From Candidatus Jettenia sp. AMX2 (lineage in GTDB: Bacteria > Planctomycetota > Brocadiia > Brocadiales > Brocadiaceae), in contig CP129469.1 in NCBI GenBank assembly GCA_030583665.1, positions 620,001 to 684,000 of the forward strand: a stretch of 64,000 nucleotides of DNA. Direction: 5' to 3'. Shown one piece after another: positions 1 through 64,000 of this stretch (position 1 is its first letter; each line of letters begins with the position of its first letter). Under the pieces are notes generated by a model. That model searched no databases. It saw only the letters and a list, made by a program, of their open reading frames with translations, and had not been told where the DNA came from. The translations under genes and the position numbers were made by a program.

Positions 1-147
1 AGAATGCTCCTGAGGCTTACTTTCGCCTGTTTTAAAGGGAAATGCGTTTGTTTTCTTTGCAATCTCCAACGCGCCGCCTGTCATTGTAAGGGTCTTTTCT
101 GAAATAAGCTCAACGGAAGAGGCGGCCCTTTTGTCACCCTTTATCAT
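1..147 (-). CDS. Possible 3'-truncated hypothetical protein at window edge
   Basis: An open frame of 49 codons runs leftward from an ATG at 147 to the window edge without a stop. The frame stays open for 12 more codons upstream until a stop at 184-186, but I see no better start codon there and no clear ribosome binding site before the ATG. The visible product is short, polar and not recognised. It could be a real gene continuing outside the window, or a chance or decayed frame; the overlapping + strand frame looks less protein-like because of its high cysteine content. Confidence 0.25.
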   Translation of the reverse strand, partial: MIKGDKRAASSVELISEKTLTMTGGALEIAKKTNAFPFKTGESKPQEHS

Positions 148-238
148 GACTTTTTTAAAACCCCGTATGTTTCCTCTGTCTGTTTATAAACAATAGATTT
201 TCAGCTCTCACCATTATTTATGCTATTTTTAAAATATA

Positions 239-266
239 TTGACATTCTGATTGAATTTCGTATAAT
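239..266 (+). promoter_or_regulatory. Sigma70-type promoter for the first TonB receptor operon
   Basis: A perfect TTGACA at 239-244 and a perfect TATAAT at 261-266 are separated by 16 bp. The Fur-type palindrome starts 14 bp after the -10 box, so a bound repressor would cover the transcription start. The untranslated leader to the start codon at 516 is long, about 240 nt. Confidence 0.8.
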
Positions 267-280
267 GTTTCGCTATTTAT

Positions 281-297
281 TGAGAATGAGACTCATT
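281..297. promoter_or_regulatory. Fur-type operator (iron box 1)
   Basis: The palindrome TGAGAATGAGACTCA lies at 281-295, with the inner symmetric core AATGAG-A-CTCATT at 285-297. It matches the 7-1-7 layout of Fur boxes (two TGAnAAT-like half sites in inverted order). Near-identical 15-mers occur at 5453, 13540 and 19260, and a Fur-family gene is present at 42101. The position just downstream of the promoter suggests iron-dependent repression of the receptor and ABC genes. Confidence 0.75.
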
Positions 298-380
298 AAA
301 GTTAGGAGATTGCAAAGATACCCTATTACCGGAATAATGAATCGTGAACAAGTAAAATCATAAGCAAGCACCATCTTTTT

Positions 381-469
381 CCAGCCAGGTATAAAAACGT
401 TGCACTCGTGCTTCATTGCATCATACAGTTTTATAGCAAATAAGCATCGAAATTACCCAGCCAATTAAC
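381..469 (+). promoter_or_regulatory. Leader element shared by both TonB receptor transcripts, copy 1
   Basis: The leader contains AGCCAGGTA (383-391) and then AAATTACCCAGCCA (450-463). The same two strings, in the same order, recur at 5755-5763 and 5781-5794 ahead of the second TonB receptor, with a shorter spacer. GGTA and TACC could pair. The 14-nt identity is unlikely by chance in so short a region, but it does not match a riboswitch class I recognise. Confidence 0.4.
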
Positions 470-515
470 AGCATAACTTCTGTAGTGTTTTTTGGTACTA
501 TGAAAGGAGTTTCCA

Positions 516-2768
516 ATGTTGGTTTTTAAAAATTATTGGCTTGGTATCGCTATTACTTTCATCATACTTTCTTTCAAGACTGACACATATACCGGACTGG
601 CAGCAGATAATCAAAAGGTTCAACAAAATGGGGTTGGTGAAAGAACAGGTAAAAAAGATGGAGATGTATCGGAAAAAGATGAGAGTGAGATAACAGCGGT
701 AGAAAAGGTGAAAGAAGTTCAGTTAAAGGAAGTTCTGGTTGAAGGTACGCATCTTCGTTCACCATTAGCCGTACAGCCTACCACAAATATACCTTCACGG
801 GATCTGGAAATCAGAACGCCCCGTTCTCTTGAAGAAGTGCTGCAGGCGGTTCCCGGGATTCAGGCCCGTTCGCGCGGAGGAGATGATGTCAGGCTTTCCC
901 TCCGGGGTTCAGGATTGCAAAGCGTTGTTTTCACCAAGGCCCGTGGTGCAGATGTGCTGATAGATGGATTCCCTGTAAACAGCGCTGACGGAAATTTTGA
1001 TTACGGACTGCTTAGTCCTGTCATGGCCGAAAGCGTGCAGGTTTATCACGGTGGAGAAGCTTCCGCGTTAGGTTCACTGACGTTAGGAGGAGCAATTAAT
1101 CTCTCTTCACCAACCGGTAGGACAGTGGTGAACCGCATACGCCTTGACGGGGGCAGTTTTGGTTATGTCCGTGGGGTGGTGTCAGCAGGCTTTCTGGAAG
1201 GGAACTGGGACGGAGTGGCTCAGGTTGAAGTGCGCAGGGAGGATGGATTCCGGGACTTTTCGGATAACGATGCACAGAAAGCAGCAATGAATATTGGATA
1301 TGCCATTAGTGAAAACGTACAAAACAGATTATATCTTAATTTAGCCCGCGTTCATCAAAACGTGTCATTGCCCATTACCCAGGCAGAATTGGAAAGTAAT
1401 CCCTCGCAGGGGCGCGTAAATGGCCCTCCCGGTAATTTCAATATGAACAGTCTTAACAAACCGTTTTATGAAACGCTAACTGCACGCATTGCCGACCGGT
1501 TAACAATTGTGGTTAGTCCTGATGTCTTTTTGGAGGTTGAGTTACATTACCTTTTCCGGGATGTTGATTCTCGTCGCCAGTCCCTTCCGGTCCCTTTACC
1601 TTTGGCATTTTTACGGGGGCCAGGCTGGCTGGAGGCAAAGTCACATGATTTCGGAGGGCAATTACGTTTTACCCAAACAGGCACTTTGGCCGGAAACGAA
1701 AACCGTTTTGTCGGAGGAGTACGCATTGCCGGCATGTGGGGTACGGAGAAGCTCTTCCCTAATCTTCAGACGGTTAAAGGCGACAAGTTTGCCGATGGTG
1801 ATCTTTTCGCAAGCAATGTTGTGTTATATTTGGAAGATGAATATGATGTGACAGACCGGCTTACTTTTCTGGGAGGATTGAGGGCTTTTTATTCCAGGCG
1901 TGATTATGATGATAATTTTAATACTGGTGCCGGTGACTTAAGTAAAAACCAGAATTTTTCAGGAATTGCGCCAAGAATAGGTGCCCGCTGGAAATTAAAC
2001 AATACGGTAAAGCTTTTTGGTACCTTTAGCCATAATCCTGAACCTCCGGCTTTTGGTGATATTATTGCTATTCCGGTCAGGAATTCTGCGCCTCAGACAA
2101 TTACCATTCAGGACCTCAATACTCAGAAGGCGAATGTTCTGGAAACAGGTGTTGAATGTTTCACTGATACTTTCAGATGGCGGGCAACGGTTTACTATTC
2201 ATGGCTAAAAGATGAAATTATCCGCTTTTCACCGGAACCAGGGATAGCGACGGTCGGTAATCAGGTAGGAGTTAACGCAGATAAAACGAGACATTATGGT
2301 TTTGAAATGGGTTTTGACTGGACTTTTTGGCAAGGTGTTGAGCGTTTCAAAAATAGATCAGACAGCTTGCGCCTGCTTGGCCAATACACCCTGCGTGAGC
2401 ATCGTTTTCATAAGGATTCAACCTTTGGCAACAATAAACTTGCCGGTGTGCCAACACAATTACTCTACACTGAGTTGTTGTATGAAAATGCTTCCGGATT
2501 TTATGCCGGACCCAATGTTTCCGGTATTCCGGCCAGTTTTCCGATTGATAATGCAAATACTTTCAATGCAAATTCATTTGTGCTTTTGGGGGCCCGTGCA
2601 GGGTGGAGAGGGAAGAACTGGAGTGTATTTTTTGAAGGACGCAATCTTACCGATGAAGCCTATGTAGCGGCTTCACAAAACGAAATAGATGCAGGCGGAA
2701 CAGATCAAAGTGTTTTTTTCCCCGGGGAGGGGCGTTCTTTTTATGGAGGAGCCGAATGGCGCTGGTAA
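516..2768 (+). CDS. TonB-dependent outer-membrane receptor
   Basis: This 750-residue protein should be an outer-membrane beta-barrel that imports a bound iron or metal complex using energy from TonB-ExbB-ExbD. A hydrophobic signal peptide covers about residues 8-30. A charged, disordered stretch follows, then a TonB-box-like segment (KEVLVEGT) near residues 71-78. The plug domain includes LEEVLQAVPGIQ and the LSLRGSG motif; the remaining about 500 residues are barrel-like and end in an aromatic residue (Trp), as usual for outer-membrane proteins. The ATG has a good AAAGGAG ribosome site. It follows a strong promoter with a Fur box and overlaps the next gene by 13 nt, so receptor and ABC transporter are translationally coupled. 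The substrate cannot be read from the sequence. Confidence 0.9.
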   Translation: MLVFKNYWLGIAITFIILSFKTDTYTGLAADNQKVQQNGVGERTGKKDGDVSEKDESEITAVEKVKEVQLKEVLVEGTHLRSPLAVQPTTNIPSRDLEIRTPRSLEEVLQAVPGIQARSRGGDDVRLSLRGSGLQSVVFTKARGADVLIDGFPVNSADGNFDYGLLSPVMAESVQVYHGGEASALGSLTLGGAINLSSPTGRTVVNRIRLDGGSFGYVRGVVSAGFLEGNWDGVAQVEVRREDGFRDFSDNDAQKAAMNIGYAISENVQNRLYLNLARVHQNVSLPITQAELESNPSQGRVNGPPGNFNMNSLNKPFYETLTARIADRLTIVVSPDVFLEVELHYLFRDVDSRRQSLPVPLPLAFLRGPGWLEAKSHDFGGQLRFTQTGTLAGNENRFVGGVRIAGMWGTEKLFPNLQTVKGDKFADGDLFASNVVLYLEDEYDVTDRLTFLGGLRAFYSRRDYDDNFNTGAGDLSKNQNFSGIAPRIGARWKLNNTVKLFGTFSHNPEPPAFGDIIAIPVRNSAPQTITIQDLNTQKANVLETGVECFTDTFRWRATVYYSWLKDEIIRFSPEPGIATVGNQVGVNADKTRHYGFEMGFDWTFWQGVERFKNRSDSLRLLGQYTLREHRFHKDSTFGNNKLAGVPTQLLYTELLYENASGFYAGPNVSGIPASFPIDNANTFNANSFVLLGARAGWRGKNWSVFFEGRNLTDEAYVAASQNEIDAGGTDQSVFFPGEGRSFYGGAEWRW

Positions 2769-3760
2769 AAGTTGCTTTCACAAAGTGGTTTACCTTAGGA
2801 GTTCTGTTCGTCATGATTCATTGTGATGCGGGCAGGGTGCAGGCATCTGAACGCCGGCAAGAATTAACTCTGGCAGGGCCACCTTCAGTTGTATCTTTTC
2901 CGCTCATTCATATGGTGGAAAGCGGAGCGCTTGCAGCCTTTGCGGATCATGTCCGTTTTGAAATGTGGTCAAATCCTGACCAACTGCGTGTGCTCGTTAT
3001 CAAAAAACAAGCTGATATAGCCGCCGTTCCTTCCAATGTGGCTGCCAATCTGTATAATCGTGGTGCTCATGTGCGGTTGCTAAATATTTCGACGTGGGGT
3101 ATTCTTTGGATAGTGTCCCGGGATAAAGACCGCTTTACATTACCTGATTTTCAGGGGGAGACCATTGCCGTACCTTTTCGCGGGGATATGCCGGATATTC
3201 TTTTTGATACACTCGTTCAGGAGGCCGGATTGGATATAAGGAAGGATTTTGCAGTTCGGTATGTTGCATCCTTTTTGGACGCGGCCCAACTTCTTTTAGC
3301 CCGGCAGATACGCCACGCTTTACTTGCTGAGCCAATGGTTTCCCTGGTAATGGAACGAAGCAGATCTCTTCCTGCCAATGCCGGTGTTGCTGACCTTTAC
3401 AGGGATGTTTCTTTCCATGTTGAGTGGGGACGACTGTTCAACCGTGAGAAAAGAATTCCCCAGGCCGGGATTATTTCTATAGGCGATTGTAACCAGGAAT
3501 TGGTAAAAGCAGTGATTGATGCCTACGCGTCTTCACTTGAGTGGTGCCAGGCCAATCCAGAGGCATGCGGGGCGTTGGCGGTAAAATACCTTGGCATGAT
3601 TACGGTACCGGCAGCAGTGCAGGCTATCCGGTCCAGTCCGATGGAAGCAATACAGAGCTCGCTGGTCAAAGAATCTTTATCGTTTTTCTATAAGATACTT
3701 TTAAAAAAGAATCCGGCATTAATCGGAGGAAAAATGCCGGATGAAAATTTTTATTTTTAA
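2756..3760 (+). CDS. ABC transporter substrate-binding protein, NitT/TauT type
   Basis: This 334-residue exported protein starts inside the end of the receptor gene, with GGAGGA six bases before the ATG. A signal peptide ends near VQA at about residue 30. The body has the layout of the NMT1/SsuA/TauA periplasmic binding family: an early GPPSVVSFPL strand-turn, an I-K-K-Q-A-D-I-A segment, and the TLPDFQGETIAVP motif typical of the second lobe. With the permease and ATPase downstream it forms a complete importer. Members of this family bind nitrate, sulfonates, thiamine precursors or other small ligands. Pairing with a Fur-boxed TonB receptor suggests a metal chelate or metallophore here, which is inference. 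Confidence 0.8.
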   Translation: MALVKVAFTKWFTLGVLFVMIHCDAGRVQASERRQELTLAGPPSVVSFPLIHMVESGALAAFADHVRFEMWSNPDQLRVLVIKKQADIAAVPSNVAANLYNRGAHVRLLNISTWGILWIVSRDKDRFTLPDFQGETIAVPFRGDMPDILFDTLVQEAGLDIRKDFAVRYVASFLDAAQLLLARQIRHALLAEPMVSLVMERSRSLPANAGVADLYRDVSFHVEWGRLFNREKRIPQAGIISIGDCNQELVKAVIDAYASSLEWCQANPEACGALAVKYLGMITVPAAVQAIRSSPMEAIQSSLVKESLSFFYKILLKKNPALIGGKMPDENFYF

Positions 3761-3803
3761 GCATCGATGATTTTTGCAGAAAAATGAATGTCTGGTAAAA
3801 CGC

Positions 3804-4583
3804 ATGAAAAAAAATATTATTTTTGTGGTAGCAAAGCTATGGAGTGGGCGAAAATGGACGATGGGTCTTTTTTTATGGGTGGCAGTTTGGGAAATAATCA
3901 GTGTTTATTCTGATCCTTTAATTGTGCCAGGGCCTCGTGCCTCACTATATGCGTTATGGGGGCTTGTTGCCAGTGGAGCGCTCTGGCCAGAATTGAAAAC
4001 TACGACCTTCCGTGCTCTAAGTGGCTTTGGACTTGCATTTTTCTCCGGATCAGTGTTGGGCTTGCTTGCCGGAATGTTTCTGACGGTCTCTATGCTGATG
4101 CGTCCCGTTATTACCATTCTTACCGGAACACCGCCGATTGCCTGGCTGGTACTGGCGCTTCTCTGGTTTGGTTCGGGTAACGGTACCCCGGTATTTACTG
4201 CATTTATTGCCTGTCTTCCGGTGGTTTTTGTAAGCGGGATGCAGGGTGCACGCACCCTGGACGGTAATCTGAAGATGGTTGCAGGGGCATTTGAATTGCC
4301 GGCTCTGATGCGCCTTACCGATATCTATTTGCCTCATATGATTTCCTATCTGATTCCTGGTGCACTTACCGCATTGGGGATTTCCTGGAAGGTTACCGTG
4401 ATGGCAGAACTGCTTGCAACGGTTACCGGGGTTGGGGCAGCCCTGGCTGTAACCCGCAGCCATCTGGATACCGCCGGAACGATGGCCTGGATTTTATCCA
4501 CGGTTATCGTTCTTCTGAGTGTTGAATATTTGGTGTTTGAACCTGTGAAACGAAGAACGGAGCGATGGCGTACCCTGGAGTAG
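3804..4583 (+). CDS. ABC transporter permease, SsuC/TauC type
   Basis: The inner-membrane permease of about 259 residues has around six hydrophobic segments. The cytoplasmic coupling motif of the BPD_transp_1 family is visible around residues 140-190 (ELPALMRLTDIYLPHMISYLIPG), with the E-x-P and L-P features typical of the ATPase contact loop. I chose the ATG at 3804 because the frame upstream begins only with a TTG at 3774; both starts lack a strong ribosome site. The gene overlaps the ATPase gene by 19 nt, so the two are coupled. It should form a homodimeric channel fed by the binding protein encoded just upstream. Confidence 0.85.
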   Translation: MKKNIIFVVAKLWSGRKWTMGLFLWVAVWEIISVYSDPLIVPGPRASLYALWGLVASGALWPELKTTTFRALSGFGLAFFSGSVLGLLAGMFLTVSMLMRPVITILTGTPPIAWLVLALLWFGSGNGTPVFTAFIACLPVVFVSGMQGARTLDGNLKMVAGAFELPALMRLTDIYLPHMISYLIPGALTALGISWKVTVMAELLATVTGVGAALAVTRSHLDTAGTMAWILSTVIVLLSVEYLVFEPVKRRTERWRTLE

Positions 4584-5323
4584 AAAAAATCACAGGCTCT
4601 GAAATTGCCCTCGAAGTTAACGGTCTGTATTATTCTTATGCGGCAACGCCCGTGCTTGAAAAAATTAATCTCAGGATTCTTCGTGGGATGCGTCTTGCAG
4701 TTGCAGGGCCTTCCGGTTGTGGTAAAACAACGCTTCTTAAGATTTGTGCCGGGCTTTTGCCTGTACGTGCAGGGGAGATACGCCGCGGTTATGCTCTGGG
4801 GGCTTTTGTGTTCCAGCAACCGTTTTTATTACCCTGGAAAAGTGCCGGTGAAAATATTTCGCTTGGCCTGAAGGCCCGCGGGGTGTCACGAAATGAACGT
4901 ATGAGGCAGACGGTGCATATGGCTGAGTATGTGGGATTAACACGGGCGGATTTAAAAAAATACCCCCATCAGCTATCCGGAGGAATGCAATGCCGGACAG
5001 CTTTTGCCCGCGCTCTGGTACTGGATCCTGATATGGTGTTTCTGGATGAACCTTTTGCTTCGCTTGATATTGGGTTGAAATACGATTGTTACCGGTTCCT
5101 CATTACTAGAAAAACAATGAGTATGCTTTTGATTACCCACGATTTAACCGAAGCGGTACGGCTGGCAGACACAATACTCATCATGGCCCCTAATCCTGGC
5201 CATGTGGCAGGATGTTTTGATATACGTGTTCCCATAGATGAAAGAGATGAATCGATGATTTCTGACTATACAAATTTCCTTCTCTCTGATCCTGTTGTAC
5301 AGACGAGTTTTCGTCTGAAATGA
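4565..5323 (+). CDS. ABC transporter ATP-binding protein, SsuB/TauB type
   Basis: This 252-residue cytoplasmic ATPase powers the transporter. Walker A is GPSGCGKTT near residues 49-57, the Q-loop is in FQQPFLLPW, the signature is LSGGMQ, and Walker B with its catalytic Glu is MVFLDEPFASLD, followed by the H-loop ITHDLTEA. The signature continues as CRTAFARAL where most relatives have QRxAxARAL, a minor deviation. A GGAG precedes the ATG by a few bases. This is the last gene of the first Fur-boxed unit; no clear terminator follows before the next promoter at 5417. Confidence 0.9.
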   Translation: MAYPGVEKITGSEIALEVNGLYYSYAATPVLEKINLRILRGMRLAVAGPSGCGKTTLLKICAGLLPVRAGEIRRGYALGAFVFQQPFLLPWKSAGENISLGLKARGVSRNERMRQTVHMAEYVGLTRADLKKYPHQLSGGMQCRTAFARALVLDPDMVFLDEPFASLDIGLKYDCYRFLITRKTMSMLLITHDLTEAVRLADTILIMAPNPGHVAGCFDIRVPIDERDESMISDYTNFLLSDPVVQTSFRLK

Positions 5324-5416
5324 AAGGCCGGATGTTTAGCACCTGGCGATTATGCTTACCAGTATTTATTTTATGATGGCAAGGCAGAAAGCAGTGTAAT
5401 TTATTTTTTATAGCGC

Positions 5417-5444
5417 TTGATTTTTGTTGTGCATTCTCTATAAT
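5417..5444 (+). promoter_or_regulatory. Sigma70-type promoter for hemP and second TonB receptor
   Basis: TTGATT at 5417-5422 and a perfect TATAAT at 5439-5444 are separated by 16 bp. The Fur-type palindrome begins eight bases later, giving the same promoter-operator layout as at 239-297 and 13502-13554. Confidence 0.75.
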
Positions 5445-5452
5445 GTTTTTAG

Positions 5453-5467
5453 TGAGAAAGAGTCTCA
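5453..5467. promoter_or_regulatory. Fur-type operator (iron box 2)
   Basis: TGAGAAAGAGTCTCA differs from the other three boxes at one or two positions but keeps the TGAGA...TCTCA inverted arms. It lies between the promoter and hemP. Confidence 0.7.
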
Positions 5468-5557
5468 ATTGAAATAGCCAGCTTTCGGGAAATATTTTTA
5501 CGGATGAATGCAAGTATACACCCTTTTATATATTTTACCTAAGAGGAGAATAGGTAT

Positions 5558-5734
5558 ATGCAAGATAACAAACATGATAAAGATTATATCATTCAATCAA
5601 CCGGTACAGAAGGGAAGCGCATTATCAGGTCGGAGGATATTTTTCAGAACAGGAGAGAAGTAATTATCTGGCATGGTACTGAGCGGTATCGGTTGTTGAT
5701 TACCAAAGCCGGCAAACTCATATTAAACAAGTAA
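5558..5734 (+). CDS. hemP: HemP family small protein
   Basis: This 58-residue gene begins with an ATG at 5558 after GAGGAG (5543-5548 region). The C-terminal half carries the HemP family signature: a Ser-Glu-Asp segment, then RREVIIWHG, then a YRLLITKAGKLILNK ending, which is the conserved tail of the family. HemP proteins are small proteins linked to haem uptake loci; in some proteobacteria the homologue (HmuP) activates transcription of haem receptor genes. Its place between a Fur box and a TonB receptor fits that role exactly. Size is normal for the family. Confidence 0.88.
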   Translation: MQDNKHDKDYIIQSTGTEGKRIIRSEDIFQNRREVIIWHGTERYRLLITKAGKLILNK

Positions 5735-5745
5735 AGTTGTAACGA

Positions 5746-5800
5746 TTTTTTTCAAGCCAGGTAGCTTTCATACCATTATAAAATTACCCAGCCACAGTTA
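5746..5800 (+). promoter_or_regulatory. Leader element shared by both TonB receptor transcripts, copy 2
   Basis: AGCCAGGTA (5755-5763) and AAATTACCCAGCCA (5781-5794) repeat the strings found at 383-391 and 450-463. Here the spacer is 17 nt instead of 58. The element lies between hemP and the receptor at 5991, so it may control the receptor separately from hemP. Confidence 0.4.
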
Positions 5801-5990
5801 CATGCTCTTGTAACAATTTCTTAACAAAAAACAATATTGTAAGCTTGATTTATTAACGCATTTTTCTGTACTAGGATTAGAAATATCTGTCAGACATTTT
5901 TCTCTATTTAAACCATGTGTGGATGGTGACATTTGTAATTTGCCTGGTCTAATAATGTTTCTGGGTTTTTAGCTTTATGAAGGGAGAAGT

Positions 5991-8258
5991 GTGAAGGCGA
6001 ACGTTAAAAATTTTTTGTTGGTGTTAGTAATAGCATTTTTCATGTTTTGTATAAAAACCGAAGCAGACGTTTTCTATGCAGACGATAAACAGGAGAGCCA
6101 ATACGGCAAAAGTGCATCAATCATTGAAAATGCAGATAAAACAGAAATACAGGGAGAGAAGACCGCACTAAATGAGGAAGCTGCAATGGTAAAAGAAGTT
6201 GTAGTAGTAGGTAATCCTGTCGGGGAAAATTTCCGGCTAAACGATCCTGTACCTCAGACAGGTGTTTCGCGGGAGACTTTTGAGAATCGTTTTAACATGC
6301 GGGCAGGTGATATGATAAAAAGAATGCCAGGTGTTACCTTTGAAGGCCCGCCTGGTGAAAACCAGGATGTTCGGTTACTTGGTTTAGATAAAGAATTTAC
6401 CCGTGTGCAGCTTGATGGAATACAACTGCCGGGTGCTGGCGAAAAACGTGAGTTTCAGGTTAACCGGATTTCTGCTTTCCTTATCGATGATGTTCGTGTT
6501 ATCCGGAATCCAACGGCAGAATATGAAAGTGACGGCATTGCTGGCAGAGTAGATGTCCGGACACGCCCTATTCCCGAGAAACTTACCATTCACGGCCGTC
6601 TCGGATATGGAACCCGTGACGGATTCCATGATTCTTTCTGGCATCAGGCTGTTGGTTTCGGCATAAGACCAACGAAATGGTTTGGAATTATGGCTGCATT
6701 TGATAATTTGGAAGATGTCTTCGAAAAAGATAAGAGCCGGATAGAATCGACTGGTAAAACCGAAAAAGAAGACGAGAGGGTGCCAAGGAAATCAAGGAAT
6801 ATGTATCTTGATCTTGGATTTTTTTATGGCCCCGGTGAATTTCATATAAAACCATTGTATCTTGACAGGGATGAAGATAAGAGAAAAAGGAAAGTAAAAG
6901 AGGATATTACAAAGCCAGAAGTAAGCAATGAAGAGCTGGAAACAGAATTTGAAAGGAAGTTCCAGAAGACTGTTGGCATTGGTCTCCATCATTTGTATAC
7001 CTTTCGAGAAGGGATCGTATGGGATACGTTAATTGGATATTATGTTAGTAATGAGAAAAAGAAAGATAAGGAGAAACTCAAGTTTAAAGAGAAGGATTTT
7101 GATTTTGTTTTGGACAAAACAGAGTTTGAAAAAGAAGACAAAGAGGATGAGACATGGAATTTTTCCTCATCGTTGCTGATTCCTTTTGAGTTAGGGTTGC
7201 GGCAAGAATTAAAGTTCGGAGGAGCCCTCAGATTCCGGGACAGGTTCCGGGATAAAAGCGAGAAATTTGAGGTTGATTCAAAAGGTAACATAAAAGATTT
7301 AAGAAAGCCCAAAGATTCTTATGCGCTTTCAGAAGACTACCATGCTGCTTTTGTTCAAAATCAGGTATGGGTTGCCGACCGCTTCAGTGTTCTGCCTGGG
7401 GTACGCCTGGAGTATGTTGAGCTTAATTCGAGGAGTGGCGATGGTACAAAAGGAGAGAGTACCTTCACTGATATTAATCCTTCCCTGCACCTGCTCTATC
7501 AGTTTCGGGATGATGTAAGTTTTCGTGGTGCAGTCTCCCGGGGTGTAAACCGTCCAAAGTTTGATGAATTATCTCCCTTTGAACAGGAGGAGGATAAAAA
7601 AATTAAAATAGGTAATCCGAACCTTGAGCCTGCAAGATCCTGGAATTTTAATCTGGGATCCGATTATGTTGGAAAATATCTGATGTTTGGCATCAATTTA
7701 TTTTACAAAAATATTTCAGATGTAATTGAGGAAATTGATACCGGAATTGTTCGGGATGGAAAGGAGGTTTTCAGGATTGAAAATGTCGGCGATGGATGGG
7801 TCAGGGGTGTTGAGCTTGAGCAGAGGGTCGGTCTTGGAATGATGAATATTCCGGCGCTTAACCGTTTTATTCTTTGGGCAAACGAGTCTTTCCTTGATTC
7901 TGAGTTAAAAGATGCGGGCGGGAAAAGACGTCGTTTTAAAGATCAGCCCCGTTTTGTATCAAATCTTGGGTTTGACTATATCTATGAACCGTTTGGCGCT
8001 ATTTTCACTGCATCGTGGAACTATATCGGAGAACGGAAAAACATTGAGGCGGATAAAGAAAAGACTATCAAGCCTTTTTCTACGATTGATTTGGCTGTCC
8101 GTCAACGCGTTGTTAACCGGCTCAATTGCTTTGTTGAGGTTGAGAATGTAACTGATGAAAAAAGGAGAGAAAAAGAGTTAAAAACAGACGGGACGCTTGC
8201 CAGCATGGCTGAATCGAATGGGCGGACATTCTGGTTCGGACTTGAGTATAAGTTTTAA
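5991..8258 (+). CDS. TonB-dependent outer-membrane receptor with charge-rich loops
   Basis: This 755-residue receptor starts at a GTG with AGGGAGAAG just before it. A signal peptide spans about residues 8-27. A TonB-box-like VKEVVVVGNP lies near residue 66-75, and the plug has RAGDMIKRMPGVTF and DVRLLGLDKEF. The barrel follows, with VSRGVNRPKFDELSPF typical of TonB receptors and a terminal Phe. Several predicted extracellular loops are extremely rich in Lys, Glu, Asp and Arg (about residues 240-265, 295-330 and 350-385). The gene sits behind hemP and a Fur box, so haem or an iron complex is a reasonable ligand, but the charged loops are unlike usual haem receptors and I see no clear FRAP/NPNL haem motif. 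Confidence 0.88.
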   Translation: MKANVKNFLLVLVIAFFMFCIKTEADVFYADDKQESQYGKSASIIENADKTEIQGEKTALNEEAAMVKEVVVVGNPVGENFRLNDPVPQTGVSRETFENRFNMRAGDMIKRMPGVTFEGPPGENQDVRLLGLDKEFTRVQLDGIQLPGAGEKREFQVNRISAFLIDDVRVIRNPTAEYESDGIAGRVDVRTRPIPEKLTIHGRLGYGTRDGFHDSFWHQAVGFGIRPTKWFGIMAAFDNLEDVFEKDKSRIESTGKTEKEDERVPRKSRNMYLDLGFFYGPGEFHIKPLYLDRDEDKRKRKVKEDITKPEVSNEELETEFERKFQKTVGIGLHHLYTFREGIVWDTLIGYYVSNEKKKDKEKLKFKEKDFDFVLDKTEFEKEDKEDETWNFSSSLLIPFELGLRQELKFGGALRFRDRFRDKSEKFEVDSKGNIKDLRKPKDSYALSEDYHAAFVQNQVWVADRFSVLPGVRLEYVELNSRSGDGTKGESTFTDINPSLHLLYQFRDDVSFRGAVSRGVNRPKFDELSPFEQEEDKKIKIGNPNLEPARSWNFNLGSDYVGKYLMFGINLFYKNISDVIEEIDTGIVRDGKEVFRIENVGDGWVRGVELEQRVGLGMMNIPALNRFILWANESFLDSELKDAGGKRRRFKDQPRFVSNLGFDYIYEPFGAIFTASWNYIGERKNIEADKEKTIKPFSTIDLAVRQRVVNRLNCFVEVENVTDEKRREKELKTDGTLASMAESNGRTFWFGLEYKF

Positions 8259-8269
8259 TTTCAAAGTAG

Positions 8270-8286
8270 GGCAGGCACCGCCTGCC
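8270..8286. repeat. Short GC-rich hairpin after the receptor gene
   Basis: GGCAGGC and GCCTGCC are separated by a three-base loop. There is no T-run after it, so it is a weak terminator candidate; it may be part of the repeat that follows. Confidence 0.4.
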
Positions 8287-8308
8287 GGAAATAACCGAAT
8301 TGTGAAAA

Positions 8309-8384
8309 TGTCATCGCGAGGAGTGGAGTGACGAAGCAGTTTCTGTTTTTGAGATTGCTTCGGGGAAGGTCCTGTAATGACCGG
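8309..8384. repeat. Dispersed intergenic repeat, copy A (degenerate)
   Basis: The segment begins TGTCATCGCGAGGAG, continues with GACGAAGCAG, contains GAGATTGCTTC, and ends near TAATGACC, so its ends are roughly inverted. Related copies lie at 25061-25126 and 59193-59255. The family resembles the GTCATTGCGAGGA...GAAGCAATCTC repeats scattered between genes in many bacterial genomes. It holds no gene. Confidence 0.6.
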
Positions 8385-8504
8385 TGTACCGGTGGGTAGT
8401 TTTTATGAGTAAGGGGATATGACCGGTTTCATCCGTATAATACTATCACGGTATTTCTTTCTGAATGCTATGGTATCTTATGTGGTTTTAAAAGGAGGTA
8501 TACA

Positions 8505-9245
8505 GTGAAAATTTATGGGAAAATTAACCTGCGCAGATGGCATGCATGGGTCGGTATTATTCTCTCCCTCCCTATTTTTATTGTTGGAATAACAGCGGTT
8601 TTCATTGCGCATGAAGGGCTTCTGGGTCTTAAAAAAATCCCGGTAAAAGCAGATTGGCTTCCGGGTTATAAAGCACAATCTGTAAGAACTGAGTATAAGG
8701 AAATTAAATGCATCCTTATCACACAAACTGGTCTGCAGTATATAGGTACAAAACATGGGTTGTTTATATTTGATCAGGGAAAACTGAATCCTGTTAAGGA
8801 GTTAAGGGGGTCAGATATTAAAAATATAGTGAAGAGTCCTAATGGGGTGTTCGTGGCAGCGAATAATGGCGCATGGTTTTTTGAAGGTCATGTGTGGAAG
8901 GAGGTATTCAAAGACGATGTTCATAATATCAGTGTTTCACAAAACGGCTGTATTTATCTTGTGACAGTGCAGGAAGGCCTTCAGGTGAGTTGTGATGGCG
9001 GGCAAAGCTGGGTTCCTGAAACAGAGATAATGCCTGCTTTGCATGCATTAACAATACCAAGAACTCAACAGAAAATTCATTTTGCCAAATTGATGATAGA
9101 CCTCCATACCGGCAAGGCTTTGTTAGGAAAAACATTTATATGGCTTTGGATTGATATTATCAGTTGCATCATTCTTTTTCTTACTGTGAGTGGAGTTTAC
9201 TTGTGGCGGAAGATGGAAAGACAAAAGGCTGAATTGCAGGGATAA
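8505..9245 (+). CDS. PepSY-associated TM protein with BNR-like periplasmic domain
   Basis: This 246-residue membrane protein has an N-terminal RWHAWVGIILSLP helix (about residues 12-37) and a C-terminal pair of features, DLHTGKALLG followed by a helix ending in SGVYLWRKM (about 205-232). That arrangement is typical of PepSY_TM-like proteins, which occur in ferric-reductase-like and siderophore-processing loci. The periplasmic middle part shows short beta repeats, including one Asp-box, SCDGGQSW near residue 165, of BNR repeats. An AAAGGAGG ribosome site precedes the GTG start at 8505. The next gene encodes a membrane-anchored ferredoxin, which suggests electron delivery; the function is inferred. 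Confidence 0.75.
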   Translation: MKIYGKINLRRWHAWVGIILSLPIFIVGITAVFIAHEGLLGLKKIPVKADWLPGYKAQSVRTEYKEIKCILITQTGLQYIGTKHGLFIFDQGKLNPVKELRGSDIKNIVKSPNGVFVAANNGAWFFEGHVWKEVFKDDVHNISVSQNGCIYLVTVQEGLQVSCDGGQSWVPETEIMPALHALTIPRTQQKIHFAKLMIDLHTGKALLGKTFIWLWIDIISCIILFLTVSGVYLWRKMERQKAELQG

Positions 9246-9293
9246 GAAGTATTATTTTGAATATTTACTCCGTACAGTGTTCCATAATTTCCT

Positions 9294-9707
9294 ATGACTG
9301 AATATGTATCGGTTACGTTTCTCTTTTTTATTACCGTATCACTTTTGATAGGGCTTACTGTCATAGGGTTATTGATAGACGGCCTGTTCATTAATTTACG
9401 GTGTAAATGGAGGTGGTTGAAGATTTGGGGAGACAGTGCAAGTAAGAATAGATATTGGGTTTCTTTACAGGGGCATGATTCATTTATCTTTCAAGGAATG
9501 CCTAATTTGCTCGATGCATTAAAAATGCAGGCAGTTGAAATCCATGGAAAATGTATGAGAGGTTACTGTGGGGCATGTAAACTTACCGTTTTATACGGTG
9601 AGGTGCGTTGGATTATGCCGCCAGATAGTAGACTTAAGGAGAACGAAATCCTCGCGTGTTGTTGTGTTCCCCAAAGTGATCTTCAGCTTTCCGGAATAGA
9701 GAGCTGA
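9294..9707 (+). CDS. Membrane-anchored YfaE-like 2Fe-2S ferredoxin
   Basis: The 137-residue product has an N-terminal membrane helix (about residues 7-30) joined to a plant-type 2Fe-2S ferredoxin domain. The cluster ligands are visible as CMRGYCGACK (Cys87, Cys92, Cys95) and a distal cysteine in EILACCCVP (around 122-124). The GYCGAC...GEV...EILACCC pattern closely follows YfaE, the ferredoxin that maintains ribonucleotide reductase. YfaE is soluble, so the membrane anchor and the position after a PepSY_TM gene argue for a different job, probably electron transfer at the inner membrane for iron or haem reduction. No strong ribosome site is seen before the ATG. Confidence 0.8.
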   Translation: MTEYVSVTFLFFITVSLLIGLTVIGLLIDGLFINLRCKWRWLKIWGDSASKNRYWVSLQGHDSFIFQGMPNLLDALKMQAVEIHGKCMRGYCGACKLTVLYGEVRWIMPPDSRLKENEILACCCVPQSDLQLSGIES

Positions 9708-9780
9708 ACAGTTTTAGATTTAAGCAGTATAGTTAAAAGGGAGATAACTTATTTACCATGTTTGACGGGAGGAAGGATGT

Positions 9781-10467
9781 ATGACGCTCTGGAATCAGAG
9801 ACTGATAGATTTATTCCACAAAGGAGGGTTTACGATGTGGCCTCTCCTGGCCTGCTCTGTTATTGGAGCTGCCATTATTATAGAACGGTTTCTCTACTTT
9901 CAAAGGATCAGGTTAAATTATTTTCGCTTTAGTGAGCGGCTAAAGTCACTTTCTGTAAAAGCAAAGAGGAGAGAATGCCTGTCCTTTTGTAATAAATTTA
10001 GAAATCCGGTTTCAAAAATTGCGGGGCTATACCTCAAGAATCTTGAGAACGATTCTTTAAGAAATGAAATACTCAAAAGGGAAGGTTCCCTTGCATTGGA
10101 AAGAGCTGAAAACAGGCTCAGGGCGCTTGCGGCCATTACCCACCTTGCACCTCTTTTAGGTCTCCTCGGGACTGTTACCGGCCTTGTAAGCGCATTCCAT
10201 AGGATTGAAATCCTAGGCGGGCAGGTTCAACCCGGCGATCTAGCTGCCGGCATATGGGAGGCCCTGATCACGACTGTTTTTGGTTTGGTAATCGGCATTC
10301 CTTGTATGGCAGCTTATCATGGCTTTGAAAGTGCAGCAGACAGGATTGCAAGAAGGATGCAGTTTATTATTTCTGAACTCGACGAGTTTTTTGGTAAACA
10401 TACTTCCGGTAGTTTCAAAATCAAAGATACTGAAACAGTGGAAGAAGAAATGGAAGTGGTGCACTAA
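9781..10467 (+). CDS. exbB: ExbB/TolQ-type proton channel subunit
   Basis: This 228-residue inner-membrane protein belongs to the MotA/TolQ/ExbB family. It has a first membrane helix at about residues 18-36 (TMWPLLACSVIGAAIIIERF), a cytoplasmic helical stretch, and two further helices in the conserved THLAPLLGLLGTVTGLVSAF and GIWEALITTVFGLVIGIP segments. With ExbD it forms the proton-driven motor that energises TonB. The ATG at 9781 follows GGGAGGAAG. Its stop overlaps the exbD start by one base (TAATG), showing coupling. Confidence 0.93.
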   Translation: MTLWNQRLIDLFHKGGFTMWPLLACSVIGAAIIIERFLYFQRIRLNYFRFSERLKSLSVKAKRRECLSFCNKFRNPVSKIAGLYLKNLENDSLRNEILKREGSLALERAENRLRALAAITHLAPLLGLLGTVTGLVSAFHRIEILGGQVQPGDLAAGIWEALITTVFGLVIGIPCMAAYHGFESAADRIARRMQFIISELDEFFGKHTSGSFKIKDTETVEEEMEVVH

Positions 10468-10871
10468 TGGAATTTATACGACAAAAAAAACCGGCTCTTT
10501 CAATTGACATGGCCCCTTTGATCGATATTGTTTTTCAACTGCTTGTGTTCTTTATGTTAAGTTCTTCATTTTTAAATCCTGCGCTCAGGCTTAATTTACC
10601 GAAAGCAGCCGAACATGACCGGAGAGAACCAGAACACGTTGTCGTAAGCCTTGATGCCGATGGCAATGTTTTTGTTAATACCATCAAAACATCCATGAAT
10701 GAACTGAGAATGCTACTTGAAAATGAGATAGCAAACAATCCGAAAAAATCAGTTCATATCCGGGGGGATCAGGAAATGGCTTATAAGTATTTTGTAGAGG
10801 TTATGGATATTTCACGTCAGGCAGGTGCCCGGCAAATTAATATTGTACATCAGGCGGTAAGGAAAGAATAA
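10467..10871 (+). CDS. exbD: ExbD/TolR-type biopolymer transport protein
   Basis: The 134-residue protein has a short cytoplasmic N-terminus, one membrane helix (about residues 15-36) with the essential Asp in the SIDMAPLIDIVFQLLVFFM motif, and a periplasmic domain that includes VHIRGDQEMAYKYFVEVMD, typical of ExbD. It works with ExbB in converting proton motive force into TonB movement. Start and stop fit tightly between exbB and tonB. Confidence 0.93.
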   Translation: MEFIRQKKPALSIDMAPLIDIVFQLLVFFMLSSSFLNPALRLNLPKAAEHDRREPEHVVVSLDADGNVFVNTIKTSMNELRMLLENEIANNPKKSVHIRGDQEMAYKYFVEVMDISRQAGARQINIVHQAVRKE

Positions 10872-10873
10872 AG

Positions 10874-11830
10874 ATGCTGTTTTCCCGTCAAAATATCTTT
10901 TTCGGTTCTGTTTTAGCAGCTTCTCTTGCAGGACATACATTTCTGCTGGTGGGCGGGAATTTTTTCTATGAACCGCCTCGTTATACGGTTGAATTAGCAG
11001 CAAACAGTATGGAAGTTCTGATGGTAAATGAAGACGATATTAGTCTCTACGAGATAATAAGCCAGGAGAGTGAAACTGAACAGGATGAACCAGAAGACCG
11101 GGAGATAGAGACTGAGGTAGATGAGGTTGTAGAACAGGGGGTTGAACCTGATCAGGACAAATTAATAGAGCGAGAAATTAAGCCTGAATCACAGGAAACC
11201 GGGGTTGAACAAGATGACATACTATCACAGGAAACACAGGCTGACCAGGATGAGATACGAAAACAAGAGCAGAAACATGCAGTACAAGACGCATTACCAG
11301 ATCAAACCGGGGCGATAAAAGAAAAAATTAGAGAGAAACATTACCAGAAGAAGAAAGAGCAAAAATCAGCCTACGTAGAACCAACAAGGGGTGCTGTTGA
11401 AGAAATCAAACTGGATACCTTAAAAAATGCAGCGCCACTCTATCCCAAGGTAGCGAGAGAGAAAGGGTGGGAGGGTACCGTGATACTGAAGGTGTTAATT
11501 CAGGCGAATGGCAGGCCAGGACAGATCCTGGTGGATAAAAGCTCAGGCCATAGTATCTTGGATGAATCTGCTTTAAAGGCTGTTCAAAACTGGCAATTTT
11601 TTCCCAAGAGGATAGCAAACATCACCATTGCATCCTGGATTAAAGTGCCGATCCGGTTTTCTTTAGAGGAAAAAGATGAAAGAAGAAAAGAGAAGGCAAA
11701 ACACCACGGATCGGAAAGGAGAGAAAAGGAGGTTGGAGAAAAAGGGAAAAAAAAGAAGGGGAAGCGTGATAGACCGGATAAAAACGAAGTACATGTCATG
11801 AATAGGAATGGCAAGCTTGAAGAAAGATAA
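10874..11830 (+). CDS. tonB: TonB protein with acidic linker and basic C-terminal extension
   Basis: This 318-residue protein spans the inner membrane once (about residues 9-29) with the S-x-x-x-H motif (SLAGH) found in TonB helices. The periplasmic linker, usually proline-rich, is here rich in Glu, Gln and Asp (about 50-155). The TonB C-terminal domain runs from about 178 to 258 and includes YPKVAREKGWEGTVILKV and SSGHSILDESALKAVQNWQFFP. A further about 60 residues, strongly Lys/Arg/Glu rich, extend past the normal end of the family. The extension could contact the charged receptor loops or peptidoglycan; that is speculative. The gene follows exbD by two bases and has AGGAAAG upstream. Confidence 0.9.
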   Translation: MLFSRQNIFFGSVLAASLAGHTFLLVGGNFFYEPPRYTVELAANSMEVLMVNEDDISLYEIISQESETEQDEPEDREIETEVDEVVEQGVEPDQDKLIEREIKPESQETGVEQDDILSQETQADQDEIRKQEQKHAVQDALPDQTGAIKEKIREKHYQKKKEQKSAYVEPTRGAVEEIKLDTLKNAAPLYPKVAREKGWEGTVILKVLIQANGRPGQILVDKSSGHSILDESALKAVQNWQFFPKRIANITIASWIKVPIRFSLEEKDERRKEKAKHHGSERREKEVGEKGKKKKGKRDRPDKNEVHVMNRNGKLEER

Positions 11831-11893
11831 TTGCAGTACTCGTACCTGATGTGTTTCCGGGGAAATAAAATATCTTTGATTTGGAGGAAGTGA

Positions 11894-12409
11894 ATGGTGA
11901 CGACAATAGTTTTTCGTACCTGTTTTATAGCGGTTTTTTTGTATGGTTGTATTTTTTGTACCGGATTTGCAGGTCTGACTATTGCTCAAAACAAGGAAGT
12001 CCGGGTAATACGGAAGTTTTCTGATTTGCCCGTGGAATCGCAGTCCCCAATAGACCGGATTGTGGGAAATGGTATTATTGTCGAAATGGAAGAAACACGA
12101 ACGAATCAGGTAACAGAAGTCAAAGTTTTGTATTTACGCGGAAACCGGCTGCACAATCTTATCTGGGATGTTTCAGGCAAAAAGATCATTGGAAGTTCTG
12201 AACAAAAAGTAATCCAGATGATTATGGGTGCTATACTCAATGGAGTGAGAGGAGAAATTGAAAAAATAAAGGGTGATCGACAGATAGAAAGGATAAGGGT
12301 AAAAGAAATTGGTAATGATGGACAAGAGTTTTTCCATGTTCATTTTATCGATACTGATGGAAAGAGGACAGATATTAAGCTGGATATGAATGGTACCTTG
12401 CTGAAGTAA
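11894..12409 (+). CDS. Hypothetical exported protein, paralogue of next gene
   Basis: This 171-residue protein has a signal peptide (about residues 8-32, ending near IAQ) and a mature part that begins EVRVIRKFSDLPVE. It matches the product of 12503-13021 along its whole length: both have the KFSDLPVE start, a LYLRGNRLHNLIWD-like centre and a HVHFID..G...D.KL.M.G.L end. I do not recognise the family; the fold looks like a small mixed alpha/beta domain, possibly PepSY-like. GGAGGAAG precedes the ATG. It lies between tonB and a charge-rich exported protein, so a role in the envelope side of metal uptake is likely but unproven. Confidence 0.75.
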   Translation: MVTTIVFRTCFIAVFLYGCIFCTGFAGLTIAQNKEVRVIRKFSDLPVESQSPIDRIVGNGIIVEMEETRTNQVTEVKVLYLRGNRLHNLIWDVSGKKIIGSSEQKVIQMIMGAILNGVRGEIEKIKGDRQIERIRVKEIGNDGQEFFHVHFIDTDGKRTDIKLDMNGTLLK

Positions 12410-12502
12410 AAGTTCGTAGGGGAAGTTATCGTGTGACGCACGGGGAGTGTTCCCCAAGGTAATGTTTCGACAAGTTGTTTCTTTAAAAAAAGGAGGGAGT
12501 AG

Positions 12503-13021
12503 ATGGTTAAGAAATTTGTTGTTCGTTTGGGATTTGTGGTTGTATGCATGCATGGAGGTGTTTTAGGTGCTGTATTCCATGGTAAGGTTGTTGCAGATGA
12601 GGTCCGGGTGGTACAGAAATTCTCAGACCTGCCTGTAGAGGTGCAAGTACCGGTTGCCAGGTTTCTGGTCGGCGGCAAGATCGTCGAGATTGAAGAAGCT
12701 AAAGCGCATAAAGTTGTGGAAGTTAAAATCTCGTACTTGCGTGAAAACCGGTTGCATGAGCTTGTGTGGGATGCAACGAACCAAAAGATGCTTGGTGGTA
12801 CCGAGTCTGAGGTAATTCAGGAAGTCCTGGGAGGAATTCCACAAAAAGCGCTGGAGGCAGTCGAGAATGCGAAGGGGCATAATCAAGTGAAAAGGATCAA
12901 GATCAAACATGCGGATGCCGATGATCATGAGTACGTGCATGTGCATTTTGTTGATGGCAGTGGCATGAAGACCGATGTTAAGCTTGAGATGGATGGTTCC
13001 CTGCAAAAACAAGTATGGTAA
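12503..13021 (+). CDS. Hypothetical exported protein, paralogue of previous gene
   Basis: This 172-residue exported protein is a tandem duplicate of the gene at 11894. The signal peptide covers about residues 8-31, and the mature part starts EVRVVQKFSDLPVE and ends HVHFVDGSGMKTDVKLEMDGSL. The start has a strong AGGAGGG ribosome site. The C-terminal half has several His and acidic residues (HADADDHEYVHVHF) that could bind a metal ion, although the equivalent region of the paralogue is less His-rich. No known domain is recognised. Confidence 0.75.
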   Translation: MVKKFVVRLGFVVVCMHGGVLGAVFHGKVVADEVRVVQKFSDLPVEVQVPVARFLVGGKIVEIEEAKAHKVVEVKISYLRENRLHELVWDATNQKMLGGTESEVIQEVLGGIPQKALEAVENAKGHNQVKRIKIKHADADDHEYVHVHFVDGSGMKTDVKLEMDGSLQKQVW

Positions 13022-13038
13022 CGGAAAAGGAGAATATT

Positions 13039-13455
13039 GTGATAAACAAATTTGGCGTTAATATGGTATTGGTAACGGCGTTGGTATATGGTGGTATCTG
13101 GAGTGCAGGCATTGTTAATACATCTCGTGCAGATGAGAAAAAAGAGTTTGAAATAGACTGGCAGGTACCAAATCAGGAGGAATGTAAAGAAATAAAAGAA
13201 CAGGAAGATGAATGTAAGGAGAAAGACAAAAAGGACAAGAAAAATAAAAAAGATAAGCACCACGAGGGGAAAGAAAGGGAAGGAAAAGAAAAGGAAAAAA
13301 AGATTAAAATTACCATAGAAATTATAGAATCTGATGAGGAAGAGAGAGAAGAAAGGGATAAGAAGGACAAGCATAACAGAAGAGAAGGAAAAGAAAAAAA
13401 TGAAAAGGATAAACACAAGCATCACGAGAGGGGAGAAGAGGAAGAAAAGGACTAA
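13039..13455 (+). CDS. Exported Lys/Glu/Asp/His-rich low-complexity protein
   Basis: I place the start at the GTG at 13039, because AAGGAG lies six bases before it and the product then begins with a clean signal peptide (MINKFGVNMVLVTALVYGG..., cut near SRA). The ATG at 13015 is inside the previous gene and has no ribosome site. The mature protein of about 110 residues is almost entirely Lys, Glu, Asp, Arg and His, with two cysteines near its start and several His clusters (HHEG, HKHH). A short hydrophobic segment, IKITIEIIESDEEE, interrupts it. Such a chain is probably disordered and could bind cations or the charged receptor loops. Family unknown. Confidence 0.65.
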   Translation: MINKFGVNMVLVTALVYGGIWSAGIVNTSRADEKKEFEIDWQVPNQEECKEIKEQEDECKEKDKKDKKNKKDKHHEGKEREGKEKEKKIKITIEIIESDEEEREERDKKDKHNRREGKEKNEKDKHKHHERGEEEEKD

Positions 13456-13501
13456 TAAAGACATACGCTTTCTGTAAAAAATGATATTTATAAAATATTT
13501 A

Positions 13502-13529
13502 TTGACAATTTCTATAAACATTATATAAT
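13502..13529 (+). promoter_or_regulatory. Sigma70-type promoter before the broken nirK
   Basis: A perfect TTGACA at 13502-13507 and a perfect TATAAT at 13524-13529 are separated by 16 bp. The Fur-type box begins 11 bases downstream, the same design as at 239-297. Confidence 0.8.
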
Positions 13530-13539
13530 GAGAGCTATT

Positions 13540-13554
13540 TGAGAATGAGTCTCA
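13540..13554. promoter_or_regulatory. Fur-type operator (iron box 3)
   Basis: TGAGAATGAGTCTCA is identical to the box at 19260 and differs by one base from that at 281. It would place the nitrite reductase gene, and perhaps the metal ATPase genes behind it, under iron control. Confidence 0.72.
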
Positions 13555-13603
13555 ATAATACTATTTGGGAGGCAGGAGGATAGTGAAAAGTGGTGGGGAA
13601 AAA

Positions 13604-14623
13604 ATGGAATGGTACAAAAAGGTTTTTTACGGGATTGTAATTGCAACATTTAGCGGATTGCTTATGACGATGGTCCAGTCGCCCCGTATTTATGCTTCTG
13701 TAGATATTATTGATACGGTTGCTAAGGATCCTGCAGATGTTCCGCCTCGCATAAGCCGTTCAAATCCAAAGACGGTGATAATAGATTTGGTGGCAAAGGA
13801 AGTTGTTGCTGATATTGCTCCGGGGAAGAAATTCTGGTTTTGGACTTTTGCTGAAACCAAACCGAATGGGATGGGTCATCCGACAGTGCCTGGCCCTATG
13901 ATCCGGGTTATGGAAGGAGATACGGTTGTTATCAATTTAACCAATGATATGCACAATGAAGAACCACATAATCTGGATTTTCATGCTGGTTTTGGTGCTA
14001 TGCTCATGGATGTTGAACCGGGAGAGACTAAAACGCTAACTTTTAAGGCTGAAAGGATCGGGGCGTACATATATCATTTATCATTGTGCTGCAGAAGAAA
14101 TGCCCTGGGAACATGTTGCATATGGAATGTATGGCCTTATCGTTGTGGAACCGAAAGGGGGATTGCCAAAGGTTGACAGGGAATTCTATATTGGACAGGG
14201 CGAATGGTATCTTAAGTATGGTATCGAGGACCATCCTGGTATCGATGGTTATTCCCTCGATGAAGACAAGGCGCTTGCTGAACAGCCTGATTATTTTACC
14301 TTCAACGGTCATACGGTGGCGCTGAAAGATCCCTTACTCTATGGAAATGCGATCGAGACAAATCAGGGTGACAGGTACGTATTTTCTTTGTTTGCGGAGG
14401 GCCTAATATCGGTTCAAATTTCCATATTATTGGCCAGATTTTTGATAAATACTCTCCTGGCCATTTCCGTGATTTCATAAGAAACACGGAGACGGTTTAC
14501 GTGCCGCCGGGATCAGCAGCAATATTTGAGTGCATAACATATGCAGCAGGCGTTTTTCCCATTGTTGATCACGCATTATTCAGGGTGCCCAAGGGTGCTG
14601 GGGGTGTACTGCACGTGAAATAG
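13604..14623 (+). pseudogene. nirK: Copper nitrite reductase (NirK/AniA type), double frameshift
   Basis: Read through, this would be an exported two-domain cupredoxin of about 337 residues reducing nitrite to NO. The first part has a signal peptide, VPGPMIRVMEGD and HNLDFHAGFGAML (type 1 and type 2 Cu ligands). The reading frame is then broken by a perfect 7-bp tandem duplication, TATCATT at 14072-14078 and 14079-14085. With one copy removed the frame reads YHCAAEEMPWEHVAYGMYG, with the Cys, His and Met type 1 ligands. A second break is a missing G at about 14374-14375; restoring it gives GGPNIGSNFHIIGQIFDK and VDHALFRVPKGAGGVL, the usual NirK C-terminus. The first and last parts are in the same frame, so the net change is +6. 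I chose the ATG at 13604; a GTG at 13583 is possible. As written no full protein is made. A 7-bp duplication is unlikely to be a sequencing error; the single base could be. Confidence 0.85.
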
Positions 14624-14684
14624 AGGGTTATTTGTTCTTCATTACCAGAAAATTTCAATGGTAATTTCAAAAATTTTCAAAATT

Positions 14685-14741
14685 CCCCTAGTCCTCTCTC
14701 TATAAACCCAAAACCCCCCTTTCTGGAGGAGGACTAAGGGG
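14685..14741. repeat. Long imperfect stem-loop between nirK and the ATPase cassette
   Basis: CCCCTAGTCCTCTC (14685-14698) pairs with GAGGAGGACTAAGGGG (14726-14741) with one bulged base; the 27-nt loop contains a C-run. No T-run follows, so it is not an obvious terminator. It may be a repeat element or an RNA processing site. Confidence 0.5.
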
Positions 14742-14831
14742 TAAATACATTGTGCTGAAGTTTTCCTTTTGTATGAGTTTGTGGACAATATTGTATGAAT
14801 AGTTTTTTTATATTTCAGTATAGGGAGAAGT

Positions 14832-15242
14832 ATGATGTCGCCTTTGAGCGTTTTACCGGGGAGAATTAGGTTCGAATGTACCTGTCTTGTTGGAAGACCA
14901 GGTATCTGCAAATATTTGCAAAACCAAATAAAAAATTTCTCAGGAAGTATAACAGAGGTAATGATTAATTATAGAACAGGAAGGATTTTGGTTAAATTTG
15001 ATGAAAAACGAATTGACCGGCAATCTTTATCTGGCCATATAAACAATATGTTGGGCAAGTATAATGGCAGTGAGGTTTCTGAAATAAGAGAAGGATTGCT
15101 GGCTGAGGGAAAGGGCAAGAAGGCAACTTTTTTAAATGTGGTAAAACATCCATTGGTAGAAGCTGTTACCCGCGTATTTTTGCCAAAGCCGTTTAATATT
15201 CTAATACCGGTTGCAATACAGGGGTTTGGTGGAAAGGTATAA
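14832..15242 (+). CDS. HMA-like domain protein of a metal ATPase cassette
   Basis: This 136-residue protein begins with LPGRIRFECTCLVGRPG and continues with an ITEVMINYRTGRILVKFDE segment, the beta-alpha-beta pattern of the HMA_2 type (heavy-metal-associated-like domain without the CxxC metal site). The C-terminal half has a weakly hydrophobic stretch near residues 110-135. The same pattern (DIPRRMRINLHL...VSFNRRTGNLLVSYEG) forms the N-terminus of the ATPase three genes downstream, so it probably acts with that pump. GGGAGAAG precedes the ATG. Confidence 0.65.
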   Translation: MMSPLSVLPGRIRFECTCLVGRPGICKYLQNQIKNFSGSITEVMINYRTGRILVKFDEKRIDRQSLSGHINNMLGKYNGSEVSEIREGLLAEGKGKKATFLNVVKHPLVEAVTRVFLPKPFNILIPVAIQGFGGKV

Positions 15243-15451
15243 CAATATCTTCCGATCGTTGTTCCTCGGTAATCTTTTATGTGCAAAGGTACAGATACTT
15301 TGAGATAGTGAAGTACTTGCAATGTTTTCAGGCTAAATATTTTTCTTGACTTTATATCTTAATGCTTTTTAATTGATATGAGAGTAAAGGGTTTTTTCCT
15401 GAAAAAAAATGAATTATTAAAAAACGAGGACAAAAAGAAGGGAGGAAAAGT

Positions 15452-15778
15452 ATGAATAGCTATTTCCTTGGCAAGCGTGGCTTCTGGCTGTTGGGTGGTG
15501 GTGCGCTGAGTGCATTTGCGGTTCTTGGAATCAGTAAATTTTCAAAAAAAATCAGGCCTGTAGCTGTTAGCGCAGTAAAAGAAGGTTTTGCATTTGGCGA
15601 ATGGGTAGCCGAAAAGTATGAAAAAATGAAGGAAGATATAGAAGACGTCATTGCTGAGGCCAAACACGAACGGCAAAAGGATATTGAGTCAAAAATAGGT
15701 CTGGCAGAAAGAGAAGAAAAGATATTGAGAAAGCTCGAAGAAATTGTTCAAAAAAAATCAAAGGAAGGGGAGGTGTAA
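15452..15778 (+). CDS. DUF5132-like small membrane protein
   Basis: This 108-residue protein has an N-terminal hydrophobic helix (about residues 9-27) and then the segment IRPVAVSAVKEGFAFGEWVAEKYEKMKEDIEDVIAEAK, which fits the DUF5132 family as I remember it. DUF5132 genes are often found beside HMA_2 proteins and P-type ATPases. The rest is a charged coiled-coil helix. GGGAGGAAAAG lies before the ATG. It is followed one base later by the next small membrane gene, so these form one unit with the ATPase. Confidence 0.65.
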   Translation: MNSYFLGKRGFWLLGGGALSAFAVLGISKFSKKIRPVAVSAVKEGFAFGEWVAEKYEKMKEDIEDVIAEAKHERQKDIESKIGLAEREEKILRKLEEIVQKKSKEGEV

Positions 15779-15779
15779 C

Positions 15780-15962
15780 ATGGGTATTATCGGAAAACCA
15801 GGAATGTTTGTCGGACCGCTTCTCAATATTTTAAGTGGTGCTGCATCCGTGTTAATCGGCACATATATCTTTTCAAGAATTAAGGAAAAACAGGATACCG
15901 AGAACCGGCTTGCAAGAATAGAGGAGTTGCTGCAGAAATTGGCAGAGGATAAAGAAGTATAA
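15780..15962 (+). CDS. Small single-helix membrane protein in the ATPase cassette
   Basis: This 60-residue protein starts at the ATG at 15780, preceded by GGGGAGGTG; the open frame begins earlier but inside the previous gene. It has one membrane segment (PLLNILSGAASVLIGTYIF, about residues 12-30) and a charged helical tail (ARIEELLQKLAED). The stop overlaps the ATPase start by one base. It is probably an accessory subunit of the pump; no family is recognised. Confidence 0.7.
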   Translation: MGIIGKPGMFVGPLLNILSGAASVLIGTYIFSRIKEKQDTENRLARIEELLQKLAEDKEV

Positions 15963-18052
15963 TGAAATATAATATTGTCCACGATATTCCCAGGAGGATG
16001 AGGATAAATCTTCATTTGTCAGAAAGGCATAGAAGCGGTAATCTTCAGGTTGAAGAAATGTTTTCAGCGATTGAGGGAATTCGTAAGGTATCGTTCAATC
16101 GCCGTACGGGGAATTTGCTTGTTTCTTATGAAGGGAATGGCTATGTAAAAAATACATTGCTAAAGATAATACAGGAAGCACCGGTAGTTTTTATAAAAAA
16201 AGAAAATCACAACGGCAAGGAAAATATACTTAAACAAAAAAAAAGAAAGGTGATTACCGCAGGCATTCTCCTGGTCGTAAGGTCTTGGATACCGCCTATC
16301 GTGTCACCATTGATTACGTTTTACGGGGCCATTCCCGTATTCAGGAAAGGTTTCAAATCGGTATTAAACAGAAAGTTAAATGTCGATTCTCTTGATTCTG
16401 CCGCTGTTGGAATTTCTCTTCTAAGAGGTGATTATCTTGCTGCAAGTATTGTTACCTTCTTTCTAAAAGTTGGGGATTTCTTTGAAGAACTGATACGGCA
16501 GAAGTCACGGGAAAGCCTGTCGAAGATGTTTCAAATAGGGGATGAATGGGTATGGGTGAAGAGAAATGGATTTGAATCAAGGATTAACACAAAAGAAATA
16601 ATTATTGGAGATCTTGTGGTTGTAAGAACAGGGAATAGCATCCCTGTAGATGGTGTTGTTGTAGAGGGCGTTGCTCTTGTCAATCAATCCTCAATTACGG
16701 GCGAACCTATTCCGGCTTCAAAAAGAGCCGGGCTTACGGTTTATGCGGGTACGGTAATTGAGGAAGGCTTTTTAATAATAAGATCGGTAAAGGTTGGAGA
16801 TGAAACCAGGGTCTCCAGGATTGTCAGGATAATAGAAGATTCGGAAGGTTTGAAGGCCGAGGTACAAAACCATTCAGAGGTACTTGCGAACAAGGTTGTT
16901 CCTTATAGCTTTCTGTTGAGCGGGCTTATCTATATCTTTACCAGGGATCCCGTAAGAGCCGCTTCGGTATTACTGGTAGATTATTCATGTGCCATTAAAT
17001 TATCAACCCCATTGGCGATTATGTCTGCGATGATTGCTGCAACAAAACGGGGGATTCTCATAAAGGGGGGAAAATTTATAGAGAAATTGGCACAGGCAAA
17101 TCTGTTTCTCCTTGACAAAACAGGTACTCTTACCAGGGCGAAACCACGGGTTTATGATCTTCTTCCATTTAATGAATTCAACCGTGAATATTTATTAAAA
17201 AATGTAGCATGCGTCGAAGAACACTTTCCCCATCCAGTAGCAACCGCGGTGGTAAAAAAGGCAGAAGAAGAAGGGCTTATTCATGAGGAGAACCATGCTG
17301 AGGTTGAATTTGTCCTTGCTCATGGCATTGCATCAAGGATTAATGGGAAGAGGATATTGGTAGGCAGCAGGCACTTTATCTATGACGATAATAGCATTCA
17401 TGCTAAACATGAAGAACCTGTAGTAAATGATTTTATCAACAGGGGATATTCGATACTTTATATAGCCGTAGAAGATAAGCTTGCAGGTATTATTGCTATT
17501 GAAGACCACCTGCGTGACGATTCGCAGGAATTTCTCGGAATGTTAAGGGATTTAGATGTTGAGAGGATTATTATGATTACAGGGGATAATGATGCCACAG
17601 CGCAGAATGTCGCAAAAAAATTAGGTATCGATGAATACTATGCGGAGGTTCTTCCTGATAAGAAAACAGAAATAGTAAAAACTTTTAAAAAAAAGGGCTA
17701 TGTAGTTGCGATGGTCGGGGATGGAATTAATGACTCTCCGGCTATTTCTCTTGCCGATGTTGGCATATCGATGAAGCATGGTGCGGATGTGGCGAAAGAG
17801 GCCTGTGATGTTTTGCTTTTAGATGTGAAGCTTCAAAAAATTATCGAAGCGAAGATGATAGCAAAGAATACCATGTCCCGTATTCAGCAGAATTTCAAAT
17901 ATATTGTTGGGGCAAATAGTGCTTTGATGGCTCTTGGCATTATGGGGCTGATTACTCCAATAACGTCTGCCTTCATACATAATGCAACAACCATTCTTGT
18001 ATCTTTAAATTCAGTGAGGCCTTATCGTACCTCTTTCTCAAAAAAGACATAG
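15962..18052 (+). CDS. P1B-like metal-transporting P-type ATPase, CPC replaced by YSC
   Basis: This 696-residue inner-membrane pump has an N-terminal HMA-like domain without CxxC (about 1-60), membrane helices around 97-175, the actuator domain with TGEP at 246-249, helices around 310-360, the phosphorylation site DKTGT at Asp385, and the hinge GDGIND. The intramembrane metal motif, usually CPC, reads YSCAIKLSTP (341-350), with proline replaced and a lysine three residues on. Copper, zinc or cadmium specificity should therefore not be assumed; Mn or Fe export is possible for such variants. Fewer C-terminal helices are present than in Ca2+-type pumps, as normal for P1B. It lies in a Fur-boxed region and is followed by an exported chelatase-like gene. 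Confidence 0.88.
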   Translation: MKYNIVHDIPRRMRINLHLSERHRSGNLQVEEMFSAIEGIRKVSFNRRTGNLLVSYEGNGYVKNTLLKIIQEAPVVFIKKENHNGKENILKQKKRKVITAGILLVVRSWIPPIVSPLITFYGAIPVFRKGFKSVLNRKLNVDSLDSAAVGISLLRGDYLAASIVTFFLKVGDFFEELIRQKSRESLSKMFQIGDEWVWVKRNGFESRINTKEIIIGDLVVVRTGNSIPVDGVVVEGVALVNQSSITGEPIPASKRAGLTVYAGTVIEEGFLIIRSVKVGDETRVSRIVRIIEDSEGLKAEVQNHSEVLANKVVPYSFLLSGLIYIFTRDPVRAASVLLVDYSCAIKLSTPLAIMSAMIAATKRGILIKGGKFIEKLAQANLFLLDKTGTLTRAKPRVYDLLPFNEFNREYLLKNVACVEEHFPHPVATAVVKKAEEEGLIHEENHAEVEFVLAHGIASRINGKRILVGSRHFIYDDNSIHAKHEEPVVNDFINRGYSILYIAVEDKLAGIIAIEDHLRDDSQEFLGMLRDLDVERIIMITGDNDATAQNVAKKLGIDEYYAEVLPDKKTEIVKTFKKKGYVVAMVGDGINDSPAISLADVGISMKHGADVAKEACDVLLLDVKLQKIIEAKMIAKNTMSRIQQNFKYIVGANSALMALGIMGLITPITSAFIHNATTILVSLNSVRPYRTSFSKKT

Positions 18053-18125
18053 CAATGAAATCGTGAAACAAGAATCTGTAGGTTGATGATTGTGCTTTTC
18101 AGAGTGCTTCATAGGAATCCGAGAT

Positions 18126-19193
18126 ATGAAAAGGCTTTTATGTGGTATGATAATCGTTTTGGGTTTGCTGAATATTGGGTTATTTTTATTAATTCCATTG
18201 GCAAACAGTAAGGCTGGGGCTTTACAAAATGTAAAAACTGAGTGGGGTGCAGGAATATTAGTAGTTACCCGTGCTGCCGTGAAAGAAGATTACAAGAGGG
18301 CTGCTTCAGATGGTAAAGTGGTGGTACCATTACACCCTGAAACAGTTGGCATACTGATTCTTGCGCATGGCATTCACAACCACGGATACGGAGAGCAAGT
18401 TTTAGATGCCATTCCACGGTGGAATGCTGAAGTGCTTGAAGCTGTTAAGCCATTAAAAAGGAAATACCCCCTTGAAGTAGCTTTTGGTATGGCTGACCCG
18501 GAAACGATTGAAGATGCTGTGCGTAAATTGGAACATAAAAATATTACAAATGTGATAGCAGTGCCGTTATTTATTTCCTCTCATAGTCCGATAATTGATA
18601 ATTCCCGTTATATTTTGGGCTTGCAGGAAGAATTATCGCCTGCTTCTACCGTTAAATCATTACCACGGCTAAAGAGTAAAATGAGATTTACCATGACGGA
18701 GGCCCTGGACGATAATCCACTTGTAGCTGAAATTCTTTTGGAAAGGGCGAGGGTGCTTAGTATATATCCAGGGCAGGAGACAGTAATCCTGGTGGGACAC
18801 GGACCGAATGACGAAAATACAAATAAACTATGGCTGAATGATATAGAGAAACTAGCCTCATTTGTTAGGGAAAAAGGCGGGTTTAAAGAAGCTAAGGCTG
18901 CTACATGGAGAAGTGATGCCCCTCCATCTGTTAAAGAAAAAGCGGCTCAGGAGTTAAGGAAAATGGTAGAAAGGGATGGAAGGGTGATTGTTATTCCACA
19001 TTTACTTGCTTCAGGGGGAGTAGAGGGAGAGATCACAGAAATATTAAAAGGACTGTCTTATATTTATAATGGCAAAACCTTACTACCTCATCAAAATATA
19101 ACGAAGTGGATTGAAATACAGGTCGAAAAGGAAATTATGAAACTCAGGGGAAACAAGGGTGAAGACCAATCTTTGTTACCTTATATGTTTTAA
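18126..19193 (+). CDS. Exported CbiX/SirB-like chelatase, two domains
   Basis: I start this gene at the ATG at 18126 rather than the upstream in-frame TTG at 18090, because the product then opens with a signal peptide or anchor (MKRLLCGMIIVLGLLNIGLF, about residues 1-30). The 355-residue protein has two chelatase-like halves: an N-terminal ILILAHGIHNHGYGEQVLDA with the putative catalytic His, and a second half with VILVGHGPNDENTNKLW and VIPHLLASGGVEGEI. Class II chelatases (CbiX, SirB, CbiK) insert Co or Fe into sirohydrochlorin in the cytoplasm; a signal sequence places this one outside the cytoplasm. A periplasmic CbiK is known from Desulfovibrio vulgaris and was proposed to serve haem or iron transport. 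An AGGA lies about 10 bases before the start. Confidence 0.8.
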   Translation: MKRLLCGMIIVLGLLNIGLFLLIPLANSKAGALQNVKTEWGAGILVVTRAAVKEDYKRAASDGKVVVPLHPETVGILILAHGIHNHGYGEQVLDAIPRWNAEVLEAVKPLKRKYPLEVAFGMADPETIEDAVRKLEHKNITNVIAVPLFISSHSPIIDNSRYILGLQEELSPASTVKSLPRLKSKMRFTMTEALDDNPLVAEILLERARVLSIYPGQETVILVGHGPNDENTNKLWLNDIEKLASFVREKGGFKEAKAATWRSDAPPSVKEKAAQELRKMVERDGRVIVIPHLLASGGVEGEITEILKGLSYIYNGKTLLPHQNITKWIEIQVEKEIMKLRGNKGEDQSLLPYMF

Positions 19194-19225
19194 ATATTTT
19201 ATTACCATCTTATCGGGACAAATTC

Positions 19226-19250
19226 TTTATCATTTTGATAAAATTTTTTT
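19226..19250 (+). terminator. AT-rich hairpin with T-run after the chelatase gene
   Basis: TTTATCA and TGATAAA are separated by three Ts and followed by A and seven Ts. The stem is AT-only apart from one GC pair, so it is weak, but its position at the end of the gene and before iron box 4 fits a terminator. Confidence 0.5.
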
Positions 19251-19259
19251 CCATTATAT

Positions 19260-19274
19260 TGAGAATGAGTCTCA
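19260..19274. promoter_or_regulatory. Fur-type operator (iron box 4)
   Basis: TGAGAATGAGTCTCA is identical to the box at 13540. It lies 24 bases before the start of the DUF2325 gene. A weak TATATT at 19255-19260 overlaps it. Confidence 0.7.
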
Positions 19275-19298
19275 TTATATATTAAGGGAGGATATAAA

Positions 19299-19613
19299 AT
19301 GTCAGTATTGATTGTTGGGGGTGACCATCTGGGAAGTATTCCCAAGGAACTGGACAAGATTGGCATTAATGACGTTCGGCACATAACAGGAAGGGGTGGG
19401 CAAAAAGTTCATGACGGGATTCCTACGACAATGGATTTTATTATTGTTTTGTATGATTTTGTAAACCATAATCTGGCACATAAGATAAAAAAGATTGCTG
19501 AAGGCAGAGGGGTTCCCGTTGTTTATGCGAAGAGATCGTGGTCATCTATCTATCAAAAAATGAAGGAGAATCAGAGGCAGTTAAAAAAAATAGGCTTGCA
19601 AACGCTGGCATAA
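19299..19613 (+). CDS. DUF2325 family protein
   Basis: This 104-residue cytoplasmic protein begins MSVLIVGGDHLGSIPKEL and contains HITGRGGQKVHDGIP and DFIIVLYDFVNHNLAHKIKKIA, then GVPVVYAKRSWSSI, which is the DUF2325 pattern. Its Rossmann-like fold has no known reaction that I can name. A good AGGGAGG ribosome site precedes the ATG. Being alone behind its own Fur-type box suggests a role in iron response or iron-limited growth. Confidence 0.8.
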   Translation: MSVLIVGGDHLGSIPKELDKIGINDVRHITGRGGQKVHDGIPTTMDFIIVLYDFVNHNLAHKIKKIAEGRGVPVVYAKRSWSSIYQKMKENQRQLKKIGLQTLA

Positions 19614-19755
19614 CAACGCCGTTCGTTAAATTAGAAAAGATGGAATACTGTATAATGCTAAGTTTTATCTCATAAGAGATACATGAATAATAATCTCAGT
19701 CCTTTGAAACCTATACTATTCTTATTTTACTTCACTCCTGATAGCGCTTTATTTC

Positions 19756-19784
19756 TTGACATAAATTTCCTCTGCTATTAATAT
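19756..19784 (+). promoter_or_regulatory. Sigma70-type promoter for the kinase-regulator-heptose unit
   Basis: TTGACA at 19756-19761 and TAATAT at 19779-19784 are 17 bp apart. The kinase gene begins at 19839. No Fur-type box is present here. Confidence 0.6.
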
Positions 19785-19838
19785 ACCAACATCGGTATTT
19801 TAAATCCATATCATATAAAAACATCGCTAAATCTCGTA

Positions 19839-22202
19839 ATGAAAAAAAAACATAGCATACTTCTCATTGACGATGATAAATTAATGTGCATATCACTCAA
19901 AAGTCTTTTGGAAGAGAATGGATATTATGTTTCTATAGTATCCAATGGTAATGATGCGATTCATTTTCTTGAGAAACATACGATAGATTTGATTTTGTTT
20001 GATTTGAGATTGCAAGATATTGATGAACTTTCGTTAGTAAACAAAATTAAAGAGGTTTCAACAGATACAATTATGTTGGTGATGATTGATCAAAATAAAA
20101 TAAAAACGGTAGTAAATACGCTTTGCCAGGATACCGCTGACTATATTCTTAAGCCATTTGATACAGATTATTTAAAAAAGACCATCGAAAAAGCGCTTTA
20201 TAAAAAGCAGCTTGAAGCCAGTCTCAAAAGAACACTCATAGAGAAGGAGATTGTTAGCAATATTAACAAAACAATAGCTACCAGTTTGGATATCAGGGAG
20301 AGTTTTCCTACCATATGTAATGAGTTAAAAAAAATTATTACATTTGATCATGCCTGCCTTATTATCCCGAATGATCAGGGGAACTGGTTTCAGGTATTTG
20401 CATCTGCAAAAAGTTATAATTTCAGTGAAATTGATGAAGGAATGCTTTCTCCCATGTCTGGCAGTCTTTTAGATGAAATTATAAAAACGGGCGAGCCTGT
20501 TATTGTGAATGATACGGGCAAAAGTGATTTCTGGACTAATGCAGTGTTGCACAAAGAGGGAATACATGCGAGACTAGGATTTCCTCTTACCTATAAAGGG
20601 AAAGTACTCGGGGCTATTACCTTGGGAAGCGAAAGGGTGAATAGTTTTAGTGAACAATGTAATTATTATCTTTGGCAGATAGCACCGCAACTTGCCATTG
20701 CACTTGAGAATACAAATCTCTTCAACCGCATCAAAGCATCCGAAGAGCGTTATAAGACATTATTTAACCATGCTGCGGATTCTATGATGATGATAGATTT
20801 TTATGGAAGAATTCTTACGGTAAACCAGCGTGAAGAAGAGATCATTGGTTACAAGACGGAAGAACTCCTTGGTAAAGATATCTGTGATTTTCTACCAGAG
20901 AAATCAAAAATATTTGTGAAAGAACTTCTATTGATAGCTATGAATCACAAGGTTCAAACAACAGAGATCGAAGTTATTAGCAAAAGCAGGCAAATCTTGG
21001 TTATGGAATTGGATTGTACCGTTGTAAAGGAAGAAGATAATAATCCCTATCTGTTAATACACTTTCGTGATATAACAAGGAGAAAAAATCTCGAAATGGA
21101 ATTAATAGAGGAAAAGAAAAAGCTTGATAATATTGTAAGTAAAATAGGTGCAGATCTTTTGGTAATTGATAACAATAATAAAATATGCTGGGCAAATAAA
21201 AGGTTAATTGAGCAACATCCTCTTGGTGAAAAGATAGTAAATCATACCTGTTTTGATACCTATTGCCATTTAGAAGCTATTCCTGCGGATTGCCCTTCGA
21301 TCAAGGTGTTTGAAACCGGGAGAATACAACAGATTGAACGTGTAATCTGTAATTATAGTAAGAAGAAATTTTGCAATGTAATCAGTTCTCCTATTTTTGA
21401 TAAGAATGGAAATGTTGTACAAGTTCTGGAATTGATTCAGGATATTACTGATAAAAAGCTTGAAGAAGAAAAACAGAAAAAACTTCAGCAACAACTTATG
21501 CACTCAGATAGGTTGATATCCATTGGCAGGCTTGCCGCAGGTGTAGCGCATGAGATAAATACACCGCTTGCAATTCTTTCTGGTATGATACAAGGTTTCC
21601 TTGAAAGGAGTGAATCCTTTACCAGAGAGACAATAAAAGAATTTAAGACTATGCAAAAGGTGTCAAAGCGTATTGAAAAAACGGTTGATTCACTCCTTGA
21701 TTTGTCACACTCTGAGGGTACTGAACAGCCAAAATTTATTAATATTAACGAATTAATAAAGAATACGGTTTTTCTTATTGATGAGCAGTTTCTTGAGAAA
21801 AACAAACATATAATCCTGAAATTATCTCCTTCTCTTCCGAAAATCAATGGTTTCGCTGAACAACTGCAGCAGGTATTTATAAATTTACTCATTAACGCGG
21901 ATGATGCCACGGAAAGCGGTGATACGATTTCAATAATAACATATCAAAGAGATAAAAAGACGATACATATTAATTTTAAAGACACTGGCAGTGGTATTCC
22001 CGATGACCATGTATTAAAAATTTTTGATCCCTTTTTTACAACGAAAGAAGTGGGGAGAGGAACGGGACTCGGATTATCTATTACCTACGGAATAATAGAA
22101 AGACACCATGGTACTATCAGTGTTAAGAGTAAGATAGGAAAGGGTACTGTCTTTGATATTAATTTGCCGGTAGATTTTAAAAGGATGACTACTCATGGAT
22201 AG
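19839..22202 (+). CDS. Soluble histidine kinase: REC-GAF-PAS-PAS-HisKA-HATPase
   Basis: This 787-residue protein has no membrane helix. An N-terminal receiver (about 5-125) has the phospho-acceptor Asp55 in [12 protein letters not shown] domain follows (about 140-290), then a PAS domain (about 300-415) and a second PAS (about 425-545) with a cysteine cluster ([18 protein letters not shown] and a later KKFCNV). The HisKA region has the phosphorylated His in [13 protein letters not shown], and the ATPase domain has [18 protein letters not shown] and GRGTGLGLS. It senses a cytoplasmic signal and probably phosphorylates the regulator whose start overlaps its stop by eight bases. The cysteine-containing PAS type is common in multi-PAS kinases and may be redox-sensitive. 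Confidence 0.9.
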
Positions 22203-22830
22203 AGGAATAAAAGTCCTGATCGTAGATGATGACAAAGATTATAATGTGTATTTGACAAAATTTCTGACGGATGAAGGTTATGTGGTAAAAGGTATAACAA
22301 AGCCAATGGAGACTATTTCTGTTTTGGATCAGGAAAAATTTCACATTATTATACTGGATCTAAAAATGCCGCAGATTAGCGGTACTGAATTGCTTAAGGA
22401 AATAAAGGCAAAGTATCACAATATTTGTGTCATTGTATTGACCGGATATCCATCCTTTAAGTCTGCAGTCGAGACGATGAAGCTCGATGCATTTGATTAT
22501 TTAAAGAAGCCATTCGATTTAAACGATTTACGAAGGGCACTCTGTAATGCACAAAGAACTTATGGTCTCATCGGAAGTTCTAAGGATAAACTGAAAAGTG
22601 CTGTAGGGAAAAAACTTAAATTTTTAAGAAAAAGTAAGAAAATTACGCAAAAGCAGTTAGCAGAACGTACTGGTTTGTCACCAAGCCTGTTATCCCAGAT
22701 TGAAAACGGTCAAATAGCAGCCTCTCTCACCACCCTTGATAAACTATCCTCATCCCTGAATGCCAAGATGTCATATTTTCTTGAGGATGAGTCTGACCAG
22801 TCCAGAGCAAAGGAGAGTAAGATTTTATAA
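22195..22830 (+). CDS. Response regulator with XRE-type HTH output
   Basis: The 211-residue protein has an N-terminal receiver (about 1-125) with acidic residues in IVDDDKDY, phospho-acceptor Asp55 in IIILDLKMP, and Lys in YLKKPF. After a short linker the C-terminal part (about 138-195) is an HTH_3/XRE domain, LKFLRKSKKITQKQLAERTG and SPSLLSQIENGQ. Most regulators use OmpR, NarL or Fis-type outputs, so the XRE fusion is uncommon. Overlap with the kinase gene marks them as a pair, and hldE follows after 29 bases, so the pair may control heptose (LPS) synthesis. Confidence 0.9.
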   Translation: MDRGIKVLIVDDDKDYNVYLTKFLTDEGYVVKGITKPMETISVLDQEKFHIIILDLKMPQISGTELLKEIKAKYHNICVIVLTGYPSFKSAVETMKLDAFDYLKKPFDLNDLRRALCNAQRTYGLIGSSKDKLKSAVGKKLKFLRKSKKITQKQLAERTGLSPSLLSQIENGQIAASLTTLDKLSSSLNAKMSYFLEDESDQSRAKESKIL

Positions 22831-22859
22831 TTATACTATAATAAAGGAGTTTTAAATTA

Positions 22860-24386
22860 ATGGATAGGCTATTCAGTATTATTTCCAGTTTACGTTCACC
22901 CAGGATTTCCGTTATAGGCGATTTAATGCTTGATAAATATGTGTGGGGTGAGGTGAGGCGCATCTCACAGGAGGCACCTATCCCTGTTGTTAATGTTACT
23001 TCAGAGGATATAAGGGCCGGTGGTGCTGGAAGTGTTATAAATAATTTACAGACACTGGGTGCACAGGTTTTTGCCTGCGGAGTGATTGGATATGATTCGT
23101 ATGGAAATTCCCTTTTAGATATTTTTAAAACTATGGGGGTTGATACCACTGGGGTTTTAACTGATAAAAGCCGTCATACGACACTCAAAATCCGTTATCT
23201 GGGACATCTGCAAACTGCCGGTAAAGGAGTACAACAACTATTGCGGGTTGATTATGAAAAGACACACCTTCTGTTGCCTGAAATAGAAGTGCAGTTTAAT
23301 GATTATGTAAACGAGACCATACCGTTATGTGATATTGTGCTTGTCTCAGATATGAATAAAGGGCTGCTTACTAACTCTTTTTTACAAACAATTGTGGCCC
23401 TTTGTAAAAGGCATAAGAAAATTATCATTGCAGATCCAAAGCTCGCAAGTGATTATACTTGTTATAGCAGTTTTACTGCGATTACTCCTAACAGAAACGA
23501 GACAGAACTTGCTACAGGAATAAAAATTACAGATACCAATAATCTTATGCAGGCTGCAAAGAAGCTTACTTCTGAGCTTTCTTTGGAGTACTGTATTATT
23601 ACCCTTGACAAAGATGGGATATTTCTATACCAAAAAGATGGGAATGGAAAAATTATCCCAACTACTCCAAAAAGTGTATTTGATGTAACGGGAGCTGGCG
23701 ATATGGTTCTTAGCACATTCGGGATGGTTGTTGGAAGTGGCTATGATTTCGAAGATGCCGCTCAGCTCGCTAATATTGCAGCAGGAATAGAGGTTGGGAA
23801 GATCGGTGCAACACCGGTAAGCAAGGGTGAAATTTTGAATGAACTTATATGTGGGAAGAGCCACTTGCCGAATAAGATTAAAGATATTGATGTGCTTATA
23901 GGCATTTTGAATGAACATAGGAAAAAAAATGATAAAATTGTTTTTACCAATGGTTGTTTTGATATATTGCATATTGGACACATTGAATATCTCAGATTTG
24001 CCAGAAAACAGGGCGATTTACTTGTGGTAGGTTTGAATGCTGATTGTTCAGTACGGGCATTAAAAGGCCCTTTACGTCCTTTTATTTCGCAGGAAGAGCG
24101 GGCAAAGATGCTTGCAGCATTGGAGGATATAAATTATGTGGTGCTTTTTGATGAACAAACACCCATGAATTTAATTAAGGCAATTAAACCCGATGTGCTC
24201 GTGAAGGGAGAAGATTGGAAAGATGCTGGAATAGTGGGTAGTGAATTTGTTGAGTCATATGGAGGAAAGATCGTTTTTGCACCTTTTGTGAAAGGTATTT
24301 CAACTACAGATATTGTAACGAGAATAATTCATAAATGTAATCAGGTGGAAAAAACAAAAGACATGACGAACAGTGCGTTAACATAG
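22860..24386 (+). CDS. hldE: Bifunctional heptose-7-P kinase / heptose-1-P adenylyltransferase
   Basis: This 508-residue cytoplasmic enzyme makes ADP-heptose for the LPS inner core. The N-terminal part (about 1-325) is a ribokinase-type kinase, with GDLMLDKYVWGEVRRISQEAP at the start and the catalytic DVTGAGDMVL. The C-terminal part (about 345-490) is a nucleotidyltransferase with FTNGCFDILHIGHIEYL, including the HIGH motif, and VKGEDW. Length and order match HldE (RfaE). AAAGGAG precedes the ATG. It is followed by gmhA and gmhB, giving the complete pathway from sedoheptulose 7-phosphate except the epimerase. Confidence 0.94.
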   Translation: MDRLFSIISSLRSPRISVIGDLMLDKYVWGEVRRISQEAPIPVVNVTSEDIRAGGAGSVINNLQTLGAQVFACGVIGYDSYGNSLLDIFKTMGVDTTGVLTDKSRHTTLKIRYLGHLQTAGKGVQQLLRVDYEKTHLLLPEIEVQFNDYVNETIPLCDIVLVSDMNKGLLTNSFLQTIVALCKRHKKIIIADPKLASDYTCYSSFTAITPNRNETELATGIKITDTNNLMQAAKKLTSELSLEYCIITLDKDGIFLYQKDGNGKIIPTTPKSVFDVTGAGDMVLSTFGMVVGSGYDFEDAAQLANIAAGIEVGKIGATPVSKGEILNELICGKSHLPNKIKDIDVLIGILNEHRKKNDKIVFTNGCFDILHIGHIEYLRFARKQGDLLVVGLNADCSVRALKGPLRPFISQEERAKMLAALEDINYVVLFDEQTPMNLIKAIKPDVLVKGEDWKDAGIVGSEFVESYGGKIVFAPFVKGISTTDIVTRIIHKCNQVEKTKDMTNSALT

Positions 24387-24418
24387 GTGGCATACAAAGT
24401 TTACAGAGATAAAAAAGA

Positions 24419-24994
24419 ATGATTATGAATGATATAAAACTACACTTGCAAGAAAGTATAGATACGAAAAAGGCGATGTTATTGGCGAACCTTGAAACAA
24501 TTAGAGATATAGCAAACATTCTTATTAAGACACTTAAACAGAATAACTGCATTTACCTTATAGGCAATGGGGGAAGTGCGGCAGATGCACAGCATATTGC
24601 TGGTGAATTAATAGGGAGGTTTAAGCTTGACCGACGCCCTTTTCCTGCAATTGCCTTAACGACAGACAGTTCCGTAATAACTGCAATTGCCAATGATTTT
24701 GGTTATGACTCCTGTTTTTCCAGACAAATCGAGGCCTTGGTTTGCCCGGATGATGCTGTTATTGCATTTAGTACGAGTGGAAATTCCAAGGGGATTGTAA
24801 ATGCTGTTCAGCTTGCGAAAACGTTGGGTGCTGTTACTGTAGGATTTACTGGAAAGGATGGCGGCTTGTTAAAGAACGTTGCTGATATTTGTTTAAAAAT
24901 CCCATCGGACAATACACCAAGGATCCAGGAGTGTCATATTACCGTTGGTCATATTCTATGCTATCTTATTGAAAAAGAGTTTTTTACAATATAA
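24419..24994 (+). CDS. gmhA: Sedoheptulose 7-phosphate isomerase
   Basis: This 191-residue enzyme converts sedoheptulose 7-phosphate to D-glycero-D-manno-heptose 7-phosphate, the first step of ADP-heptose synthesis. The SIS domain shows LIGNGGSAADAQHIAGEL, FKLDRRPFPAIALTTD and STSGNSKG, all conserved in GmhA, and a late ECHITVGHILC segment with the active-site His. It begins 32 bases after hldE. An alternative ATG two codons later cannot be excluded. Confidence 0.94.
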   Translation: MIMNDIKLHLQESIDTKKAMLLANLETIRDIANILIKTLKQNNCIYLIGNGGSAADAQHIAGELIGRFKLDRRPFPAIALTTDSSVITAIANDFGYDSCFSRQIEALVCPDDAVIAFSTSGNSKGIVNAVQLAKTLGAVTVGFTGKDGGLLKNVADICLKIPSDNTPRIQECHITVGHILCYLIEKEFFTI

Positions 24995-25060
24995 ATTCCA
25001 ATGGTGAATAATCAGTAATGAGAAACGCACACTGATAATTCTTCAAAAAAGGGACAAAAA

Positions 25061-25126
25061 TGTCATTGCGAGGCTAAGCCGGAGCAATCTCAAAGAACGG
25101 AATTCTGTATTTTGCCCGGAATGACA
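25061..25126. repeat. Dispersed intergenic repeat, copy B
   Basis: The unit begins TGTCATTGCGAGGC, contains GGAGCAATCTC and ends CCGGAATGACA, so the termini TGTCATT and AATGACA are inverted. It sits in the gap between gmhA and gmhB and matches the copies at 8309 and 59193 in its GTCATTGCGAGG and GCAATCTC blocks. Confidence 0.65.
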
Positions 25127-25143
25127 TCAAGAGGTATTTAAAA

Positions 25144-25689
25144 GTGAAAAGAAAAGCTGTCTTTCTCGATCGGGATGGGACTGTTATTGTTCATGAACCT
25201 TATTTGAGTTCTCCTGATCAATTAAAATTGTTGCCTAATGCAGTTGAAGGGATTCAACTTTTTAAGCAACACGGATACCTTGCTATTATTGTTACCAACC
25301 AATCAGGTATTGCAAGAGGATTTTTCGACGAAGAACGCTTGATTCTTCTCCATAATAAACTTTTAAATATGCTGGCAAGAGAAGGAATTGTTGTTGATGA
25401 CATTTTTTATTGTCCACATTATAGTGAAGGTGTTATTGATCGATATACAATTGACTGTGATTGCCGAAAACCAAAACCAAAAATGCTTTTTGATGCTGCA
25501 AGGAGGCATTGTATTGATTTAAGTCAGTCGGTAATGATTGGAGATTCTGATACAGATATGCTGGCTGGTAAAAACGCCGGATGTTGTTGTGTATTAATAG
25601 GAGATGCTGAAACAAGTCATTGCCATTTTATGCATACGGTTGATTATGTCGTACATGATTTATTAGAAGCTGCCAAGCTGTTTACGTAA
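25144..25689 (+). CDS. gmhB: Heptose-1,7-bisphosphate 7-phosphatase
   Basis: This 181-residue HAD-family phosphatase removes the 7-phosphate of D-glycero-D-manno-heptose 1,7-bisphosphate. The catalytic FLDRDGTV is near residues 7-14, with VTNQSGIARG, the zinc-binding pattern CPHY and DCDCRKPKP, and GDSDTDMLAGKNAG. The start is a GTG at 25144. A dispersed repeat separates it from gmhA, so it may be expressed somewhat independently, although no promoter is obvious. Confidence 0.92.
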   Translation: MKRKAVFLDRDGTVIVHEPYLSSPDQLKLLPNAVEGIQLFKQHGYLAIIVTNQSGIARGFFDEERLILLHNKLLNMLAREGIVVDDIFYCPHYSEGVIDRYTIDCDCRKPKPKMLFDAARRHCIDLSQSVMIGDSDTDMLAGKNAGCCCVLIGDAETSHCHFMHTVDYVVHDLLEAAKLFT

Positions 25690-25853
25690 CATAATTAAGT
25701 GTATTTCTCTTTTCCGTTAAGAAAAATACTGAAATGGCCATTAATAATACTATAAAACAAAATATCATTTTGTCGTCTTTAGAAGCACTCTGTTTTATTG
25801 GAAATTCCGCTGTACTTTATGATATTTTGTTCTGAGATTACCATAGTTGATAA

Positions 25854-26606
25854 TTACGGGTCTGTTTTTGAAAGTGACTTCATTCTTTCCTCAATGATTC
25901 CAATATTAAATTTTGCTTCGAGGTTTCCTTTATCAATGGTAAGTATTTCATTCCACTTATGAAGCGATTCGTTATACCTCCCATCGCGATAGAGTGCAAG
26001 CGCTTCGTCCATCATATGTTGTAATTTTTCTTTTCTCAAAATTGTATCTTGCGTATTTGTTGATTTTCTTGCTCTTGGTGAATCTTTAATGGTGTCAGTT
26101 TTTTGGGTTATTGTGTATTCTGCCTGATCTTCTATTAATTCTTTAACTTTCCCGATCTCAAGGTTTGATATGTTTGCTTTTTGTGCTAAAAGAACAATGA
26201 TTTGATTTTGTAAATCAGTCTTTATCTTTTGGATTTCAATGAGTTTATTTAGTTTATTATCGAGGCTGTCTATATTATTTTGGGTTTCAGCAAAGCTGTT
26301 TTTAATTAATTGCTCTCTTTTCTCTAATTTTGAATGAAAATCATTAACAGTCTCATATAATTTAACATAATTTATTCCTATTTTTGCAGTTTTCTGGGAG
26401 AGCTCCTCAAGGGACTTGGTAATATCCTGATCCGCAACCTTTAAATTCAACAATCGTAATTCAATTTCCTGAAATTTTTGATCTAGTGTCGGAAAATGTT
26501 CCTCTTTTTTTTGGGAAGACCCTTTTAACAAATTGGGGAATCCTGCACATCCGATGCAATAAAAAGAAAGATACAAGGTCACAGGGATTAAAAAAATGTA
26601 TTTCAT
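25854..26606 (-). CDS. Putative lipoprotein, coiled coil plus TPR
   Basis: This 250-residue protein starts with a lipoprotein-type signal ending in FYCIGC, so the mature protein should be lipid-anchored at that Cys (about residue 20). A long coiled-coil region (about 40-165) follows, then a short TPR-like pair near the C-terminus (DEALALYRDGRYNESLHKWNEILTIDKGNLEAKFNIGI). It is the last of six small envelope genes read leftward. A role in envelope assembly or scaffolding is likely but not defined. Confidence 0.7.
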   Translation of the reverse strand: MKYIFLIPVTLYLSFYCIGCAGFPNLLKGSSQKKEEHFPTLDQKFQEIELRLLNLKVADQDITKSLEELSQKTAKIGINYVKLYETVNDFHSKLEKREQLIKNSFAETQNNIDSLDNKLNKLIEIQKIKTDLQNQIIVLLAQKANISNLEIGKVKELIEDQAEYTITQKTDTIKDSPRARKSTNTQDTILRKEKLQHMMDEALALYRDGRYNESLHKWNEILTIDKGNLEAKFNIGIIEERMKSLSKTDP

Positions 26607-26755
26607 TTTTGATCACTTTCAGTCTTTAAAATAAGTATTTGATAATAGGACTATATTTTTTCAAAACCTCCGCTGCGTAACTACAAATATTTTTTAACGG
26701 AGGAAAACTTCAAAATGGAGAGGAAGTAAAAAATAGAGTGTTTTTATTTCTCTTT

Positions 26756-27223
26756 TCAAAAGAAAAGCTCGAAATTCTTCTTGGTAATCTCGGATAGCTG
26801 AGATTGAAGCTTGGTAATCTGACTTTGTATATTTTTGTTTGCTTCCTGAAGCATATTGATTTTGTTTTCAAGTTCATTTAGCTGGAGCATGTTAATTTCT
26901 TTTTCAAGATTATTTACCTTTTTGCGAATTTCTGAAGTGTCTTTTTCTAATGACTCTAATTTAATCTCAAACGTCGATTTAAGGTTGTCTAATACAGAAA
27001 TAATTTTCTGTGATGACTCCGCCAAGCGTATTTCAAGGTTTCTGACAGAAGATTCCAAAACGAGAATTGTCTGATCATATTCTTCGATTCGTTTGTGAAT
27101 CAGCGTTAAATGCTCGACCTGAGTTTTCTGTATTTCGATGATTTCTTTTAAAACCCCGGAACATCCCATTGTTACAAAAGTTATTCCTGCTACCACGAAA
27201 ATGAAGAAAAGTTTCTTTTTCAT
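26756..27223 (-). CDS. Coiled-coil lipoprotein
   Basis: The 155-residue product has a signal peptide ending in the lipobox VTMGC (Cys at about residue 21). Nearly all of the mature protein is a heptad-repeat coiled coil (LEKEINMLQLNELENKINMLQ and similar). The layout resembles Lpp-like or YbgF-like spacer lipoproteins of the envelope, without clear homology. It lies in the same orientation as its neighbours, with 149 bases to the next coiled-coil lipoprotein gene. Confidence 0.7.
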   Translation of the reverse strand: MKKKLFFIFVVAGITFVTMGCSGVLKEIIEIQKTQVEHLTLIHKRIEEYDQTILVLESSVRNLEIRLAESSQKIISVLDNLKSTFEIKLESLEKDTSEIRKKVNNLEKEINMLQLNELENKINMLQEANKNIQSQITKLQSQLSEITKKNFELFF

Positions 27224-27258
27224 GAGTGTTTCTGGCGCTTAAACGTTTAAATGGAAAA

Positions 27259-27858
27259 TTATTTCATATTTGAAAGATCAAAATCGAACAGAATTTCTTC
27301 ACCTCCAGGGACTTGGACAGTAAATGTTACGGGTGCATTCAGGTTAACATCTTCCGTTGGAAATTTGAAAACGAGTCTGGCTAAATATGCGGGTGAATCA
27401 GGCCAAAATTCACTTGCATCTGCAATCTCAGGAACAAACTCAAACTCAGGTTGTATAGCTGTCTCATCCTGGTAAAGGACGGCAGAATAGTAAAGTGCAA
27501 AATCATATTCATCACCATATACAGTTGCCGTAAAAGCCAGAGGGTCGCCGTTCTGTAATGTCTCCTGTATTTCCCTGTTTGTAAACTCTCTTCGTTCTAC
27601 GGCGAATTTTCTTGCTTTGTAAGCCAAGGAGTGATAAGGAGTAAAAAGGGTCGCAAAACCTTTACCCTTCCCCAGTGAAACACTCCAATCATTCGAGAAG
27701 AATATAATGTCCAGGTTCTTATTTTTTTGACCATATTCAATGGCCTCTCGTATCTGTGCCGGGGTTAACTTTGAATAAACACCATGGGCAGGTCTTAAAA
27801 GATAAGAGTTTAAAATCAAACCTAAGATAAAAGCGAATAAATACGTCTTTTTAAACAA
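27259..27858 (-). CDS. Hypothetical exported protein
   Basis: The 199-residue protein has a signal peptide (about 1-26, ending RPAHG) and a globular mature part with no recognised motif. Visible segments are LTPAQIREAIEYGQKNK near the start and a beta-rich C-terminal half containing VTFTVQVPGGEEILFDFDLS. It lies 35 bases upstream of the coiled-coil lipoprotein gene, so the two are probably cotranscribed. Function unknown. Confidence 0.7.
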   Translation of the reverse strand: MFKKTYLFAFILGLILNSYLLRPAHGVYSKLTPAQIREAIEYGQKNKNLDIIFFSNDWSVSLGKGKGFATLFTPYHSLAYKARKFAVERREFTNREIQETLQNGDPLAFTATVYGDEYDFALYYSAVLYQDETAIQPEFEFVPEIADASEFWPDSPAYLARLVFKFPTEDVNLNAPVTFTVQVPGGEEILFDFDLSNMK

Positions 27859-27969
27859 TAGATGTTATCCTTATCGTTGTAAAAATTAATATGGGGATTA
27901 GAAAAATTATTATAATAGTAATAAATATATTTCTTGCAGGAGGGCCTTATTGTTTGTCAAAATTGCATT

Positions 27970-28197
27970 TTATTCAGATTCATGTTCTTCTTCTGCTTCT
28001 TCCACCGAAGGTTTTACTACATAATTCTTGCCAGTCTTCATTAAGCTTGCACCACAGACAATAAAAAGAATGCCAAATACTATTGCTCCAAAAAAACAAA
28101 GCACCCCACCTACATTATTGACAAATCCTTCTACTTTCTCGTTTTTCATAATTTTGTCAGACTTTTCTGTTATAGTTTTATTTAATTTCTCCAGCAT
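27970..28197 (-). CDS. Small membrane protein
   Basis: The 75-residue protein has an amphipathic charged N-terminus, one long hydrophobic helix (about 28-52, GGVLCFFGAIVFGILFIVCGAS) and an acidic C-terminal tail rich in Glu. GGAGG lies upstream of the ATG on the minus strand. No family is recognised. Its size and composition suggest an inner-membrane accessory protein of the surrounding envelope genes. Confidence 0.6.
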   Translation of the reverse strand: MLEKLNKTITEKSDKIMKNEKVEGFVNNVGGVLCFFGAIVFGILFIVCGASLMKTGKNYVVKPSVEEAEEEHESE

Positions 28198-28280
28198 ACT
28201 TGTTTTCCTCCTTCTTTAATCTTGCCGATAGTATAAATATTCTGTTATTAATTCCAAAGTAAGCCTTTAGAAATCCCACC

Positions 28281-29093
28281 TTATTTGATTTTCACCAAAT
28301 CGTTGTATTTGGATAATTCCTCATCTGCCTCCTTTTTCATCCCTTTGGCACGATAAACAGACTCTAGATTTTTATAAGCTTTTGAATAATTTGGATTGGC
28401 TCTTATAGCTTTTTTATATTCAAGAATCTGTTCATCAAATAGCTCCTTTTCGCCATAAGCGATTGCAAGGTTGAAGTGTGCTTCCGCATTGTTAGGATCC
28501 AAAAGGAGTATTTTTTTGTATTGTAGAATTTCCTCGTCAATTAAACCTTTCCTGCCAAACGATACTCCTAAATTGAAGTACGCATCAATGTATGTTGGGT
28601 CAATCTCAACAGCCTTGTTTAATATATTGATCGCTTCATCATACAACTTTTTATCTCTGTAAGCACTGCCAAGATTGTAAAGTGCTTCAAGATTTTCAGG
28701 GTCTATTTCTATAACTTTTTGATATGCATTGATCTCCTCATCCACCATTTTTTTTATACCATATGCAATACCCAGATTAAAATAGGCTTCACTATAATTC
28801 TGGTCCAAATCAATCGCTTTCTTATATGAAGCTATTTCCTCATCGTGCATTCTTTTCTTGCTATATGCAACACCTAGATTATTATAAAGTTTTGGAGAAT
28901 ATTTATTAATCTCAATGGCCTTCAGATACTCAATAATAGCTTCATCTGCCATCCCTATTTTATTATATTCATTTCCAAGGTAAAAATAGGTATTGAAATC
29001 GACAAAAGCTTCTTTACTGTAACTTGTGGTACTGTAAAGGAAGTTCGGAAGGAAAAAAGATACGATAAGAATAATTATTTTTAGTTTAAGCAT
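28281..29093 (-). CDS. Exported TPR repeat protein
   Basis: I start this at the ATG at 29093, which overlaps the stop of the upstream gene (ATGCTTAA) and gives a clean signal peptide, MLKLKIIILIVSFFLPNF; an in-frame ATG at 29117 is the alternative. The 270-residue protein then consists of about six TPR units of 34 residues, each with the pattern Y.NLG.AY...D..I..Y.KAIEIDP. TPR arrays bind other proteins, and a signal peptide places this one in the periplasm or on the outer membrane. It probably scaffolds other envelope proteins of this cluster. Confidence 0.82.
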   Translation of the reverse strand: MLKLKIIILIVSFFLPNFLYSTTSYSKEAFVDFNTYFYLGNEYNKIGMADEAIIEYLKAIEINKYSPKLYNNLGVAYSKKRMHDEEIASYKKAIDLDQNYSEAYFNLGIAYGIKKMVDEEINAYQKVIEIDPENLEALYNLGSAYRDKKLYDEAINILNKAVEIDPTYIDAYFNLGVSFGRKGLIDEEILQYKKILLLDPNNAEAHFNLAIAYGEKELFDEQILEYKKAIRANPNYSKAYKNLESVYRAKGMKKEADEELSKYNDLVKIK

Positions 29094-29367
29094 TATAAAA
29101 CCAATGTGTTTTCTCATTATCTTTGCAAACTTCTTTTACAATATCATAATATTCAGTTTCAGAAAGATCGCCTAACCTTTTACCATATTTTTTAACTGCT
29201 TCATTAAATTCCAGCACTATTTCAACAAGATTTTCGTGCGTTTCTGCTGAACCACCAAGTATGCAAAAATTATCCCCTGTTGTTATTCTTTTATGATCAT
29301 CCTGATTATCAAAAGCAAGACCGCAAATGATGGAATTTCTCTGTGAAGCTTTATACTGATTGTTCAA
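29086..29367 (-). CDS. Hypothetical protein, 93 residues
   Basis: This short soluble protein has no signal peptide and no membrane helix. Visible features are a segment FCILGGSAETHENLVEIVLEFN and a charged C-terminal half (YDIVKEVCKDNEKTHWFYNA). It has an AAAGGAG ribosome site and overlaps the TPR gene by eight bases, which supports it as a real gene. Family not recognised. Confidence 0.6.
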   Translation of the reverse strand: MNNQYKASQRNSIICGLAFDNQDDHKRITTGDNFCILGGSAETHENLVEIVLEFNEAVKKYGKRLGDLSETEYYDIVKEVCKDNEKTHWFYNA

Positions 29368-29528
29368 GATAACTCCTTTCTGTGTAATCTTAATTAATCT
29401 TAACTAATTATCTACATAATATTATAGAGAGAGTAGGAAATTGTTTAGAGGATACCATTCAATAAAAAAAATGTCAAGTTATATGTTTCTTTATAGAATC
29501 TTATATAACTATAATAAAATATATATAT

Positions 29529-30893
29529 TTATAACGAGAGTATGATAAGAATCCTTCTGGCAATTTCAAAATAAATAATCAGTCCGGTAGCATCCAGCAA
29601 TGTGGCGATAAATGGCGCAGAGACAAAGGCGGGATCAAGTTTTATAAACCTGAAAAATAAGGGGATTGTTATGCCGACAATATTACCTACGCAAACAACA
29701 GCGAAGAGAGAAATACCTACGGTTAACGCAACGGCAGCATGGTTTAAAGATATCGCTGCAATGGTGAAAGCAATCAGTCCCATAACAAACCCAAGTGCAA
29801 CGCCAACCTTGAATTCTCGTAATATAATTTTCCACCATTCTTTAGATTTGACCTCACCTGTTGCTAATGCTCTTATGATAAGAGTAGAAGACTGTGAGCC
29901 TGTGTTCCCACCGGATCCTGTTAACATTGGGATAAAATAGGTGAGGGCAATTACAGAGCTTAACATGCCAGAATAACTTTTCAAGATAGCCTGTGATATT
30001 GTTGCTGCTATTACAAGGATAACCAGCCAGAATATTCTGTTAGCAACTCGTTTTGAGAATGCTATACGAAAATATTCTTCCTCGGTGGTTTGTATGCCGG
30101 CCATTTTCTGGAAGTCTTCGGTTACCTCTTCCTGTACTACGTCTAAAACGTCATCAACGGTAACAATACCTACTAATCTATCTTCGTTATCCACCACGGG
30201 AACGGCTAAAATATCATATCTTTGCACTACTTGCGCTACTTTTTCCTGGTCGTCAGTTGTACGGACATGGATAACATTTTCATTCATAATATCTTTGATA
30301 AATTGGTTTATATTGGCAAGGATGATATTTTTTAAGGAAGCTACACCGCGAAGTTTTTTGGTTTCGTCAACAATATAGCAAATATAAATGGTCTCGCGGT
30401 TTGGGCCTGTCTTGCGAATATGTTCAAGTGCCTGCTCCACGGTCATATCCATTTCGAGGTCTACATACTCAGGGGTCATTATACGACCTGCAGAATTATG
30501 TGGATAGTTGAGGAGTTCGTTAGCCTCTTTTCGCTCCAGAGGTGGGAGCAATTTTAGTAACTTTTCTACAATATATGCAGGCAATTCATCAAACAGTTGC
30601 GTTCGGTCGTCTGGTTGCATTTGTAATAAAATTTCTCTTGCGTGCTGTTCTGTAAATTGCTTCAGTAGTTCTTCTTGTTCAGTAGGGTCAAACAAAGTAA
30701 AAGTTTCTGAAATTTTAGTTTTATCAAGTAATCTGAAACTCATTACACGTTCTGTAGGAGTGAGTTCCCTGAGGATATCTACAATATCCGCGGGATGGCG
30801 TTCCCGGAGAAAATCCCTCAGACCTTTAAAGTCCTTCATTTCTATGAGTTCTTTAATCTCAGGAAGAAATATTTTTGTCCACTGTATTTCCAT
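29529..30893 (-). CDS. mgtE: Magnesium transporter MgtE
   Basis: This 454-residue protein is a Mg2+ channel or transporter of the MgtE family. The N-terminal superhelical domain (about 20-130, LRDFLRERHPADIVDILREL) and two CBS domains (about 135-260, including MTPEYVDLEMDMTVEQALEHI and MNENVIHVRTTDDQEKVAQVV) gate the pore by sensing cytoplasmic Mg2+. Five membrane helices follow, with the signature LTGSGGNTGSQSSTL. Length and domain order match typical MgtE. It lies 48 bases after the DUF362 gene, so it may be cotranscribed with the lipid cluster upstream. Confidence 0.95.
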   Translation of the reverse strand: MEIQWTKIFLPEIKELIEMKDFKGLRDFLRERHPADIVDILRELTPTERVMSFRLLDKTKISETFTLFDPTEQEELLKQFTEQHAREILLQMQPDDRTQLFDELPAYIVEKLLKLLPPLERKEANELLNYPHNSAGRIMTPEYVDLEMDMTVEQALEHIRKTGPNRETIYICYIVDETKKLRGVASLKNIILANINQFIKDIMNENVIHVRTTDDQEKVAQVVQRYDILAVPVVDNEDRLVGIVTVDDVLDVVQEEVTEDFQKMAGIQTTEEEYFRIAFSKRVANRIFWLVILVIAATISQAILKSYSGMLSSVIALTYFIPMLTGSGGNTGSQSSTLIIRALATGEVKSKEWWKIILREFKVGVALGFVMGLIAFTIAAISLNHAAVALTVGISLFAVVCVGNIVGITIPLFFRFIKLDPAFVSAPFIATLLDATGLIIYFEIARRILIILSL

Positions 30894-30941
30894 ATTTCAA
30901 AAGTGAGTATTTACGAAGCATCTTTATTCTGTAAGTTATCT

Positions 30942-32132
30942 TTATTCAACTTTCTCAACCCCAAGGGCCTTTGCCATACCCAATAGTGTTCTTCCCAGCA
31001 GGGACCTTTTCATGACAATCGCCTCAAAATCACATACTTCATCGCAACAGAAGCACCCGATACACTTTTTCTTATCTACGATTACTTTGCTATTTTCCTT
31101 TGCCATAGCGCCGGCAGGGCAGTTTCTTATACATTCGTAACATTGTGTGCAGTTTGAATGATTGACCGTTGAAAATGTTGAGCATGTTGTGTCGAACATC
31201 AAGGATAGTAAAAAATTTGGTAAATATTTTCCTGCAAAATCTTGGGCACCGCTTGAAGGTTTTTTAAAATCGGGGATAGATACTTCTGCTAATGGCTCGC
31301 CAACGACACTTATGGAATCTAATTCGCCGATACCTAAGTTGCGTTGATGAGCGAATCGGATAGTGGGTATAGCCATAGGTTCGAATCCGATAATAGTGCT
31401 GGCTACTGCATCAAGAGCCACACTGTCCCGACTGGCAAGAATAAGCCCTACCTTTTTGGGTTGGCCGGCATTGGGACCATTTCCCTCCATACCTACAATA
31501 GCATCCATTATTGTGAGATGGGGGGGGACTGTTTGATAAATATCTACTACTGCTTTGGCAAATACGGTTGGTTTCGGTGCAATTAAATGTATATTTTTTT
31601 TGCCGTTTCCGGGAATTGTTCCCAGCATGTTTTTAATGGCGCCCGTGTATTGGGTTAAACCATGTGTTTTCAATTTTGGTACTGAGATAATAAAATCTGC
31701 CATTCGTAGTGTTTTAGCAATGCGAAATTTATCTACAATTTCATATTCCGTGTTGGAAATATCAAGATACTCATCTTTATCAAAATTAATAATCTTTGCT
31801 CCTGTATCTTCTGCAATTTCGTTGATACGGGTTATCCGAAAGGCATTAAAGGTTGAACTGTTTTTAACACTGCCTGAGGAGTCTCCAATGGAAACATCAC
31901 ATCCAAAGTCTTTTTGAAATATATTGACGAGTGCTCTGACTATTATAGGGTGAGTATTCACTGCCCTATCGGGAGGTTGTGAGGATGAAAGCAGGTTAAT
32001 CTTTAAAAGGACCTTCATGCCGGGCCTAACAAGCTTATCAATACCATCGATTAGTGCCAAAGACTTATGAATAGCATGATAAACTTTTTCCAGTGAGTAC
32101 TCATCACACTTGACAATTGATACGGAAGGCAT
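30942..32132 (-). CDS. DUF362 protein with two 4Fe-4S clusters
   Basis: The 396-residue protein starts with a DUF362 domain (about 1-300; KVLLKINLLSSSQPPDRAVNTHP and VSVPKLKTHGLTQYTGAIKNMLG are typical). The C-terminus carries two ferredoxin motifs, CTQCYECIRNCP and CIGCFCCDEVC, each C-x2-C-x2-C-x3-C. It is cytoplasmic and should transfer electrons to or from an unknown partner. It follows two radical SAM genes, which need reductants, so it may serve them. The reaction of DUF362 is not known to me. Confidence 0.9.
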   Translation of the reverse strand: MPSVSIVKCDEYSLEKVYHAIHKSLALIDGIDKLVRPGMKVLLKINLLSSSQPPDRAVNTHPIIVRALVNIFQKDFGCDVSIGDSSGSVKNSSTFNAFRITRINEIAEDTGAKIINFDKDEYLDISNTEYEIVDKFRIAKTLRMADFIISVPKLKTHGLTQYTGAIKNMLGTIPGNGKKNIHLIAPKPTVFAKAVVDIYQTVPPHLTIMDAIVGMEGNGPNAGQPKKVGLILASRDSVALDAVASTIIGFEPMAIPTIRFAHQRNLGIGELDSISVVGEPLAEVSIPDFKKPSSGAQDFAGKYLPNFLLSLMFDTTCSTFSTVNHSNCTQCYECIRNCPAGAMAKENSKVIVDKKKCIGCFCCDEVCDFEAIVMKRSLLGRTLLGMAKALGVEKVE

Positions 32133-32304
32133 AGTAAAAAATCCTCCTAAGGTTTCAAATCTATAAAAAGCAGTATGGTAGATTATATCAGAAACAGGTA
32201 GAGAAAATACATGAGAGTTTATTACATAAAGAATAAATGATTTTTGTGAAAAAATTTTTCGTTATTGTATGATTACGTAGTTATTCAAAATAAAATGAAA
32301 GTAT

Positions 32305-33768
32305 TTAAAAAAATCTGTTCATAGCATCCGCTCTTTCCATATCCCTTTTGTAAGATTCTTTCTCACTAAGAGTATTTTTCAGAATTGTATTTTTAAGTCG
32401 GATAAACGGCCTCCTCACATACTTCCGGTAGTAATAAGCAATAGGATAATTCTTAATAAAAGCAGGGGTTGTGCAGATATAGTCAGCATATTTTTTATTA
32501 TATTTCCACCTTAAAAACTGGATTTCTTCAGGTTCAAGATAATGAGTTTTAATATTTGCCCAAAAACAATTATAGCGGCTATAGTCATATTTGTTTGTTA
32601 CAAGTCCCATCTTCAGAAGTTCTTCACGCATACCAGTTTTTGGGTATGGTGTTAGTATCTGATCTGCGAAGAAATCGATTTGTGTATCTGCAAAGAATTG
32701 GTAATTCTGTGCAATGTCTTCTTCTTTATCGTGAGGATTTCCGATTATCATACCGCCAACAATCATAATGTTGTGTTCGTGAAGCCGTTTAATTGCCAGC
32801 TTGGTTTTTTGCAGAATGTTTCCTTTTTTCATGAGCCTCAGATTTTCTTCGGAGACATTCTCAATACCGAGGAAAACAATCCGGAAACCTGCTTTGGCCA
32901 TTTTTTCTATAAGCGTGTCCGAAGAGGTAATGCCAACACTGCTAGCCTGGATAATGTACCGAATGTCGTTGTGACCTGCCTCTGTTATCTCGTCACAGAG
33001 AGATTCAAATCTTTTAACATCTAGTGTAAAGTTGTCATCAGAAAATATGATGAAATTTGCTCCATGTTGCTTTGCGTTCGCAATATCAGAAAGTATTCTC
33101 TCTATACTAAATTTCCGGAAGGTTTTTCCATACATTTTATCCATACTGCAAAAATTGCATGGCATAACACATCCACGTGAAGTTTCCACGATATCAATTG
33201 TAAAACCATAATACTTATAACCTTTCCAAATCCGTTTGGAACGGCCAGGAATTTTTATTTTTGTTAAATCTTCCAGAGGACGTTTTGGGTTATGGATAAA
33301 ACGGCCGTTATGACGAAAGGAAACACCTGGAATACCTTCTATAACCCTTTTGCCGTTTATTGCCTCCAGTAATTCATTAAAACAGAGATCCCCTTCACCC
33401 CTAATGATAAAATCAAAAGAATCTGTTTCTTCGTTCTTGCAAATCTCATCGTACATGAGTGTGGCATGATATCCGCCTAAGACGATGGCAATATCTTTGT
33501 TAAGGCTTTTTATCAGGCTCGCTATGTTTCTGGCTGTAGCAAATTGAAAACTCATAGCTGATAAGCCTACAATGTCCGGACGATATCTTCTGACCAATTT
33601 TTTGGTTGTTTCGACAATCTTATCTCTTCGTAAAATAAGGTCTGCAACAAAAACAGTGTGACCTTCTATATTACCTGCAATAGATGATATGGCAAGATTG
33701 GGTGGTTTCCACCGCCTTGCATTAAAATGGGGGGCACAATCAGGCATGGACATTAAAAGTACGTTCAT
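32305..33768 (-). CDS. B12-binding-type radical SAM protein (paralogue 2)
   Basis: This 487-residue enzyme has an N-terminal cobalamin-binding-like domain (about 1-135, with LGGYHATLMYDEI) and a radical SAM core with CVMPCNFC (Cys200, Cys204, Cys207) in ETSRGC. Motifs such as FIIFSDDNFTLDVKRF and GMIIGNPHDKEED fit the BchE/HpnP-like class. I do not see a D-x-H-x-x-G motif, so cobalamin, if bound, would lack the usual lower-axial His. It closely parallels the product of the adjacent upstream gene through its whole length. These enzymes methylate or rearrange unreactive carbons; the substrate is unknown. Confidence 0.9.
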   Translation of the reverse strand: MNVLLMSMPDCAPHFNARRWKPPNLAISSIAGNIEGHTVFVADLILRRDKIVETTKKLVRRYRPDIVGLSAMSFQFATARNIASLIKSLNKDIAIVLGGYHATLMYDEICKNEETDSFDFIIRGEGDLCFNELLEAINGKRVIEGIPGVSFRHNGRFIHNPKRPLEDLTKIKIPGRSKRIWKGYKYYGFTIDIVETSRGCVMPCNFCSMDKMYGKTFRKFSIERILSDIANAKQHGANFIIFSDDNFTLDVKRFESLCDEITEAGHNDIRYIIQASSVGITSSDTLIEKMAKAGFRIVFLGIENVSEENLRLMKKGNILQKTKLAIKRLHEHNIMIVGGMIIGNPHDKEEDIAQNYQFFADTQIDFFADQILTPYPKTGMREELLKMGLVTNKYDYSRYNCFWANIKTHYLEPEEIQFLRWKYNKKYADYICTTPAFIKNYPIAYYYRKYVRRPFIRLKNTILKNTLSEKESYKRDMERADAMNRFF

Positions 33769-33798
33769 AAATTATCCTAAATGGTATATTTTGTGACT

Positions 33799-35280
33799 CT
33801 ATTCTGTCTTATTATCAAAGAAATTATTTGTCTTAAGGAGGTTGTCTATATCCTTTCTGAATATGGCATATTCAGTTTTGCCTAAAGAAGAAAAGAAATT
33901 TTTTATGCGGTAGAACGGTCTGAGAATACATATGCGGAGTAAATTGAGCATTGGGAAATTAGCCTTAAATACAGGGGTTGTTTTAAAAAAAGTAGAATAC
34001 CTACGTTTATATTTCCATCGTAGAAACTGTAAATCCTCTGATGAAAGATATTTAGTTTTAACATTTGCCCAAAAGCCATTATATTTACTATAATCATCAA
34101 GATTCGTAACCAAACCTTCCCTGACCAGCATTTCTCTTATACCTGTTTTTGGGTATGGCGTAATGATCTGTTCACCAAAAAAGTCAATATTAAATTTATC
34201 AAAAAATTCAAAATTTTGTGCAATATCCTCTTCTTTATCATCTGGATGGCCAATAATCATACCTCCCACAATTAAGATATTGTTTTTGTGTAAATAGTCA
34301 ACGGCTCTCTTTGTTTTTTCCAGAATGTTTCCTTTGTTCATCAGCCTGAGGTTTTGTTCTGATACATTTTCAATCCCCAAAAACACAATCCGAATTCCGG
34401 CATGGGCCATCTTTTTGGCTAAGGTTCGGGAGGAAGCTATACCTGTTGTACTTGCCTGAACAATATATCGTAAATCGTTGTGCTTTGCTGCAATAATTGC
34501 ATCACATAATAATTCGAATCTCTTTACATGCAGAGTAATATTATCATCTGCAAATGCTATATATCTTGCGTCGTTCTTTTTGGCATTTGCAAGATCAAGC
34601 ATAATTCTGTCAAAGTGGTATGTCCTGAATGTACGTCCGTACATATGGTTCATACTGCAAAAATTGCAAGTCATTGTGCAACCACGTGAAGTTTCGATCA
34701 TGTCCAGACCTTTTCCGGAAAAAAAGTAACCTTTCCAAATACGTGCATCCCGACGTGGAACCTGTAAGGTGTTCAGGTTTTCTAAAGTCCTCGGTGCATT
34801 ATGGAGAAAAGTACCATTATGGCGATACGACAGGCCGGCAATATCTTCCCATCTCAGTTTTCCCTCAATGGCATCCAACATATCACGAAAAGTACTCTCG
34901 CCTTCCCCGCGAATGATATAATCAAAAGGATTGTTTTCGGAAGAAGATGCAATTTCCTCATACATAAGTGTTGCATGATAACCTCCGATAACAATTTTGA
35001 TATCTTTTTGTAAGCTTTTTATAAAAGTTGCAATTCTTTCAGCCGTTTTAAATTGGAAAGTCATTGCACTGAGTCCAACCACCTCCGGTTGATATTTATC
35101 AATGATCTCTTTTACCGAAGAAAGTAAATTTTCTCTTTTAAGGATTAAATCCGCCAGGAGCACTTCGTGATGTGGGTGAATGTTCCCGGCGATAGAAGAA
35201 ATTCCCAGGTTGGGAGATCTCCATACCTTGGAGGAAAACTGTGGTACTGTGTCTGGCATAGAACATAATAAAATTTTCAT
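33799..35280 (-). CDS. B12-binding-type radical SAM protein (paralogue 1)
   Basis: This 493-residue protein has the same layout as its neighbour at 32305: MPDTVPQFSSKVWRSPNLGI at the N-terminus, a cobalamin-binding-like domain with VIGGYHATLMYEEI, and the radical SAM motif CTMTCNFC (Cys201, Cys205, Cys208). Conserved downstream blocks are YIAFADDNITLHVKRF and GMIIGHPDDKEED. The two genes are a tandem duplication separated by 30 bases and probably act on related substrates or as a heteromer. An acyltransferase gene lies just upstream, pointing to lipids. Confidence 0.9.
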   Translation of the reverse strand: MKILLCSMPDTVPQFSSKVWRSPNLGISSIAGNIHPHHEVLLADLILKRENLLSSVKEIIDKYQPEVVGLSAMTFQFKTAERIATFIKSLQKDIKIVIGGYHATLMYEEIASSSENNPFDYIIRGEGESTFRDMLDAIEGKLRWEDIAGLSYRHNGTFLHNAPRTLENLNTLQVPRRDARIWKGYFFSGKGLDMIETSRGCTMTCNFCSMNHMYGRTFRTYHFDRIMLDLANAKKNDARYIAFADDNITLHVKRFELLCDAIIAAKHNDLRYIVQASTTGIASSRTLAKKMAHAGIRIVFLGIENVSEQNLRLMNKGNILEKTKRAVDYLHKNNILIVGGMIIGHPDDKEEDIAQNFEFFDKFNIDFFGEQIITPYPKTGIREMLVREGLVTNLDDYSKYNGFWANVKTKYLSSEDLQFLRWKYKRRYSTFFKTTPVFKANFPMLNLLRICILRPFYRIKNFFSSLGKTEYAIFRKDIDNLLKTNNFFDNKTE

Positions 35281-35340
35281 TTTGTTAAGTAGAGAGAGTA
35301 TAAAAGTTAATCGTTATGAATATAATGCCAGAATTATATG

Positions 35341-36072
35341 CTATCGCAACAATTCTGATACCTTTCTATGCAGAGTATCTATTATTTTGATAGTGTATTC
35401 TCTGTCATTCCTTGAAGTATCAAAAGACAAGGGATTTCCGAATGATATTTTGATATTTCGCTTTTCTGGATAAGATAGCCATCCATGTTTTGGCATAAAT
35501 GTACTACTACCGGAAATTGCCATAGGGATTACTCTTCTTCCAGACTTTAAAATAATAAGCGAAACCCCTCGCTTAAACGGTCCCAACCTTCCATCTTCGC
35601 TTCTTGTTCCTTCCGGAAATACTACAAGTGATTTTTTTTCTGTAAGTTTTTTAACAGCTGCCAGAAGTGTTACATAGGCCTTTTTGTCGTCATTTCTTTG
35701 TATAGAGATATGTCCCGATGCTTTCATATATGTCCCTAATATGGGAATATGAAAAACGGTATCTTTTGATATAAAACTGATATTAACTGGTATATATGCG
35801 AGGGAAAGTTTGATATCCATCATACTTTGGTGATTTGATATAAAGATAACATGTTCATCCCTGGGGATATTTTCTGTTCCCTGTATCTCAACTCTCATTC
35901 CTATAAGCTTAAATGCAATGCGGCTAAAAAATCTTTCTATTACATTAAATACCTTTTCCTTATTGTTCGAATCTACACTTAAAACTAAAGATGTAAGAGT
36001 TGAGAGAATCCAAAGGAAAATGAATACAGCCCATGAATATATGGTAAATACTATTTGATAAAATTTGTACAT
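35341..36072 (-). CDS. plsC: 1-acylglycerol-3-phosphate acyltransferase (PlsC family)
   Basis: The 243-residue membrane-associated enzyme transfers an acyl chain to lysophosphatidate in phospholipid synthesis. The N-terminal hydrophobic region covers about residues 8-32. The catalytic H-x4-D motif is NHQSMMD, followed by the acyl-binding block VVFPEGTRSEDG and a later VIPMAISGSS motif. Length is normal for PlsC. It leads a leftward cluster with two radical SAM genes 60 bases downstream, which suggests that this copy may handle an unusual acyl chain. Confidence 0.92.
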   Translation of the reverse strand: MYKFYQIVFTIYSWAVFIFLWILSTLTSLVLSVDSNNKEKVFNVIERFFSRIAFKLIGMRVEIQGTENIPRDEHVIFISNHQSMMDIKLSLAYIPVNISFISKDTVFHIPILGTYMKASGHISIQRNDDKKAYVTLLAAVKKLTEKKSLVVFPEGTRSEDGRLGPFKRGVSLIILKSGRRVIPMAISGSSTFMPKHGWLSYPEKRNIKISFGNPLSFDTSRNDREYTIKIIDTLHRKVSELLR

Positions 36073-36291
36073 AAAATACTTAGTCGTTTCCTCACATATA
36101 CAATTCTAAAACTTCTAGTTTTGTTAAACAAGTAGAGGCTATTCAATAAGTTGCATAATAATAACAAAATTACATGGAGCTTTTCAATCGTTGGTTGTGG
36201 ACAAAATTATGTTCATTTAATTAAATTCAAAATTACTTGAGACTTATACTTTACCATTTGCAAGATGTATTTTAATAAATGATTTTTCGGG

Positions 36292-36319
36292 TTGCAATAG
36301 TCAAATTTTTGGATATAAT
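36292..36319 (+). promoter_or_regulatory. Possible rRNA promoter P1
   Basis: TTGCAA at 36292-36297 and TATAAT at 36314-36319 are 16 bp apart. It is the most distal of three candidates upstream of the 16S gene. A further TATAAT at 36383-36388 has no good -35 box. Confidence 0.5.
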
Positions 36320-36461
36320 ATCACACAGTTCTCAAACAGAGTCAAGGAAAACGATTTCTTTCATTGTTATAATATTATTTGGTATAATACAAAATTTAAG
36401 CAACTATTGGTAGTTGCTGCTAGTTCTAAAAGAGTTGATCTCAAGGAAATAATTTTTTTCC

Positions 36462-36489
36462 TTGATTATCAGAAAACTTGCTGTATACT
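36462..36489 (+). promoter_or_regulatory. Possible rRNA promoter P2
   Basis: TTGATT at 36462-36467 and TATACT at 36484-36489 are 16 bp apart, about 220 bases before the 16S gene. Confidence 0.55.
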
Positions 36490-36541
36490 ATAGAACTTTG
36501 CTGTTTGAATAAAACTTATACAACTGTTTGGTTTTGTGGTT

Positions 36542-36570
36542 TTGTTTGAAAAAACAGGGTAAAATATAAT
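36542..36570 (+). promoter_or_regulatory. Possible rRNA promoter P3
   Basis: TTGTTT at 36542-36547 and TATAAT at 36565-36570 are 17 bp apart. The boxA-like site starts 12 bases later, so this is the nearest promoter that could include it. Confidence 0.5.
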
Positions 36571-36581
36571 TAAAGCAAATT

Positions 36582-36662
36582 TGTTCTTTGGAAGATTAGG
36601 AAGTCGAAGCGTGCGAGCTTGGGAGAAATGGCCCGAGTCAGATTTTTTGAGAAAGAAGCTCG
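36582..36662 (+). promoter_or_regulatory. rRNA leader: boxA-like site and hairpin
   Basis: TGTTCTTTGGAAG at 36582-36594 resembles a boxA antitermination site, and a related TGTTCTTTGAAAACT occurs before the 23S gene at 38686. CGAGCTT (36614-36620) and AAGCTCG (36656-36662) can form a stem. Together they resemble a Nus-factor antitermination leader. Confidence 0.5.
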
Positions 36663-36712
36663 AAAGATAAGAAGCTAAGAAACAGGTGTAATGCCTGAGA
36701 CTTTATAATAAT

Positions 36713-38313
<1,601 letters not shown>

Positions 38314-38477
38314 TTAAACAACTCATACAGCGGTCAGTTCGCCATTCTTGCACGTTTCCGGCTTCTTAATTGATATTCGGCATTCCGGTATGGGATGCTG
38401 CCTTGCTTTATCGGGATTATTAAAAAGGAAGGTGTGAAGGCCCAAAGGATACCAATATTGAAATTTATTGAGTTTTT

Positions 38478-38555
38478 GGGCCTATAGCTCAGTTGGTTCA
38501 GAGCATTCCCCTGATAAGGGAAAGGTCAGTGGTTCGAATCCACTTAGGCCCACCA
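38478..38555 (+). tRNA. tRNA-Ile (anticodon GAT)
   Basis: All four stems can be drawn: acceptor GGGCCTA/TAGGCCC, D stem GCTC/GAGC, anticodon stem TTCCC/GGGAA and T stem AGTGG/CCACT. The anticodon GAT is at 38513-38515 and CCA is encoded. It sits in the 16S-23S spacer. Confidence 0.97.
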
Positions 38556-38584
38556 CTTCCATTCCTTAATATTTGCGGAAAGCA

Positions 38585-38660
38585 GGGGATGTAGCTCAAT
38601 TGGGAGAGCGCTGCCCTTGCAAGGCAGAGGTTGGCGGTTCGACCCCGCTCATCTCCACCA
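38585..38660 (+). tRNA. tRNA-Ala (anticodon TGC)
   Basis: The acceptor GGGGATG/CATCTCC, D stem GCTC/GAGC, anticodon stem CTGCC/GGCAG with TGC in the loop, and T stem GGCGG/CCGCT are all visible, with CCA encoded. It follows tRNA-Ile by 29 bases, the usual order in rRNA spacers. Confidence 0.97.
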
Positions 38661-38685
38661 CTTTGGATATTGAAAAGTAGTGAAA

Positions 38686-38700
38686 TGTTCTTTGAAAACT
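38686..38700 (+). promoter_or_regulatory. boxA-like site before 23S
   Basis: TGTTCTTTGAAAACT resembles the boxA antitermination element found before 23S genes and matches the leader copy at 36582 in its first nine bases. Confidence 0.55.
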
Positions 38701-38751
38701 GAATACTGAATGGGTAGCAATTTGATCCTCTTTGTATAAGATACGAGTAAG

Positions 38752-41750
<2,999 letters not shown>

Positions 41751-41865
41751 TTTTTTCTTACTCGTATCTCATTACAATGGGGTTCTGTTGCTCTCACCCG
41801 TTCAGTAATCAGTCATAGCCCCTTCTCTACTAAAAAGAGAAGCAGTTTGGTATTACAAATGATAG

Positions 41866-41977
41866 TTCCGGTGGGCATAGCAGGAGGGAAACACCCGTTC
41901 CCATTCCGAACACGGTAGTTAAGACTCCTGCGCCGATGGTACTGGCCAAAAGCCGGGAGAGTAGGTCACTGCCGGGC
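41866..41977 (+). rRNA. 5S ribosomal RNA
   Basis: The end helix TCCGGT/GCCGGG, the ATTCCGAACACGG loop and the GCGCCGATGGTACTG region define a complete 5S gene of about 112 nt. It lies 116 bases after the 23S gene, completing a linked rRNA operon. Confidence 0.95.
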
Positions 41978-41986
41978 CTTTTCTCT

Positions 41987-42025
41987 AAAAAGCCCCTCCC
42001 TCTTACTCAGGGTCGGGCTTTTTTC
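41987..42025 (+). terminator. Intrinsic terminator of the rRNA operon
   Basis: AAAAGCCCCTCCCT pairs with AGGGTCGGGCTTTT with internal mismatches, and the right arm runs into TTTTTT. It lies about 10 bases after the 5S gene. Confidence 0.8.
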
Positions 42026-42100
42026 TTTCCTATCCCCCACTTCGGGTATCGGTAGAATTTCTGTTAAAATTACTTGATAATTTTATTTCCAGAGACATTT

Positions 42101-42571
42101 ATGGTTTTGGAATCAGAAGAGGAAATTTTTAAAAAATATTTAGCCCTGAGAAAATTAAAATTCACTCCGGAGAGACAGGCTATATTGAACAGGGTATTCG
42201 CAAATCACAAGCATTTTGAAGTGGATGAATTATTGGTAGATCTTAGAAATAATGACATGAGGATTTCGAAGGCAACTATTTATCGCACACTGGCATTGCT
42301 TGTAAAAAGCGGGCTGCTCAGAGAGGTTATTTTTGGTGAGAGGCATGCGCATTATGAGCATATTTATGGACACGAACATCACGATCATTTGGTATGTAAC
42401 TCATGTGGGAAAATTATTGAGTTCAGTGAACCCAGGATAGAAAAATTACAGAATGAGGTTTGTAAAAATAAAAAATTTAAACCAGAATCTCACCGTTTAC
42501 AAATACAAGGGTTATGTGAAGATTGTATGAATACGGAAGTTTCTGAAAAAACTAAATTATTTAATCATTAA
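42101..42571 (+). CDS. fur: Fur family iron-responsive regulator
   Basis: I start this at the ATG at 42101; the frame is open to a TTG at 42074 without a ribosome site. The 156-residue regulator has a winged helix with recognition helix ISKATIYRTLALLVKSG, then the metal-binding segment HAHYEHIYGHEHHDHLVCNSCGK and a second CEDCM near the C-terminus, giving the two C-x2-C pairs of the structural zinc site. Members can be Fur, Zur or PerR, but four Fur-type boxes at 281-19274 make iron control the best fit. It sits just downstream of the rRNA terminator and upstream of rpmB. Confidence 0.88.
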   Translation: MVLESEEEIFKKYLALRKLKFTPERQAILNRVFANHKHFEVDELLVDLRNNDMRISKATIYRTLALLVKSGLLREVIFGERHAHYEHIYGHEHHDHLVCNSCGKIIEFSEPRIEKLQNEVCKNKKFKPESHRLQIQGLCEDCMNTEVSEKTKLFNH

Positions 42572-42588
42572 GTATGGGAGTTTGAATT

Positions 42589-42819
42589 ATGGCACGTGTA
42601 TGTGAAATTTGCGGGAAAAAGACCGGTGTGGGAAATCAACTCGAGCGGCGCGGACTTGCGAAATGGAAGGGTGGAGTAGGAAGAAAGATAACAGGGAAAA
42701 CCAAAAGAAAATTCAAAGCAAATATCCAAAGAGTAAGGGCTAACATGAATGGTACAGTTAAAAAAATTAAAGTATGTACTGGGTGTATTGGTGCTGGCAA
42801 AATAGTAAAGGCATTATAA
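42589..42819 (+). CDS. rpmB: Ribosomal protein L28, zinc-ribbon type
   Basis: The 76-residue protein is complete L28: MARVCEICGKKTGVGNQ at the start and RVRANMNGTVKKIKVCTGC near the end. Two C-x2-C pairs, CEIC and CTGC, mark the zinc-binding form of L28. GGGAG precedes the ATG. It follows fur by 17 bases, so they are probably cotranscribed, linking a ribosomal gene with the metal regulator. Confidence 0.95.
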   Translation: MARVCEICGKKTGVGNQLERRGLAKWKGGVGRKITGKTKRKFKANIQRVRANMNGTVKKIKVCTGCIGAGKIVKAL

Positions 42820-42862
42820 ATACACGAAAGTAGGTAACTAAAATTTATAAAATTATGTGAAT

Positions 42863-43150
42863 ATGATGATTGATGAAAATGTTATCGAGTACATTGCGAA
42901 CCTTTCCCGGCTTGAGCTTATTGAGTACGAAAAGAAAATGTTTGTTGTCCAGCTTAGTGACATTTTATCGTATATAGAAAAGCTAAAAAGATTAAATACA
43001 GATAATGTTAAACCAATGGCAAACAGTATATATGTATCAAATGTGTTTAGACTGGATAAACCGGAGCCATCTATTTCGAACGAAGATGCCCTTGCCAATG
43101 CTCCAGACAGATTAGAAGCTTTTTTTAAAGTACCAAAGGTAATAGAATAG
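42863..43150 (+). CDS. gatC: Asp/Glu-tRNA amidotransferase subunit C
   Basis: This small subunit (about 95 residues) of the GatCAB amidotransferase has VIEYIANLSRLEL and LSDILSYIEKLKRLNTDNVKPM, both conserved in GatC, and ends with a DRLEAFFKVPKVIE tail. The start is uncertain between a GTG at 42857 and ATGs at 42863 and 42866; no strong ribosome site decides it. GatC stabilises GatA and helps bind GatB. Confidence 0.9.
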   Translation: MMIDENVIEYIANLSRLELIEYEKKMFVVQLSDILSYIEKLKRLNTDNVKPMANSIYVSNVFRLDKPEPSISNEDALANAPDRLEAFFKVPKVIE

Positions 43151-43174
43151 AGAACTCATACAGGAAACAAATAT

Positions 43175-44674
43175 TTGAAACTTCTGGATTTAACCTCATT
43201 AGAAATAAAAGAAAAAATTTTATCCGGAGAAATACGCACGGCTGACCTTGTCAGAAACCTTTTTGAGCGGATAAAAAACATTGAGCCAAGCATTCAGTCG
43301 TATATAACAATGGCGGAAGATGAGTCACTGAGGAAAGCTGAAAAGATTGATAAAAAGATAGCAAAGAAAGAAAAGACCGGTTTACTCACGGGTATTCCGA
43401 TCGCAGTTAAAGACAATATTTGTACGAGATATTTACCTACAACATGTGCCTCAAAGATTCTCCAAAATTTCATACCACCATACGATGCCTCTGTCATTAA
43501 GCGACTAAAAGAAGAAGACGCTATAATCATAGGCAAAACAAATCTTGATGAATTTGCAATGGGATCATCAACAGAAAATTCGAGCTATAAAACAACACGC
43601 AATCCCTGGGATTTGGAACGCGTGCCTGGCGGATCAAGTGGTGGTTCGGCAGCTGCCGTAGCTTCAGGTTTGGCTTTCATGGCATTGGGGTCCGATACAG
43701 GTGGGTCTGTCAGGCAGCCGGCTGCTCTTTGTGGTGTTGTTGGTCTGAAACCGACATATGGGCGTGTGTCACGATATGGTCTTGTTGCTTTTGGATCTTC
43801 ATTGGACCAAATCGGGACTCTGACAAAAGATGTTAGAGATGCTGCAATTTTACTGCAAGTGATTGCTGGTCACGACTTGCACGATTCTACTTCCGTGCCT
43901 GTACCGGTTCCGGATTACCTGGATACAATAGATTCCCGCATTCATAATTTAAGGATAGGTGTTCCTAAAGAATATTTTTCTGATGGTTTGAATAGGGATG
44001 TTCATGAAGCAATAAAGGATGCCTTGACGACATATGAAAGGCTAGGCGCAACAATTGTGGATATATCATTGCCGCATACCGAGTATGCTGTTGCAACATA
44101 CTATATCATTGCCAATGCTGAGGCAAGTTCAAATTTAGCACGATATGATGGTGTTCGCTATGGTTACAGATCCGGCATGAATGGTATAACTGGCATGTAT
44201 TGCCGTACACGATCTGAGGGGTTCGGTAACGAAGTGAAACGGCGAATTATGCTGGGAAATTACGCATTAAGTGCAGGGTATTACGATGCGTATTATTTAA
44301 AAGCATCAAAGGTAAGAACGTTAATAAAAAGTGATTTTGACAATGCCTTTGAGATGGTTGATTGTATTCTTTCCCCGACGTCCCCCGTACCTGCTTTCAA
44401 AATAGGCGAACGTACCAGCAGTCCATTGGAAATGTACCTTTCTGATATTTTTACCATTCCGGCAAACCTTGCAGGTATCCCGGGCATTTCAGTCCCTTGC
44501 GGATTTTCAAAAGAAGGCTTACCGATTGGAATGCAAATTCTTGGAAGACATTTTGAAGAGAGAAGACTTCTCCGGATTGCATATGCTTTTGAGCGGGGTA
44601 CTGATTTTCATTTGAAAAGACCCATAATAAAAGGGCCATGTAATACAGAGATAAAACAAGAAAAGGTTAGATAG
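43175..44674 (+). CDS. gatA: Asp/Glu-tRNA amidotransferase subunit A
   Basis: This 499-residue amidase releases ammonia from Gln for conversion of Glu-tRNA(Gln), and often Asp-tRNA(Asn), to the amide form. The Ser-cis-Ser-Lys residues are visible in [23 protein letters not shown] and [15 protein letters not shown]. The start is a TTG at 43175 with AGGAAA about 10 bases upstream, and it gives the usual N-terminus. The gene ends one base before gatB. Confidence 0.95.
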
Positions 44675-44675
44675 T

Positions 44676-46121
44676 ATGGAATATGAAGTTGTTATAGGAC
44701 TAGAAACACATGCGGAATTATTAACTTTAACAAAATTGCTTTGTGGGTGTAGCACAAGATTTGGTGTTGAACCCAATACACAAGTTTGTCCTATATGTCT
44801 TGGTATGCCTGGTGTTTTACCTGTTATGAACAAGAAGGCTTTCGAATATGCATTGAGATCTGCGATTGCATTGAATTGTGAAATTAATAAATTTACCAAT
44901 TTTGACAGAAAAAGCTATTACTATCCTGATCTTCCAAAAAATTATCAAATATCCCAGAATTATTATAATTTAGGTGTTAACGGATACATGAATATTGAGG
45001 TTAACGGTGAAATAAAAAAAATTAGCATTAACAATGTTCATTTGGAGGAAGAAGCAGGTAAACTTATTCATCCCGAAGAAGTTGGTGCAGATTACAGCCT
45101 TGTCGACTTCAATAGAGCAGGTGTCCCGCTTCTCGAGATTGTTTCACAACCGGATATGAGAAACATTGATGAAGCAGAGAGTTATATGCAGACCCTAAAA
45201 AGAATCCTTTTATATACAGAAGTTTCTGACTGCAAAATGCAGGAAGGTTCTCTTCGGTTTGAAGCAAGTATTTCGCTTAGAAAAAAAGGTTCTGACAGAT
45301 TAGGTAACAGAGTAGAAATAAAAAATCTTAACTCAATGAAATCTGTTGTAAAAGCCATTGAATATGAGACGGTAAGGCAGCGAGCCGTATTGGAAAAAGG
45401 AGAATCAGTTGCCAGAGAAACGAGGTTGTGGGATGAGACAACCGGGAGAAGTGAGCGTATGCGTTCAAAAGAAGAGGCCCAGGATTATCGGTATTTTCCA
45501 GAACCAGACCTGTTACCTGTTTTGGTTGATGAAAAATGGTTAAACGAAATAAAAAACACTATTCCAGAGCTTCCCTTGGATAGAAAACAACGATTGATGG
45601 AAGTGTTTAAACTTTCTAATTATGATGCAAGCATTATTACAGAAGAAAAGGTTCTTGCTGATTTCTTTGAAGAGTGTGTAAAGATTCTGGATCGTCCCAA
45701 GGCCATTTCCAATTGGATTATTAATGATTTACTGAGAGAAATAAGAGAAATAAAGGATAGAAAATTAGATATTAATAACTTTCCAGTCAGACCAAAACAA
45801 TTGGCATCATTAGTGGATTGCATTGAAAAAAATATCATCAGCAGTTCTATTGCAAAAGAAGTCTTTACTGAAATAGTTCAAACAGGTAAAGACCCGCACC
45901 TAATTATTGAAGAGAAAAAGCTGGCACAGATCAGCGACGAAAATTTGATTGAGACTATTATAGAGAAAGTCATATCAAGCAATCCGGAAGCTATCGGGGA
46001 TTATAAACAAGGGAAAAAAAATGCCCTTACCTTTCTGGTAGGGCAGGTAATGAAAGAAACAAGGGGAAAGGCAAATCCAAAAATAGTAAATGAGCTTTTA
46101 AAAGAAAAGGTTAGTATCTAA
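44676..46121 (+). CDS. gatB: Asp/Glu-tRNA amidotransferase subunit B
   Basis: This 481-residue subunit binds the misacylated tRNA and transfers ammonia to the activated carboxylate. Visible blocks are VIGLETHAELLT, LCGCSTRFG with zinc-binding Cys residues, CPICLGMPGVLPV, VDFNRAGVPLLEIVSQPD and the C-terminal tail domain with FLVGQVMKETRGKANP. Full length. GatCAB here suggests that Gln-tRNA, and perhaps Asn-tRNA, is made indirectly. Confidence 0.96.
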   Translation: MEYEVVIGLETHAELLTLTKLLCGCSTRFGVEPNTQVCPICLGMPGVLPVMNKKAFEYALRSAIALNCEINKFTNFDRKSYYYPDLPKNYQISQNYYNLGVNGYMNIEVNGEIKKISINNVHLEEEAGKLIHPEEVGADYSLVDFNRAGVPLLEIVSQPDMRNIDEAESYMQTLKRILLYTEVSDCKMQEGSLRFEASISLRKKGSDRLGNRVEIKNLNSMKSVVKAIEYETVRQRAVLEKGESVARETRLWDETTGRSERMRSKEEAQDYRYFPEPDLLPVLVDEKWLNEIKNTIPELPLDRKQRLMEVFKLSNYDASIITEEKVLADFFEECVKILDRPKAISNWIINDLLREIREIKDRKLDINNFPVRPKQLASLVDCIEKNIISSSIAKEVFTEIVQTGKDPHLIIEEKKLAQISDENLIETIIEKVISSNPEAIGDYKQGKKNALTFLVGQVMKETRGKANPKIVNELLKEKVSI

Positions 46122-46410
46122 AAGCAAATCTAAATCTAATATTACTCCGATTATCCCATCTCAGACTGCATATTATTTATAAAACCTACCACTTCTGTCC
46201 GCTTCAGATTGAAATACAACATAACCACTTATAAAGAGACACCTTGCAGGCATGTTATGAATCATACTTGGCATTTTCCTTCCTGAAGTTCCTTTTCTTA
46301 AAGATAAGGCTTGAATCTTTGGAAGCTGGTATGGTAAGTTATATAAAATTTACGCAGAATTAAATGTGTTGTAAGAAATAATAGGCTTTACTAAATTTAA
46401 GAGGTGTTTA

Positions 46411-47550
46411 ATGTTTGGAAGGCGAATCACATTATTCAAGCTGTTTGGATTTGAAGTAAAAATTGACATAAGCTGGCTTATCCTAGCAGTACTTGTTACC
46501 TTTACGTTAGCGCAAGGGTTCTTTCCCTATTATTACAGAGGTCTGTCATTAGCAGCGTACTGGTGGATGGGCATCTTTGGTGCGTTAGGATTATTTGCAT
46601 CTATTATTTTTCATGAATTCTGGCATTCTATAATTGCAAGGAAATATGGATTGCCGATGAAAGGAATAACGCTATTCATCTTTGGTGGCGTTGCTGAAAT
46701 GGACGATGAACCTCCAAATGCAAAGACAGAATTTCTTATGTCTATTGCTGGTCCTCTTTCGAGCGTCTTCCTCGGATTTTTATTCTTTGGAATAAAACTA
46801 CTTATTCCTGCCGATGGTATATTGGTGCCGATCAGGGCAGTAATCAGCTATCTTTCTTATATCAATCTCATTTTGGCAGCCTTTAACATGCTGCCTGCTT
46901 TTCCGCTTGACGGAGGCCGTGTCCTCAGGTCTGTCCTGTGGAAATTGAAGAATAATATTCGTTGGGCAACGAACATAGCCTCATGGACGGGTTCAGCGTT
47001 CGGCGTGACACTTATGGTATTGGGTATTCTTAGTATTTTTCATGGGAACTTTATAGGTGGGATATGGTTTTTTATAATTGGTATGTTTTTACGAAGTACT
47101 GCACAGATGTCGTATCAGCAAGTGTTGTTGCGTAATATACTTCATGGTAAAAAAGTGCGTCATTTTACAAAATCAAATCCAGTATCTGTGCCACCTTCTC
47201 TATCGATAGAACAATTTGTAGAAGATTATTTTTATAAATATCATTACAAAATGTTTCCTGTTGTGGAAAATGGAGATCTTATAGGATGCATTGATATTAA
47301 TCAGGTTAAAAATGTTCCCAGAAATGAATGGGGCTTACAGCTTATAAAGGAACATATTGGTATATGCAGGCCCGATAACACAATCGATCCATCAGCTGAC
47401 GCTCTGAAAGCTCTTTCACGTATGAGGCAAACAGGCAATAACAGGCTCATTGTTATTGAAAATGGTAAGCTTGTAGGCATAATTACACTGAAAGATATAT
47501 TGAATTATTTCTCTGCAAGGATGGACCTTGACGAATATGATATAGGATAA
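46411..47550 (+). CDS. Site-2 protease (M50) with CBS domains
   Basis: The 379-residue membrane metalloprotease has the zinc motif HEFWH (His68, Glu69, His72) in SIIFHEFWHSIIARKYG, and the third ligand region LPAFPLDGGRVLRS near residue 165. About five to six membrane helices cover residues 15-230. The C-terminal 130 residues form a pair of CBS domains, likely binding a nucleotide. Such proteases cut membrane-spanning anti-sigma factors or similar targets; the substrate here is unknown. GAGGTG lies before the ATG. The 289 bases upstream contain nothing I can identify. Confidence 0.9.
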   Translation: MFGRRITLFKLFGFEVKIDISWLILAVLVTFTLAQGFFPYYYRGLSLAAYWWMGIFGALGLFASIIFHEFWHSIIARKYGLPMKGITLFIFGGVAEMDDEPPNAKTEFLMSIAGPLSSVFLGFLFFGIKLLIPADGILVPIRAVISYLSYINLILAAFNMLPAFPLDGGRVLRSVLWKLKNNIRWATNIASWTGSAFGVTLMVLGILSIFHGNFIGGIWFFIIGMFLRSTAQMSYQQVLLRNILHGKKVRHFTKSNPVSVPPSLSIEQFVEDYFYKYHYKMFPVVENGDLIGCIDINQVKNVPRNEWGLQLIKEHIGICRPDNTIDPSADALKALSRMRQTGNNRLIVIENGKLVGIITLKDILNYFSARMDLDEYDIG

Positions 47551-47739
47551 AACAAATAGTTATATAGCCATGTTCTGCTTCAGTTCTTCGAAAAATACCG
47601 GTTAAACCTCTGGTGTTTATTGGATTAAGCACTGAAAACCTGACTTGTTTGGGTATGCAAAGTAATTATCGAAAATAACAGACATGCTTGTGTATATGGC
47701 TGATTTGTTTCTTTAAGTAGGATAACCATGGAGGAAACC

Positions 47740-50121
47740 ATGACTAATAAGGATAAATATATCTGTTGGTTTGAAGATTTAAGTTCAAAAGACGTGGCGA
47801 TAGCAGGAGGAAAAAACGCTTCGTTGGGAGAAATGATTAGAACACTGAAAGGTGAAGGAATTCGCATACCAGAAGGTTTTGCAACTACCGCTGAAGCCTA
47901 CCGGAAATTTGTCGAAGAGAATAATCTGGCAGAAAGAATGCAATCCCTGTTTGATGATTTTAAAAGTGGGAAAAGGACACTGGAAGATACAGGAGAGTCA
48001 ATACGCCAACTGTTTCTTCAGGCGAAATTTCCGGAAAAGATAGCTCAGGGTATCCGGAATGCCTATCAGGAACTTTCCCGGCGATACCAGATGGAAGAAT
48101 CTGATGTTGCTGTAAGGAGCAGTGCAACGGCAGAGGATTTGCCAGAGGCTAGTTTTGCCGGACAACAAGAGACATTTTTAAATGTAGTCGGTGAGGAAGA
48201 TGTTATTGAGTCATGCCGTAAATGCTATGCCTCGCTTTTTACTGACCGGGCGATTGCCTATCGTGAAAATTTGAAATTTGACCATATGTCAGTTGCTTTG
48301 TCTGTAGGTATACAAAAGATGGTACGCGCTGATAAAGCTGGTGCAGGTGTTATTTTTTCTATAGATACGGAGACTGGCTTCCCAAATGTTGTTGTTATTA
48401 ATGCCTCGTGGGGATTAGGTGAGAATGTTGTGAAAGGTGCTGTAACACCTGACGAGTATGAGGTCTTTAAACCATTATTAAATAATGAAAAATTGAAACC
48501 GATAATACAGAAAGAGTTAGGTATTAAAGAAAAGAAAATGATTTACACAGAGGGAAGGCATACGCAGAATGTTGACACAACAAAAGAAGAACGCATGTCT
48601 TTTGTCCTCGAAGATGAAGAAATTCTGAAATTGGCACGATGGACCTGTATTATTGAAAAGCACTATGGGAGGCCTATGGATTTGGAATGGGCGAAAGATG
48701 GTGTACTTGGTGAACTATTTATTGTTCAGGCGCGTCCTGAAACAGTACATTCCCGGAAAACCGCTACGACCCTTAAAACTTATGAACTCAAAGAAAGTGG
48801 AAAACGTTTACTTGCAGGTTCTTCTATCGGAGATGCAATAGTTGCGAGTAAAGCTTGTGTAATGAAGAGTGTAGATGAGATGGGAAAATTTATATCAGGC
48901 AGTATTCTGGTTACAGGAATGACTGATCCGGACTGGGTACCGATAATGAAAAAGGCAAAGGGAATTATTACTAACTACGGCGGACGTACCTCTCATGCTG
49001 CTATTGTGAGCAGGGAATTAGGGATTCCTGCCGTCATAGGAACAGAGAATGCCACAGAAGTTTTACAGGATGGTCAGGAAATAACAATTTCATGCGCAGA
49101 AGGTGACCGCGGATATGTCTATGAAGGTATGCTGAAGTTCGAAGAATCAGAAATTGATTTAAAGAATATTCCCGAGACAAGGACGCAAATAATGATGAAT
49201 ATCGGCAGTCCGGAAGCATCGTTCAGATGGTGGCGTTTACCTTCCAAAGGGATTGGACTAGCACGCATGGAGTTTATTATCAATAATATTATTAAGATTC
49301 ATCCGATGGCCCTTGTCCATTTCGACCGTGTAGAAGACCAAAAAGCAAGAGAACAAATCGAAAAATTTACTCAGGGCTTTACTGATAAAGCCGAATATTT
49401 TGTAGAGCATCTTGCGCGGGGCATCGCAAAGATAGCTGCCCCGCAATATCCCCACGACGTTATTGTAAGGATGAGTGATTTCAAGACAAATGAATATGCA
49501 AATCTGATCGGGGGTAAGCAGTTCGAGCCAAAAGAGGATAATCCGATGCTTGGTTTCCGGGGTGCATCACGGTATTACAGTAAACGTTATCAGGAAGGTT
49601 TCGCACTGGAGTGCCGGGCAATTAAGCGTGTTCGTGAAGAGATGGGTATGACTAATGTACTGATCATGATACCCTTCTGCCGAACATTGGAAGAGGCAGA
49701 CAGGGTGCTTGACGTGCTTGCAAAAAATGGATTGAGAAGGTATGAAAACGGTCTTCAGATTTATGTTATGAGTGAAATCCCGTCCAATGTGATATTAGCA
49801 GAAAAATTCGCAGAGAGGTTTGATGGTTTTTCTATCGGTTCGAATGACCTTACCCAGTTGGTATTGGGAATAGACCGTGATTCAGCAGAACTTGCACCGC
49901 TCTTTGACGAACGCAATGAGGCTGTTAAGCGAATGATACAGGAACAAATTGCGGTGGCTCATAAAAATAACAGAAAGGTAGGTATTTGCGGACAGGCGCC
50001 TAGTGACTATCCGGAATTTGCCGAATTCCTGGTCAGAGCCGGTATCGATTCCCTGTCGTTAAATCCTGACAGTGTGATTAATGTAAAACGTCGTATTGCT
50101 GAGATTGAAAAGCAGAAATAA
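47740..50121 (+). CDS. ppsA: Phosphoenolpyruvate synthase
   Basis: I choose the ATG at 47740 because GGAGG lies five bases upstream; the in-frame ATG at 47728 overlaps that site. The enzyme of about 793 residues converts pyruvate and ATP to phosphoenolpyruvate. It shows WFEDLSSKDVAIAGGKNASL at the start of the ATP-grasp domain, the phosphohistidine motif GGRTSHAAIVSRELG, and the C-terminal PEP-binding KVGICGQAPSDYPEFAEFLV with the catalytic Cys. Length matches PpsA. It serves gluconeogenesis, as expected in autotrophs. Confidence 0.95.
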   Translation: MTNKDKYICWFEDLSSKDVAIAGGKNASLGEMIRTLKGEGIRIPEGFATTAEAYRKFVEENNLAERMQSLFDDFKSGKRTLEDTGESIRQLFLQAKFPEKIAQGIRNAYQELSRRYQMEESDVAVRSSATAEDLPEASFAGQQETFLNVVGEEDVIESCRKCYASLFTDRAIAYRENLKFDHMSVALSVGIQKMVRADKAGAGVIFSIDTETGFPNVVVINASWGLGENVVKGAVTPDEYEVFKPLLNNEKLKPIIQKELGIKEKKMIYTEGRHTQNVDTTKEERMSFVLEDEEILKLARWTCIIEKHYGRPMDLEWAKDGVLGELFIVQARPETVHSRKTATTLKTYELKESGKRLLAGSSIGDAIVASKACVMKSVDEMGKFISGSILVTGMTDPDWVPIMKKAKGIITNYGGRTSHAAIVSRELGIPAVIGTENATEVLQDGQEITISCAEGDRGYVYEGMLKFEESEIDLKNIPETRTQIMMNIGSPEASFRWWRLPSKGIGLARMEFIINNIIKIHPMALVHFDRVEDQKAREQIEKFTQGFTDKAEYFVEHLARGIAKIAAPQYPHDVIVRMSDFKTNEYANLIGGKQFEPKEDNPMLGFRGASRYYSKRYQEGFALECRAIKRVREEMGMTNVLIMIPFCRTLEEADRVLDVLAKNGLRRYENGLQIYVMSEIPSNVILAEKFAERFDGFSIGSNDLTQLVLGIDRDSAELAPLFDERNEAVKRMIQEQIAVAHKNNRKVGICGQAPSDYPEFAEFLVRAGIDSLSLNPDSVINVKRRIAEIEKQK

Positions 50122-50217
50122 AATGACAGGGAAAATTATGATAAAAATTGTCAGCAAACGCTTAGTGTTGAAAACATATGATTCTTCCTTGCTATGGTAT
50201 GTATCTGGGAGTGTTAG

Positions 50218-51342
50218 ATGATAGAGAAAAAATATCTTAAGTATATTATAGCTATTTTTATATCCATAGTTGTGCTGAAGCTGTTTTTAGATTTTCAGGC
50301 GGGGCGTACGGATCAAAGAATCAGTACTGTTGAAGTAATCGGCTTTCCACAATCTTTTGCAGACCTGGCAGAAATGGTAAGGCCGGCAGTAGTTAATATA
50401 AGCGCAATAACTACTGTAGTTGTTCCCGGACATCCTTTCAGGGAATATTTTGGACGCGACCGTGGCGGGCCCTTTGAGGAATTCTTTCGGAGATTTTTTG
50501 GTGATATACCTGATAGGGAACTAAGACAGCGAAGTCTTGGTTCCGGGTTTATTATTGACAAGGAAGGGTTTATTATAACGAATAATCATGTTGTGGAAAG
50601 GGCAAATGAGATCGTTGTGAAATTAGCTGACGGAAGAGAATTTAAAGCAAAAGTCGTTGGGAGAGACCCAAAAACCGATATTGCCCTTATAAAAATTTCA
50701 TCGTTGTTGAGAAGCTTTCCTGCACTCCCTATCGGCGATTCAGATGCAATGAGGGTTGGTGACTGGGTACTTGCTGTTGGTAATCCTTTTGGACTGGAGC
50801 ATACAGTAACAAAAGGAATAATCAGTGCCACGGGAAGGGTAATTGGCGCCGGTCCCTATGATAGTTTTCTTCAGACTGATGCACCGATTAATCCAGGCAA
50901 CAGCGGAGGTCCGCTTATCAATTTAAAGGGGGAAGCCATCGGGATTAACACAGCCATCGTTGCTGCAGGACAAGGAATTGGTTTTGCTATTCCTATTAAC
51001 ATGGCAGGGTCGATAGTGAATCAACTTAAAGAAAGAGGGAGGGTAGCCCGCGGGTGGATTGGGGTATCAATTCAGACAGTGACACCTGAGATAGCTGAAT
51101 ATTTCGAATTGAAAGAAACAAAAGGCATACTCATCGGAGATGTTGTACCGGGAGGACCGGCAGATAAAGCAGGGATAAGAAGGGGTGACATTATTGTCCG
51201 TTTTGATGGAAAAGAAATCAAAGACATATCGGATCTCCCCCGAATAGTAGCCGAAACACCTGTCGGGAATATGGTCGATGTTGTCTTATTGAGAGGTGGT
51301 GAGGAGATACGGAAGAGGGTAAAAGTAGAAGAACAGAAATAA
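50218..51342 (+). CDS. DegP/HtrA-like serine protease with one PDZ domain
   Basis: The 374-residue protease has an N-terminal membrane anchor (about 8-26) and acts in the periplasm on misfolded proteins. The triad is His124 in ITNNHVV, Asp154 in KTDIALIKI and Ser229 in NPGNSGGPL. One PDZ domain follows (about 265-365, GILIGDVVPGGPADKAGIRRGD). The anchor and single PDZ make it DegS/HtrA-like rather than DegP. Confidence 0.93.
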   Translation: MIEKKYLKYIIAIFISIVVLKLFLDFQAGRTDQRISTVEVIGFPQSFADLAEMVRPAVVNISAITTVVVPGHPFREYFGRDRGGPFEEFFRRFFGDIPDRELRQRSLGSGFIIDKEGFIITNNHVVERANEIVVKLADGREFKAKVVGRDPKTDIALIKISSLLRSFPALPIGDSDAMRVGDWVLAVGNPFGLEHTVTKGIISATGRVIGAGPYDSFLQTDAPINPGNSGGPLINLKGEAIGINTAIVAAGQGIGFAIPINMAGSIVNQLKERGRVARGWIGVSIQTVTPEIAEYFELKETKGILIGDVVPGGPADKAGIRRGDIIVRFDGKEIKDISDLPRIVAETPVGNMVDVVLLRGGEEIRKRVKVEEQK

Positions 51343-51437
51343 GGTAACCGTTTTGTTCTTTAAGTAACTAACAAACGAATTTATAAGCTATCCAGAAAAG
51401 TTTTTTACCGTAAAACCATTCTTGGTATATACCAGTA

Positions 51438-52250
51438 ATGACTTATAAATTGGGAAATTATGGAAAAGTAAATTCCCGGACAACCTGGGAATGCCTGGCT
51501 CCGCGTGCCTTAATCATCTTTCTTAAATATCCTGAGCCAGGGAAGGTAAAAACCCGTCTTGCAAAGGTTATTGGCCATGAAAAGGCATGCGAGGCTTATA
51601 TACAACTCGCAGAAGGCATTATAAAAAATATTCTTTTGAAGAAAACGAAGTTATACGATATTTATATATTTTTTACTCCGGCAGATAAAGGTTGTGAGAT
51701 AAATGATTGGTTAAAACGCATGGTCAATATTGATTTTAGAAGCGACGTGTATGCTATACCACAGGAAGGAGAGGCTTTAGGTGAAAAGATGTTGAATGCC
51801 TTTCAATATGTATTTTGGGATAAAGTTCTTTGTTGTAAAATAAAAAATATACAACATGATAATAAAGAAGGGATAAGAGAGACTGTTCCGGTTCCTTCTT
51901 TTTTTACTATAGCCGGTGGGAAAAAATTTTTATCCTGTAATAGTATGATCATCGGAACGGATTGCCCTGATGTGGACGTTGCATTGATAGAAAGCGCCTT
52001 TGAGGCTTTACAGGAGAACGATGTAGTTGTCGGACCATGTGAGGATGGCGGGTATTACCTTTTAGGCATGTCAAAGCTTGTGCCAGGTTTATTCGCAAAT
52101 ATTTCATGGAGTACACACGAGGTGTTTCGGCAAACGATGAAGAAGATACAGGAAAACAATTTGTCCTGCCATGTTTTAAAAACGTTAGCAGATATTGATA
52201 CTGCAGAAGATTACTATCGGTACGCAAACATTCGATGCACCTCACAATAA
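51438..52250 (+). CDS. DUF2064 glycosyltransferase family (TIGR04282-like)
   Basis: This 270-residue protein has a GT-A-like fold: ALIIFLKYPEPGKVKTRLAKVIG near residue 28, a centre of less conserved sequence, and the core GTDCPDVDVALIESAFEAL and VVVGPCEDGGYYLLGM. These blocks define the DUF2064/TIGR04282 family, sometimes called arsenosugar-type glycosyltransferases. The region about 130-160 carries a Lys/Asn-rich insertion. Substrate unknown. It ends four bases before apbE. Confidence 0.85.
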   Translation: MTYKLGNYGKVNSRTTWECLAPRALIIFLKYPEPGKVKTRLAKVIGHEKACEAYIQLAEGIIKNILLKKTKLYDIYIFFTPADKGCEINDWLKRMVNIDFRSDVYAIPQEGEALGEKMLNAFQYVFWDKVLCCKIKNIQHDNKEGIRETVPVPSFFTIAGGKKFLSCNSMIIGTDCPDVDVALIESAFEALQENDVVVGPCEDGGYYLLGMSKLVPGLFANISWSTHEVFRQTMKKIQENNLSCHVLKTLADIDTAEDYYRYANIRCTSQ

Positions 52251-52254
52251 TAAA

Positions 52255-53376
52255 ATGATAATAAGACGGTTTTTTTTCATAGGCATGATAATGTTCTTAC
52301 CCCTGCTCTTTGTACTTGCCAGTCCTTTTCCTGCAGAGGCAAAAAAGAAACCATCCTCTGGCAGAAAGCTCTTGAAGCAGACCCGTATAACAATGGGTAC
52401 ATTTGCTGAGATATCACTGTATTTCCATGACGAAAAAAAGGCTGGCAAGGCTGCAGGTGAGGCTTTGGATGAAATAGAGCGTATGGATCATATCATGAGT
52501 AATTACAAAAAAACCAGCGAGCTTTCCTTCCTTAATAATAATGCTGCAAAATCGCCCGTTTCCTGCAGTAAGGATCTCTTTGAGGTAATTGAGAAATCAT
52601 ACTATTACAGCGAACTCAGTAACGGTGCGTTTGACATTACGGTTTTTCCTCTGATTGAACTTTGGGGCTTTTTTCGTGAAGAGGGACATATCCCATCCGA
52701 TAAGGAAATCCATGATCTCCTTCCTGCGGTTTCATATAAGAATATTGTAATGCGTAGGAGCGATGATCCGGAAAAATCATATACAGTTTTTTTTCAGCGC
52801 CAACAAACCCGGCTGGACCTTGGTGGCATCGGGAAAGGTTATGCTGTGGATAAGGCACTGGAGGTTATTAAAAAACATGGCATTGACAATGCGTGTATTA
52901 ATCTCGGAGGGAATATTTATGTACTTGGTGCCCCTGATGGCAAAAGTGTCTGGAAGATCGGCGTACAACACCCCAGGAATAATACTGAAATTCTCGGCTA
53001 TCTGGAACTCAGTAATGAGGCCACGGCTACTTCCGGAGATTACGAAAGGTTCTTTGAAATAGACGGGGAACGGCATACTCATATTATTGACCCGCGGTCG
53101 GGAATGCCGGTGCGCGGTGTAATTGCAACAACCATTATTGCTCCTACAGGTACTGATGTGGATGCATTGTCCACTATCGTTTTTGTTCTAGGTACAGAAA
53201 AAGGTTTAGGGTTGATTCATAAGATCCCTGGCGCCGAGGCCATGATTATACATGAGGGAGATAACGAGGAACTGGTGATAGATATGACGGGCGGTTTCAA
53301 AGAAAAATTCAAAAGACTGGATCACAGTAGCGGGAGTAATATCAGATGGCGTAAAGTTACTTTCGGTAAGCAATAA
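52255..53376 (+). CDS. apbE: FAD:protein FMN transferase, ApbE
   Basis: I start this at the ATG at 52255, because that gives a signal peptide (about 1-30, ending AEAKKK); the frame extends upstream into the previous gene. The enzyme attaches FMN covalently to Ser/Thr of redox proteins such as NqrB, RnfG or NosR. Motifs are TRITMGTFAEIS, LDLGGIGKGYAVDKAL, ATSGDYERFFEIDG, DPRSGMPV and TDVDALSTIVFVLG. Length (373) is normal. No target gene lies nearby. Confidence 0.92.
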   Translation: MIIRRFFFIGMIMFLPLLFVLASPFPAEAKKKPSSGRKLLKQTRITMGTFAEISLYFHDEKKAGKAAGEALDEIERMDHIMSNYKKTSELSFLNNNAAKSPVSCSKDLFEVIEKSYYYSELSNGAFDITVFPLIELWGFFREEGHIPSDKEIHDLLPAVSYKNIVMRRSDDPEKSYTVFFQRQQTRLDLGGIGKGYAVDKALEVIKKHGIDNACINLGGNIYVLGAPDGKSVWKIGVQHPRNNTEILGYLELSNEATATSGDYERFFEIDGERHTHIIDPRSGMPVRGVIATTIIAPTGTDVDALSTIVFVLGTEKGLGLIHKIPGAEAMIIHEGDNEELVIDMTGGFKEKFKRLDHSSGSNIRWRKVTFGKQ

Positions 53377-53437
53377 GTGCACATGCCGATGTTCCGATAA
53401 TAAACATACAACATTTGAAATTCCTTAACATATTTAT

Positions 53438-54664
53438 TTAAATTGTTTCTGTGCCGTCTTCCTTTCTATATGAGCATGCAGATTTCTTTTCTTCAACCTG
53501 ATCACCGATGAACGGTAAATAGATCATAAAGGTTGTGCCGCTCCCTGCTTCGCTATCAACATGGATGTATCCCTGGTGCTGTTTTACGATTCCATATACA
53601 ATTGCAAGCCCAAGACCGGTACCTTTTTCACGTTTTTTTGTTGTAAAGAATGGTTCAAAAATCCTTTTTTTAATTTCATGATTGATGCCCGTACCTGTAT
53701 CTGAAACTGATAAAATGGCATGCCAGCCTGCTTTTTCATGGCCATAAAATTCGACAAATTCATCATCCAGTTCTACGATATCCGTACGTATGGTAAAAAA
53801 ACCACCATTAGGCATGGCATCCCTGGCGTTGGTTGCAAGGTTCATTAAAACCTGTTCTATCTGTAAATGGTCAGCCATTACCAAACAGTCCTTTTCTGTA
53901 AGTACATGGTTGAGCCTAACGTTTTCTGACATGAGATTCATAAGAAGTCCTTCGGTTTGCCTGATAATCGTATTTAAGTTTACCGGTTTTAGGTTATTTG
54001 CTTCTTTTCTGCTGAAGGTCAGGAGATCCTGAGTGAAATGAATAGCCTTTTCTGTTATTGAATAGATTTTTTCAACATAGTTCTGTGATTGTATGTCCTT
54101 AAACAGAGCATCGCCTTTCATTTTATTCTGCAGTAATTCTGCATATCCAATTATTGCCGAGAGACTGTTGTTAAAATTGTGAGCGATAGTTCCAATGAGT
54201 TTACCGATGGATTCCAATTTTTGGGAATGATAAAGTTGTTCTTTTAGTTCCAGCATTTCTGCCTCAGCCTGTTTTCGTTTGCGCCGTTCTTCAGCTTCCT
54301 TCAATTCCCGTTCTATAGCCGGAAGAAGCCTTGACAGGTTGTTTTTCATAATATAATCATGCGCACCGGCTTTCATGGCCGCAACGGCAAACTCTTCACC
54401 TATGACGCCTGAAACAATAATGAACGGCAGGTCAAGCCCGCTGAGCTGCAACTCGGTAAGTGCTCCAAATGCACTGAAAAGCGGTAGGGAATGGTCAGAG
54501 AGTACGATGTCCCATTCCTGCTTTTCGAGCATTATTTTCATGGCTGAGGCTGTTTCAACCCGGTCATAAACAGGATTATAGCCACCACGCCTTAATTCAC
54601 GCAACAGTAGTTCTGTATCGTCGGTTGAATCTTCAATAATTAATACGCGAAGTTGTTTACCCAT
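53438..54664 (-). CDS. Receiver-histidine kinase hybrid
   Basis: The 408-residue cytoplasmic protein begins with a receiver (about 5-120; phospho-acceptor Asp57 in VLSDHSLP) and continues with a coiled-coil linker (AEERRKRKQAEAEMLELKEQL), a HisKA domain with the His in IGTIAHNFNNSLSAIIGYAE, and an ATPase domain (SDTGTGINHEIKKRIFEPFF, GTGLGLAIVYGIVKQHQG). A protein with input receiver and kinase output relays a signal from another kinase. Neighbours are two more kinases and a lone receiver, so it may be part of a phosphorelay. Confidence 0.9.
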   Translation of the reverse strand: MGKQLRVLIIEDSTDDTELLLRELRRGGYNPVYDRVETASAMKIMLEKQEWDIVLSDHSLPLFSAFGALTELQLSGLDLPFIIVSGVIGEEFAVAAMKAGAHDYIMKNNLSRLLPAIERELKEAEERRKRKQAEAEMLELKEQLYHSQKLESIGKLIGTIAHNFNNSLSAIIGYAELLQNKMKGDALFKDIQSQNYVEKIYSITEKAIHFTQDLLTFSRKEANNLKPVNLNTIIRQTEGLLMNLMSENVRLNHVLTEKDCLVMADHLQIEQVLMNLATNARDAMPNGGFFTIRTDIVELDDEFVEFYGHEKAGWHAILSVSDTGTGINHEIKKRIFEPFFTTKKREKGTGLGLAIVYGIVKQHQGYIHVDSEAGSGTTFMIYLPFIGDQVEEKKSACSYRKEDGTETI

Positions 54665-54779
54665 TTTCTTTTACCTTTCAAAGTGAAATAGTTCGTGATG
54701 TAAAATAACTGTTCAGATTTACCGTTTATAGTTTTAGTTTAATGTTCCGGCTCAATGGGTTTTTAAATGTCTCCAGATA

Positions 54780-56570
54780 CTATTCCTGAATCGTAAAATA
54801 AAATACTGCCCCCTTCCCAATCTCTCCTTCAGCCCATATTTGCCCGCCATGGCGGTGAATAATGCGCTGGACGGTGGCCAGCCCGATGCCTGTACCCTCA
54901 AATTCATTTGCCGAATGCAGACGCTGGAACGCAACGAACAGCCTGCCGATGTAGGTCATGTCAAAGCCAACGCCGTTGTCTCTTACAAAATATGCAGGTT
55001 TTCCGTTATGTTGCGTAACACCGAACTCGATTTTTGCCTCCGAACATGGTTTGGTATACTTCCACGCATTGCCCAGGAGATTTTCCAGTGCTATTTTCAG
55101 TAACCGCGGGTCAGCGTTAGCTACGAGTCCCCGCGAAATGATAAATTCGACCTTGCGTTCCGGTTGTCTTTCCTGAAGTTCTGATGCCACTGTTGCTACC
55201 AGCTCACTCAGATTAATGGTTTTCCGGTACATTCCTGCCTGTGTTATGCGTGACAGGTTCAGTAAATCTTCGATAAGTTGTCCCATACGCTGGCTTGCAG
55301 CCCTCACGCGCAGCAGATGATTTTTTCCCTCATCATCCAATCTGTCTGCGTAGTCTTCTATTAATGCCTTACTGAAACCGTCGATGCTTCGTAAGGGTGC
55401 ACGAAGATCGTGAGAGACCGAATAGCAGAATGCTTCCAATTCTTTGTTTGCAGCGGTAAGCTGGGAAGTAATATGTTCAAGCTTGTCCCGCTGCCGCCTC
55501 AGTTCGTTTTCTACCTGCTTCCGTTCTGTAATATCTTCCTTGATTGCTACAAAATGAGTAATACGGCCTTCCGGATCTTTTACCGGAGAAACAGATGCCA
55601 GTTCCCAATAAAGTTCGCCGTTTTTTTTCTTATTAACAAATTCCCCTTTCCAGATATTACCCGAGGTAATGGTACTCCATAACCGTTTATATTCTTCAGC
55701 AGGTGTCTTGCCGGATTTTAAAATGCGAGCATTATTTCCGGCGACCTCGTCTCTCGTGTAGCCTGTCAATTGTGAAAATTTGGGATTTACATACTCGATA
55801 ACACCTTCGTTGTTGGTAATAATAACAGAACATGGGCTTTGCTCGATAGCGCTGGAAAATTTACAAAGCCTTTCTTCCGATTTCTTGAGTGCTGTCACGA
55901 GTTGTGAATATTCTCCAAGGCTGTTTGCAAGCTTGCAAAGTCTTTTTTCAGATATCCTGAGCGCTGCCTTTACATCTTTTTGCTTTGAACTTTCAACAAT
56001 TTCCAGCTTGCCTTCCCGTTTCATGAGGGCAAACTGATGATTGCGAAAGACATCTGTTATTTCATATGCATTACACCTGTTCAGTGAATAGCTGCAGATA
56101 GCAATGATCTGATTTGCATCAATGACACTATCTATTACTTCTTCATAATCAGTGAAATTTTTCCAGTCCTTCTTTTTGAGCCAGGTAGTGTTATCCGTTA
56201 TCCTCATGCCTTCGTAACCGTTTTTTAGTGCCTGATTAAGTTTGTTAATCCAAATATTGATTGCCCTTTTTTTCTCGAAAATCCCGTCTTTGAGATACCA
56301 TTCTTCGGAAGGGACGATTTCTATCTTTTTCATTGCCAGAAGGGATTCAAAGTCAGGTATTGTTTTTTTCATCGCATCGACAGCTTCCGGTACTGCAAGG
56401 GGTTCGGATGTGAGCCACATGCAGAATTCATTGCTTGCTAGTCCAGACTTGAAATAGGGTACTAACAGATCAACTAAATCTTCTTTTGTTTGATAAAGCT
56501 GACAAAAATGGGTGCCCCAAGGGGCATTGCCGATGATTTCTATTCCGGTTTTTCTTAAAAATTCGGTCAT
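54780..56570 (-). CDS. MEDS-PAS histidine kinase
   Basis: The 596-residue protein has an N-terminal MEDS domain (about 12-190; GNAPWGTHFCQLYQTKEDL, YFKSGLASNEFCMWLTSEPL and SEEWYL), known from DcmR-type and methanogen sensors. A PAS domain (about 240-355, IEQSPCSVIITNNEGVIEYVNPKF) and a PAC tail precede HisKA with FCYSVSHDLRAPLRSIDGFSKAL and a HATPase (LLGNAWKYT, VRDNGVGFDM, FEGTGIGLATVQRI). No membrane helix is seen. MEDS may sense a one-carbon or redox-active ligand, which is inference. Confidence 0.9.
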   Translation of the reverse strand: MTEFLRKTGIEIIGNAPWGTHFCQLYQTKEDLVDLLVPYFKSGLASNEFCMWLTSEPLAVPEAVDAMKKTIPDFESLLAMKKIEIVPSEEWYLKDGIFEKKRAINIWINKLNQALKNGYEGMRITDNTTWLKKKDWKNFTDYEEVIDSVIDANQIIAICSYSLNRCNAYEITDVFRNHQFALMKREGKLEIVESSKQKDVKAALRISEKRLCKLANSLGEYSQLVTALKKSEERLCKFSSAIEQSPCSVIITNNEGVIEYVNPKFSQLTGYTRDEVAGNNARILKSGKTPAEEYKRLWSTITSGNIWKGEFVNKKKNGELYWELASVSPVKDPEGRITHFVAIKEDITERKQVENELRRQRDKLEHITSQLTAANKELEAFCYSVSHDLRAPLRSIDGFSKALIEDYADRLDDEGKNHLLRVRAASQRMGQLIEDLLNLSRITQAGMYRKTINLSELVATVASELQERQPERKVEFIISRGLVANADPRLLKIALENLLGNAWKYTKPCSEAKIEFGVTQHNGKPAYFVRDNGVGFDMTYIGRLFVAFQRLHSANEFEGTGIGLATVQRIIHRHGGQIWAEGEIGKGAVFYFTIQE

Positions 56571-56706
56571 TTTTTGTCAGAATAAAAAATGTAATTAATG
56601 GATCGCTCCTAACAAAACTTTTCAGGGTTTATTTGAAAAGTTAAAACGTTACGAAGCATTTGCTATAAATCATACAAGCAGCAGTCGGCCCATTGCGGTT
56701 ATTCTC

Positions 56707-57141
56707 CTATTTTGGTGATTTATTTAAGAGTAGCCAGTAAATCCCAAGCTGACGTATCGCTTCTGCAAATTCGTTAAAGTCTACTGGTTTCTGAACGTAG
56801 CTGTTAGCGCCTAACCTGTAGCTGTCGATGAGATCCCGTTCTTCGTTTGAAGAGGTAAGAATGACTACCGGAAGAAGCCGTGTCCGTTCATCATTGCGCA
56901 TGCATTGTAATACTTCAAGCCCGTTTATCTTTGGCAATTTCAGGTCCAGCAGAACAACCTCCGGGAGGATCGTTGTATCTCGGCCAGTGTACGCCCCTGT
57001 GCCGAAAAGATAGTCGAGCGCCTTCACTCCATCATTTACTATGATGATTTCATTCAGAATGTTATGTTTTTTCAATGCACGCAAGGTAAGTTCAACATCG
57101 TCCGGGTTATCCTCCACAAGCAATATATTTTTATTACTCAA
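56707..57141 (-). CDS. Stand-alone receiver (Rcp1-like)
   Basis: This 144-residue response regulator consists of a receiver domain only: LLVEDNPDDVELTLRAL, Asp66 in VVLLDLKLPKINGLEVL, and SYVQKPVDFNEFAEAI. The insertion between beta2 and beta3 (FGTGAYTGRDTTILPE) is typical of Rcp1-like receivers that pair with phytochrome-like kinases. It lies between two kinases with Rcp1-partner-type HisKA sequences, so it is likely their shared acceptor. Confidence 0.9.
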   Translation of the reverse strand: MSNKNILLVEDNPDDVELTLRALKKHNILNEIIIVNDGVKALDYLFGTGAYTGRDTTILPEVVLLDLKLPKINGLEVLQCMRNDERTRLLPVVILTSSNEERDLIDSYRLGANSYVQKPVDFNEFAEAIRQLGIYWLLLNKSPK

Positions 57142-57165
57142 ACAGAACTCCTATTATGTTACAAA

Positions 57166-59100
57166 TTATAATAAAGTAAAATAAAACGTTGCCCCTTTAT
57201 TTACAAAGCCTTCCGCCCATACATTGCCGCCATGCCGAAGTATGATGCGCTGTACGGTAGCTAGTCCGATGCCAGTACCTTCGAATTCAGCTGCCGAATG
57301 CAGGCGTTGAAATGCGCCGAAGAGTTTATTGGCGTAAGCCATATCGAAACCAACGCCGTTATCGCGCACAAAAAATACCGTTTTCCCGTCCTGTTGTGAA
57401 GCCCCGAATTCTATATTTGCTATGGAACAATTTTTTGTGAACTTCCAGGCATTGTTTATCAGATTATCAAGCGCAATCGTTAACAATTGTGGATCGCCAT
57501 GTGCGGTCAGTCCGTCAGTTGCAACAAACCGAATCTTTCTGTTTGGTTCCTTTTTCATGAGATCCGCAACAATCGTTTTTACCAGTGCGCTCAGGTTGAC
57601 CGTCTTGTAGTTTATTGTAGCCCGTGTCGTACGTGAGAGAGCAAGCAAATCATCGATAAGTTGTCCCATATGATGGCTGGCTGCACATATACGGTGAAGG
57701 TAGTTTTTGCCTTGCGTATCCAGCTTGTCAGGGTAATCTTCAAGAAGGGCTTTGCTAAACCCGTCCATGCTCCGCAGCGGAGAACGGAGATCGTGAGAAA
57801 CCGAATAGCAGAACGATTCCAGTTCCCTATTGGCGGTTGTAAGCTGAGTGGTAAGATACTCCAAATGGTCGCGCTGTTTTCTTAATTCATCCTCGATCCG
57901 CTTCCGTTCTGTTATCTCAGCGTGCAGATCATTGTTTGACTTAATTAATGCCTCTTCTGCACGTTTGTGTTCATTGATTTCCTTTTTCAGTTCCTCTGCC
58001 ATAGTATTAAAACTCCAGGCAAGCTTGCCTATTTCATCACTGCGTTTTATTGTTACCCTATGATTCAATTCTCCGCTTGTCAGCCACTTTGTTGCCTCTG
58101 TCAGCATTTTGATAGGATTTGATACTGAAACGGCAAAAACGATTCCAATGCCAATAACAGCAATACTGCCGGTTGTTCCAAGAATCAATGCAACCATTCC
58201 CAATAGTCTTAAGGATGCAAAGGCCTCTGTTTTTTCTATTTCTGAAACAAGCTTCCAGTTATATTCAGGCATATCTACGGAGATACCAATAACAGGTATA
58301 TTCATATAATTTGAATAGATATGGGCTGTCTCTTTATCACCCTTAATAATCTTAAGGATGGGAGCGGTCTGTATTTCCTGTTTCAGGGATGTCCCTTGCT
58401 TAAACCTCGATTCTGTGATCATGATATTATCTTTGTTCAGGAGATATATCTCAACACTTTCTCCCATCCCGGCATGATTCATAGTAATTTCATTCAGGAA
58501 TGCAAGATTATAGGCATTAATAATAACGCCAATGGTGTTTCCTTGTCTTGAAATAAGTGGGGCAGAGATAAGGATACAGTTTGCCTTAAGATGTGAGGAG
58601 TAGTGCGGTTGGCCGATAAAGGTTTCTCCGTAACCCTTCTTTATACCTTCTTGAAATACATCAAGATATGTTATATCGGTACCTATTAACTCCTCGTTAC
58701 TCGATGAGATGACCCTCCCATGGTCATCTACAAGGAGTATCGCGATAAAATAACGGTATAAGGGTAATTTATGCCTTGCGAGGTATGTATTTAACCTGGT
58801 GGTTAAATTTTCGTTAGAGGCACCTCTGCGGGTGATTAACTCAAACTGATTGCGTATATAACCGTCAGAACTATAATTTCTTGTTTGTACATCATTTGTC
58901 TCCATAAGAGACAACACATGAAGTCTTTTTGATTCTGCACTAGCCCTCAGTTGTTTTACGATATGTTGTTTCAATGCTTTTCTGGCATTAAGGTAATATA
59001 CGAATGTAATGGTAATAATGGGTATAAGTGAGATAGAAAATGCAAATATGAGCAGTTTGCCCTTAATAGATAAAAATGGATTTAATTTATAAGACCGCAT
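57166..59100 (-). CDS. dCACHE-HAMP histidine kinase
   Basis: The 644-residue transmembrane kinase has a first membrane helix (about 13-36), a periplasmic double-Cache sensor (about 40-275, YFIAILLVDDHGRVISSSNEE and VSEIEKTEAFASLRL), a second helix (about 283-310), a HAMP domain (PIKMLTEATKWLTSGELNHRV), a coiled coil, and a HisKA/HATPase with FCYSVSHDLRSPLRSMDGFSKAL and FVRDNGVGFDM. Its kinase part closely resembles that of the MEDS kinase. Periplasmic small molecules such as carboxylates or amines are common Cache ligands. Confidence 0.9.
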   Translation of the reverse strand: MRSYKLNPFLSIKGKLLIFAFSISLIPIITITFVYYLNARKALKQHIVKQLRASAESKRLHVLSLMETNDVQTRNYSSDGYIRNQFELITRRGASNENLTTRLNTYLARHKLPLYRYFIAILLVDDHGRVISSSNEELIGTDITYLDVFQEGIKKGYGETFIGQPHYSSHLKANCILISAPLISRQGNTIGVIINAYNLAFLNEITMNHAGMGESVEIYLLNKDNIMITESRFKQGTSLKQEIQTAPILKIIKGDKETAHIYSNYMNIPVIGISVDMPEYNWKLVSEIEKTEAFASLRLLGMVALILGTTGSIAVIGIGIVFAVSVSNPIKMLTEATKWLTSGELNHRVTIKRSDEIGKLAWSFNTMAEELKKEINEHKRAEEALIKSNNDLHAEITERKRIEDELRKQRDHLEYLTTQLTTANRELESFCYSVSHDLRSPLRSMDGFSKALLEDYPDKLDTQGKNYLHRICAASHHMGQLIDDLLALSRTTRATINYKTVNLSALVKTIVADLMKKEPNRKIRFVATDGLTAHGDPQLLTIALDNLINNAWKFTKNCSIANIEFGASQQDGKTVFFVRDNGVGFDMAYANKLFGAFQRLHSAAEFEGTGIGLATVQRIILRHGGNVWAEGFVNKGATFYFTLL

Positions 59101-59476
59101 AAGCCTGCATGAAACTCAGTTATAAAAATTCTTTACTATACCATCAAGTGTAGGGTATGTCCCACACACCAACGAAAACTTGAACCCGCCTGGGAGAGAT
59201 TGCTTCATCGCGGAGGTTACACTGAATAAAAACGAATGTGCTCCTCGCAATGACCATTGAAAATGTCTTACAGGCGATAAGGAAAGCAACCTCTTCCCCT
59301 TGTGCTGTATTGAGAGATATTACCAATGAGATTATTTTACAATATAAATACCAGACTACAAGTATTTGTATATTTTACTTTTTGGAAATCTTGAATAAGA
59401 ATGGTTTTTTGTTTATAGTAGGTCAATGTGATTAGAGAAAATAAAACCATAATATTATTTTATAGGAGATATACGT
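59101..59476. other. Gene-free gap
   Basis: This 376-base stretch between divergently oriented genes contains the dispersed repeat at 59193-59255, an AT-rich portion (59320-59460) that probably holds the promoter of the dehydrogenase gene, and an AGGAGA before its start. No coding frame here is convincing. Confidence 0.6.
59193..59255. repeat. Dispersed intergenic repeat, copy C (inverted orientation)
   Basis: The unit reads GAGATTGCTTCATCGCGGAGG at the left and CTCCTCGCAATGACC at the right, the reverse orientation of the copies at 8309 and 25061. It sits in the gene-free gap. Confidence 0.6.
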
Positions 59477-60505
59477 ATGAAAGCTGTCGTCTTTTACGAG
59501 CATGGAGGAACGGACAAACTAACCTATACGGATACAGAGAAACCAAAGCTTTCTCCCTATGAGGTATTGGTAAGGGTAAAGGCCTGTGCGCTGAATCATC
59601 TGGATATCTGGGTAAGGGAGGGATTGCCCGGGGTGGATATTCCCATGCCGCATATTCAGGGAAGTGATATTGCCGGCGAGGTAGCCGAGGCAGGGATGGA
59701 GGTTAAGAGGTTTCGCCCGGGTGATAAGGTTATTGTTGCCCCCGGGGTTCGCTGCAGAAAGTGTGTATATTGTATTACGGGCAATGACAGTATGTGTGAC
59801 AGCTTTAAGATTATGGGATTTCAGGTGCAGGGAGGCTACGCCGAATACGTTAAGGCCCATGTTGATAATATCATTCCCGTTTCTGATAAGCTCTCATTTG
59901 AAGAGTGGTCTGCTGTGCCACTGGTGTTTTTAATAGCCTGGCATATGCTTATTACGCGCGGTCAACTCAAGCCCGGGGAAAATGTGCTGATTCATGCCGC
60001 CGGCAGTGGCATTGGCAGTGCGGCTATCCAGATTGCACGTCTGGCAGGAGCCCGGGTAATCACAACCGCGCGCGGAAATGAAAAACTGGAAAAGGCGAAA
60101 CAGATTGGCGCCGATGAAGTCATTGATTATTCAAAGGAGGATTACAGGGAAAGGGTGATGTCTGGAACAAATACAAAGGGAGTCGATCTTATCTTTGAAC
60201 ATATCGGTCCGGAAACATGGGAAAAGAATTTGCAATGTCTTGCAAAAGGCGGACGAATGGTAGTATGTGGCGCAACCAGCGGTCCTACGGCCTCACTGGA
60301 TATTCGTTTTCTGTTTATGAAACAGCACGCTATTATCGGTTGTTATATGGGCAGCAAAAAGGAACTTTTAGATGTATTGAGACTGGTTGAAGCAGGAAGG
60401 CTGAGGCCGGTGACAGATAGTGTGTATCCGCTAAAGGACGCCGCTGTTGCACAGAAGAGGATGCTGAACAGGGAGAATTTTGGAAAGATCATTCTAAAAG
60501 TCTGA
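59477..60505 (+). CDS. Zinc-type alcohol dehydrogenase / quinone oxidoreductase
   Basis: This 342-residue MDR-family oxidoreductase has a GroES-like N-terminal domain (CALNHLDIWVREG, HIQGSDIAGEV), a structural zinc site with Cys in GVRCRKCVYCITGNDSMCD, and a nucleotide-binding domain with HAAGSGIGSAAIQIARLAG and VDLIFEHIGPETWEKNL. The usual catalytic GHE is absent (HIQGSD), which leaves the class between ADH and quinone reductase. AGGAGATATACGT precedes the ATG. Substrate unknown. Confidence 0.87.
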   Translation: MKAVVFYEHGGTDKLTYTDTEKPKLSPYEVLVRVKACALNHLDIWVREGLPGVDIPMPHIQGSDIAGEVAEAGMEVKRFRPGDKVIVAPGVRCRKCVYCITGNDSMCDSFKIMGFQVQGGYAEYVKAHVDNIIPVSDKLSFEEWSAVPLVFLIAWHMLITRGQLKPGENVLIHAAGSGIGSAAIQIARLAGARVITTARGNEKLEKAKQIGADEVIDYSKEDYRERVMSGTNTKGVDLIFEHIGPETWEKNLQCLAKGGRMVVCGATSGPTASLDIRFLFMKQHAIIGCYMGSKKELLDVLRLVEAGRLRPVTDSVYPLKDAAVAQKRMLNRENFGKIILKV

Positions 60506-60642
60506 TAAAGTCCTGAAGAGGATATATTTATTATATATGGCGACTTAAATAATGCCACATAATTTCCGCAAGGTTACCTCGTCCCTGCTTTATGTTGGGA
60601 TTGTATAACTCGTTTCAGACAGGAATCATACCTTTAAAACCC

Positions 60643-60670
60643 TTGCAAATTCAATTCAGATTGGTATACT
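60643..60670 (+). promoter_or_regulatory. Sigma70-type promoter for hisS-aspS
   Basis: TTGCAA at 60643-60648 and TATACT at 60665-60670 are 16 bp apart, about 45 bases before hisS. Confidence 0.65.
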
Positions 60671-60715
60671 ATATGTTTTGTCTGTAATTTCAGGTAAATT
60701 AACAGGGCTGATGTA

Positions 60716-62032
60716 ATGAGCGTAAAAGCGGAGAAACACACAGAGCAGATTTTTAAAGCGCCAAGAGGCACAGAGGATATACTTCCCGGACTATGGGATT
60801 TATGGAAAAAACTCGAAAAGGCCGGGCGCCAGGAATTCGAGTTATGCGGATACGGAGAAATACGTACGCCTGTTTTTGAGGATACACGCTTGTTTGTAAG
60901 GAGTATCGGTGAGGCGACGGATATTGTAGAAAAAGAGATGTATACCTTTGCTGACAGCGAAGGTTCAAGTATAACCCTGCGTCCTGAAAGTACAGCTCCT
61001 GTCATGCGGGCGTATTTAGAGTACGAATTATATAAAACAAAAAAGTTTCAGAAATTTTGTTATATTGGTCCCCAATTCAGAAAAGAACGTCCCCAGGCCG
61101 GAAGACTTAGACAATTCCATCAAATGGGTATAGAAGCGGTTGGCGCTACCGACCCTTTTCTCGATGTTGAAACTATTAGTGTGGCTACCAGGATATTTGA
61201 TCGCATCGATCTTCAGGGATATAAGGTCAAGATTAATTCTATCGGGTGTGAAAAATGCAGGCCCGTTTTCAGGAATATCCTGAAGGAAAATCTTTTGCAG
61301 TATGAAAGTGAATTATGTGAACTTTGCCGGTCACGCCTGAACCGGAATGTGTTTCGTATCCTGGACTGTAAAAATGAGAAGTGTAAGAAGATCAGCCATC
61401 AGATGCCTTCTATTAATGATTGCCTGTGCGTTGAGTGTCAGATTCATGCAAACGGTGTAAGGGAAGGGCTTTTGGAGATAGGTATTCCTTATATCGTTGA
61501 TGCTCATTTAGTGCGCGGATTGGATTATTATACAAAGACTGTGTATGAGATTACCCACTCTTCACTGGGCGCCCGTGATGCAATTTGTGCAGGTGGCCGT
61601 TATGATAATCTGATTTCTGATCTGGGTGGACCTTCTATTGGCGCAGTCGGGTTTGCTATTGGTATGGAGGCTACCATTCTGGCGCTCAGGAATAATATGG
61701 CGAAGAATAAATCTCCTGATTCCGGGGTCAGTTATTCGTCTCCAACGGTATTCATTGTTTTTATTGGCGATGAAATAAAAAGACACTGTTTTTATTTACT
61801 CAATATTTTAAGGAAGGCCGATATCTCTGCTGACCTCGATTACGAAGGAAGAAGCCCCAAGGCACAAATGCGGATGGCAAACAAACTGAGCGTGAAGTAT
61901 GTTATTGTGCTGGGTCCTGATGAGCTAGCCCGTGGTGATGTTAAGGTTAAATTGATGCAAACCGGTGAAGAGTTTGTGCTTAAGCAGGGCGAAGTGCTTA
62001 AATGGCTGCAAAACAGAGAAGTATCCTCTTGA
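60716..62032 (+). CDS. hisS: Histidyl-tRNA synthetase
   Basis: The 438-residue class II synthetase has motif 1/2 region LRPESTAPVMRAYLEYEL and FRKERPQAGRLRQFHQMGIE, the histidine-specific LVRGLDYYTKTVYE, GRYDNLISDLGG, and a C-terminal anticodon-binding domain (about 340-435, DLDYEGRSPKAQMRMANKL). A cysteine-rich segment near residues 180-245 (CEKCRPVF, CELCRSRL, CKNEKCKK) could bind zinc and is seen in some bacterial HisRS. It is cotranscribed with aspS. Confidence 0.95.
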   Translation: MSVKAEKHTEQIFKAPRGTEDILPGLWDLWKKLEKAGRQEFELCGYGEIRTPVFEDTRLFVRSIGEATDIVEKEMYTFADSEGSSITLRPESTAPVMRAYLEYELYKTKKFQKFCYIGPQFRKERPQAGRLRQFHQMGIEAVGATDPFLDVETISVATRIFDRIDLQGYKVKINSIGCEKCRPVFRNILKENLLQYESELCELCRSRLNRNVFRILDCKNEKCKKISHQMPSINDCLCVECQIHANGVREGLLEIGIPYIVDAHLVRGLDYYTKTVYEITHSSLGARDAICAGGRYDNLISDLGGPSIGAVGFAIGMEATILALRNNMAKNKSPDSGVSYSSPTVFIVFIGDEIKRHCFYLLNILRKADISADLDYEGRSPKAQMRMANKLSVKYVIVLGPDELARGDVKVKLMQTGEEFVLKQGEVLKWLQNREVSS

Positions 62033-62065
62033 CAAATTCTTGTATTTCAAGGAGACAATCCATAC

Positions 62066-63829
62066 ATGCCTGCATTGAAACGGACACATACCTGTGGTCA
62101 GTTACGCATGAACGATGAGAAATCCACGGTAACCCTAGCTGGCTGGGTAAGCAGCGTCAGAGACCACGGGGGATTACTCTTTGTGGATTTGCGGGACCGG
62201 TATGGTGTTACCCAGCTCGTTTTCCATCCGGACAGAGGAGAGGTATTTTACGATACTGCCCGCCAGCTAAGACATGAATACGTTGTTGCCGTGCAGGGTA
62301 AGGTATTTGCCAGGCCATCAGGTACCGAGAATACTAACCTTGATACCGGGGATATAGAGGTATATGTTGATACGCTGGAGATATTGAACAGATCGGAAGT
62401 ACCTCCATTCGAAGTTGAGGATGCCGGCAATGTATCTCTGGAACTGCGGTTAAAGCATCGCTATCTTGATTTAAGACGCCCTGTAATGCAGGAACGGTTA
62501 GTCTTTCGCCATAAAATCTGTCAGACGATACGTGAGTACCTTGATAAATTACACTTTGTTGATATCGAGACGCCTGTATTGACAAAAAGCACACCAGAGG
62601 GAGCAAGGGATTATCTTGTTCCCAGCAGGATTAATACAGGAAGATTTTACGCATTGCCCCAGTCCCCCCAGCTTTTTAAACAAATCCTTATGGTGGCAGG
62701 CTATGACCGTTATTTTCAGATTGTACGGTGTTTTCGTGATGAAGACCTGCGCGCCCAGCGGCAGCCTGAGTTTACCCAAATGGATATGGAGATGTCCTTT
62801 GCAGATGAAAATGATATCATCCGGGTTATTGAAGGTCTTGTTGATGATATTTTTGAGAAGGTCGTCGGTAAAAAGATAACCACCCCTTTTCCCAGGATTT
62901 CTTATCAGGAGGCAATGACTTCCTACGGGTGCGATGCCCCTGATTTACGCTTTGATATGAAAATAAAGGATATTGCAGATATTGTCCGGGCCTCTGATTT
63001 TAAAGTGTTTTCTGATGTGGTCAGGACTGGTGGCCAGGTACGGGGTATCAATGCAACAGGCTGTGGAAATTATTCAAGGAAGGAAATCGATGACTTAACA
63101 ACTCTCGTTGGACAATTTGGGGCGAAAGGTCTTGCATGGTTTAAGACAGAAGAGAGCGGCCTGGTCTCTTCGATAACAAAATTCTTTTTACCTGAAATTT
63201 TAGAGGCGATACAACACCGGATGGGTGCAAAAAAGGGGGATTTGCTTCTTTTTGTTGCGGATAAGCCCAAGGTTGTTTCCCAATCCCTTGCGCAACTCAG
63301 GCTGCATCTGGGTCATAAACTCGGACTTATTGATACAAAGGTATTTCATTTCGTATGGGTTGTGGACTTTCCGCTGCTTGAATATAATGAAGATTTGAAA
63401 CGGTACGAGTCACTTCATCACCCCTTCACTTCTCCCCGACAGGAGGATATCTTGTTTCTGGAAGAAAAGTCGCTTGAGATAAAGGCACGCGCATATGATC
63501 TTGTGCTTAATGGTGTGGAATTAGGGGGAGGAAGTATCCGTATCCATTCCCCTGAGGTTCAAAAAAGAGTTTTCCGTTTATTGGGGATAGATGATGAAAA
63601 TGCACAGGCAAAATTTGGATTCTTACTTGATGCGCTGAAGTATGGCGCGCCGCCTCATGGCGGGATCGCATTGGGATTGGACCGCATGGTTACCTTATTA
63701 TTGCAGCTTGATGATATCCGTGAGGTTATTGCATTTCCAAAGACTCAGAAGGCCACCTGTCTTATGACAAATGCACCGTCGGAAGTAGATCCGCAGCAGC
63801 TTCGTGATCTGGGGATACGACTCATATAA
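62066..63829 (+). CDS. aspS: Aspartyl-tRNA synthetase
   Basis: The 587-residue enzyme is a bacterial-type AspRS: an N-terminal OB-fold (LAGWVSSVRDHGGLLFVDLRDRYG), class II motif 2 FRDEDLRAQRQPEFTQMDMEM, a GAD insertion around residues 300-420, and motif 3 GIALGLDRMVTLL. Length matches E. coli. With GatCAB in the same genome it may be non-discriminating and supply Asp-tRNA(Asn); the sequence alone does not settle this. The gap to hisS is 33 bases. Confidence 0.96.
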   Translation: MPALKRTHTCGQLRMNDEKSTVTLAGWVSSVRDHGGLLFVDLRDRYGVTQLVFHPDRGEVFYDTARQLRHEYVVAVQGKVFARPSGTENTNLDTGDIEVYVDTLEILNRSEVPPFEVEDAGNVSLELRLKHRYLDLRRPVMQERLVFRHKICQTIREYLDKLHFVDIETPVLTKSTPEGARDYLVPSRINTGRFYALPQSPQLFKQILMVAGYDRYFQIVRCFRDEDLRAQRQPEFTQMDMEMSFADENDIIRVIEGLVDDIFEKVVGKKITTPFPRISYQEAMTSYGCDAPDLRFDMKIKDIADIVRASDFKVFSDVVRTGGQVRGINATGCGNYSRKEIDDLTTLVGQFGAKGLAWFKTEESGLVSSITKFFLPEILEAIQHRMGAKKGDLLLFVADKPKVVSQSLAQLRLHLGHKLGLIDTKVFHFVWVVDFPLLEYNEDLKRYESLHHPFTSPRQEDILFLEEKSLEIKARAYDLVLNGVELGGGSIRIHSPEVQKRVFRLLGIDDENAQAKFGFLLDALKYGAPPHGGIALGLDRMVTLLLQLDDIREVIAFPKTQKATCLMTNAPSEVDPQQLRDLGIRLI

Positions 63830-63910
63830 TTTTACATATAAGGTAAATAAACCTCAATTTGTAATACAGAAAGATCCTTTTTTCGACCCCTTCCGGTCAG
63901 GAGTGTTAAA

Positions 63911-64000
63911 GTGAAACGACAATTATTATTATTGCTTATCGGAGCTGCATTCCTCATTCTTTTAATCTCTGTTGGGTTTTTTATGCATCTCAAGCGTTTA
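63911..64000 (+). CDS. 5' part of an exported or membrane protein gene
   Basis: A GTG at 63911 with AGGAG seven bases upstream opens a frame that runs to the window edge. The 30 visible residues are a signal or membrane helix (KRQLLLLLIGAAFLILLI...). Identity cannot be told. Confidence 0.6.
   Translation, partial: MKRQLLLLLIGAAFLILLISVGFFMHLKRL

What the first reader, a model, noticed from the sequence alone, without database searches (positions are those of the whole stretch)
30942..36072. PlsC, two tandem B12-type radical SAM enzymes and a DUF362 ferredoxin: candidate lipid-modification cluster
Tandem radical SAM paralogues directly after a lysophosphatidate acyltransferase, then a two-cluster ferredoxin protein, suggest modification of acyl chains with strong reductant. 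If the host is an anammox bacterium, ladderane lipids, whose biosynthesis is not solved to my knowledge, are one possible product. The radical SAM proteins seem to lack the D-x-H-x-x-G cobalamin motif.
Basis: inference. Interest (0 to 1): 0.65.

Follow-up and report, generated by a model that had tools for sequence, protein, structure and literature searches.

The report
Anammox radical enzyme pair, not ladderane-essential
Two related radical enzymes and a ferredoxin-like partner form an old gene group of ammonium-oxidising (anammox) bacteria that probably alters some lipid or other greasy molecule, but it is missing from a well-studied ladderane-making species, so it cannot be the long-sought ladderane pathway.

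Summary
The genes are real and correctly placed: PlsC, two tandem B12-domain radical SAM paralogues (rSAM1, rSAM2) and a DUF362/2x[4Fe-4S] protein, on the minus strand of an anammox genome close to Ca. Loosdrechtia. The ladderane reading fails: both radical SAM genes are absent from 9 of 38 good-quality Brocadiales genomes, including the complete genome of the ladderane producer Kuenenia stuttgartiensis (hydrazine synthase identical to PDB 5c2v), where the site is empty between conserved neighbours. In the largest Scalindua-family genus a decayed stub of rSAM2 remains. By contrast a radical SAM gene in a kuste3604-3608-like fatty-acid cluster elsewhere in this genome has a match in 38 of 38 (clear orthologue in 36). 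PlsC is a core gene adjacent to rSAM1 in only two genera. The conserved unit is rSAM1-rSAM2-DUF362-MgtE. The sister clade (16 Desulfobacterota proteins) has a ketosynthase nearby in 13 and a PlsC-type acyltransferase directly upstream in 11. Best guess: a class-B cobalamin radical SAM pair acting on an acyl chain or lipid-linked polyketide, dispensable for ladderanes, possibly fed by the DUF362 ferredoxin. Tetrapyrrole modification (closest named family BchE) is the main rival.

The parts
35341..36072 (-). PlsC-type 1-acylglycerol-3-phosphate acyltransferase (243 aa); core Brocadiales gene, accidental or lineage-specific neighbour
   Evidence: PF01553 105 bits; orthologue in nearly all 59 relatives, next to rSAM1 only in genera g1 and g5
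33799..35280 (-). rSAM1: B12-binding-domain radical SAM enzyme (493 aa)
   Evidence: PF02310 + PF04055; invariant cluster cysteines; AF2 pLDDT 88.8, Foldseek hits AprD4, TsrM, OxsB, MgmA
32305..33768 (-). rSAM2: paralogue of rSAM1 (487 aa), separate orthologous clade
   Evidence: PF02310 + PF04055; rSAM2 clade 100/99 in tree
30942..32132 (-). DUF362 protein with C-terminal 2x[4Fe-4S] ferredoxin domain (396 aa); conserved downstream partner of rSAM2, but also kept where the rSAMs are lost
   Evidence: PF04015 199 bits; two CxxCxxCxxxC motifs; match in 53 of 59 relatives at E<=1e-40
29529..30893 (-). MgtE magnesium transporter, conserved next gene after DUF362
   Evidence: TIGR00400 471.6 bits; DUF362-MgtE linkage in families f1 and f2, one gene apart in f4

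Best explanation
rSAM1 and rSAM2 are an ancient anammox pair of class-B (cobalamin-domain) radical SAM enzymes. Shown by sequence: both keep the [4Fe-4S]/SAM motif and the B12-binding domain without the histidine ligand motif; they arose by duplication before the anammox families split; their probable ancestral operon is rSAM1-rSAM2-DUF362-MgtE. Inferred: they act in sequence or as a heteromer on an acyl chain or lipid-linked polyketide, making a 5'-deoxyadenosyl radical and using base-off cobalamin for methylation or C-C bond/ring formation; the two-cluster ferredoxin domain of DUF362 supplies low-potential electrons. The product is a dispensable lipid trait, lost repeatedly, and not the ladderane core; the PlsC next door is not part of the system.
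For: Domains and motifs. Fold of cobalamin radical SAM enzymes. Tree: rSAM1, rSAM2 and third copies form one anammox clade whose sister is 16 Desulfobacterota proteins; 13 of these 16 have a ketosynthase in the locus and 11 sit directly behind a PlsC-type acyltransferase, in clusters with FakA/B-like kinase, AMP ligase, ACP, lipid A-type acyltransferase, glycosyltransferase and CrtD-like oxidoreductase. Adjacent operon rSAM1-rSAM2-DUF362-MgtE in family f2. Two-cluster [Fe7S8] ferredoxins drive the related BchE in vitro (PMC13142503). Only in Brocadiales among 392 Planctomycetota genomes. Dispensable: absent from 9 of 38 good genomes, clean empty site in K. stuttgartiensis, decayed rSAM2 stub in genus g14.
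Against: No anammox copy of rSAM1/rSAM2 has a ketosynthase or ACP in the flanks read, so the lipid context is borrowed from a sister clade about 45% identical. The closest named family is BchE, a tetrapyrrole enzyme. Third copies in family f2 lie near an AhbD-like radical SAM and a BchU-like methyltransferase. DUF362 persists without the rSAMs, and f5 genomes have rSAMs without DUF362, so the electron-donor role is unproven. Cobalamin binding was not tested; the top fold match is AprD4.
Confidence: 0.42

Rival explanations
1. Tetrapyrrole modification: the pair is a BchE-like cyclase or alkyl-modifying enzyme acting on a haem or porphyrin, as BchE acts on Mg-protoporphyrin monomethyl ester.
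For: BchE is the best NCBIfam hit of both (168.7 and 175.6 bits, next best 116-123), over nearly the full length. Third copies in family f2 lie beside an AhbD-like haem synthase homologue (452.6 bits) and a methyltransferase whose best hit is BchU (68.5 bits).
Against: BchE cut-off is 481 bits, far from met. The Desulfobacterota sister clade also scores BchE best (184.5 bits) although it sits in acyl/ketosynthase clusters, so BchE similarity does not fix the substrate. No tetrapyrrole gene flanks rSAM1/rSAM2 themselves.
Confidence: 0.2
2. Core ladderane biosynthesis: the pair closes the cyclobutane rings.
For: Restricted to Brocadiales within Planctomycetota; radical SAM/B12 chemistry has been proposed for ladderanes (PMC2649909; PMC13142503).
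Against: Both genes are missing from the complete K. stuttgartiensis genome (best residual hit 28% identity), identified by HzsA 100% identical to PDB 5c2v, and from all 11 genomes of genus g14, with a pseudogene stub left. Ladderanes occur in K. stuttgartiensis (PMC2649909). A different radical SAM, in a FabZ-KS-KS-desaturase cluster, has a match in 38 of 38 good genomes, a clear orthologue in 36.
Confidence: 0.03
3. Tailoring of ladderane or other membrane lipids in a subset of anammox (for example mid-chain methylation or an extra desaturation), so the lipid mixture but not the ladder depends on it.
For: Patchy, repeatedly lost distribution on an ancestral gene set; PlsC adjacency in two genera; acyl context of the sister clade.
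Against: No lipid difference that tracks the genes was found in the papers available; it is a special case of the best explanation rather than separately supported.
Confidence: 0.15
4. Peptide or other small-molecule modification unrelated to lipids and tetrapyrroles (RiPP-type, phosphonate-type or natural product).
For: ApyD (RiPP) and PhpK-type P-methyltransferase models are among the next-best matches.
Against: No precursor-peptide-like or natural-product gene is conserved beside the pair; weak scores.
Confidence: 0.2

Closest known systems
BchE, anaerobic Mg-protoporphyrin IX monomethyl ester cyclase (TIGR02026)
   Same: B12 domain + radical SAM, similar length, best-scoring named family over residues 23-479; BchE runs on two-cluster ferredoxins
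   Different: 168.7/175.6 bits against a cut-off of 481; no bacteriochlorophyll pathway context
Radical SAM enzymes of the Rattray ladderane candidate clusters (kuste2803, kuste3342/3343, kuste3608)
   Same: Anammox radical SAM enzymes; relatives found in this genome too, at G000:1,445,960 and 1,526,028
   Different: These sit with ketosynthases, FabZ and a phytoene-desaturase homologue and track all good anammox genomes; the window pair does not and is absent from K. stuttgartiensis
Desulfobacterota KS-PlsC-rSAM clusters (aryl-polyene-like)
   Same: Sister clade of the pair in the tree; same domain layout; PlsC-type acyltransferase next door
   Different: Single copy, about 45% identical, inside ACP/KS/acyltransferase clusters; no DUF362 partner seen
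HpnJ / HpnR hopanoid radical SAM enzymes
   Same: B12 radical SAM enzymes acting on lipids
   Different: 104-110 bits against cut-offs of 578 and 650; no hopanoid genes adjacent
Lactate racemase LarA superfamily (DUF2088, clan CL0471)
   Same: DUF362 is in the same Pfam clan (PMC11770544); the weak model finds LarA folds first
   Different: DUF362 here carries a two-cluster ferredoxin domain; Ni-pincer site not tested

Membership tests
Radical SAM superfamily | CxxxCxxC cluster motif and Radical_SAM domain | tested here: met
   PF04055 74 bits over cut-off 29.5; C201/C205/C208 invariant in 37 sequences
Cobalamin-dependent radical SAM (class B) | N-terminal B12-binding Rossmann domain | tested here: met
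   PF02310 62-64 bits over cut-off 32.1; fold hits TsrM, OxsB, MgmA, TokK, CysS
Cobalamin-dependent radical SAM (class B) | Actually binds cobalamin | not testable with these tools
   SxM...GG kept, DxHxxG absent; many such enzymes bind cobalamin base-off without a His ligand (PMC13331322); top fold hit AprD4 leaves it open
BchE (TIGR02026) | Score above curated cut-off 481.35 | tested here: not met
   168.7 and 175.6 bits
rSAM_ladder_B12 (TIGR04072) | Score above curated cut-off 360 | tested here: not met
   91.3 and 84.7 bits; the best protein in this genome reaches 326 bits elsewhere
HpnJ / HpnR | Score above curated cut-offs 577.6 / 650 | tested here: not met
   104-110 bits
Ladderane core biosynthesis genes | Present in every ladderane producer | tested here: not met
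   Absent from K. stuttgartiensis G010 and 8 other good genomes
Ladderane core biosynthesis genes | Linked to FASII genes in this genome | tested here: not met
   No ketosynthase hit within 400 kb of the window locus; KS genes at 0.12, 0.21, 1.45, 1.53 and 3.19 Mb
Four-gene cluster as a conserved unit | PlsC adjacent to rSAM1 in relatives | tested here: not met
   Only G000, G001, G005, G012, G017
DUF362 ferredoxin proteins | DUF362 domain with two [4Fe-4S] motifs | tested here: met
   PF04015 199 bits; eight cysteines invariant in 17 sequences
PlsC / AGPAT | TIGR00530 cut-off 102.95 | tested here: inconclusive
   99.9 bits to TIGR00530, 105.1 bits to PF01553

The most novel reading that the evidence does not exclude
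An anammox-wide ancestral, still unnamed cobalamin radical SAM pair with a dedicated DUF362 ferredoxin that makes an undescribed lipid modification, kept in Brocadia, Jettenia and Loosdrechtia and lost in Kuenenia stuttgartiensis and most of the Scalindua family.
Probability: 0.3. Interest if true: 0.6.

Novelty: new member of a known kind. Interest (0 to 1): 0.36.

Why it matters
It removes a tempting but wrong ladderane candidate and points instead to radical SAM genes that do track all anammox genomes tested (the kuste3608-type gene). It also defines a natural experiment: near relatives with and without the pair, where one lipidome comparison could reveal what the pair makes.

Tried and rejected
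Ladderane core role: rejected by absence from K. stuttgartiensis and the g14 genus. PlsC as system member: rejected, core gene far away in most relatives. BchE, HpnJ, HpnR, rSAM_ladder_B12 membership: below cut-offs. Substrate hints from other anammox neighbours (FBPase-TPR, DapB, rhomboid, MutS, CHAT/TPR proteins) were not conserved and led nowhere. Literature searches for a mid-chain-methyl fatty acid that tracks the genes gave nothing usable. The DUF362 model was poor (pLDDT 65) and only hints at a LarA-type fold. One region request and one alignment request failed on coordinates; one search failed because a genome handle was needed; two papers were not held.

Full report
OBSERVATION. All four genes are intact ORFs at the stated coordinates on the minus strand. 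Gaps are 60 bp (PlsC to rSAM1), 30 bp (rSAM1 to rSAM2), 172 bp (rSAM2 to DUF362) and 48 bp (DUF362 to MgtE). Domain calls are strong. The two radical SAM proteins carry a B12-binding domain and a radical SAM domain; in an alignment of 37 relatives the three cluster cysteines are invariant, the SxM and GG parts of the B12 domain are kept, and DxHxxG is absent. Absence of DxHxxG is not evidence against cobalamin, since many cobalamin radical SAM enzymes bind it base-off without a histidine (PMC13331322). The predicted fold (pLDDT 88.8) matches AprD4, TsrM, OxsB, MgmA, CysS and TokK.

HOST. The window is part of a 3.46 Mb single-contig genome. Two copies of the hydrazine synthase alpha domain and 80% identity of rSAM1 to Ca. 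Loosdrechtia aerotolerans make it an anammox bacterium of or near that genus. A complete rRNA operon with two tRNAs starts 641 bp upstream of PlsC on the other strand.

THE CONSERVED UNIT IS NOT THE FOUR-GENE SET. The PlsC orthologue is found in nearly all 59 relatives, but lies next to rSAM1 only in genera g1 (window and its congener) and g5, which holds Jettenia. It is an ordinary core gene. A DUF362 match is in 53 of 59 genomes at E<=1e-40 (in a few of them only the 33-38% paralogue); the orthologue is followed by MgtE, directly in families f1 and f2 and one gene away in f4. The tight order rSAM1-rSAM2-DUF362-MgtE occurs in family f2 (L060, L065), so this is probably ancestral; in several Brocadiaceae the two rSAM genes have been pulled apart by inserted genes, and even the congener G001 has them on different contigs. 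f5 genomes have rSAM genes without a DUF362 orthologue.

LADDERANE TEST. Counting by hand, 29 of 38 Brocadiales genomes that are at least 90% complete and at most 5% contaminated carry rSAM1 and/or rSAM2, and 9 carry neither (G008, G010, G035, G038, G041, G052, G053, G054, G058); eight of the nine have hydrazine synthase alpha. G010 is a 4.4 Mb single contig whose HzsA is identical over 782 residues to PDB 5c2v, the hydrazine synthase solved from Kuenenia stuttgartiensis (species from my own knowledge). Its best remaining hit is 28% identical. K. stuttgartiensis is a ladderane producer and the organism in which the 34 candidate genes were defined and later expressed in E. coli (PMC2649909, PMC4790861); a gene absent from it cannot be among them. 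In K. stuttgartiensis the M50 peptidase gene and DUF362 are adjacent, whereas its congener G015 has rSAM2 between the same two genes. In genus g14 of the Scalindua family (named Scalindua genomes are in the same family; that g14 is Scalindua proper is inference) the nitroreductase gene and DUF362 flank a decayed start of rSAM2: 34-39 of 53 bases match the intact gene of G048 in five genomes, against at most 27-30 in 300 shuffles each. So these lineages had the gene and lost it. By contrast, the radical SAM gene of the FabZ-KS-KS-desaturase-rSAM cluster at G000:1.526 Mb, which has the gene order of kuste3604-3608, has a match at E<=1e-90 in 57 of 59 and in 38 of 38 good genomes; 36 of the 38 have a clear orthologue (70-90% identity), while G040 and G058 show only the 54-59% relatives. 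A second cluster at 1.445 Mb has the order of kuste2802-2805. Those, not the window genes, behave like ladderane candidates.

DISTRIBUTION AND DESCENT. In 392 Planctomycetota genomes the family is found only in Brocadiales. In Desulfobacterota 18 of 395 genomes have a match. In the tree, rSAM1 (77/85 support), rSAM2 (100/99) and third copies of family f2 (100/100) form one anammox clade (100/96); its sister is a clade of 16 Desulfobacterota proteins (100/100). In 13 of those 16 loci a ketosynthase is present and in 11 a PlsC-type acyltransferase lies directly upstream. With five to ten ketosynthase genes per genome, a chance presence within 18 kb would be expected in roughly 5% of loci (my estimate). 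The Pfam content of one such cluster is FakA/B-like kinase, AMP ligase, glycosyltransferase 2, lipid A-type acyltransferase, ACP, ketosynthase, PlsC-type acyltransferase, the BchE-like rSAM, a SPASM radical SAM and a CrtD-like oxidoreductase.

MECHANISM. Shown: domain architecture, motifs, duplication, linkage to DUF362, repeated loss. Inferred: substrate is an acyl chain or lipid-linked polyketide, by the sister-clade context; chemistry is methylation or C-C bond/ring formation, as in known members; DUF362's ferredoxin domain donates electrons, by analogy with BchE, for which [Fe7S8] ferredoxins support turnover (PMC13142503). I give this 0.42. The tetrapyrrole rival rests on BchE as best family hit and on AhbD-like and BchU-like neighbours of the third copies, but the acyl-context sister clade also scores BchE best, so that hit does not decide the substrate.

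VERDICT. New member of a known enzyme kind; moderate interest.

Noticed in passing
G000:C1:1,526,025-1,532,040 (L073:8026-14041): FabZ-KS-KS-phytoene-desaturase-like-rSAM cluster in the order of kuste3604-3608; its rSAM has a match in 38 of 38 good Brocadiales genomes. This is the better ladderane candidate.
   Followed up: partly
G000:C1:1,445,492-1,450,081 (L072:5493-10082): AcpS-like-rSAM-KS-KS cluster in the order of kuste2802-2805.
   Followed up: partly
L140, L141, L144, L148, L149 (upstream of DUF362 in genus g14): Decayed 5' stub of rSAM2 left between a nitroreductase gene and DUF362: evidence for secondary gene loss in the Scalindua family.
   Followed up: yes
window 27259-27858 (-): 199-aa secreted-looking protein without Pfam match, conserved beside the DUF362-MgtE-TPR block and also beside third-copy rSAM genes of family f2 (L077; similar by eye in L076).
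   Followed up: partly
L075, L076, L077: Third copies of the rSAM family in f2 lie with a Methyltransf_2 O-methyltransferase (weak BchU hit), two of them also with an AhbD-like haem synthase homologue.
   Followed up: partly
window 36714-41977 (+): Complete 16S-tRNA-tRNA-23S-5S operon directly divergent from PlsC, followed by a FUR-family regulator (42074-42571).
   Followed up: no
window 22860-25689 (+): Genes that read as HldE, GmhA and GmhB (ADP-heptose synthesis), conserved beside the MgtE block in the congener G001.
   Followed up: no
G000:C1:3,242,546-3,247,291 (-): Three consecutive long radical SAM genes (open frames 692, 809 and 433 aa).
   Followed up: no
window 30942-32132 (-): DUF362 model, though poor, finds LarA (nickel-pincer) folds first; whether this ferredoxin-fused DUF362 holds a metal cofactor is open.
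   Followed up: partly
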